Shown here one piece after another: positions 1 to 33,854 of a stretch of DNA of 33,854 nucleotides. A program made the translations under genes and the position numbers. Position 1 is the first letter of the stretch; each line of letters begins with the position of its first letter. The stretch comes from Bacillota bacterium (lineage in GTDB: Bacteria > Bacillota > GCA-003054495 > Carboxydocellales > JAJZTU01). The stretch lies in NCBI GenBank assembly GCA_021848765.1, contig JAJZTU010000004.1:1-33854 (forward strand), given 5' to 3'. Under the pieces are notes generated by a model. That model was not told the origin of the DNA, searched no databases, and saw nothing but the letters and a program-made list of their open reading frames with translations.

Positions 1-80
1 GAACACCCCATCTCCTCCCGACCCCAGATAAGAATTGGACGGTAATTAAACAAGGTTTACCCAGGCAGTGGGATTGCTAG

Positions 81-110
81 GTATGATTTCCCCGTAGTCC
101 TGCCATACTA
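81..110 (+). promoter_or_regulatory. Sigma-G-type forespore promoter
   Basis: GTATG (81-85), an 18-base spacer and CATACTA (104-110) match the Bacillus sigma-G pattern (gHATR, about 18, CATnHTA). It lies 28 bases before the first gene, and fin of Bacillus subtilis is known to be forespore-expressed, so context agrees. The GG expected upstream of a sigma-F -10 element is absent, which favours sigma-G. The rest of bases 1-138 holds no gene I can support; the first bases may be the tail of an upstream gene. Confidence 0.65.
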
Positions 111-138
111 CATAGGTAAGGGACAGGGGGAATTTTTC

Positions 139-552
139 ATGTGGGCTATTTTAGCCGGTTTATTGGCAGCTGTGGCTTCATGGCTGGCTAATGGGCAGAT
201 TGCTGACCGGTTCGGACCGCGAGGTATTGTATACCTGGTTCCCGCTGTGGAAGAACTGTCTAAAACCTTGTTAGCGTTGGCTTTTAATAGTTCCGTCTTC
301 CTGTCCCATGCGGTTTTTGGCACGGTTGAGGCTGTGTACGATACCCTGGTTACCCGCAAGACCGGGGTATGGGCAGGGCTGGCCAGTTACTTGGGACATA
401 TGGCTTTTGGCCTGATAACCCTCGGGCTTTACCGGCTTTCAGGGTATGCCCTCATCGGCCTCACCGGGGGCTATCTGGCCCACCTGGCCTGGAACTGGTT
501 GGTCTTAAAGCCTGTGCCGGCAACCGGAACACACCACCGCAGGGAGGGATAA
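139..552 (+). CDS. Small PrsW/CPBP-like intramembrane metalloprotease
   Basis: This 137-residue protein is almost entirely hydrophobic, with about four membrane segments. It carries in order a Glu-Glu pair (VEELSK, E38-E39), FGTVEA (E64), LGHMAFG (H87) and AHLAWNW (H115). This is the arrangement of metal-binding residues in PrsW/CPBP-type membrane proteases, which cut anti-sigma factors or other membrane substrates in the bilayer. Annotated PrsW proteins are usually larger (about 200-350 residues), so this is a minimal form. The ATG has a GGGGGA ribosome site. It sits two bases ahead of fin and behind a sigma-G-type promoter, so the two are probably one forespore transcript. The substrate is unknown. 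A non-proteolytic membrane protein is the alternative. Confidence 0.6.
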   Translation: MWAILAGLLAAVASWLANGQIADRFGPRGIVYLVPAVEELSKTLLALAFNSSVFLSHAVFGTVEAVYDTLVTRKTGVWAGLASYLGHMAFGLITLGLYRLSGYALIGLTGGYLAHLAWNWLVLKPVPATGTHHRREG

Positions 553-554
553 CC

Positions 555-791
555 ATGAGGCTGATTTACTTTTGTGACTGCTGCCAGGAAATCCTGGAGG
601 ATGTAGATGTCGGGGATATAGAAAACCCGGAACAGGATGATTCCTTGACTGAAGAAGAGTGGCAGGGTATAATGAAAATGCACGAAAACCAAGGAACACA
701 GCGATTTGTCAGCACCCTGTGCCATGACTGTATCCAGGAGATGGGCCTGGGAGACGACGGGGGAATAACCTACAAGGCTTTGCTTCATTGA
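555..791 (+). CDS. fin: Anti-sigma-F factor Fin (YabK)
   Basis: Fin is a small zinc protein that binds and inhibits sigma-F in the forespore, helping the switch to sigma-G. The 78-residue product has two CxxC pairs (C7-C10 and C56-C59) at the same places as B. subtilis Fin (76 residues), plus an acidic middle with TEEEW. Position confirms it: fin lies directly upstream of mfd here as in Bacillus. The ORF track shows a longer frame from 369, but the ATG at 555 has a GGGAGGGA ribosome site and begins two bases after the previous stop. A strong terminator follows, separating fin from mfd. Confidence 0.85.
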   Translation: MRLIYFCDCCQEILEDVDVGDIENPEQDDSLTEEEWQGIMKMHENQGTQRFVSTLCHDCIQEMGLGDDGGITYKALLH

Positions 792-814
792 CAGTAGTAA
801 CCCCTCGAGTGTAC

Positions 815-846
815 AGCTTTAGCCCTTTTGATGCTAAAGCTTTTTT
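815..846 (+). terminator. Intrinsic terminator after fin
   Basis: A perfect 9-bp stem (AGCTTTAGC / GCTAAAGCT) with a 9-base loop is followed by a run of T. It ends the PrsW-like/fin transcript and sits about 35 bases before the mfd start. Confidence 0.85.
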
Positions 847-879
847 GTGTTTTATTTTTGTATGGAGAAGGAGAGAAGA

Positions 880-3800
880 ATGGCCCGAGGATTATTATTG
901 CCCCTGGAAAATTCCGGAGAGATGAAAGCCATTTGGCAAGGGGTACAGCGGGGTTATCAGCAATTAGTTTACGGGGTGAGCGGCACTCAAACCAACTACC
1001 TTTTGGCGGGGATAAAAGCCAGATGTCCGGGTCCGCTCCTGGTGGTTACCGCCAGTGCCCTCCAGGCCCGTAAGACCATCAGTGATCTGGAGACCTTCCT
1101 CCCGGAGAAGGAAGCGCTCTTTTTCCCCGCCCCGGAGATTATGCCTTATGACATCCTGGCTCACAGTAAAGAACTTGCCGCTCAGAGACTAAAAGTGCTG
1201 GCGGGTTTGGCCCAAGGCAGGGAAATTGTGGTTGTGGCTCCGGTAGAAGCCCTATGCAAACGGTTGATGCCTGCCATAAAATTTCGGGAGAACTGCGTGA
1301 GCCTTGTAGTGGGCGGAGTAGTTGAGCTCGATAAGCTGGCTGCGTTGCTGACCAGCCTGGGTTACGAGCGTGTCCGGCAGGTTGAGGGAATGGGTCAGTT
1401 TAGTATCCGGGGAGGGATTGTCGATATCTTTCCCCTTGACCGGGGGGACCCGGTTCGTTTAGAGCTTTTTGATGATGAAATTGATTCTATTCGCTCCGTT
1501 GATGCGGCTTCCCAGCGCTCCCTGGAAAAACTGGACCGGGTGGAGATTATTCCGGCCCGCGAACTGGTACTCACTGAGGAAAGCTGGCAGACAGCCCTAG
1601 TGCGGATTAAAGCTGACTGGGCTCAACAAAACAAGAAACTGGAAAAACTGGGCCGCAGGGAAGCCCAGTCGGCCCTGGAAGCAAAAATGGCCCACTGCCT
1701 GGAACAGGTAGAGGAGCACATTTTCTTTGAGGGCTTGGAGCAGTTTGGGGGGTATTTCAATCCCGAAGGAGTAACCCTGCTGGACTACCTGCCCAAATTA
1801 ACGCCTGTTTGCGTGGATGAGCCTGGAAGGGTTAAGGAGAGCGCAGAAAACACTGAGCGGGAGCAGGCGGAGAATTGGGCCAACTGGCTGGAAAAAGGAC
1901 TGGCTTTACCTGGCCAAGCCAGGGATTATGTGGATTTTGTGACCCTCTTTAAAGAAATGCAAGCTTATTCCTTAACCGGGTTTGCCCTGTTGCCCAAACA
2001 GCCCGGCAACTGGAAACCGCGAAATATTGTCAGTATCCCGGCCAAAAGCAACCCTTCCCTGCGCGGGCAGATCAACATTTTGGTAGAAGATTTACGGCGC
2101 ATGCGGAAAAATGAGTATGCTGCGGTTATTATGGCTGACACCCGGGAGCGGTGCCAAAAAATACTGCAGACTCTGCGGGATGCCCGGCTTGATGCTTTGT
2201 ACTTAAGCCGCTTAGACCAGGAGGTCCGCCCGGGAAACATCATCATCACCGAGGGGACTCTTCAGAACGGATTTGAGCTCACTAACAGTAAAACAGTATT
2301 CTTCACTGATGCAGAGATTTTTGGAACTCAGAAAAAGGGACGCAAAAAAACCGGAACCCGCCAGGGTTCTAAGCTTGCAGCATTTGCCGACCTCAATGTG
2401 GGAGATTATGTTGTCCATGTTAATCACGGTATAGGCATTTACCAGGGAGTTCAGAAACTGGATGTTGCAGGGATTCAAAAGGATTACCTGCTGGTAAAAT
2501 ATGCAGGCGAAGACAGGCTCTATGTGCCTAATGACCAGGTGGGAATGCTCCAAAAATACCTGGGCGCAGAGGGGCACAGACCCAAGCTGTCTAAGCTGGG
2601 GGGAACCGAGTGGGCCAAGGTAAAGAGCAGGGTCAAAGAGTCGGTCCAGTCCATGGCCCAGGACCTAATCCAGCTGTATGCTGCCAGGCAGGGCCTGAAG
2701 GGCTATGCTTTTGGACCGGATACCGTCTGGCAAAAGGAATTTGAAGAAGCCTTCCCGTTTGAGGAAACCCCTGACCAGATCCAGTCAGTTGCGGAAATAA
2801 AGGCTGACATGGAGCGGCCTAAGCCCATGGACCGGCTGCTTTGTGGTGACGTAGGATACGGGAAGACTGAAGTTGCAATCCGGGCGGCCTTTAAAACAGT
2901 GATGGAGGGTAAGCAAGTGGCTGTACTCGTACCTACCACCATCCTGGCTCAGCAGCATTACAATACCTTCCGCCAGCGCTTTACTAATTTTCCCGTTACC
3001 ATTGAAATGCTCAGTAGATTTCGTTCAGCCAAGGAACAGCGCCAGACTTTGAACAAACTTGCCCAAGGCCAGGTGGATATTGTGATTGGAACCCACCGCC
3101 TGGTACAGGAGGATGTGGTTTTTAAGGACCTGGGACTGGTAATTGTAGACGAAGAACAGCGCTTTGGGGTTGCCCACAAAGAACGGCTGAAGCAGCTCAG
3201 ACATTCGGTAGATGTGCTTACCCTAACCGCTACCCCCATCCCCCGGACTTTACACATGTCCTTAATTGGGGCCAGGGACATGAGCCTGCTGGAAACCCCG
3301 CCGGAGGACCGCTATCCTGTCCAGACCTATGTAGTGGAATTCAACTACCAGGTCATCAGAGATGCAATTTTACGGGAATTGAACCGTGGGGGCCAGATAT
3401 ACTTTGTTCATAACCGGGTTTTGGACATTGACCAGGCCGCAGAGGCCCTGCAGTCTCTTATACCTGAGGCCCGGGTAGCTGTGGCCCACGGGCAGATGAA
3501 AGAGGAAGACCTGGAAAGTATCATGCTGGATTTTTTGGAAGGTGAATTGGACATCCTGGTTTGCACTACCATTATCGAAACAGGGCTGGATATTCCCAAT
3601 GTAAATACGATAATCATTGATGAGGCTGACCATATGGGCCTGTCTCAATTGTACCAACTCCGGGGCAGGGTGGGACGGACCAACAGACTGGCGTATGCCT
3701 ACCTGACCTACAAGAAGGACAAGGTCTTGACCGAGGTGGCTGAAAAGCGTCTTCAAGCCATCCGGGAATTTACTGAATTCGGCTCCGGGTTTAAGATTGC

Positions 3801-4425
3801 CATGCGCGACCTGGAAATCCGGGGGGCCGGCAATATCCTGGGGCCGGAACAGCATGGTCAGATTATGTCCGTAGGGTTTGAAATGTACTGCCGGCTTCTG
3901 GAGGAAGCCGTTCAAGAGCTCCAGGGTAAGCAGGTTGCAGAGTTGCAGGAGCCCTCTGTGGAAATCCCCATCGATGCCTATATCAGTGATGATTACATCC
4001 CGGACCAGGCCCGGAAAATGGAAATGTACCGCAAGATCATGCTCAGCCGCCTGGAGGAATCTGTGGAGGAAGTGGGCGAGGAATTAGTGGACCGGTTTGG
4101 GGACCCCCCTGAACCCGTACTTAATCTGCTGGCTATTGCCAGAATTAAAGCCCTTTGCCTGGAGCAGGGCCTTTCCGGGGTTTCTCTCAGTGGGGGTTAC
4201 CTGACTTTCAGATTCAATGAGAAACCGGCGGTGTCAGGGCAGCAGTTAGTGGAACTGGCAGCCAAGTATCGCAATCTTTCCTTCGTGGCCGCACCCCAGG
4301 TTCAAATGAAGCTGGCTGTCCGGAAGCTGGGTCCGGAGAAAATTTTAAGCGAAGCCCTGGAAGTGCTCACCCATATAAAGAAGGATTTACTTACCCGGAC
4401 AAATTGTGAGCAGGGCAGGCTATAG
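880..4425 (+). CDS. mfd: Transcription-repair coupling factor Mfd
   Basis: Mfd is an ATP-driven DNA translocase that removes RNA polymerase stalled at lesions and recruits UvrA for strand-specific repair. The 1181-residue product has the UvrB-like N-terminal part, the polymerase-interaction domain (VGDYVVHVNHGIGIY), and a RecG-like motor with Walker A GDVGYGKTE (about residue 655) and the DEEQ box (about 757), then the C-terminal TRCF domain. B. subtilis Mfd has 1177 residues. The track start at GTG 847 falls beside the preceding terminator; ATG 880 follows a GGAGAAGGAGAG ribosome site and is preferred. It keeps its Bacillus position after fin. No clear promoter was found in the short gap. 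Confidence 0.98.
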   Translation: MARGLLLPLENSGEMKAIWQGVQRGYQQLVYGVSGTQTNYLLAGIKARCPGPLLVVTASALQARKTISDLETFLPEKEALFFPAPEIMPYDILAHSKELAAQRLKVLAGLAQGREIVVVAPVEALCKRLMPAIKFRENCVSLVVGGVVELDKLAALLTSLGYERVRQVEGMGQFSIRGGIVDIFPLDRGDPVRLELFDDEIDSIRSVDAASQRSLEKLDRVEIIPARELVLTEESWQTALVRIKADWAQQNKKLEKLGRREAQSALEAKMAHCLEQVEEHIFFEGLEQFGGYFNPEGVTLLDYLPKLTPVCVDEPGRVKESAENTEREQAENWANWLEKGLALPGQARDYVDFVTLFKEMQAYSLTGFALLPKQPGNWKPRNIVSIPAKSNPSLRGQINILVEDLRRMRKNEYAAVIMADTRERCQKILQTLRDARLDALYLSRLDQEVRPGNIIITEGTLQNGFELTNSKTVFFTDAEIFGTQKKGRKKTGTRQGSKLAAFADLNVGDYVVHVNHGIGIYQGVQKLDVAGIQKDYLLVKYAGEDRLYVPNDQVGMLQKYLGAEGHRPKLSKLGGTEWAKVKSRVKESVQSMAQDLIQLYAARQGLKGYAFGPDTVWQKEFEEAFPFEETPDQIQSVAEIKADMERPKPMDRLLCGDVGYGKTEVAIRAAFKTVMEGKQVAVLVPTTILAQQHYNTFRQRFTNFPVTIEMLSRFRSAKEQRQTLNKLAQGQVDIVIGTHRLVQEDVVFKDLGLVIVDEEQRFGVAHKERLKQLRHSVDVLTLTATPIPRTLHMSLIGARDMSLLETPPEDRYPVQTYVVEFNYQVIRDAILRELNRGGQIYFVHNRVLDIDQAAEALQSLIPEARVAVAHGQMKEEDLESIMLDFLEGELDILVCTTIIETGLDIPNVNTIIIDEADHMGLSQLYQLRGRVGRTNRLAYAYLTYKKDKVLTEVAEKRLQAIREFTEFGSGFKIAMRDLEIRGAGNILGPEQHGQIMSVGFEMYCRLLEEAVQELQGKQVAELQEPSVEIPIDAYISDDYIPDQARKMEMYRKIMLSRLEESVEEVGEELVDRFGDPPEPVLNLLAIARIKALCLEQGLSGVSLSGGYLTFRFNEKPAVSGQQLVELAAKYRNLSFVAAPQVQMKLAVRKLGPEKILSEALEVLTHIKKDLLTRTNCEQGRL

Positions 4426-4485
4426 TGCATTTGCGGGGCTGGAATTAGTTGCTTTGCAGGGCACAAACAAGCGGGGCAAAAAAGC

Positions 4486-4514
4486 TTGGCATAGGGGAAA
4501 TTATTTTGTATAAT
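4486..4514 (+). promoter_or_regulatory. Sigma-A promoter for the foldase gene
   Basis: TTGGCA (4486-4491), a 17-base spacer and TATAAT (4509-4514) form a near-consensus vegetative promoter. Transcription should begin near 4521, about 25 bases before the ATG. It indicates that the foldase gene is transcribed independently of mfd. Confidence 0.85.
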
Positions 4515-4545
4515 GAGTTTATAACAGGAAAGGGGTTGTGAAATA

Positions 4546-5613
4546 ATGAACAAATGGCGCAAAGCTACCAGCTTTGTTTTGGCAGTTGTCATGGCAGCAA
4601 CTGTCGCCGGCTGTACCAAGAAGCCCGGAAGCGAGGCGGTAGCAACGGTAAACGGGGAGGAGATTACCCGGGCGCAGTTGGACAAGCGTCTGGCTAAAAT
4701 GGTGGAAGTTTACAAAAGCCAAGGCCTTGATTTTACTACCGAGCAGGGAAAAGGCATGAAAAAAGCCCTTGAACGTCAATTGCTGGACGGAATGGTAGAG
4801 GAAAAGCTGCTTCTGCAAGAAGCCAAGAAACAGGGTGTACTGCCCTCTGATTCTGATATAAAGGCCAAGGTTGAGGAAACTAAAAAGAAGTTTGATTCCG
4901 AAGAAAAATTCCTGAATGCCTTAAAGACCTACAATATGGATATCAAGGAATTTGCGGACTGGACTAAACAAAATATCGCCTTGGATGCACTGTTTAACAA
5001 AGTAACCAAGGATGTAACAGTTTCCGATGCCGACATTAAAAAATATTATGATGAGAACAAAGAAACCTTTAAGCAAGGCGAAAAAGTAAGGGCCCGCCAT
5101 ATTCTCATCAAATTTGATACCCCCAATGAAAAGGTTGGCCGGACCACCGACCAGGCTAAGCAGGAAATCTTAGCTGTTCTCGACCGGATTAACAAGGGTG
5201 AGGATTTTGCCAAGCTGGCCAAAGAAAAATCCGAAGATCCCGGTTCCAAGGACAAAGGCGGCGAGTACACTTTTGGCCGCGGCGAAATGGTGAAGGAATT
5301 TGAGGATGCCGCCTTTAGCCTTAAGCCCGGGCAGGTTACTAAGGAACCGGTAAAGACCGTCTATGGATTTCATATCATTAAGTTGGAAGAAAAGATTCCT
5401 GCCAAGTCTAAGAGCTTCGAAGAGGTAAAAGGCGAGCTTCAGGCCAGTCTACCCCTCCAGAAGAAGCAGGAAGTCTTTGCGAAATACACCAGTGACCTGA
5501 AAAGCAAGGCCACAATCGACATAAAGTTACCTAATCCTCCGGCTCCCGCACCTGGTACAGGGCCTGCCGGACAAGGCGGTGCTAAAGGCGAAAAACCCCC
5601 TGGTCATCCCTAA
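4546..5613 (+). CDS. PrsA/SurA-like peptidyl-prolyl isomerase lipoprotein
   Basis: This is a 355-residue extracytoplasmic foldase that would help exported proteins fold at the outer face of the membrane. A signal peptide ends in the lipobox VAGC (C23), so the protein should be lipid-anchored. A SurA-N-type helical chaperone segment follows (NGEEITRAQL onward), then a parvulin PPIC domain starting at RARHILIKFD and containing EDPGSKDKGGEY and YGFHIIKLEE. The tail is rich in proline and glycine. The ATG has an AAAGG-type ribosome site. The gene lies between mfd and spoVT, where Bacillus has none, and has its own strong promoter. It could be called prsA, but several paralogues are usual in this group. 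Confidence 0.9.
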   Translation: MNKWRKATSFVLAVVMAATVAGCTKKPGSEAVATVNGEEITRAQLDKRLAKMVEVYKSQGLDFTTEQGKGMKKALERQLLDGMVEEKLLLQEAKKQGVLPSDSDIKAKVEETKKKFDSEEKFLNALKTYNMDIKEFADWTKQNIALDALFNKVTKDVTVSDADIKKYYDENKETFKQGEKVRARHILIKFDTPNEKVGRTTDQAKQEILAVLDRINKGEDFAKLAKEKSEDPGSKDKGGEYTFGRGEMVKEFEDAAFSLKPGQVTKEPVKTVYGFHIIKLEEKIPAKSKSFEEVKGELQASLPLQKKQEVFAKYTSDLKSKATIDIKLPNPPAPAPGTGPAGQGGAKGEKPPGHP

Positions 5614-5660
5614 AATAAATGCTTTTTCTTGAAAAAATTTGCAATCTACTGGTAAAAAAT

Positions 5661-5690
5661 GAATAATTCCCTCCAGGTGGATATATACTA
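5661..5690 (+). promoter_or_regulatory. Sigma-G-type promoter of spoVT
   Basis: GAATA (5661-5665), an 18-base spacer and TATACTA (5684-5690) match the sigma-G pattern except for the first base of the -10 element. B. subtilis spoVT is transcribed by sigma-G, so this is expected. Spacing is the same as in the promoter at 81-110. Confidence 0.65.
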
Positions 5691-5746
5691 TCTGTGAAAA
5701 GAAGTTCTCCTAAAATCCACCAAGAAAAGGAGGGAAGGAAGAAGTA

Positions 5747-6310
5747 ATGAAAGCAACAGGAATTGTACGGCGAATTGATGATCTGGGCAGAGTTGTCATT
5801 CCCAAAGAAATCCGCAGAACCCTCAGAATCCGGGAAGGAGATCCCCTGGAAATCTTTGTGGACCGGGAAGGGGAGGTTATCCTAAAAAAGTATTCACCTA
5901 TAGGCGAGTTGGGTGATTTTGCCAAGGAATACGCTGACTCCTTACACGAGGCTATTGGGCATATTGCCTGTATAGCCGATAGAGATACCATTATAGCGGT
6001 GGCGGGAGCGCCCAAAAAGGAATTCCTGAACAAACCTTTAGGTGCGGCTGTGGAAAAGGTGATGGAAGAACGGAATGCGGTCCTCATAAATCGTCCGGGA
6101 GAGCACCCGCATTGTAAAGGCTGTCTTACCGAGGATGATCAAGACACATGCAAGTTCTCGGCTGAAGTCATAGCCCCCATTATAGCTCAGGGTGATCCAA
6201 TCGGCGCAGTAATTCTCCTTTCTAAAGATGCTAACATCCAAATGGGTGAAATGGAGCAAAAACTAGCCGAAACAGCTGCGGGATTCCTGGCTAAGCAAAT
6301 GGAACAGTAA
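5747..6310 (+). CDS. spoVT: Stage V sporulation regulator SpoVT
   Basis: SpoVT is a forespore DNA-binding regulator that tunes sigma-G-dependent genes. The 187-residue protein (178 in B. subtilis) opens with a swapped-hairpin AbrB domain (KATGIVRRIDDLGRVVIPKE, residues 2-21) and continues with a GAF-like C-terminal domain from about residue 60. An AGGAGG ribosome site precedes the ATG. It sits behind a sigma-G-type promoter and ends at its own terminator, so it is monocistronic. In Bacillus spoVB follows spoVT; here mazG follows directly. Confidence 0.97.
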   Translation: MKATGIVRRIDDLGRVVIPKEIRRTLRIREGDPLEIFVDREGEVILKKYSPIGELGDFAKEYADSLHEAIGHIACIADRDTIIAVAGAPKKEFLNKPLGAAVEKVMEERNAVLINRPGEHPHCKGCLTEDDQDTCKFSAEVIAPIIAQGDPIGAVILLSKDANIQMGEMEQKLAETAAGFLAKQMEQ

Positions 6311-6315
6311 GTTTC

Positions 6316-6350
6316 AAAGGGTAGCGTACTCCGTATGCTACCTTTTCCTT
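6316..6350 (+). terminator. Intrinsic terminator after spoVT
   Basis: The stem AAAGGGTAGC / GCTACCTTTT (10 pairs including one G-T) with an 11-base loop is followed by a T-rich tract. It begins six bases after the spoVT stop. Confidence 0.75.
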
Positions 6351-6380
6351 TTACCTAATGCTGATTATGGAGGCAGAGAT

Positions 6381-7919
6381 ATGACTGAACAGCGTATTGC
6401 CAAGCAAACAGATGCAAACCGGCCGGACATAACTATTGTCGGCCTGGGGCCGGGGGGGCTGTCCGGTGTCCCCCTGGGGACGTACCGTTTGCTAAAGGAG
6501 AGTAAACGGACGTGGCTGCGGACAGGGGTGCATCCGGCAGCTGAGGAGCTTAAGGCCGGGGGTGTAGGGTTTGCTACCTTTGACGAGCTTTATGAGCGTG
6601 CAGAAGCGTTTGAGGAGGTTTACGCCGGGATTGCCCGGCAGATTTGTGCGGAAGCCAGGCAAGGTGAGCTTATCTACGGTGTACCCGGGCATCCCCTGGT
6701 GGCTGAACGGTCTGTGCAGGAGATTTTAAACTTGGCGCAGGAGTTGGGACTCCAGGTGGCAATAGTGCCGGCTATGAGTTTTTTAGATGTGCTGCTCCCG
6801 GTGCTAAACATAGACCCGGTGCAAGGGTTTTGCCTGCTGGATGGATTGACCCTGGATGAACAGCCTGTCGTAACCTCATTACCCACAGTTATTACCCAGG
6901 TTTACAGCCAGGTAGTGGCTTCCGAGGTTAAACTCAGACTTATGGAGTGCTATCCTGACGAACATATGATTACTGTGGTCAGGGCCGCCGGGGTACCTGG
7001 GGAGGAACGCCGGGAACAGCAACCGCTGTTTGAGTTGGACAGGTTGCCTTGGGTGGACCACCTGACCAGTGTGTTTGTTCCGCCGCTGGCCAGTGGGGAT
7101 TGGGCAGCTGAGAACTGTGAATATGCCCTGGATTCTTTGGTCAATGTCATGGCCCACCTGCGTAGTGAGGGGGGATGTCCCTGGGATAGGGAGCAGACCC
7201 ATGAGAGTCTCAAAAAGTATATGATAGAAGAAACCTATGAGGTCCTGGATGCTATTGATTCAGGTAATGTGTATAAAATATGTGAAGAATTGGGAGACTT
7301 ATTACTGCAAATAGTCTTTCATGCTCAAATTGCCAGGGAAAATGCATACTTTGACATCAACGATGTCATAATGGAAATAACAGAAAAAATGATCCGCCGG
7401 CATCCTCATGTATTCGGCACTGCAGAGGTTTCCGGCAGTGCCGATGTAGTAGTCAATTGGGAGCGGATTAAGGCCGGGGAAAAGGTTGCCAAGGGCGAGG
7501 CCGGGGAGTCCGTCCTGGATGGAATTCCCCTGGGATTACCGGCCTTAATGCGGGCGGAAAAGCTTCAGTCCAAGGCCGCGAAAGTGGGTTTTGATTGGCC
7601 TGATTACCGGGGAGCCTGGGAAAAGGTTCTGGAAGAAGTCCAAGAGGTTAAAGAGGTCCTGCACCAAGCAAAACAAGCCCTGCAGGAAGACAAGCTGGTA
7701 CACCTTAAAGAAGAACTGGGAGATTTGTTGTTTGCAATTGTGAATGTAGCCCGCTTCTTTAAAATTGATGCTGAGGAGGCATTGGTGGTAACGAATAACA
7801 AGTTTATGCGACGGTTTGCATACATAGAACAACAAATTACGTCCCGGGGAAGGAGTTTAAAGGAAACAACTCTGGAGGAACTGGACAAGATATGGGAGGA
7901 GAGTAAGATAATGGAATAA
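6381..7919 (+). CDS. mazG: MazG-family nucleotide pyrophosphohydrolase with N-terminal methylase-like domain (YabN)
   Basis: This 512-residue fusion matches YabN of B. subtilis (489). The N-terminal half is a tetrapyrrole/SAM-methylase-like fold (TIVGLGPGGLSG near residue 20, YGVPGHPLVAE near 100). The C-terminal half has two MazG helical units, the first with CPWDREQTHESL (about 269) and EELGDLLLQIVFHAQ, the second with EELGDLLFAIVNVARF. MazG domains hydrolyse NTPs to NMP and pyrophosphate, probably clearing damaged or signalling nucleotides. The methylase substrate is unknown. A GGAGGCAG site precedes the ATG. The gene keeps its yab-cluster position, although the next gene here is hup instead of rqcP. 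Confidence 0.95.
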   Translation: MTEQRIAKQTDANRPDITIVGLGPGGLSGVPLGTYRLLKESKRTWLRTGVHPAAEELKAGGVGFATFDELYERAEAFEEVYAGIARQICAEARQGELIYGVPGHPLVAERSVQEILNLAQELGLQVAIVPAMSFLDVLLPVLNIDPVQGFCLLDGLTLDEQPVVTSLPTVITQVYSQVVASEVKLRLMECYPDEHMITVVRAAGVPGEERREQQPLFELDRLPWVDHLTSVFVPPLASGDWAAENCEYALDSLVNVMAHLRSEGGCPWDREQTHESLKKYMIEETYEVLDAIDSGNVYKICEELGDLLLQIVFHAQIARENAYFDINDVIMEITEKMIRRHPHVFGTAEVSGSADVVVNWERIKAGEKVAKGEAGESVLDGIPLGLPALMRAEKLQSKAAKVGFDWPDYRGAWEKVLEEVQEVKEVLHQAKQALQEDKLVHLKEELGDLLFAIVNVARFFKIDAEEALVVTNNKFMRRFAYIEQQITSRGRSLKETTLEELDKIWEESKIME

Positions 7920-7989
7920 AAATTTAAATAAATAGCAAAAAAAGAAAAAAATGCAGGAAAAATTTACTGATTAGCAGGAAATGCAAGGA

Positions 7990-8009
7990 TTTTAGCGAAT
8001 ATGCTAAAA
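7990..8009. promoter_or_regulatory. Palindrome upstream of HU
   Basis: TTTTAGC GAATAT GCTAAAA is a perfect 7-bp inverted repeat with a 6-base centre, 37 bases before the HU start. No T-run follows, so it is not a terminator. It could be an operator or a leader hairpin. No convincing sigma-A promoter was found in this A-rich gap. Confidence 0.35.
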
Positions 8010-8045
8010 CGAAATACTTTACTTAAATTACAGGAGGGATTTGTT

Positions 8046-8318
8046 GTGAACAAATCAGAACTGGTAAGCAGTGTTGCTGAAAAATCCGAACTGACTAAAA
8101 AAGATGCCGAAAAAGCCGTAAACGCTGTTTTTGCTTCCATCGAAGAAGCACTGTCCAAAGGTGATAAGGTTCAACTGGTTGGCTTTGGTACCTTTGAAGT
8201 GCGCGAGCGTGCTGCACGCAAGGGTAGAAATCCTCAAACCGGTGCAGAAATTGAGATCGCTGCTGCCAAGATTCCTGCTTTCAAGGCCGGCAAAGCCCTC
8301 AAGGATGCTGTTGAATAA
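8046..8318 (+). CDS. hup: HU-family DNA-binding protein
   Basis: HU is a small dimeric nucleoid protein that bends and compacts DNA. The 90-residue product has the typical opening [20 protein letters not shown] and the arm signature [21 protein letters not shown], and it ends at the usual length. The track start at 8001 would add 15 non-homologous residues and cut into an upstream palindrome. GTG 8046 is preceded by GGAGGG at about seven bases and gives the exact family start. Codon use is biased to frequent codons, as expected for an abundant protein. It is flanked by its own terminator. Confidence 0.97.
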
Positions 8319-8358
8319 GTCACTTGACCCCACACTACATAAAATGAGTTATTAAGCA

Positions 8359-8390
8359 AAAAATCAGGTTCATACGGACCTGATTTTTGT
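8359..8390 (+). terminator. Intrinsic terminator after HU
   Basis: An 11-bp stem (AAAAATCAGGT / ACCTGATTTTT) with an 8-base loop runs into T. It separates hup from rqcP. Confidence 0.9.
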
Positions 8391-8409
8391 TCATCTAAGG
8401 GGGATTACC

Positions 8410-8652
8410 GTGAGACTGGATAAATTTCTTAAGGTATCACGCATTATCAAAAGACGCACAGTAGCCAAAGAAGTCTGTGACCGTGGTAATGTTTTAATTA
8501 ATGACAGACCGGCCAAAGCTTCCAGCGAAGTCAAGGCCGGGGATGTCCTGCAAATAGATTTCGGCCAGAGGAAAATCCGGGTGGAAGTGCTAAGCGAGGC
8601 CGAGTCCGTGAAGGCACAAGATGCCAAAGAGCTTTACAAAATATTAGATTAA
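8410..8652 (+). CDS. rqcP: S4-domain RNA-binding protein RqcP (YabO)
   Basis: RqcP is a ribosome quality-control factor that works with RqcH in adding C-terminal alanine tails on stalled 50S-peptide complexes. The 80-residue protein is a bare S4 domain (MRLDKFLKVSRIIKRRTVAK, then GNVLINDRPAKASSEVKAGD). B. subtilis YabO has 86 residues. The start is GTG with an AAGGGGGA site. It lies in the yab order before yabP, although a SpoIID-domain gene is inserted between them. Confidence 0.93.
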   Translation: MRLDKFLKVSRIIKRRTVAKEVCDRGNVLINDRPAKASSEVKAGDVLQIDFGQRKIRVEVLSEAESVKAQDAKELYKILD

Positions 8653-8741
8653 AATTCAAAACACTAAGCCATGAGCATAATTTGCCACTCTCCGGTTAAA
8701 ACTTAAATAGAATTAAAAAACTTTTACCGGAGGGATAGCAA

Positions 8742-9701
8742 GTGAGGATTAAGCAAATTGTAGTTCTGGGTTTGATTCTATCGATACTGGTTGCAGGTTC
8801 TACCGGCTGCCTCAGGAGAGCTCAGCAAAAACCCATCCCGGGCCCACGGGTCGAGGATACGAATAAGCCTGAGCCAAAGATCAGCTTGTTTGTGAATGCT
8901 AGCGGGGAAAAAAAACAAATTGGCATTGAAGAATATATTGCCGGAGTGGTAGCGGCCGAGATGGACACCTCCTGGCCGGTGGAAGCCCTGGCGGCTCAAG
9001 CTATCCTGGCCAGGACTTTTACTATGGAAAACATTAAGACAGGACGGGTCAAAAAACTGCATGGGACAGATGCATCTACCAGTGTTGAGGAGTTTCAGGC
9101 CTATGCACCGGAAAAAATCAATGCCAATGTGCGCAAAGCAGTGGCTATGACCAGGGGAGAAGTGGTCCTGTACAAAGATAAATATATTCATGCCTGGTTT
9201 CATGCCTGTGACGGTGGAAAAACCGCTACAGCTGCAGAAGGACTGGCATATTATAAGGAACCTACCCCCTATGTGAAGGTAGTGGAGGACGGCTGCCTGA
9301 AAATTACTGTTCCCGAAAACCGGTGGTGGACAGCCAAGTTTTCTACGCAACAGGTCCGGCAGGCAGTCTTAAAAAGCACAGGGAAGGACCCGGGCGAATT
9401 TTCCCAGGTGCGGATAGCCAAAAAGGGTCCCTCGGGCCGGGCGGAGTTAATCAAAGTAGGTGGCGAGGTACTCAGCGGACCGGCATTACGACTGGCTTTG
9501 GGCAGCGAAGTTGTCAGGTCCATGAAGCTGGATAACCTCTATGTTCAAGGCAATATGGTTGTTTTTCAAGGTAAGGGCTTCGGGCACGGGGTAGGTCTCT
9601 GCCAGTGGGGGGCTAATCAGCTGGCCAGGTCTGGGAAAGCCCCGGAGGATATCGTTAATTATTATTTCAAAGACATTGCCATTAAAAAACAGTGGAAATG
9701 A
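8742..9701 (+). CDS. SpoIID/LytB-domain lipoprotein
   Basis: The 319-residue product has a signal peptide ending at a probable lipobox (STGC, C23; Ser at -3 is less usual) and then a SpoIID domain (EYIAGVVAAEMDTSWPVEALAAQA near residue 64, and GFGHGVGLCQWGANQLA near 283). SpoIID-family proteins are peptidoglycan lytic transglycosylases; SpoIID itself acts in engulfment with SpoIIP and SpoIIM. The GTG start has GGAGGGA ahead. It is not at this position in Bacillus. Whether it is the engulfment SpoIID or a paralogue cannot be decided without the rest of the genome, so no symbol is given. A terminator follows. Confidence 0.85.
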   Translation: MRIKQIVVLGLILSILVAGSTGCLRRAQQKPIPGPRVEDTNKPEPKISLFVNASGEKKQIGIEEYIAGVVAAEMDTSWPVEALAAQAILARTFTMENIKTGRVKKLHGTDASTSVEEFQAYAPEKINANVRKAVAMTRGEVVLYKDKYIHAWFHACDGGKTATAAEGLAYYKEPTPYVKVVEDGCLKITVPENRWWTAKFSTQQVRQAVLKSTGKDPGEFSQVRIAKKGPSGRAELIKVGGEVLSGPALRLALGSEVVRSMKLDNLYVQGNMVVFQGKGFGHGVGLCQWGANQLARSGKAPEDIVNYYFKDIAIKKQWK

Positions 9702-9764
9702 TAACCTTACCGGTAAGAGCAGTGAAAAGGAAACCATGCCAATCGGGCGGCGGGAATGACAGTT

Positions 9765-9787
9765 GGGGCGGAAGCCCCTTTTTTTTT
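9765..9787 (+). terminator. Intrinsic terminator after the SpoIID-like gene
   Basis: GGGGC-GGAA-GCCCC is a 5-bp GC stem with a GNRA loop, followed by nine T. Confidence 0.85.
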
Positions 9788-9806
9788 GGCCCTTTTTATA
9801 CTCCTC

Positions 9807-9835
9807 GCATACAGATGAAAGCCTGGGCATATCTA
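9807..9835 (+). promoter_or_regulatory. Possible sigma-E promoter for yabPQ
   Basis: GCATACA, a 14-base spacer and CATATCTA resemble the mother-cell sigma-E pattern only partly. B. subtilis yabP and yabQ are sigma-E-dependent, and a promoter is needed here because a terminator lies just upstream. The match itself is weak. Confidence 0.3.
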
Positions 9836-9869
9836 TGAAAAGAAAGAAAAGATGACAGGGGGTTAGTCC

Positions 9870-10163
9870 ATGGAAACCAAAGGAGGAGTAATTAAGCACC
9901 GGATAACCATTACTGACCGTGGCTGGACATCGGTTGAAGGGGTGGAACATGTCAGCAGCTTTGATGAGGCGGAAATCATCCTGGACACCAAAATGGGTGT
10001 TTTAGTTCTAAAGGGAGAAGGTTTACACATTACCCAACTGAACCTTGATGAGGGCAGCCTGGTGGTGGAAGGATTTGTTGTGGCTGTTGACTATACCGAC
10101 GAGAAGGGTGGTAAAGGCTTTAAAACCAAGGGTAAAGGTTTTTTGGAAAGGATCCTGAGATGA
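9870..10163 (+). CDS. yabP: Sporulation protein YabP
   Basis: YabP is a small mother-cell sporulation protein of the YabP/YqfC family; family members are linked to coat or cortex steps but the biochemical role is unknown. The 97-residue protein shows the family core (HRITITDRGWTSVEGVEHV, then FDEAEIILDTKMGVLVLKGE and LHITQLNLDEGSLVVEG), a short beta-rich domain of about 90 residues. The ATG follows CAGGGGG. It is 31 bases ahead of yabQ, as an operon. Confidence 0.93.
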   Translation: METKGGVIKHRITITDRGWTSVEGVEHVSSFDEAEIILDTKMGVLVLKGEGLHITQLNLDEGSLVVEGFVVAVDYTDEKGGKGFKTKGKGFLERILR

Positions 10164-10194
10164 GGTAAAACCGCTGGCAGAGAGGTGGGTGCAC

Positions 10195-10764
10195 ATGGTT
10201 TCCCTTTATGAGCAGTTTAATTCCTTTTTGGTCACCGTGAGCACCGGACTAATCATGGGCCTGGTATATGACATTTACTGGCTGTTAAGGTACTACCTGC
10301 ACTTTCGTAAAATCGGGACAGGAATTGGTGACCTGATTTTTTGGTCTATAACTACCGCCCTGGCCTTTTTTCTGCTTCTGGTAGGGAACTGGGGCGAGGT
10401 CAGGCTTTATGTTTTCCTTGGAATCTTGGTTGGGCTGGGGCTGTATTTGCGCTGGCTTAGTCCGGTGGCACGCAGGCTTCTGGTCGGTTTGGTCCAAGTC
10501 CTGGTGAAGTTGATTACAATCATAGTCACAGTGATTTTGTGGCCGTTTCGACTCCTCAGGAAGCTTGTTCTGGTACCGCTGGGTTTTTTGGGAATGGCCT
10601 TACACCGGGTATTATCGGGAGGTAAAAGGGTTACCCGCCGGTTTGTGGCAGACCCGGTGGCCCGGGGCATCCAGCGGCATAAGCAGTGGCAGCGTAAACA
10701 CATACGGGGAGTCAAGGCCAGGCTGCATTCCCTGTGGAGCAAGCCTAAACCACCGGAGGAGTAG
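10195..10764 (+). CDS. yabQ: Sporulation membrane protein YabQ
   Basis: YabQ is a membrane protein of the mother cell needed for cortex formation in B. subtilis. The 189-residue product has an amphipathic opening (MVSLYEQFNSFLVTVSTG), the family motif MGLVYDIYWLLRYY, several membrane segments up to about residue 145, and a strongly basic C-terminal tail. The track begins at GTG 10189, but that codon directly abuts the GAGGTGG site. ATG 10195 has proper spacing and is preferred. The gene ends the yabPQ transcript. Confidence 0.9.
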   Translation: MVSLYEQFNSFLVTVSTGLIMGLVYDIYWLLRYYLHFRKIGTGIGDLIFWSITTALAFFLLLVGNWGEVRLYVFLGILVGLGLYLRWLSPVARRLLVGLVQVLVKLITIIVTVILWPFRLLRKLVLVPLGFLGMALHRVLSGGKRVTRRFVADPVARGIQRHKQWQRKHIRGVKARLHSLWSKPKPPEE

Positions 10765-10888
10765 GTCTTCTCTACTATAACTTTTGCAGAAATATTAGCG
10801 GAGAGGCAGGAGAAAACTCAACGATGTAGAAAACATGTAATAGATTTGTACACAGTTTGTACTAAAATCGTAAAAGTTAGTCACAGGG

Positions 10889-11009
10889 TGTGGATAAGTT
10901 GTGGATAATCCCTGGGTAACCTTGGGGTAACCTTGGGGTAACCTTGGGGTAACCTTGGGATAAGCTTGGGATAAGCTTGGGATAAGCTTGGGATAAGCTT
11001 GGGATGATT
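10889..11009 (+). repeat. Phased array of eleven 11-bp DnaA-box-like units
   Basis: The stretch is exactly 11 x 11 bases without interruption. Units 1-2 contain perfect DnaA boxes on the minus strand (TGTGGATAA, complement of TTATCCACA) at 10889-10897 and 10900-10908. Unit 3 is CCTGGGTAACC, units 4-6 are TTGGGGTAACC, units 7-10 are TTGGGATAAGC, and unit 11 is TTGGGATGATT. TTGGGATAA differs from the perfect box at two positions and TTGGGGTAA at three. One unit per helical turn places all sites on the same DNA face. An AT-rich stretch (about 10825-10880) lies just upstream, with two TTTGTAC copies also 11 bp apart. The small HTH gene begins 34 bases downstream. Confidence 0.9.
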
Positions 11010-11043
11010 GCTGAATAACTATGCTGATGGGGCTGACCAATTT

Positions 11044-11280
11044 ATGCAGATAGAGATCCGGGGAGCGGAAAAGCTCAGCTTCCGGGAGAGACAGGTAGTT
11101 ACCTTGAAAGAAATGGGCTATTCCAACGAAAAGATTGCCAAACAGTTGAAGTTGAGCGCCTCCACAGTGGCAACCTTATTTAATCGTGCCCGGACTAAGG
11201 GCTATGATGTGGTAATCGTCATCCCGGGACAGGCCTTGGGCCTGTTTGGTGTTGGTGATGATGAAGAGGACGGTGATTGA
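11044..11280 (+). CDS. Small helix-turn-helix protein (LuxR/sigma-70 region 4-like)
   Basis: The 78-residue protein is essentially one DNA-binding domain: LSFRERQVVTLKEMGYSNEK, then IAKQLKLSASTVATLFNRAR, which reads as the four-helix LuxR/sigma region 4 fold. A hydrophobic stretch (GYDVVIVIPGQALGLFGVG) and an acidic tail (DDEEDGD) follow. No receiver or sensor domain is present. The track start is TTG 11008, inside the last 11-bp repeat; ATG 11044 has a modest GATGGGG site 11 bases upstream and is preferred, though not certain. It abuts divIC (3 bases). The target is unknown; the adjacent 11-bp array is an obvious candidate, by inference only. Confidence 0.75.
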   Translation: MQIEIRGAEKLSFRERQVVTLKEMGYSNEKIAKQLKLSASTVATLFNRARTKGYDVVIVIPGQALGLFGVGDDEEDGD

Positions 11281-11283
11281 TGC

Positions 11284-11742
11284 GTGAAGTCCAAAAATAG
11301 CGGAGCGGGATTTAGGCAAAAAAATAGCGGAATAGACAAAGACAAGGTGTTAACCATGAGCTCCGTGGGCCGGCCAAAGGGACGGGGAGGTAAGGGGGAC
11401 AAGCCCCGCAGCTCCCGGGGAAAAAGGACTTGGAGCAAACTATTGGCAGCTGCTGCATTAGCCTATGGATTTGTAATCATTATGTCTTTTGGGGAGCAAT
11501 TCATGCAGTTGCGGAGCATCAACCGGAATATAGACCAGGTTCAGCAGAAAATCCATTACATGCAGCAGAAAAACAAGGAACTTACCCTGGAGATCAAGCG
11601 GCTCCAGAGTGATGCCTATGTAGAGAGAATTGCCAGAGAAAAACTTGGTCTTGTAAAGCCTGGGGAAACGGTGCTTTTACAGGCAGAGGTAGGGAAGGGC
11701 CGGCCTCTGCAGAAGAGCAACAAAGTGGATGATACTGAATAA
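11284..11742 (+). CDS. divIC: Septum formation initiator DivIC/FtsB family
   Basis: DivIC is a bitopic divisome protein that pairs with FtsL and DivIB to activate septal wall synthesis. The 152-residue product has a long basic cytoplasmic N-terminus (about 50 residues, GRPKGRGGKGDKPRSSRGK), one membrane segment (LLAAAALAYGFVIIMSF), a coiled coil (INRNIDQVQQKIHYMQQKNK onward) and the family ending YVERIAREKLGLVKPGE. The GTG at 11284 follows GGTGA; ATG 11356 with AAGGTG ahead is a possible alternative giving 128 residues. It sits between yabQ and yabR as in Bacillus. Confidence 0.9.
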   Translation: MKSKNSGAGFRQKNSGIDKDKVLTMSSVGRPKGRGGKGDKPRSSRGKRTWSKLLAAAALAYGFVIIMSFGEQFMQLRSINRNIDQVQQKIHYMQQKNKELTLEIKRLQSDAYVERIAREKLGLVKPGETVLLQAEVGKGRPLQKSNKVDDTE

Positions 11743-11760
11743 TTGGAAAACTGACCTATC

Positions 11761-11790
11761 TTGACAATGGCAGGGTTCCTTGGGTATAAT
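11761..11790 (+). promoter_or_regulatory. Sigma-A promoter of yabR
   Basis: Consensus TTGACA (11761-11766) and consensus TATAAT (11785-11790) are separated by 18 bases. Transcription should begin near 11797. This excludes the track start at 11780 for the S1-domain gene. Confidence 0.88.
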
Positions 11791-11833
11791 CTTCATAGAC
11801 ATTGACAAGTATACAGGGAGGAAATTTTTGTTT

Positions 11834-12214
11834 ATGACAATCGAGGTAGGGAGCATATTAGAGGGAGTAGTTACGGGTATTACTAATTTCGGCGCCTTTG
11901 TGGAACTACCCGGCGGAGTTACTGGATTGGTTCATATTTCAGAGGTGGCTGATGCCTACGTAAAAGATGTGCGGGATTATTTAAAAGACCAGGATAGGGT
12001 AAAGGTAAAGGTAATCTCCGTCGATCCAAAAGGTAAAATCGGACTCTCCATCAAACAGGCTAACCCTACTGCGCGTCGTCAGGAACGCCGGGTACCACAG
12101 GTTTCTTTTGAAGATAGGTTGGCTAAATTCTTAAAAGATAGCGATGAGCGCCAGCAGGATATTCGTAGAAGCACCGACGCTAAACGCGGTGGACGGGGCG
12201 GAGGCCGGAATTAA
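11834..12214 (+). CDS. yabR: S1 RNA-binding domain protein YabR
   Basis: The 126-residue protein has an N-terminal S1 domain (VGSILEGVVTGITNFGAFVE, GGVTGLVHISEVAD, KIGLSIKQA) and a charged, arginine/glycine-rich tail (KRGGRGGGRN). It belongs to the YabR/general stress protein 13 type, thought to bind RNA or ribosomes; the exact role is unsettled. ATG 11834 gives the start conserved in homologues (MTIEVGS). An in-frame TTG at 11828 is better spaced from GGGAGGA and would add only two residues. It has its own strong promoter. Confidence 0.92.
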   Translation: MTIEVGSILEGVVTGITNFGAFVELPGGVTGLVHISEVADAYVKDVRDYLKDQDRVKVKVISVDPKGKIGLSIKQANPTARRQERRVPQVSFEDRLAKFLKDSDERQQDIRRSTDAKRGGRGGGRN

Positions 12215-12324
12215 TCAGGTAAATTAAGCAGGTCTTTAGTCCTGGAGGATTCAGTATTCGATTTATATCATTCAGATTTTGGACTTATACTATTTAGATA
12301 TTTTAATTATAAAATAGCAGTACT

Positions 12325-12353
12325 AAAGCATTCCTGGACATGGAATGCTTTTC
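12325..12353 (+). terminator. Intrinsic terminator after yabR
   Basis: A 10-bp stem (AAAGCATTCC / GGAATGCTTT) with a 7-base loop is followed by a T-rich tract. The preceding stretch 12215-12324 is AT-rich and holds no gene that I can see. Confidence 0.85.
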
Positions 12354-12374
12354 TGTTGTACTTTAGGAATTTTC

Positions 12375-12416
12375 ATCGAAAATCCTTGAGTATAAATCGA
12401 AAATCCCTGAGTATAA
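12375..12416 (+). repeat. Tandem 21-bp direct repeat upstream of ppx
   Basis: Two adjacent 21-base copies differ at one base (ATCGAAAATCC followed by T or C, then TGAGTATAA). The second copy ends exactly at the GAGGAGG ribosome site of the ppx gene. Twenty-one bases is two helical turns, so it could be a paired protein-binding site. A recent slippage duplication is the simpler alternative. Confidence 0.85.
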
Positions 12417-12431
12417 GAGGAGGAACTTGGC

Positions 12432-13313
12432 ATGAGAATGGCCACAATGGATGTTGGGACCAATTCAACCAGACTGCTGGTAACAGAAATCAGGGAAGGC
12501 CAAAGCCCGGCCCTGTTGTACCAAACGTTATGTACTACCAGGATTGGAGAAGGAATGGAGCAAAACGGAGGAATATTAACTCCTGCGGCCATTAAGCGAA
12601 CTGTCGAAGCATTGCAGCAGTTTTCTGCCATCGCGGCTGAATTCTCTGTGGAAAAACTTGCTGTGGTGGCTACCGCTGCTGTACGGGAAGCACAAAACGG
12701 CAGCGAACTGGTGAAGCTTGCTTGGGAAAAGGCCGGATTGGAGGTTAGGATCATCCCGGGTGAAGAGGAGGCCAGGCTTAGTTATTTGGGTGTTATCAAA
12801 GGTCTGCCTGAAGCGCCCGTAGATGCTGTAGTCATCGACGTAGGCGGTGGTAGCACAGAATTTATCTGGCCCTCCGGAGCAGGCCGGATGGAGGTGGCCA
12901 GTGTCCCTCTGGGGGCAGTCCGGGCCACGGAAGCCGGACTAAACGAGGAACAAATTTTGCGAAGACTCGACGCGGTTCTGACCAGGGTCACCAAGGTCAG
13001 GCCTCGGTACCTTATCGGGGTAGGCGGTACTGCTACCACCCTGGCGGCTATGAACCTAAGGCTGGAGCTATATGATCCCATACGGGTCCACGGCTGCCGG
13101 CTTAAAAAAACGGACATAAACTCCTGGTACCGGCGACTTTCCGAAGCGTCTCCCGAACAACGCAAGACCATTCCGGGACTGCAGTCCCAAAGGGCCGATA
13201 TCATCGTAGCGGGAGTAGCCATAGTAAAAACCGTGCTGGAGAAACTGGACCTGGATGAACTAACCGTAAGCGAAACTGACCTCCTCTGGGGCCTCATCTA
13301 TGAAGAAGGATAA
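12432..13313 (+). CDS. ppx: Short Ppx/GppA family exopolyphosphatase
   Basis: Ppx/GppA enzymes split phosphate from polyphosphate ends or convert pppGpp to ppGpp. The 293-residue protein has the ASKHA phosphate loops (MDVGTNSTRLLV near residue 6, and VIDVGGGSTEFIW near 135) and IGVGGTATTLAAM near 198. It stops after the two actin-like domains, lacking the C-terminal HD-like part of the E. coli enzymes; such short forms of about 300 residues occur in other bacteria. A GAGGAGG site precedes the ATG. Substrate preference cannot be read from sequence. It is inserted between yabR and spoIIE relative to Bacillus. Confidence 0.9.
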   Translation: MRMATMDVGTNSTRLLVTEIREGQSPALLYQTLCTTRIGEGMEQNGGILTPAAIKRTVEALQQFSAIAAEFSVEKLAVVATAAVREAQNGSELVKLAWEKAGLEVRIIPGEEEARLSYLGVIKGLPEAPVDAVVIDVGGGSTEFIWPSGAGRMEVASVPLGAVRATEAGLNEEQILRRLDAVLTRVTKVRPRYLIGVGGTATTLAAMNLRLELYDPIRVHGCRLKKTDINSWYRRLSEASPEQRKTIPGLQSQRADIIVAGVAIVKTVLEKLDLDELTVSETDLLWGLIYEEG

Positions 13314-13372
13314 AGAAGACTTGGCTTATACTTCATTCCCCTAAGCGTCTTATCAATTCCTGAAGTAAACCG

Positions 13373-13418
13373 ACAACCCTGTTAAGCTAACTAACAGCTT
13401 GCAGGGTTGTTTATTTTT
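13373..13418 (+). terminator. Intrinsic terminator after ppx
   Basis: A long two-part stem (ACAACCCTG / CAGGGTTGT with inner AAGCT / AGCTT) is followed by TTATTTTTAT. Confidence 0.8.
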
Positions 13419-13426
13419 ATCCTTTA

Positions 13427-13491
13427 TGTCGAAAGAAAATCCCGTGTTGCCAGCCATATTGACAATTATTGCCAGCGGCTTGTACTATAAT
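13427..13491 (+). promoter_or_regulatory. Spo0A-type sigma-A promoter of spoIIE
   Basis: TTGACA (13459-13464) and TATAAT (13486-13491) are both consensus but lie 21 bases apart, too far for an ordinary sigma-A promoter. The same 21-22-base spacing marks the Spo0A~P-dependent promoters of spoIIE and spoIIG in B. subtilis. A perfect 0A box, TGTCGAA, lies at 13427-13433 upstream. A TTGCCAGC octamer occurs twice 22 bp apart (13447, 13469), flanking the -35; its role is unknown. Confidence 0.8.
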
Positions 13492-13538
13492 TAACTTTAT
13501 AAAGAAAGGACAACTAAAATGGGGGTGAATGCTGTTTC

Positions 13539-15764
13539 ATGGACCAATTTGAGATCTACCCATATCGCCGGACTACTCCACCCCCCAGGACGGAAAAAGC
13601 CGGGAAGGGCCCCCTCTGGAGGCGGGTCGCCGGTGAGTTGCGCAAGGGTCAGGCCTCGGTATGGGAAGGGCTAAAACAGTTGCTGGCCTGGCACAGCCTG
13701 GTGGTGTTCATTATAGCCTTCCTGAGCGGAAGGGCGCTGCTGCTCCAGGAACTGCATCCTTTCGCTCCGGCCTATGTGGCAGCAGTCTACAGCATAGCTC
13801 CGGTCTATACCGTTGCAGCCATAGCGGGAACAGGTTTAGGGCTGTATTCTGTCGCTCAGGGCGCAGTTTTTTGGGGTGGAATAGCTAACCTGTTTTTTGT
13901 GTGGATTATTCTAAGACTGGTAGGCTTAGGGGAAAGAAGCGGGAATTTTGCCCTTCCCGTCCTGGTGTTTGCCTCAACCATCATAGTTAAGACCGTGACT
14001 GCCAGCTTTAGTTCGCCGATATTGTATAACTACGTAGTAGCCATGATAGAGGCCGTGTTTGCCGGGGCGCTTACTTTCATAGCCAGGAAAGGCCTGGAGG
14101 CCGGAAGGGATGCTGCGCCCCTGCACTCCCAGCCCCTGGACAGCAAGCTCTGTCTGAGTGTCCTGGCGCTGGGCGCTTTAACCGGGCTGAAGGGACTGGA
14201 AATATACGGGCTCACTCTGTTGGGGATTTTCAGCCAGGTTATTCTTTTGCTGGCTGTGCGCAACGGAGGGGTGGGAATTGGAGCAATAAGCGGTACTGTG
14301 GTGGGCCTGGTTCCGGGGGTTGCAGGTGGGACAACTTTTCCCGTAGCTGTGGGTGTGTATGCATTTAGTGGATTAATGGCAGGTGTGTTTTCGCGTTTTG
14401 GCCGTCTGGGAGCCCCCCTGGGGTTACTCTTAAGTAATATTTTTTGGTCCATGTATCTCTCCACTCCCGACAAACTGCTGCTGGTAATGGGGGAAACCTT
14501 AATAGCTATTATCCTGTACCTGTTAATGCCCCCATTGGTGCTGCTGGCCCCCAAACAAGGGAACGCAGAGCCTAAAGCCTCTCCAAAGAAAGAAAAGGGT
14601 GATGATTTTACTGCCCGGCGGCTGAACCGGTTTGCCAAAGTCTTTGAAGAGTTGGCAGAGACTTTTGCTCAACTGGCCAGTGAAGGCCGGATGGCTCAGC
14701 TGCGGGAAGAAAATGTTGTGGACAAAATCGGAGAACACGTCTGCCTCAACTGCAGTAAAGCCCGGGTGTGTTGGGAAAACAACGCCAGCCAAACCCGTAA
14801 AGCCCTGTGGAATTTAGTTTCTCTGGTGGAGTTGGAGGGCGCCGGGGTTGCTGTTCAATCAGGAAGAGGGGCAACTGGCCACTGTATCCACCCCAGGGAG
14901 CTTTTGGTAGCCGTCAAGTGCATGGTAAGTAACAAGCAAAACAATCAGTACTGGCAAAAGCGGCTTCAGGAAAGCCAGGAACTGGTTTCAGGACAACTGC
15001 GGGGAGTATCCTGCCTGATGGAAAACCTGGCTCACGAGACTGATGCCGGCGGGGAACTGGGACCGGAGATTGATGATCCTGAGCTTCCCCTGGGAGTAGA
15101 GCTGGGTATCGCCAGAGTGGCTAAGGATGGCGCTATGATTTCCGGAGACAGCCAGGCAGCTTTTTTTCTCAGGAAGGGAAAATATGTAGTAGCTTTAAGT
15201 GACGGTATGGGGGCAGGGCCTGAGGCTGCCGAAGAAAGCAGGGCTACTGTCAGTCTCCTGACCCGGCTGCTGGAAACAGGTTTTCAGGAAGATTTGGCGG
15301 TTAAAACTGTAAACTCTGCCCTGATGCTGAGGGCTCAGGAAGATAGTTTTGCCACACTTGACCTGACCGTCATTGACCTACACCATGGAGATACTGATTT
15401 CATCAAAATTGGAGCAGCAGCCAGCTTTATTAAAAGAGGTGAAAACATCGGAATCATCAAGTCCACCTCATTGCCAATCGGGATACTTCAGCAGATGGAA
15501 GCTGATGTTATCCGGCAGGAACTCCAGCCGGGGGACATTATAGTCATGATGACTGACGGGCTGCTGGAATCTGCAGAGGACAGGGTTGACAAGGAACAGT
15601 GGATTGTAGATGTTTTGGCCGGGTGCCGTACCGGGGATCCTCAGAACTTAGCGGATTATTTGTTGAACAGAGGCAGGCAAAATGCCGGGAATTCCGTACC
15701 TGACGATATGTCGGTCATAGTGATTAAGATTACTGAGAACCAAAGTTCCGGCCCGCTCCAATAG
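13539..15764 (+). CDS. spoIIE: Stage II sporulation phosphatase SpoIIE
   Basis: SpoIIE is a PP2C phosphatase that dephosphorylates SpoIIAA to release sigma-F in the forespore, and it also takes part in polar septation. The 741-residue protein (827 in B. subtilis) has a polar N-terminus, many membrane segments from about residue 48 to 330, a middle regulatory region with cysteines (CLNCSKARVCW), and a C-terminal PP2C domain with VALSDGMGAGPEA, FATLDLTVIDL, IVMMTDGLLES and PDDMSVIVI. The ATG is preceded by GGGGGTGA at about 11 bases. Its promoter looks Spo0A-controlled. It is the anchor of the local sporulation order. Confidence 0.97.
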   Translation: MDQFEIYPYRRTTPPPRTEKAGKGPLWRRVAGELRKGQASVWEGLKQLLAWHSLVVFIIAFLSGRALLLQELHPFAPAYVAAVYSIAPVYTVAAIAGTGLGLYSVAQGAVFWGGIANLFFVWIILRLVGLGERSGNFALPVLVFASTIIVKTVTASFSSPILYNYVVAMIEAVFAGALTFIARKGLEAGRDAAPLHSQPLDSKLCLSVLALGALTGLKGLEIYGLTLLGIFSQVILLLAVRNGGVGIGAISGTVVGLVPGVAGGTTFPVAVGVYAFSGLMAGVFSRFGRLGAPLGLLLSNIFWSMYLSTPDKLLLVMGETLIAIILYLLMPPLVLLAPKQGNAEPKASPKKEKGDDFTARRLNRFAKVFEELAETFAQLASEGRMAQLREENVVDKIGEHVCLNCSKARVCWENNASQTRKALWNLVSLVELEGAGVAVQSGRGATGHCIHPRELLVAVKCMVSNKQNNQYWQKRLQESQELVSGQLRGVSCLMENLAHETDAGGELGPEIDDPELPLGVELGIARVAKDGAMISGDSQAAFFLRKGKYVVALSDGMGAGPEAAEESRATVSLLTRLLETGFQEDLAVKTVNSALMLRAQEDSFATLDLTVIDLHHGDTDFIKIGAAASFIKRGENIGIIKSTSLPIGILQQMEADVIRQELQPGDIIVMMTDGLLESAEDRVDKEQWIVDVLAGCRTGDPQNLADYLLNRGRQNAGNSVPDDMSVIVIKITENQSSGPLQ

Positions 15765-15856
15765 CCTACGCTCCAGGAGTACAAGAATTTGTGTGGATTG
15801 TCATCCCGGATATAACTACAAAAATACTGGTAAGTTTGGAGGATATTAATAAATAA

Positions 15857-15870
15857 TGTCGAACTATAAT
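15857..15870 (+). promoter_or_regulatory. 0A-box heptamer touching a TATAAT before the cytochrome gene
   Basis: TGTCGAA (15857-15863) is one base from TATAAT (15865-15870), about 40 bases before the cytochrome start. I cannot find a -35 at normal spacing. The heptamer also occurs by chance in coding DNA here (for example 12602), so regulation by Spo0A is only a possibility. Confidence 0.25.
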
Positions 15871-15910
15871 TATAACTAAGAGAAGTGGGGGTTTTGTCAG
15901 GGGGATTTTT

Positions 15911-17146
15911 ATGGCAAAAAAGATTCTTTTATTGGTCACCCTGGTTATGCTGGTTACTTTGATGCCTACTCCGACCTGGGCCTCCACGTCTTCTAAACAG
16001 GTACAGGTTGATCATACTCCTAACGGAACTGATGCCAATGCTACGGATGTCCGGGTTAAGTGGTTATTCGCTGCCGGTGATGTAATCGAGAAGTCTGTTG
16101 ATGGCCAAACCTGGCAGGTAGTTTCCACAGTAACGGATGGAGAAGCAGTAATTACCGGTGTACCTAACTGGTCCGTACTTTATTTTCGCATCCGGGACAG
16201 CGCCAACAACTTAACACCTTTTGCCGTATTTCCTCCTAACCAAAACGCCCATGATACCTATCTGACGAATACTGAACTTTGTGCCGGCTGCCATTCCACC
16301 CACACCGGGGAAGGGGCTAAGTTAATAAAAAAATCCTCGATTAAAGAGCTTTGCCGTTCCTGTCACGGCTACCTCAATACCGGTAGTCGTTATAATACTG
16401 ACAATGGCGCTGTGCTTGCTGCCGGAACCAAGGATCCGGATACCGGTCTGGTAACTGCTATCACCTGGGAAAAATCTTTGGCCGGACCCTTCTTCAGCAA
16501 TGATTTAGAAGTTTGGGGAGCGGGAGCGACAGTTACTTCTAATCATACCATTGAGGGTCCGGATGGGACTATCCCGCCGGCCGGCACCGGTCCCCTTTCA
16601 CCTGTACCCGGTGGAGACAGCAGTTGCAATCGCTGTCATGACTTGACTTGTACCAGTTGTCACTTGGTTCACGGTGGTAATGGTACTTATCGTAACCTAG
16701 ACCCTTATTATGCTACGGTTACTGCCTACGCTTATAATGCTACAGGTAACGCTGTTGAGAAGCCTAAATACATCAGCGGGATGACTCAATTTTGCGGTTT
16801 CTGTCATAATGTGGTGTTAAAGCCCGAGGGCAGCGCAACCACACTTACGGGAACGCTGGATCCTTATCATGGTTTTTGGGGCACTTATCCGGAGAGTAAA
16901 TACCGTCATGCCACCGGCGTGGACCTGACATATACCGGCCCTGATGCTGTGCCTGTAACGGTTAATCCGACAATCTATCCGACAGAAGGCAGTCCTCCGA
17001 CAGTGTCCTGTATTACCTGTCACTTTGCACACGGGACAGTTTCCCCGGCCAGTTATCAAACCAGTTTTCCTACCCGTGGTACCAGTGGTTCCATGCTTTT
17101 ACGCTCCAAAAGCACATCAATTTGTATGGATTGTCATCCCAAATAG
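15911..17146 (+). CDS. Secreted heptaheme c-type cytochrome
   Basis: This 411-residue protein has a signal peptide (MAKKILLLVTLVMLVTLMPTPTWAS) without a lipobox, a beta-rich N-terminal region of about 95 residues that could be a fibronectin-like fold, and seven CxxCH heme-binding motifs at about residues 124, 148, 239, 247, 295, 367 and 405. Several motifs come as CxxCHxxH-type pairs (CAGCHSTH, CTSCHLVH, CITCHFAH), as in doubled-CXXCH cytochromes. It would carry electrons outside the membrane. No oxidoreductase domain is visible, so the partner is unknown. The ATG has an AGGGGG site. It interrupts the spoIIE-tilS interval and is followed by a convergent NHL gene. Confidence 0.9.
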   Translation: MAKKILLLVTLVMLVTLMPTPTWASTSSKQVQVDHTPNGTDANATDVRVKWLFAAGDVIEKSVDGQTWQVVSTVTDGEAVITGVPNWSVLYFRIRDSANNLTPFAVFPPNQNAHDTYLTNTELCAGCHSTHTGEGAKLIKKSSIKELCRSCHGYLNTGSRYNTDNGAVLAAGTKDPDTGLVTAITWEKSLAGPFFSNDLEVWGAGATVTSNHTIEGPDGTIPPAGTGPLSPVPGGDSSCNRCHDLTCTSCHLVHGGNGTYRNLDPYYATVTAYAYNATGNAVEKPKYISGMTQFCGFCHNVVLKPEGSATTLTGTLDPYHGFWGTYPESKYRHATGVDLTYTGPDAVPVTVNPTIYPTEGSPPTVSCITCHFAHGTVSPASYQTSFPTRGTSGSMLLRSKSTSICMDCHPK

Positions 17147-17153
17147 CAAAATG

Positions 17154-17190
17154 AAGGCAGCTTAGGTCTTCCGCCTAAGCTGCCTTTTTA
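17154..17190 (+). terminator. Intrinsic terminator after the cytochrome gene
   Basis: A 13-bp perfect stem (AAGGCAGCTTAGG / CCTAAGCTGCCTT) with a 7-base loop runs into TTTTTA. It lies between convergent genes and could also slow transcription from the other side, although the T-run on that strand is poor. Confidence 0.9.
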
Positions 17191-17239
17191 TAATAACCTG
17201 AAATTGCGACTGTTTTGATATGTATAAACTACGACTGTT

Positions 17240-18250
17240 TTAATAGCCATAAATAATAACTCTATTGTTGGCTCTGTCAGTAACCAAAATCCTACTCGAA
17301 TAAGTAGCAATACCATTAGGATAATTGAGTTGACCCGGGCCTGAATCTTGTTCCCCAAAGGTGAAAAGTATCCCGGGCTTTTTTGTGTCCGGGGTGATTG
17401 CTATAACTTTGTTGCCAAAGGTATCCACGACATACAACCGGTTAAGTTCATCAATATCTACGCCGCGGTTAAGCGCAAAAGCAATGTCCAAAGTTCCTGC
17501 AGGACCGTAGATTTGACTGAAATGCCCCTGGGCATCAAAAACCTGAACTCTGGTGTTGTTAGAATCCGAGACATAGATATTACCCTGTTTGTCCACGGTA
17601 ACGTCATTGGGATAAAGGAATTGTCCGGCGGCCTTACCCGGCTTGCCGAAGTATAACAGAGGTTCCCCTGCCGGACTTAATTTGACTACCCGTTGATAAA
17701 AAACATCTGTCAGATAAATATTATCTGCAGAGTCTACGTCGACTCCCACCGGTCGAAGAGCTCCGATTCGTTTAGCAAGTTTAGTATTAAGCAGGTCTCT
17801 CAGGTATTTGCCCTGGAGGTCGAATTCTTGAACTCGCATGGTCACTGAGTCGGTTACATAAATGCGCTTGGATGCAACAGCAATGCCTACCGGGGCCAAA
17901 AATTGACCCGGGCCCTTGCCCCGCTCACCAAACTTAAACAGGAATTTGCCGGACAGATTAAAGACTTTGACCTGACTCCCCCCGGAATCCGCAATATAGA
18001 TATTACCATTGGCGCTCACATCTACATCTAAAGGTTCCAGTAACTCCCCCCTGTCGTCACCGGAATCACCGATAGTAAAAAGAAATTCCGGTGGGTCTTG
18101 ACCGGCTACCATAGGCCAAGTCTTGACTACTTCCAGGGGAGAAATTTGCCGGGTATACAGCCAAACCATCAATAGGGAAATTAAGATGAAGATTATTAAC
18201 AGTGTGGTGATTAAGTAAGTAAGTTTGATTTTTTTCTTGCCTGGATTCAT
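17240..18250 (-). CDS. Membrane-anchored six-bladed NHL-repeat propeller protein
   Basis: The 336-residue protein has one N-terminal membrane anchor (residues 11-31, YLITTLLIIFILISLLMVWL) and six NHL-type repeats that should close one beta-propeller outside the cell. Repeats carry the usual pattern, for example PLDVDVSANGNIYIADSGGS, YPNDVTVDKQGNIYVSDSNN and YPNGIATYSSRILVTDRANN. NHL propellers bind proteins or ligands; no enzyme signature is seen. It is the only minus-strand gene, convergent with the heptaheme cytochrome. Proteins of this kind often neighbour multiheme cytochromes in metal-reducing bacteria, so a scaffold role in electron export is a reasonable inference. The ATG has a GGAGGTAAC site. 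Confidence 0.85.
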   Translation of the reverse strand: MNPGKKKIKLTYLITTLLIIFILISLLMVWLYTRQISPLEVVKTWPMVAGQDPPEFLFTIGDSGDDRGELLEPLDVDVSANGNIYIADSGGSQVKVFNLSGKFLFKFGERGKGPGQFLAPVGIAVASKRIYVTDSVTMRVQEFDLQGKYLRDLLNTKLAKRIGALRPVGVDVDSADNIYLTDVFYQRVVKLSPAGEPLLYFGKPGKAAGQFLYPNDVTVDKQGNIYVSDSNNTRVQVFDAQGHFSQIYGPAGTLDIAFALNRGVDIDELNRLYVVDTFGNKVIAITPDTKKPGILFTFGEQDSGPGQLNYPNGIATYSSRILVTDRANNRVIIYGY

Positions 18251-18280
18251 ATTGTTACCTCCGTAATACCTGATAATTAA

Positions 18281-18309
18281 ATAATATAGGGAATACTTTC
18301 CGAATACAA
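18281..18309 (-). promoter_or_regulatory. Probable sigma-A promoter of the NHL gene
   Basis: On the minus strand TTGTAT (18309-18304), a 17-base spacer and TATTAT (18286-18281) precede the NHL start by about 30 bases. Both boxes deviate by one or two bases from consensus. Confidence 0.5.
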
Positions 18310-18423
18310 GTTCTATATCTTTTACCTGCCCGGTTAGTTTGAAAAAATAAGCAGAATGGGATAATAGAGACAGGAAACCTGCAACGCCATGTCGAATTGC
18401 ATGGTGAGTCAGGAGGTTCAGAA

Positions 18424-19191
18424 ATGAAAGACGGAGTTGACGAAGTTCTGGAACTGGTAATGCTGGCCGGGGAAATCCTGCTTAAAAACGGAGCTGAAAC
18501 CTACCGGGTAGAAGATACCGTGGAGAGAATTGGCCTGGCCGCAGGAATGAGGCAGGTGGAGGCCTTTGCAACACCTACCGGAATAGTAGTAACCTTGGAG
18601 CATCCCCTGGGTTTTGCCCGGACCAAAGTACGCAGAATTCGGGAGCGGGGAATCAGTCTCAACAAGGTTGCTGCAGTTAATGAGGTTTCCCGCCAGATGG
18701 TGAACGGGAAGTTGTCCGCTGCTCAAGCAGCTTTTGAACTGTCGAAGATTCAGCAAAATTCCAACGCTTACCCGCCCTGGGTGCACTTGGTAGCCGCAGG
18801 TATTGGGAGTGGCTGCTTTGCCTACCTCTTTGGCAGCAACCTGAAAGAGTTTTTCCTGGCGGTGGTTGCCGGACTGGTGATTCACTGGTTCCGCCTGAAG
18901 GCTGCAGGTTGGGGCTTTAACCGCCTCTTCGGGAGCTTCCTCGGAGGGTTGATTGCAGCGGCTACGGGAGTTCTGGGGCAATTAAGCCTGCTAGAAGTAA
19001 CGGCAGACAAGGTGATTATCGGAGCCATCATGACTCTGGTGCCGGGTTTGGCCATTACTCATGCTGTGCGGGATGTAATTTACGAGGATCTGCTTTCCGG
19101 GGTATCCCGCGGAGTGGAAGCAGTGCTGGTCTCGGTAGCGGTTGCGGCAGGAGTAAGCCTTGTCTTGGGACTCTGGCTGGGGGTGGGATAA
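18424..19191 (+). CDS. ThrE/YjjP-type exporter subunit (DUF1212)
   Basis: The 255-residue protein has a soluble N-terminal part of about 115 residues (LAGEILLKNGAETYRVEDTV, FATPTGIVVTLE) and about five membrane segments after it, the layout of the DUF1212/ThrE N-terminal half. In Corynebacterium ThrE exports threonine and serine as one chain; in E. coli YjjP and YjjB form a two-part succinate exporter. The next gene is the matching small half, so this is a split exporter; the substrate is unknown. The track start at 18397 has no ribosome site, whereas ATG 18424 follows AGGAGG. A weak TTGAAA/GATAAT pair with a 15-base spacer lies at 18339-18365. Confidence 0.85.
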   Translation: MKDGVDEVLELVMLAGEILLKNGAETYRVEDTVERIGLAAGMRQVEAFATPTGIVVTLEHPLGFARTKVRRIRERGISLNKVAAVNEVSRQMVNGKLSAAQAAFELSKIQQNSNAYPPWVHLVAAGIGSGCFAYLFGSNLKEFFLAVVAGLVIHWFRLKAAGWGFNRLFGSFLGGLIAAATGVLGQLSLLEVTADKVIIGAIMTLVPGLAITHAVRDVIYEDLLSGVSRGVEAVLVSVAVAAGVSLVLGLWLGVG

Positions 19192-19194
19192 CCG

Positions 19195-19614
19195 GTGACT
19201 GTGGCAGCGGCTTTTTTAGCATCGATTCTGTTTGGGGTTATTTTTGATGTTCCGCGAAAAGCGCTGGCAGCAGCCGGAGTGGCCGGGACAGTCGCCTGGG
19301 TGGGCGCCGATGTACTGCAAAGGCTGGGGATGAATGCGTTAGGGGCAGTATTTCTGGCTACCCTGGTCTCCAGCTGCTATGGAGAGATGATGGCCAGGTT
19401 TACCCGCAACCCGGCGAGCATCTTTGTTGTTCCCGCCATTGTCCCTCTGGTGCCGGGAGCGGGAGCTTATTTTACCATGTTTCATTTTGTTAAGGGGGAA
19501 TTTACCCTGGGGTTGGCCAAGGGAATGGAAACCTTGTTCATGGCAGGAGCCATTGCCGCAGGGGTAGCCCTGGTCTCGTTGATTTTCAGGTTTATCAAGG
19601 GCAGGTCAAAATAA
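19195..19614 (+). CDS. ThrE/YjjB-type exporter subunit (DUF3815)
   Basis: The 139-residue protein has about four membrane helices and the family motif FVVPAIVPLVPGAGAYFTM. It corresponds to the C-terminal half of ThrE and to YjjB of E. coli. GTG 19195 begins three bases after the stop of the first subunit, with GGGGGTGGGA overlapping that gene's end, so the two are translationally coupled. Its stop shares one base with the tilS start (TAATG). Confidence 0.85.
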   Translation: MTVAAAFLASILFGVIFDVPRKALAAAGVAGTVAWVGADVLQRLGMNALGAVFLATLVSSCYGEMMARFTRNPASIFVVPAIVPLVPGAGAYFTMFHFVKGEFTLGLAKGMETLFMAGAIAAGVALVSLIFRFIKGRSK

Positions 19615-21014
19615 TGCTGGAAAAAATAAAACAAACTGTGAATAAATATCATATGATATCTCCCGGGGACCGGATAATAGTGGCAGTATCCGGGGGTGCG
19701 GATTCGGTGGCCCTGTTATATTGTCTAATGGACTTGGCAAGCGAACTGGGCTTCCAACTGTATGTGGTCCATGTGAATCACATGTTGAGGGGAACTGAGG
19801 CTGAAGAGGACGCAGGATATGTAGCGGAACTGGCCGAAAAGCACAATTTGCCCTGCGCAATCCGCCGGGTTGATGTTGGTTATTTGGCTAAGATGATGCC
19901 CACATCTAAACAGGATGCGGCCAGAGCCCTAAGATACGGCATTCTGGAAGAAGAAGCCGCTAACTGGGGGGCAAACAAGATTGCCCTGGGTCACCATGCT
20001 GATGATCAGGCTGAGACCATCCTGCTTCACCTCCTGCGGGGAACCGGGCTGGAGGGCTTGGTAGGAATGCAGCCGGTTAGGGATGGCCGGTATATCCGGC
20101 CCCTTTTGGAGGTAACCCGGCAGGAAATTGAAAATTATTGTAGCGAAAGCAACCTGAAATTTCGCACTGACCGCAGCAATCTCGAACCGGTTTACCTGCG
20201 CAACCGGATTCGTTTGGAATTGATGCCCCTGCTGCAGAGGGAGTATAATCCGGCGCTGGTCCGGGGCTTAAGCCGTCTGGCCAACCTTGCCCGGGAGGAA
20301 AGCAATTTCTTAACTCAGGAAGCCGGCAAGGCTTTTGAACAAGTTGCCACTGTACAAAATGATGAGCGGGTTGTTTTGGATATAGCTGAACTGTCCGCCC
20401 TGCCAATGGCTCTGCAAAGAAGAGTATTGATTATGGCCTGGAAAAAGGTCTCGGGAGAGCACGCTAACCTGGAATTTGAACGGGTGGATGAAGCCCTTGA
20501 TTTAGCCTTTCACGGGCTTACCGGCCAGGGCCTTGAGCTGCCCCGCAGGGTCTATCTGGAGAAATCCTACGGTGCGTTGATTGTGCGGCTCAATTTGGGG
20601 CATAATGGAGTAGACCAGGAATTTGCCTACCTGCTCCCGGTACCGGGGAAGATAACAGTACCGGAACTGGGCCTGGCAGTGCGGGCCGAGTTGATGCCCT
20701 GTTGCCCGGATGATTCCAACCGGTCAGGCAGCGATACCTTTAGAGTTTTCCTGGATGCGGATAAAATAACCTCTCCCTTGGTGGTCCGCAACCGCCGGGC
20801 GGGAGACAGGTTTTATCCCCTGGGAGCACCGGGGCACAAAAAACTTAAGGACTTCTTTATTGACGCCAAGATTCCCAGGGAATTCCGCCAAAAAGCCCTG
20901 TTAGTATGCAGTGGGGAAAAGATTGTGTGGGTTGCCGGAGTGAGGTTGGCTGAGCCTTACCGGATAAGTTCCGGTACCGGAAAAATTCTAGCCCTTACAG
21001 TGGAAAAACCCTGA
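19614..21014 (+). CDS. tilS: tRNA(Ile)-lysidine synthetase TilS
   Basis: TilS attaches lysine to C34 of the CAU-anticodon tRNA-Ile, changing it to read AUA; it is normally essential. The 466-residue protein (472 in B. subtilis) has the PP-loop SGGADS (residues 26-31), VHVNHMLRG, LGHHADDQAETILLHLLRG, and C-terminal TilS domains with RNRRAGDRFYPLGAPGHKKL. The ATG overlaps the previous stop by one base. In Bacillus hprT separates tilS from ftsH; it is absent here. Confidence 0.97.
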   Translation: MLEKIKQTVNKYHMISPGDRIIVAVSGGADSVALLYCLMDLASELGFQLYVVHVNHMLRGTEAEEDAGYVAELAEKHNLPCAIRRVDVGYLAKMMPTSKQDAARALRYGILEEEAANWGANKIALGHHADDQAETILLHLLRGTGLEGLVGMQPVRDGRYIRPLLEVTRQEIENYCSESNLKFRTDRSNLEPVYLRNRIRLELMPLLQREYNPALVRGLSRLANLAREESNFLTQEAGKAFEQVATVQNDERVVLDIAELSALPMALQRRVLIMAWKKVSGEHANLEFERVDEALDLAFHGLTGQGLELPRRVYLEKSYGALIVRLNLGHNGVDQEFAYLLPVPGKITVPELGLAVRAELMPCCPDDSNRSGSDTFRVFLDADKITSPLVVRNRRAGDRFYPLGAPGHKKLKDFFIDAKIPREFRQKALLVCSGEKIVWVAGVRLAEPYRISSGTGKILALTVEKP

Positions 21015-21034
21015 ACAATTTTTGGGTTGTCAAA

Positions 21035-21063
21035 TTGAAATCAGCATGGTACTGTGGTACAAT
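21035..21063 (+). promoter_or_regulatory. Sigma-A promoter of ftsH
   Basis: TTGAAA (21035-21040), 17 bases and TACAAT (21058-21063) make a good vegetative promoter. Transcription should start near 21070, 44 bases before the ftsH start. No CIRCE or other heat-shock operator is visible. Confidence 0.8.
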
Positions 21064-21113
21064 ATATAAATGCGAGTGTCTTTTTTCCACCTACGCCGAG
21101 AGGAGTGACTTTG

Positions 21114-22922
21114 TTGAACAGGGTTTTTAAGAACTTTAGCATCTATCTGCTCATAATCCTGATAGTGGTTGCTATAATGAGATATGCAGCCACAGAACCC
21201 ACTAACGTTAAACCCTTAACCTATGATAAATTCATCGATGCCCTGGAGCAAGGCAGAGTTAAATCTGTGACCATCCAGACCGATCGCCTGACTAACATTA
21301 TTAACGGTAAATATGCGGATAATACCAAGTTCAGCCTTTATGGACCTGTTCAAGATGACCAACTCATTCAAAAGCTGTTGGAAAAAGACGTTGAATATGA
21401 ACATAAGCCTGCTCCTGAACAAGCATGGTGGATCACTATTGCTTCTTCGGTCCTGCCTGTGCTTTTATTAGTAGGGATAATGTTTTTCTTTATGCAGCAA
21501 ACCCAGGGTGGCGGAAACCGGGTCATGTCCTTTGGTAAAAGCCGGGCCCGGCTGCATACCGACGAACGACTCCGGGTCACTTTTGCCGATGTGGCCGGGG
21601 CGGATGAGGCCAAGGAAGAACTGGAAGAAGTAGTTGAGTTTCTAAAACACCCCAAGAAGTTTAGTGAGCTGGGAGCCAAAATTCCCAAGGGGGTTCTGCT
21701 CTTCGGACCTCCCGGAACGGGTAAGACCCTTTTGGCCCGTGCTGTAGCCGGGGAGGCGGGGGTGCCATTTTTCAGCATCAGTGGTTCCGATTTTGTGGAG
21801 ATGTTTGTAGGGGTGGGAGCTTCCCGGGTGCGGGACCTCTTTGAGCAGGCTAAGAAGAACTCGCCTTGCATTGTATTTATTGATGAAATCGACGCTGTGG
21901 GCCGGCAGAGAGGCGCCGGTCTTGGCGGTGGACATGATGAGCGGGAACAAACCCTGAACCAACTGCTGGTTGAGATGGACGGTTTTGCCCCTAATGAGAG
22001 CATTATTATCATTGCGGCTACCAACCGGCCGGATATTTTGGATCCTGCCCTCCTGCGTCCGGGACGTTTTGACCGTCAGGTCACAGTGGATCGCCCTGAC
22101 GTGGTGGGGCGCAGGGAAATTCTCAAAGTTCACGTGAAGGGCAAGCCGCTGGCGCCGGAAATCGATTTAGATGTGCTGGCCAGAAGGACACCCGGTTTTA
22201 CCGGCGCTGACCTGGCCAACCTGGTCAACGAAGCAGCTCTTTTGGCGGCCCGCTTCAATAAGAAGCAAATCACCATGAATGAGTTGGAAGATGCTATCGA
22301 AAGGGTTATTGCCGGACCGGAGAAGAAGTCCAAGGTCATCAGTGAAGATGAGAAAAAACTGGTTTCCTACCACGAAGCCGGGCATGCTGTGGTTGGCTAC
22401 CTGCTGCCCAATACCGACCCGGTACACAAGGTTTCCATAATCCCCCGGGGCCGGGCCGGAGGCTACACTCTGTTATTGCCCAAGGAAGACCGCTACTATG
22501 CTACCAAGTCCCAGTTGCTTGACCAGGTAACTATGCTCCTGGGGGGCCGGGTTGCAGAAGCTCTGGTGCTCAAGGAAATCAGCACCGGCGCCCAAAACGA
22601 CTTAGAACGGGCTACCGGTCTCGTGCGCAAAATGATTACCGAATTTGGGATGAGTGACGAATTGGGACCTTTGACCTTTGGACACCGGTCTGACCAGGTG
22701 TTCCTGGGCCGGGACATTTCCCGGGACCGCAACTACAGTGAAGATGTGGCCAAAGCCATCGACCGGGAAGTCAGGAACATGATAGAGCAGAGTTACAATA
22801 AGGCCAAAACCATCCTCGAGCAAAACCGGGCTAAACTAAACCTGATTGCCGAAACCCTGATGGACAAAGAAACCCTGGAGGCCACCGAATTCGAAGAACT
22901 GATGAAGCAGGGAGCTGTCTAA
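21114..22922 (+). CDS. ftsH: ATP-dependent membrane zinc protease FtsH
   Basis: FtsH is a hexameric AAA+ protease in the membrane that degrades damaged membrane proteins and regulators. The 602-residue product has two N-terminal membrane segments (residues about 9-22 and 108-126) around a small external domain, Walker A GPPGTGKT (about 198), Walker B IVFIDEID, the second-region-of-homology [10 protein letters not shown], and the zinc site HEAGH (420-424) with a distal Asp near 496. The track start at 21054 overlaps the promoter. TTG 21114 with AGGAGTG six bases ahead gives the family start [11 protein letters not shown]. It follows tilS as in the conserved neighbourhood. Confidence 0.97.
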
Positions 22923-22993
22923 TCTGCCGGACTCTTTTGGTCTGGCGGTACATACTAAAATAAGAGACAAAAGATTAGGAGGAGTTTGAGCTA

Positions 22994-23443
22994 ATGGAAA
23001 GGACTTATGTTATGGTCAAGCCCGATGGGGTACAGCGCAACCTAACCGGCGAGATTATCGCCCGCTATGAAAAAAAGGGCTATAAGCTGGTGGCTATGAA
23101 GCTAATTCGCTTGACCAGGGAAATAGCGGAAAAACACTATGCTGAACATATCGGTAAAGGCTTCTTCGAAGGACTGGTTGAATATATCACCTCCGGCCCG
23201 GTGGTAGCCATGGTTCTGGAGGGCAAAGACGTGGTCGCCGGAGTGCGTGCCATGAACGGCGCCACTAATCCCGCAAACGCCGCCCCCGGGACCATCCGTG
23301 GCGATTTGGCCATCGAAGTAGGCCGCAACGTAGTACACGCTTCCGACTCCGTAGCCAGTGCCGAGCGTGAAATCGCGATTTATTTCGGCCCTGAAGAGCT
23401 TATCAGCTATGAAAAGAACGTAGACGGCTGGTTGTACGAGTAA
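22994..23443 (+). CDS. ndk: Nucleoside-diphosphate kinase
   Basis: Ndk moves the gamma-phosphate from ATP to other nucleoside diphosphates through a phosphohistidine. The 149-residue product is full length, with [11 protein letters not shown] at the start, the active-site motif NVVHASDS (H115) and the ending [19 protein letters not shown]. The ATG follows AGGAGG. It stands between ftsH and a thioesterase gene and ends at its own terminator. Confidence 0.98.
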
Positions 23444-23473
23444 TTAGGCTTACTGATATAGCAAAGGTGGAAC

Positions 23474-23504
23474 AAGGAGATTCCCGTGCGGGGGTCTCCT
23501 TTTA
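23474..23504 (+). terminator. Intrinsic terminator after ndk
   Basis: AAGGAGA / TCTCCTT flanks an inner CCCG/CGGG stem and is followed by TTT. A second hairpin (ACCTGCC at 23545 and GGCAGGT at 23578) lies downstream in an otherwise featureless gap. Confidence 0.75.
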
Positions 23505-23701
23505 TGTTGCTCCGGCCGAACTTCCTTTGTCGACCGTCGGGACTACCTGCCGGTTCGTCGTTCCACGCTCCGTACCTGGCAGGTCTAAGCTCAGTGTGCT
23601 AACAAAATCGACCAAATGCCGGGATAATTAATTTGCCAATCTCAAAGCAGGAATTTTCTGAAACCGGCAGAATAATAATACCAGAATGGAGGTGTTTTAA
23701 T

Positions 23702-24091
23702 TTGGAAAGGGTAAAAGTAGGAATTAAAGGAGAAGCTAAGGTACAGGTTAATGAAACTAACACTGCTATAGCCTATGGCAGTGGAGGGGTGGCGGTATTT
23801 GCCACACCGGCCATGATCGGGCTCATGGAGAAGGCGGCTTTGGAATCCATCGATAACGTGCTTTCGGCCGGCCTCTCGTCGGTTGGTACCAGGGTTGATG
23901 TAAAACACCTGGCAGCTACTCCTGCCGGCATGAGTGTGGTGGCCAAATCAGAACTGCTGGAAGTGGATGGTAAGCGTTTAGAGTTCAAGGTGGAAGCTTA
24001 TGACGAATCCGGTCTGATCGGAGAAGGAACCCACCAGCGCTACATCGTCGACCTGGAAAAGTTTATCTCTAAGGCTCAGGCCAAAAAATAG
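23702..24091 (+). CDS. FlK-like hotdog thioesterase
   Basis: The 129-residue protein has the hotdog-fold pattern of the thioesterase family that includes fluoroacetyl-CoA thioesterase FlK: VFATPAMIGLMEKAALESID with a Thr and a Glu at the positions of the family's active site, then SSVGTRVDVKHLAATPAGMS with a His. It probably hydrolyses a small acyl-CoA; real fluoroacetyl-CoA activity is not implied. The track start at 23633 has no ribosome site; TTG 23702 follows GGAGGTG by seven bases and starts at the conserved region. It lies alone between ndk and fhs. Confidence 0.82.
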   Translation: MERVKVGIKGEAKVQVNETNTAIAYGSGGVAVFATPAMIGLMEKAALESIDNVLSAGLSSVGTRVDVKHLAATPAGMSVVAKSELLEVDGKRLEFKVEAYDESGLIGEGTHQRYIVDLEKFISKAQAKK

Positions 24092-24194
24092 CCAGACAAA
24101 ACAACGGAATTTTTCAAAATATTGTGGATATAGGAGCAGGAAAAATCCTCAATACAGCGAATAATATACCACTGTGACCAAGTTATAGATGGGG

Positions 24195-24231
24195 AGAGGT
24201 TGAAAAACCTCTTAAAGGGTGGCAACACCCT
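24195..24231 (+). ncRNA. Paired GNRA-loop hairpins in the fhs leader
   Basis: Two perfect hairpins stand three bases apart: AGAGGTT-GAAA-AACCTCT (24195-24212) and AGGGTG-GCAA-CACCCT (24216-24231). Both have GNRA tetraloops. They end about 18 bases before the GAGGAGG site of fhs, and no T-run follows, so they are not terminators. A third weak hairpin may lie at 24132-24150. The leader (24092-24264) contains no ORF and no promoter that I can name. It could stabilise the mRNA or bind a protein or ligand. Confidence 0.6.
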
Positions 24232-24264
24232 ATAAAAGAAACCTAATAAGAGGAGGATGGTATT

Positions 24265-25935
24265 GTGAAGTCTGATATCGAAATCGCATTGGCGGCGGAG
24301 AAGGACCCCATTACTGAAGTGGCTAAGCAAATTGGCCTTGAGGGGGACGACATTGAGCTGTATGGCAAGTATAAAGCCAAAATCTCCGCTGATGTGTGGA
24401 ACCGGGTTAAAAACAATCCCGATGGCAAACTGATTCTGGTTACCGCTATTAACCCCACTCCTGCCGGTGAAGGCAAGTCTACCACTACCGTTGGTTTGGG
24501 TGATGCTCTTAACCGTATGGGTAAAAAAGTAGTTATTGCTCTCCGTGAGCCTTCCCTCGGACCTTGCTTCGGCGTAAAAGGTGGAGCCGCAGGTGGCGGA
24601 TACGCCCAGGTAGTTCCTATGGAAGATATCAACCTGCACTTTACCGGTGACTTCCACGCAATCACCACAGCCCATAACCTCCTGGCTGCTATGCTGGATA
24701 ACCACCTCCAACAGGGCAATGAACTGGGAATTGACCCCCGCCAGGTGCTGTTCCGCCGGGTTGTTGACCTCAATGACCGTGCTCTCCGGAACATTGTTAT
24801 CGGTCTGGGTGGTAAAGCTCAAGGTGTTCCCAGACAGAACGGATTCGATATCACCGTTGCTTCCGAGATTATGGCTATTCTCTGCCTGGCCAATGATATC
24901 AAAGACCTGAAGAAGCGGCTGGGCAACATTCTGGTAGCTTATACATATGATAACAAGCCCGTTTATGCCCGGGACCTCAAGGCAGAAGGCTCCATGACCG
25001 TACTGCTTAAGGATGCTATTAAGCCTAACTTGGTACAAACTCTCGAGCACACTCCTGCCTTCATTCACGGCGGTCCTTTCGCTAATATCGCCCACGGATG
25101 TAACAGTGTTCAGGCTACCAAGTACGGCCTGAAGCTTGCCGATATCGTTATTACTGAAGCCGGTTTCGGTGCTGACCTGGGCGCTGAGAAGTTCTTCGAT
25201 CTCAAGTGCCGCTTTGCAGGGCTGAAGCCTGCCGCTACGGTAATTGTAGCTACAGTACGCGCTCTGAAGTACAATGGCGGCGTAGCCCGGGCCGACCTGG
25301 GACAAGAAAATCTCGCTGCTTTGGAAAAAGGTTTTGCCAACCTGGAGAAGCACATTGAGAACGTTGCTAAGTTCGGTGTGCCTGCAGTGGTAGCCATTAA
25401 CCGTTTCCCCACTGATACCGAAGCAGAACTGAACCTCATTCGCCAGAAGTGCGAGGCTGCAGGCGCTGAAGTTGCCCTGTCCGAAGTATGGGCTAAGGGT
25501 GGCGAAGGCGGTATCGAACTGGCTGAGAAGGTTCTTAAGACCATCGAGAATAAGCCTTCCAACTTTAAGCCGCTCTATGAGCTGGAAGTACCTGTTAAAG
25601 GAAAGATCGAAACAATTGCTAAAGAAGTATATGGCGCTGACGGTGTACTGTTCACCAAGGAAGCTGAGAAGAGTATCGCTCTCTTCGAATCCCTCGGTCT
25701 GGGTAATTACCCTATCTGTATGGCCAAAACCCAGTATTCTCTCTCCGATGACCCCGCCTTACTGGCACGGCCTACCGGATTTACCATTACCGTGCGGGAA
25801 GTCCGGGCTTCTGTTGGAGCAGGTTTCCTGGTAGCCATTACCGGTGAAATTATGACCATGCCTGGTTTGCCCAAGCGTCCGGCTGCTGAAGTAATTGACA
25901 TCGACGACAACGGGGTTATTACCGGCCTGTTCTAA
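24265..25935 (+). CDS. fhs: Formate-tetrahydrofolate ligase
   Basis: Fhs joins formate to tetrahydrofolate using ATP. It is the entry step of the methyl branch of the Wood-Ljungdahl pathway and also feeds purine synthesis. The 556-residue protein has the family ATP loop [10 protein letters not shown] (64-73), the signatures [14 protein letters not shown] and [12 protein letters not shown], and normal length for the acetogen-type homotetramer. GTG 24265 follows GAGGAGG. Codon use is more uniform than in neighbours, suggesting high expression. It has a structured leader and its own strong terminator, with folate synthesis genes just downstream. An antisense 425-residue frame is only its shadow. 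Confidence 0.98.
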
Positions 25936-25952
25936 AATCCAGAGAGACAAGG

Positions 25953-25985
25953 ACAAGTGGAGTATAACTCCACTTGTTTTTTTCT
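25953..25985 (+). terminator. Intrinsic terminator after fhs
   Basis: An 11-bp perfect stem (ACAAGTGGAGT / ACTCCACTTGT) with a tight loop is followed by a run of T interrupted once by C. Confidence 0.92.
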
Positions 25986-26012
25986 TTATTGACCTCAAGG
26001 TGGGGTGAAAAA

Positions 26013-26516
26013 ATGAACGATGCCAGAATTAAGGCCATCTTAAACAACACTCAGTACCAGGAGTATATCCGGAAAAACCAGGACCGGGAGCAGCAGCGGA
26101 AATATTGTAAACATGGGTGGGAGCATAGCTTTGATGTAGCCAGGGTCGCCTATATTTTGGCTCTGGAGGCCGGTAGAGATCAGATAGCGGTATTGAATAA
26201 AGAGCTGGTTTATGCAGCGGCCTTGCTGCATGATATTGGTCGCTGGAAGCAGTATGATAACGGGGTTGACCATGCCCGGGTGGGTGCTGAACTGGCCGGG
26301 GAGATTTTACAGGAGGCCGGTTTTAATGAGGAGGAAATCCATACCGTCCGGGAAGCAATCCGCTGTCACCGGCGGCCGGAACAGGCTGCCTGTATTCTGG
26401 GGACTATTCTTTACCGGGCAGATAAAACTGTCCGCCTTTGCCGCCAGTGTACTGCCAGGGATGATTGCAATAAATTTAGTGAAATGGAAATAATTCAAGA
26501 AGGAAGAGTGTATTGA
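26013..26516 (+). CDS. HD-domain phosphohydrolase
   Basis: The 167-residue protein has the HD metal-site pattern: HGWEHSFDVARVA (H38), AAALLHDIGRWKQY (H73-D74) and a downstream HARVGAELA. HD proteins split phosphate esters, commonly nucleotides or pterin-like phosphates. A cysteine-containing end (LCRQCTARDDCNK) could bind a metal. The track start at 25974 overlaps the fhs terminator; ATG 26013 follows AAGGTGGGGTG. It heads the folP-folB-folK group, 30 bases before folP, so a folate-pathway role (for example removal of phosphates from dihydroneopterin triphosphate) is possible but unproven. Confidence 0.8.
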   Translation: MNDARIKAILNNTQYQEYIRKNQDREQQRKYCKHGWEHSFDVARVAYILALEAGRDQIAVLNKELVYAAALLHDIGRWKQYDNGVDHARVGAELAGEILQEAGFNEEEIHTVREAIRCHRRPEQAACILGTILYRADKTVRLCRQCTARDDCNKFSEMEIIQEGRVY

Positions 26517-26546
26517 TTGTAGGAAGGACTAAAGGGAGGCAGACAA

Positions 26547-27731
26547 ATGGGCGGAAATCCCAGAGTTATTTTCATTAACAACCTTCAGGAGGCCCGGGAC
26601 GAGATTGCCAGGATTGGTTCTGAGGAAAGCGGCATCAAACTCATGACCGGCAAGGCGGTCTTTTATGCTCTAAAAGTCGAAAGCATTCCCGGTATAGCAG
26701 CAAATATACTTAAACAGGAGATGCTGTCCAAAGGAGGAGATGCAGCAATAGCCAGGGGAGCCTTGGTCCAGCCCCACGACCCGACCGATGTGCTGATTAT
26801 GGGAACCGTCAAACAATACAAGCACTTGGCAGCAAAGCTCAAAATGCAACCCTTTGGCTTAGCAAAGCTTGCCGAAGCGATTCTAGCCGTAATCAAAAAC
26901 CTGCAGGGATTCGCTCCTTATGACCTAAAATGCGGCCCCTATGCTTTGCCTCTAGGCCGCCGGACCCTGGTAATGGGAATCCTGAATGTTACCCCTGATT
27001 CTTTTACCGACGGGGGAAAATTCTATGCTTTGGACAGCGCTATCGAACAAGCAAAGCTAATGGTTGCTGACGGAGCTGATATCATCGATGTCGGTGGTGA
27101 GTCCACCAGGCCTAATTCAACTCCCCTGGAGGAAGAAGAGGAGTTGCGCCGGGTACTGCCGGTGGTGGAGAAACTGGCCAGGGAGATTTCAGTTCCCATC
27201 TCTGTTGATACCTATAAGGCTTCGGTAGCCAGGCAGGCAGTGGACAAGGGTGCGGTTATAGTTAACGATGTGTGGGGCCTGCGCAAAGACCCGGACATGG
27301 CTAGAACCGTTGCCGGCCTGGGAGTGCCCTATATTATGATGCATAACCGGCAGGGGACGGAATACCGGGATTTGATGGGGGACATGCTGGCCTTTTTCCG
27401 GGAGGGAATTGCTATGGCAGAGGCTGCCGGGATTAGTCCGGAAAATCTGATTTTAGACCCGGGAATAGGTTTTGGTAAGACTTATGAGCATAATCTGGAA
27501 GTAATGCATAGGCTGGGTGAACTGCGTTCCCTGGGTAAGCCCATTCTGCTGGGTACATCCAGAAAATCTATGATCGGCAATACCCTTAATCTGCCGGTTA
27601 CCGAAAGGGTGGAAGGAACTGCTGCTACTGTGGCCTTGGGCATTGCTTACGGGGCCGATATTGTCAGGGTCCATGACGTCAAGGAAATGTCCAGGGTGGC
27701 GAAGATGACCGACGCTATGGTACGCAGGTAA
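26547..27731 (+). CDS. folP: Dihydropteroate synthase with N-terminal extension
   Basis: FolP condenses 4-aminobenzoate with the hydroxymethyl-pterin diphosphate in folate synthesis. The catalytic TIM barrel runs from about residue 138 (LVMGILNVTPDSFTDGG, DVGGESTRPNS, ISVDTYKASVARQA, VNDVWG, LDPGIGFGKTYEHN, LLGTSRKSMIG, GTAATVALGI). Ahead lies an extra region of about 135 residues (NLQEARDEIARIG to LQGFAPYD), so the product has 394 residues against about 280 for ordinary FolP. The extension has no signature I recognise; similar long FolP proteins are known in clostridial and Moorella-like bacteria. The ATG follows AGGGAGGCAG. Confidence 0.95.
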   Translation: MGGNPRVIFINNLQEARDEIARIGSEESGIKLMTGKAVFYALKVESIPGIAANILKQEMLSKGGDAAIARGALVQPHDPTDVLIMGTVKQYKHLAAKLKMQPFGLAKLAEAILAVIKNLQGFAPYDLKCGPYALPLGRRTLVMGILNVTPDSFTDGGKFYALDSAIEQAKLMVADGADIIDVGGESTRPNSTPLEEEEELRRVLPVVEKLAREISVPISVDTYKASVARQAVDKGAVIVNDVWGLRKDPDMARTVAGLGVPYIMMHNRQGTEYRDLMGDMLAFFREGIAMAEAAGISPENLILDPGIGFGKTYEHNLEVMHRLGELRSLGKPILLGTSRKSMIGNTLNLPVTERVEGTAATVALGIAYGADIVRVHDVKEMSRVAKMTDAMVRR

Positions 27732-27786
27732 CAACATTGCAAAACAGGCCAGGTACCCTTTATCAGCACAAACGGGAGTGATGACA

Positions 27787-28152
27787 ATGGACAGGATTTT
27801 AATGCAGGGGTTGGAGTTTTATGCTTATCATGGGGTTATGGAAGAGGAGAAAGCGCTGGGGCAGAGGTTTATCATTGATTTGAGCCTTGCGCTGGACCTC
27901 CGGGAAGCCGGGCAGCAAGACAATTTGACCAAAACTGTGAACTACGGGGAAGTTTATGCAACGGTCCGGGAAATTGTTACCGGAAATAAATTTGATTTAA
28001 TCGAGGCTTTGGCAGAGCATCTGGCCAGGGAGATTTTGGGCCGGTATCGGGTGAATTCAGTCACGGTTAAAATCCGCAAACCCCAGGCGCCTATTCCGGG
28101 AATTTTTGACTATGTAGGCGTTGAAATTGAAAGGGAGCAAAAAAGGCCCTAA
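27787..28152 (+). CDS. folB: Dihydroneopterin aldolase
   Basis: FolB converts 7,8-dihydroneopterin to 6-hydroxymethyl-dihydropterin and glycolaldehyde. The 121-residue protein has FYAYHGVMEEEKALGQRF, VNYGEVYATV, LIEALAEHLA and VKIRKPQAPIPG, all typical of the family. Three possible starts lie at 27778, 27781 and 27787; the last is best spaced from GGGAG and gives the usual opening MDRILMQGLEF. It stands between folP and folK, an ordinary folate operon. Confidence 0.95.
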   Translation: MDRILMQGLEFYAYHGVMEEEKALGQRFIIDLSLALDLREAGQQDNLTKTVNYGEVYATVREIVTGNKFDLIEALAEHLAREILGRYRVNSVTVKIRKPQAPIPGIFDYVGVEIEREQKRP

Positions 28153-28222
28153 ATCAACAGGGAAGAAACAGGGCCCATTGAAAAGGGCAGAATTTGCCAG
28201 GTAAGCGAAAGGGTGCGAAAAA

Positions 28223-28714
28223 TTGGTTACTGCCTATGTGGGATTGGGTTCGAATCAGGGTGATTCTCCGGAAAACATACGCCAGGCCCTCCGGAAACTG
28301 GACTGTAACCCCGGGGTCAGCGTGCAAGAGGTAGCCGGCTTATACAAGACTGCCCCTGTGGGTTATCTGGAGCAGGACTGGTTTGTAAATACTGTAGCCC
28401 GGATTGAAACCTCGTTGAGTCCTGATGGACTGCTTAAACTTTTGCTGACCATCGAGGATGAATTGGGTAGGGTAAGGACTATCCGTTGGGGGCCCCGGAC
28501 TTTGGATTTGGACCTGCTTCTTTACGCAGGAGAGGTAATTGACAGTCCGGAGCTAACTGTGCCCCATCCGAGAATGCAGGAAAGGGCCTTTGTCATGGTC
28601 CCCCTGGCTGAAATTGCGCCCGATTTGCTGATAAAAGGACAGCGGGCCGAACAAATAGCGAAGATTCTGAAAAAGAATCAAGAAATTGTTGGCACTGGGC
28701 AAAAAGTGTGGTAA
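28223..28714 (+). CDS. folK: 2-amino-4-hydroxy-6-hydroxymethyldihydropteridine diphosphokinase
   Basis: FolK transfers diphosphate from ATP to 6-hydroxymethyl-dihydropterin, making the FolP substrate. The 163-residue protein has AYVGLGSNQGDSPENI, VSVQEVAGLYKTAPVGY, and the HPPK signature RWGPRTLDLDLLLY, then PHPRMQERAFVMVPL. TTG 28223 has AAGGGTG about eight bases upstream. The last 26 bases of the gene contain the -35 box of the next promoter. Confidence 0.95.
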   Translation: MVTAYVGLGSNQGDSPENIRQALRKLDCNPGVSVQEVAGLYKTAPVGYLEQDWFVNTVARIETSLSPDGLLKLLLTIEDELGRVRTIRWGPRTLDLDLLLYAGEVIDSPELTVPHPRMQERAFVMVPLAEIAPDLLIKGQRAEQIAKILKKNQEIVGTGQKVW

Positions 28715-28717
28715 AAT
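28689..28717 (+). promoter_or_regulatory. Sigma-A promoter of the pantothenate leader
   Basis: TTGGCA (28689-28694), 17 bases and TAAAAT (28712-28717). The -35 box is inside the end of folK. Transcription should start near 28724, roughly 310 bases before the first pantothenate-operon start codon. Confidence 0.8.
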
Positions 28718-28723
28718 GGACTT

Positions 28724-28985
28724 GCATTATTAGAGTTTGAATTTTTAACCATTAGTTTTAACCATTAGGTAGTATCTTTTTAGAACTGCACTAGTTGGTT
28801 AAATGAGCAAGTATTACACTAAACAACAACAAAATCCGCTTGGAGCCGGGTGGACCGAGACGGAGAGGGAACACAGCCAAATTATGCAGCCTATGTCCAA
28901 CGGTAGGCTATTTGCCTGCCAGGTAAGTGGGACTGGCTGCCTTGCAAGGTGTTTAGCCCTTCGGATTCGTCCGGAGGGTTTTTAT
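28724..28985 (+). ncRNA. Candidate leader RNA/attenuator of the pan operon
   Basis: About 260 bases lie between a good promoter and an intrinsic terminator, immediately before the DUF2520-panB-panC-panD genes. The 5' part has a perfect 13-bp tandem repeat (TTTTAACCATTAG, 28743-28768), either copy of which can pair with CTAGTTGGTTAA (28791-28802). A GC-rich part (28835-28950) can form AGCCTA/TAGGCT and GCCAG/CTGGC stems. The only frame (28803-29015) lacks a ribosome site. I could not match T-box, TPP, FMN, cobalamin, SAM, THF, ZTP or guanidine consensus elements. A stand-alone small RNA is the alternative. Confidence 0.6.
28957..28983 (+). terminator. Terminator hairpin before the pan operon
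   Basis: CCCTTCGGA-TTCG-TCCGGAGGG is a 9-bp stem (one G-T pair) with a TTCG loop and TTTTT following. It lies 50 bases upstream of the first operon start codon, so it would stop transcription from the leader promoter unless prevented. Confidence 0.85.
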
Positions 28986-29032
28986 GTTTGGTTCAGCGTT
29001 TCGAGGGTACTCTGAGTAAAGGGGGAAGCCAA

Positions 29033-29917
29033 ATGTCCAAACCCGGATTCTGTATTGTGGGAGCAGGGGTAGTAGGAACAGCGGTAGCAACCCTCCTGAC
29101 CGCCCAGGGATATCGCCTGGTAGGTGTGGCCAGCAGAAGTTTGTCTGCCGCTCAGGGGTTAGCCGAAAGGCTGGGAATCAAGGAAGCCGTATCCCAATCT
29201 CCCTGGGAAGTCACCAGGGGAGCGAAGCTGGTTTTTATAACTACTCCTGACAAAGCTATTTACGAGGTTTGTGCGGCCATCCAAAAGCATGGGGGTTTTT
29301 CACCGGAGATGATAGTTATACATATGAGCGGGGCTTTGGCCAGCGATAGTCTGGCGCCCGCCAGAGAAGCGGGAGCACGGGTGCTGTCCCTGCATCCCCT
29401 CCAATCCTTTGCCAGGGTGGAGGAGGCTGTGGCCAACCTGCCCGGTTCCGTATTCACGCTGGAGGGAGACCAAGAGGCCGGAGAATGGGGTTTCGCCATT
29501 ATCAGGGATTTAGGAGGACAAGGCTTTGCCATTTCCAAAGCAAACAAGGCTCTCTATCACGGAGCTGCAGTAATAGCTGCCAATTACCTGGTGAGTTTAG
29601 CCCATCTGAGCACGAGTATTCTGGAGGAGATTGGGATTCCCCGGGAAAAGGGGGTAGAGGCCCTGGTCCCGTTGATGGAAGGGGTTTTGAAAAATATCAA
29701 AGCCCTGGGTCCGGCTAAGGCCCTGACCGGGCCAATTGCCCGGGGTGATGCGGAAACTGTTGAGAAGCATGTGAGCTACCTGGCCAAGCTGCCGGGAGAG
29801 TATTTAACAATATACAGGGAACTGGGAGCTTATACTGTGAACGTAGCCCTGGAAAAGGGCACCATAGACCGGGAGGCGGCCGGCAAGCTGCTGGCAGTGC
29901 TTAATAAGGAGGAATAA
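29033..29917 (+). CDS. Rossmann-fold/DUF2520 dehydrogenase, candidate ketopantoate reductase
   Basis: The 294-residue protein begins with an NAD(P)-binding fold (FCIVGAGVVGTAVATLL, residues 6-22; FITTPDKAIYEV) and ends with the helical DUF2520 domain (KANKALYHGAAVIAANYLVS, PLMEGVLKNIKALGPAKALT). It is three bases ahead of panB in an operon that otherwise lacks panE, so it may supply ketopantoate reductase activity; PanG, an alternative ketopantoate reductase described in Francisella, is in my recollection a related protein. The function is inferred from context. ATG 29033 follows GGGGGAAG; the track start at 28949 runs through the terminator. Confidence 0.85.
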   Translation: MSKPGFCIVGAGVVGTAVATLLTAQGYRLVGVASRSLSAAQGLAERLGIKEAVSQSPWEVTRGAKLVFITTPDKAIYEVCAAIQKHGGFSPEMIVIHMSGALASDSLAPAREAGARVLSLHPLQSFARVEEAVANLPGSVFTLEGDQEAGEWGFAIIRDLGGQGFAISKANKALYHGAAVIAANYLVSLAHLSTSILEEIGIPREKGVEALVPLMEGVLKNIKALGPAKALTGPIARGDAETVEKHVSYLAKLPGEYLTIYRELGAYTVNVALEKGTIDREAAGKLLAVLNKEE

Positions 29918-29920
29918 AAA

Positions 29921-30751
29921 ATGGCGAGAGTGACAACTACTTCTTTACGCCGAATGAAGGAAGAAGGCAGGAAAATTTCGGTCCTGACAGCCTATGATTA
30001 TTCTACAGCCAAGATTCTGGACGCAGCCGGAGTGGATGTGTTGCTGGTGGGAGACTCCCTGGGGATGGTAATGCTGGGTTATGACTCCACTCTTCCCGTG
30101 ACCATGGCCGACATGCTTCATCACACCAAAGCTGTTGCCAGAGGGACCCGGAACGCTATGGTAATTACCGATATGCCCTTCATGTCCTACCATATCTCTG
30201 TTGAGGAGAGTGTGCGCAATGCCGGCCGGTGCCTCCAGGAGGCAGGGGCCCAGGCGGTTAAACTGGAAGGCGGCCGGGAGATGGCCGATACTATTAAAGC
30301 CATTATCCGGACAGGAATTCCCGTAATGGGACACCTTGGCCTGACTCCCCAGCAGGTCCACCAACTTGGCGGATTTAGTGTCCAGGGGCGTGACGAGGCC
30401 CAGGCCCGCAAAATTCTGGAGGATGCACAGCTTCTGGAGGAGGTAGGGGTTTTTTCCTTAGTATTGGAGTGTGTACCCGCCCCGCTGGCCAAGCTGGTTT
30501 CGGAAACCGTCAAGATTCCCACAATCGGCATAGGTGCAGGGGCTGGCTGTGACGGCCAGGTTTTGGTCATTCAGGACCTCCTGGGCCTTTACAGCGACCT
30601 GACCCCCAAGTTTGTTAAACAGTTTGCTAAGCTTAATGAACCCATGACCGCGGCGGTCAAACAATATATCAAAGAGGTACAGGAGGGTGTCTTCCCGGGG
30701 CCGGAGCACACCTTTGGCATGGAGGAAAGCCTGCTCAAAAAGCTTTACTAA
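29921..30751 (+). CDS. panB: 3-methyl-2-oxobutanoate hydroxymethyltransferase
   Basis: PanB adds a hydroxymethyl group from methylene-tetrahydrofolate to 2-oxoisovalerate, giving ketopantoate. The 276-residue protein has SVLTAYDYSTAKILDAAGVD, LLVGDSLGMVMLGYDSTLPV, AVKLEGG, MGHLGLTPQ and IGIGAGAGCDGQVLV, all standard. AAGGAGG precedes the ATG. It links the folate block to the pantothenate block through its one-carbon donor. Confidence 0.97.
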   Translation: MARVTTTSLRRMKEEGRKISVLTAYDYSTAKILDAAGVDVLLVGDSLGMVMLGYDSTLPVTMADMLHHTKAVARGTRNAMVITDMPFMSYHISVEESVRNAGRCLQEAGAQAVKLEGGREMADTIKAIIRTGIPVMGHLGLTPQQVHQLGGFSVQGRDEAQARKILEDAQLLEEVGVFSLVLECVPAPLAKLVSETVKIPTIGIGAGAGCDGQVLVIQDLLGLYSDLTPKFVKQFAKLNEPMTAAVKQYIKEVQEGVFPGPEHTFGMEESLLKKLY

Positions 30752-30819
30752 CTGCTTCGTGTAGGGCGGGGTTCCACGCACTACCCTTACGTAGACAACT
30801 AGACTCGGGAGGACATTAA

Positions 30820-31665
30820 ATGCAGATAATCAAGACGGTTGCCGAGATGAAAGACTTTGTACACAAGATTAAAGCCGCGGGTAAAAGCCTGGCCCTGGTC
30901 CCCACCATGGGTTACCTCCATCAGGGCCACCTGACCCTCATGAGGGAGGCCAAAGCTGCTTGTAATACGGTGGTAACCAGTATTTTTGTGAATCCCTTGC
31001 AGTTCGGGGTAGGAGAGGACTACGAAGAATATCCCCGGGACCTGACCAGGGACGCCCAGCTAGCGGAGCCGGCCGGTGTCGATGCTATTTTTGCTCCTGC
31101 TGTGGCTGAGATGTACCCTAAAGGCTATCATACTTTTGTAGATGTTGAGGAAATTACCAACCACCTGTGTGGGCGCTCCCGTGCCGGTCATTTCCGCGGG
31201 GTTACCACAGTGGTTAACAAGCTGTTTAACATTGTCCAGCCGGACAAGGCTTTTTTCGGACAAAAGGATGCCCAGCAGGTTCTGGTCATTAAGCGAATGG
31301 TAGCCGACCTCAATATGAACCTGGAGATAGTCACCGTCCCCATTGTCCGGGAAGAGGACGGCCTGGCCATGAGTTCCCGGAACGTATATTTAACCCCGGA
31401 GGAACGCCGGGCAGCCCTGATGCTCAACAGGAGCCTGCAACAGGCCAAAGCAGCAATTGAGGCAGGTGAGCGAAGGGGCAGCGCAATCCGGGACATGATT
31501 GTCCAAACCATAGAGACGGAAAAGCTGGCCAATATCGATTACGTCGAAGTAGTAGCCATGTCCAGCCTGGAACCCCAGGAAAAACTCGAGGGCGAAATAT
31601 TAATCGCTCTGGCAGTACGTTTTGGCAAGACCAGGCTGATTGACAATATTATGCTTACTGTTTAA
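30820..31665 (+). CDS. panC: Pantothenate synthetase
   Basis: PanC ligates pantoate and beta-alanine using ATP through pantoyl-adenylate. The 281-residue protein has the HxGH site (VPTMGYLHQGHLTLMREAK), VNPLQFGVGEDYEEYPRDL, FFGQKDAQQ and the KMSKS-like loop AMSSRNVYL. A CGGGAGGA site lies before the ATG. The 68-base gap after panB holds a small hairpin (30761-30784) without a T-run, so co-transcription is likely. Confidence 0.97.
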   Translation: MQIIKTVAEMKDFVHKIKAAGKSLALVPTMGYLHQGHLTLMREAKAACNTVVTSIFVNPLQFGVGEDYEEYPRDLTRDAQLAEPAGVDAIFAPAVAEMYPKGYHTFVDVEEITNHLCGRSRAGHFRGVTTVVNKLFNIVQPDKAFFGQKDAQQVLVIKRMVADLNMNLEIVTVPIVREEDGLAMSSRNVYLTPEERRAALMLNRSLQQAKAAIEAGERRGSAIRDMIVQTIETEKLANIDYVEVVAMSSLEPQEKLEGEILIALAVRFGKTRLIDNIMLTV

Positions 31666-31708
31666 CCGGGGATTCCCGTGAGAAAATGCATGTGTGGGGG
31701 GAAGAGTT

Positions 31709-32092
31709 ATGTTTCGCACAATGTTCAAATCCAAAATCCACAGGGCCACTGTAACTGAGGCCAATCTTAACTATGTTGGCAGCATCACCATTGATTCCCT
31801 GCTGATGGAAGCAGCAGATTTACTGCCGAATGAAAAGGTTCAGGTAGTAAATAATAATAACGGGGCCCGCTTGGAAACATATGTTATCGAGGGGGAGCCC
31901 GGGTCCGGGGTAATCTGCCTTAATGGCGCCGCTGCCCGCCTGGTCCAGCCGGGGGATTCTGTCATCATCATTTCCTATGCTCTGGTAAGTGATGAGGAAG
32001 CACGAACCCTTAAGCCGAAGGTGGTTTATGTCAATGAGCGCAATCAAATGGTGGAAACCGCTAACAAGGAAAATCACGGGGATATCCGCTAA
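31709..32092 (+). CDS. panD: Aspartate 1-decarboxylase, pyruvoyl type
   Basis: PanD makes beta-alanine from aspartate. It is made as a proenzyme that cuts itself between Gly24 and Ser25 (NYVGSITID) to form a pyruvoyl group. The 127-residue protein has [48 protein letters not shown] and PKVVYV. ATG 31709 follows GGGGGGAAGAG; the track start adds five residues. The last residues (NKENHGDIR) and the stop are in a 28-bp tandem duplication. Confidence 0.97.
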
Positions 32093-32114
32093 CAAGGAAA
32101 ATCATCGGGATATC
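32059..32114 (+). repeat. 28-bp tandem duplication at the end of panD
   Basis: Copies at 32059-32086 and 32087-32114 differ at two bases (CGCTAACAAGGAAAATCA, then the variable bases and GGGATATC). The first copy encodes the PanD tail; the second starts with the stop codon. The array ends 15 bases before the -35 box of the nadA promoter. Confidence 0.92.
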
Positions 32115-32129
32115 CACTAAGCATATAAC

Positions 32130-32159
32130 TTGACAAGGCTCCCGGTGAATGGATAGAAT
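32130..32159 (+). promoter_or_regulatory. Sigma-A promoter of nadAB
   Basis: TTGACA (32130-32135), 18 bases and TAGAAT (32154-32159). Transcription should start near 32166, before the nadA ribosome site. No terminator separates panD from it. Confidence 0.8.
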
Positions 32160-32207
32160 TAGGGTGGTATAGAGTACTTCTAACGGACGCAGTAAGGAGC
32201 TGAAATC

Positions 32208-33140
32208 ATGGAATATACCATTAGTAAAGAAAAGTTCGACCGGTTGAGCACTGATATCGCCCGGCTCAGGGAAGAACGCAAGGCAGTAATCTTGGCCCAC
32301 CTGTATCAACGCCCGGAGATTCAGGATGTGGCTGATTTTATTGGTGATTCCCTGATGTTGGCTCAAAAGGCAGCGGCAACAGATGCGGAAGTCATAGTCT
32401 TCTGTGGGGTTCACTTTATGGCCGAAAGTGCTGCAATATTGTCCCCGGACAAAGTAGTCCTGCTGCCGGAAGAGCGGGCAGGCTGTCCCATGGCGGATAT
32501 GATCACGGCTGAAGCCCTGCGGGAGAAAAAACGCCGGCACCCTGAGGCTATTGTGGTCTGTTATGTGAATTCCTCTGCTGATGTAAAAGCGGAAAGTGAT
32601 ATTTGCTGTACTTCTTCGAATGCCGTCAAGGTGGTGGAGTCTCTACCGCCTGATCAGCCAGTTTTATTTGTGCCTGACCAAAACCTCGGACACTGGGTTG
32701 GCCTGCAGACCGGACGGAAAATCATTCCCTGGGAAGGCTACTGTAATACCCATGACCGGGTGACCGCCCACGATATCGAAAAAGCCCGGGTCCTCCACCC
32801 CGAGGCGCCGGTTTTGGTACATCCGGAATGTAAGCCGGATGTGGTGGCTTTGGCTGACGGTGTTTTCAGTACAGCCGGGATTATCAAATATGCTCAGGCC
32901 AGTGAGGCCCGGGAGTTTATTATTGGAACAGAATGCGGAATCCTGCACCAGCTGCACAAGACTTGTCCCGGTAAAGAATTTCACTTGGTTACCAATAAAT
33001 TGGTGTGCCCTAACATGAAATCCACTACCCTGGATAAAGTCCAATGGTGCCTGGAAGAAATGCAACCCAGAATTACTGTTTCCGATGATATTCGTCAAAA
33101 GGCCAATGCAGCTTTAGATCAGATGCTGGCACTTAGCTGA
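32208..33140 (+). CDS. nadA: Quinolinate synthase A
   Basis: NadA is a 4Fe-4S enzyme that condenses iminoaspartate with dihydroxyacetone phosphate to quinolinate for NAD synthesis. The 310-residue protein has three repeated lobes (ILAHLYQRPEIQDVADFIGD; YVNSSADVKAESDICCTSSN; VHPECKPDVVALAD). Cluster-ligand cysteines fit C93 (AGCPMAD), C179 (EGYCNTH) and C267 (VCPNMK), with spacing like the short thermophile-type NadA. The ATG follows AAGGAG. It is 17 bases before nadB. Confidence 0.97.
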   Translation: MEYTISKEKFDRLSTDIARLREERKAVILAHLYQRPEIQDVADFIGDSLMLAQKAAATDAEVIVFCGVHFMAESAAILSPDKVVLLPEERAGCPMADMITAEALREKKRRHPEAIVVCYVNSSADVKAESDICCTSSNAVKVVESLPPDQPVLFVPDQNLGHWVGLQTGRKIIPWEGYCNTHDRVTAHDIEKARVLHPEAPVLVHPECKPDVVALADGVFSTAGIIKYAQASEAREFIIGTECGILHQLHKTCPGKEFHLVTNKLVCPNMKSTTLDKVQWCLEEMQPRITVSDDIRQKANAALDQMLALS

Positions 33141-33157
33141 TTCGGGAGGATACATTG

Positions 33158-33854
33158 GTGGTTGGAAGATACGCTGTCAATTTTGAACTGAGTGGCCTCC
33201 CCTCGGAAACCACTGACTATCTGGTGATAGGTAGTGGCATAGCCGGACTCTATAGCGCTCTGAAGGCCAGTAAACTAGGTCAGGTTATCCTGCTGACCAA
33301 AAAGAAATTGGCAGACAGTAACACTGAGCATGCCCAGGGAGGCATCGCTGCCGCTATAGATGAAGAGGACTCCCCTGACCTGCATTTTGAGGACACAGTG
33401 GAGGCCGGAGCGGGGCTGTGTGACCCCAAGGCTGTCGACATACTGGTTAACGAAGGACCGGATAGAGTCATGGAACTTTTGGAGATGGGGGCTAATTTTG
33501 ACCGGGAGGGCAACAGTATTGCCCTGACCAGGGAAGGAGCTCACAGCCGCCGGAGGGTCCTGCATGCCCATGGTGATGCTACCGGCGGAGAAATCCACAG
33601 TACCCTGGTTAGAGAGGTGCGCCGGGAAGGCTTGGTCCACATCAGGGAAGATCATTTCGTAGTAGACCTGCTGACTGATAAAGACAGATGCTTTGGAGTG
33701 CTGGCTATAGATGGAAAGGGCAGGCTGATTGCCTACCTGGCCAAGGTAATAATCCTGGCAACCGGAGGAGCCGGTCGTTTGTTTAAAAATACGACTAATC
33801 CGGAGGTGGCCACCGGTGACGGTATAGCCATAGCCTACCGGGCAGGGGCACAAC
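33158..33854 (+). CDS. nadB: L-aspartate oxidase, 3' end outside the window
   Basis: NadB oxidises aspartate to iminoaspartate with FAD, supplying NadA. The visible 232 residues have the FAD loop VIGSGIAGLYSALKA, AQGGIAAAIDEEDSPDLH, GAHSRRRVLHAHGDATGGEI and ILATGGAGRLFKNTTNP, all characteristic of the succinate dehydrogenase/NadB flavoprotein family. GTG 33158 follows GGGAGGA by seven bases; an in-frame TTG directly before it is possible. It is absent from the ORF track because its stop is beyond base 33854. nadC probably follows. Confidence 0.95.
   Translation, partial: MVGRYAVNFELSGLPSETTDYLVIGSGIAGLYSALKASKLGQVILLTKKKLADSNTEHAQGGIAAAIDEEDSPDLHFEDTVEAGAGLCDPKAVDILVNEGPDRVMELLEMGANFDREGNSIALTREGAHSRRRVLHAHGDATGGEIHSTLVREVRREGLVHIREDHFVVDLLTDKDRCFGVLAIDGKGRLIAYLAKVIILATGGAGRLFKNTTNPEVATGDGIAIAYRAGAQ

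Follow-up and report, generated by a model that had tools for sequence, protein, structure and literature searches.

A pan-family RNA before a pantothenate operon, with an apparently unreported antitermination model

The window, by which we mean the whole stretch of 33,854 nucleotides that was analysed, carries on its plus strand the genes folP-folB-folK, followed by DUF2520-panB-panC-panD-nadA. The folK gene ends at 28714. The first gene of the downstream operon (29033–29917, plus strand) encodes a DUF2520/Rossmann-like protein (Pfam PF10728 and PF10727) that, judging from its context, is probably a ketopantoate reductase; as read from the sequence, its best start is the ATG at 29033, which is preceded by the ribosome-binding site AAAGGGGGAAGCCAA. 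Next on the same strand are panB (29921–30751; PF02548), panC (30820–31665; PF02569), and panD (31694–32092; PF02261). A scan of genome contigs with DUF2520 recovered no relative, and one with PanB recovered named relatives, of which Thermincola was nearest.

A sigma-A-type promoter, TTGGCA-17-TAAAAT with an extended TG, is located at the 3' end of folK (28689–28717, plus strand). It is recognized by consensus match only, at 10 of 12 positions, and approximately 1.4 such sites would be expected by chance across the scanned region. The leader RNA that would follow has a folding energy of -85.1 kcal/mol (z -3.78 against shuffles), and 1 of 200 shuffled sequences folded equally well. It ends in an intrinsic terminator (28955–28983, plus strand), in which the hairpin proper, an 11-bp stem capped by a TTCG loop, occupies 28955–28980 and is followed by a T run. 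Near the other end of the leader, the sequence TTTTAACCATTAG at 28743–28755 is repeated exactly at 28756–28768. An earlier note on this DNA had claimed a sigma-A promoter at the folK end, a structured non-coding leader, a strong TTCG-loop terminator, and a 13-bp tandem repeat, all directly before DUF2520-panB-panC-panD. Because the promoter-like site, the better-than-shuffle folding, the terminator, and the exact repeat were all found, that observation of the leader is confirmed as real, and the Pfam gene calls agree with its placement.

The earlier note had also called the leader undescribed and of no known class, and had itself named an Rfam hit to a known class as an outcome that would overturn this view. 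A covariance-model search at the gathering threshold gave exactly such a hit and no other across the window: the pan motif (RF01749), published in 2010, is found at 28766–28867. The match scores 56.1 bits, where the cut-off is 36.2, and is full length (model positions 1–92). For anti-hemB and DLEU2_5, Rfam gave weak matches that fell far below their cut-offs and were taken as chance. Weinberg et al. (2010, PMC2864571) define the pan motif as a stem that two bulged A residues interrupt, present in tandem, and locate it before operons with panB, panC or the aspartate decarboxylase gene. They suggested that it is bound by a protein as a dimeric motif, and the main text of their paper gives no expression platform (PMC2864571).

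In the window, the RF01749 alignment contains both of the tandem stems, each with its bulged A residues: hairpin 1, with two bulged A residues, at 28766–28793, and hairpin 2 (CCGCUUGG-A ... ACCGAG-A-CGG), together with the conserved 3' tail, at 28835–28867 (both plus strand). The motif is situated upstream of an operon that includes panB, panC, and panD, and the intrinsic terminator falls between it and the first gene. The leader is a member of the known pan RNA family. The earlier note's description of pan as a much smaller hairpin element suits a single pan hairpin, but not the Rfam model, which describes a tandem pair over 92 positions.

The window resembles RF01749 in its full-length match, in both bulged-A hairpins, and in the panB, panC, and panD genes downstream, whereas it departs from it in having DUF2520 as the first gene and a leader that extends further to either side of pan than that of nearly all relatives. 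On the 5' side, the distance from the -10 box to pan is 48 nt, compared with a median of 8 nt across 136 pan sites; the additional stretch in this genome (28718–28765, plus strand) holds most of the tandem repeat. On the 3' side, an insert of 87 nt (28868–28954, plus strand) separates pan from the terminator, compared with roughly 5–25 nt in most relatives. We considered the insert as a repeated mobile element and rejected this, as it is present in only one copy in the genome; the extra 5' stretch is likewise single copy. Two other leaders, L026 and L127, have similarly long spacers between pan and the called terminator (102 and 104 nt).

The pan motif was matched in 151 of the 399 Bacillota genomes sampled, and our collection comprised 154 sites. 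The first gene after pan was DUF2520 at 91 of these (40 families), PanB at 20, PanC at 15, and PanD at 1, with the remaining 27 being other or unassigned genes. An automatic finder, some of whose calls are spurious, placed a terminator-like hairpin after pan at 146 of the 154 sites.

Comparison of these leaders side by side revealed complementarity between the conserved 3' tail of pan (consensus GACGGAAGG) and the 5' arm of the terminator that follows (CCTTCCG). The earlier note had proposed that related leaders be aligned and examined for covariation; across 54 families the tail and terminator covary, with a z-score of about -6. The test, which asked whether the complementarity goes beyond a match of two conserved sequences, took one site per family from 127 sites in these 54 families, in five random draws of 2000 permutations each, after 13 sites with doubtful terminator picks or another layout had been removed by hand. 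Each tail paired with its own terminator arm at -11.5 to -11.8 kcal/mol, as against -9.6 to -10.0 kcal/mol with the arms of other families, an own-arm advantage of about 1.7 to 1.9 kcal/mol (z -5.6 to -6.3; 0 of 2000 permutations in each of the five draws); the terminators were chosen automatically, with some wrong picks, and their arms are themselves conserved. The own-arm signal persisted when arms were stratified by G+C content (z -5.5 to -5.9). When the tested segment was moved along pan, the signal lay at the 3' tail and faded within about 12 nt; other segments mostly had no effect, with a weak signal (z -2.5) at 18 nt upstream. A stricter count without gaps, in a fixed register, also showed an excess of tail-arm pairs, smaller than that of the energy test (z 2.6 to 4.4), probably because slippage and bulges occur between the two strands.

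At best fit, the duplexes comprise a median of 9 pairs, and most tail positions show several base-pair types across families. Tail and arm read ACGGAAGG/CCUUCCG in one form and ACAGAGGG/CCUUCUG in Bacillus-type leaders, and a compensated form, ACGAAAGG/CCUUUCGU, is found outside the phylum, in Smithella. Some other pairs retain little of the consensus (L066, GGGGGC/GCCUUC; L076, GGUGAAGG/CCUUCAC). These forms bear on an alternative in which the pan motif merely accompanies a terminator that is constitutive or answers to some other signal, and in which some other cause, for example a protein binding site present in both, makes the tail resemble the terminator 3' arm. The tail and 3' arm are indeed often nearly identical (CGGAAGG), as such a site would predict. 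However, a shared binding site would stay constant, and so the covariation of the tail with the terminator 5' arm in many forms, some of them retaining little of the consensus, counts against this explanation, which we regard as unlikely.

In the window, the candidate antiterminator strand is GACGGAGAGGG (28859–28869, plus strand), a tail with two extra bases. It can form 11 pairs with 28957–28961 and 28966–28971, as helices of 5 and 6 bp around a 4-nt terminator bulge, at -12.6 kcal/mol. Taken alone this duplex is unexceptional, as 20% of shuffled arms do as well, and for this reason the support for the antiterminator lies at the level of the family: the alternative pairing of motif and terminator is kept by covariation across the 54 families and is weak for the window by itself. 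The first part of the tail (GACGG) doubles as the 3' strand of hairpin 2, and because these bases are common to both structures, hairpin 2 and the antiterminator are mutually exclusive. Folding of the growing transcript, which was an equilibrium calculation and not a kinetic one, gave hairpin 2 until about 28955 and a mixture at 28960–28970. With the 3' end at 28975 the antiterminator reached its peak, with 13 expected tail-arm pairs and hairpin 2 lost, and from 28980 the terminator and hairpin 2 replaced it. Across the 127 sites, partial transcripts had a median of 5.7 expected tail-arm pairs and complete transcripts 0.03, and the corresponding value for hairpin 2 rose from 4.2 to 7.2. Partial transcripts had 4.7 tail-arm pairs with their own arms and 3.1 with swapped arms (20 swaps, maximum 4.0), a moderate excess; in some relatives (L005) hairpin 2 was kept at equilibrium even without the terminator 3' arm.

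Taken with the comparative evidence from 54 families, which now supports the attenuation-leader layout that the earlier note had seen before the pantothenate operon, we think it quite likely that the pan RNA controls DUF2520-panBCD by transcription attenuation, with the tail as the antiterminator strand. The tail would have two alternative partners: one is the 5' strand of hairpin 2, and the other is the terminator, through its 5' arm and loop. As long as hairpin 2 can open, the tail would pair with the 5' arm of the terminator as it emerges from the polymerase, no terminator would form, and the operon would be ON. When a bound factor holds hairpin 2, probably along with hairpin 1, the terminator would form and the operon would be OFF. 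We infer this direction of control, with a free tail as ON and a stabilized hairpin 2 as OFF, because the same tail bases form the base of hairpin 2. The bound factor would signal that pantothenate or CoA is sufficient; the kinds of operons and transporters involved suggest that such sufficiency represses pan-controlled operons. We infer that the binder is either a protein, in which case more likely a dimer, or a small molecule; the latter is possible, and the tandem bulged-A hairpins make a protein at least as likely.

The earlier note had proposed a different switch, based on the 13-bp tandem repeat. The segment CTAGTTGGTTAAA can indeed pair with either copy of this exact repeat, at -9.9 and -11.0 kcal/mol. 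Pairing with the proximal copy, which does no more than lengthen hairpin 1, costs 3.5 kcal/mol to block, so that one of the two pairings is clearly favored; in folding of the window leader, neither of them touches the terminator. The repeat lies mostly upstream of pan, and the three nearest relatives (G001, G002, and G003) showed no such repeat in their leaders, leaving a repeat-based switch unsupported. With the leader matching RF01749 besides, we give very little credence to a new riboswitch class switched by the repeat, which we regard as a local duplication.

Not all pan sites are followed by a terminator. In four genomes of one family (f65; L029, L105, L109, and L143), pan precedes a PanT-like ECF transporter gene and no terminator is present. 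The tail in these leaders, GGGAGG, is likely a Shine-Dalgarno sequence that hairpin 2 would partly cover, and a translational route would then follow the same logic as the antitermination model, with hairpin 2 formed as OFF. In these four leaders (pan end +8), the PanT-like genes seem to start at AUA or AUU, 8 nt after GGGAGG. Back to the preceding stop codon we saw no AUG, GUG or UUG in frame, and the peptide can be aligned with the AUG-started homologue in L134. That the RNA is instead always terminated and acts as a stand-alone small RNA, as the strength of the terminator might suggest, is highly improbable given its consistent place, across tens of families, before transporters or genes of the pantothenate and CoA pathway, and given the panT sites of this one family, which lack a terminator and have the motif right next to the start codon. 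We favor, with somewhat less assurance than the attenuation model for DUF2520-panBCD, a more general reading in which pan RNAs are OFF-switches with a shared platform, the tail serving as antiterminator or, before panT in one family, as Shine-Dalgarno sequence. Their regulon would be one of CoA precursors that includes transporters, birA, and other genes, and it would be run by a putative trans-acting factor.

Several further genes were found directly after pan, and it is likely that several of them are pantothenate transporter genes. At seven sites (L010, L059, L061, L088, L106, L121, and L138) the product is a bile-acid-symporter-family protein similar to PanS, the ketopantoate/pantothenate transporter (as found by a scan for one of them, with the other six alike by eye). 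Four sites (L068, L082, L139, and L148) precede BioY-like ECF S components, with a Pfam BioY match for the one scanned; their cargo may be pantothenate instead of biotin. OPT-family transporters follow pan at L074, L091, and L095, and a PanF-like sodium symporter at L141. Genes for birA-like biotin ligase/repressors follow at L004 and L024, and an amidohydrolase with an export-signal-like N-terminus, which possibly releases a pantothenate precursor outside the cell, at L021 and L147. In the Smithella match (L237) the first hairpin is degenerate and its region begins with TTGACA, which is promoter-like; this element may be a single-hairpin pan.

Leaders under the control of PyrR or TRAP are protein-controlled attenuators. 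With these, and with terminator/antiterminator riboswitches, pan shares a hairpin and an antiterminator that are mutually exclusive and an intrinsic terminator just before the operon; unlike the PyrR and TRAP leaders, it has tandem bulged-A hairpins. Pan would resemble a hypothetical CoA riboswitch in that its target genes serve to make or import precursors of CoA. According to a 2022 review no CoA-sensing riboswitch is known (PMC9971707), and a small-molecule reading of pan would therefore be notable. On the mechanism or regulator of pan, or on the panB leader, we found in the literature only the 2010 paper and motif listings in transcriptome papers. An antiterminator reading was not found in the main text of the 2010 paper or in the other searchable texts; the supplements of that paper may annotate terminators. 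The antitermination model is thus apparently unreported, and it is testable.

How Bacillota control the synthesis of vitamin B5 and CoA is poorly understood, and the texts that we searched state no mechanism for pan from 2010 onward. The covariation of tail and terminator offers a direct test by compensating mutations, as well as a read-out for finding the binder. The wider set of pan-regulated genes, in turn, points to candidate transporters for pantothenate or its precursors.
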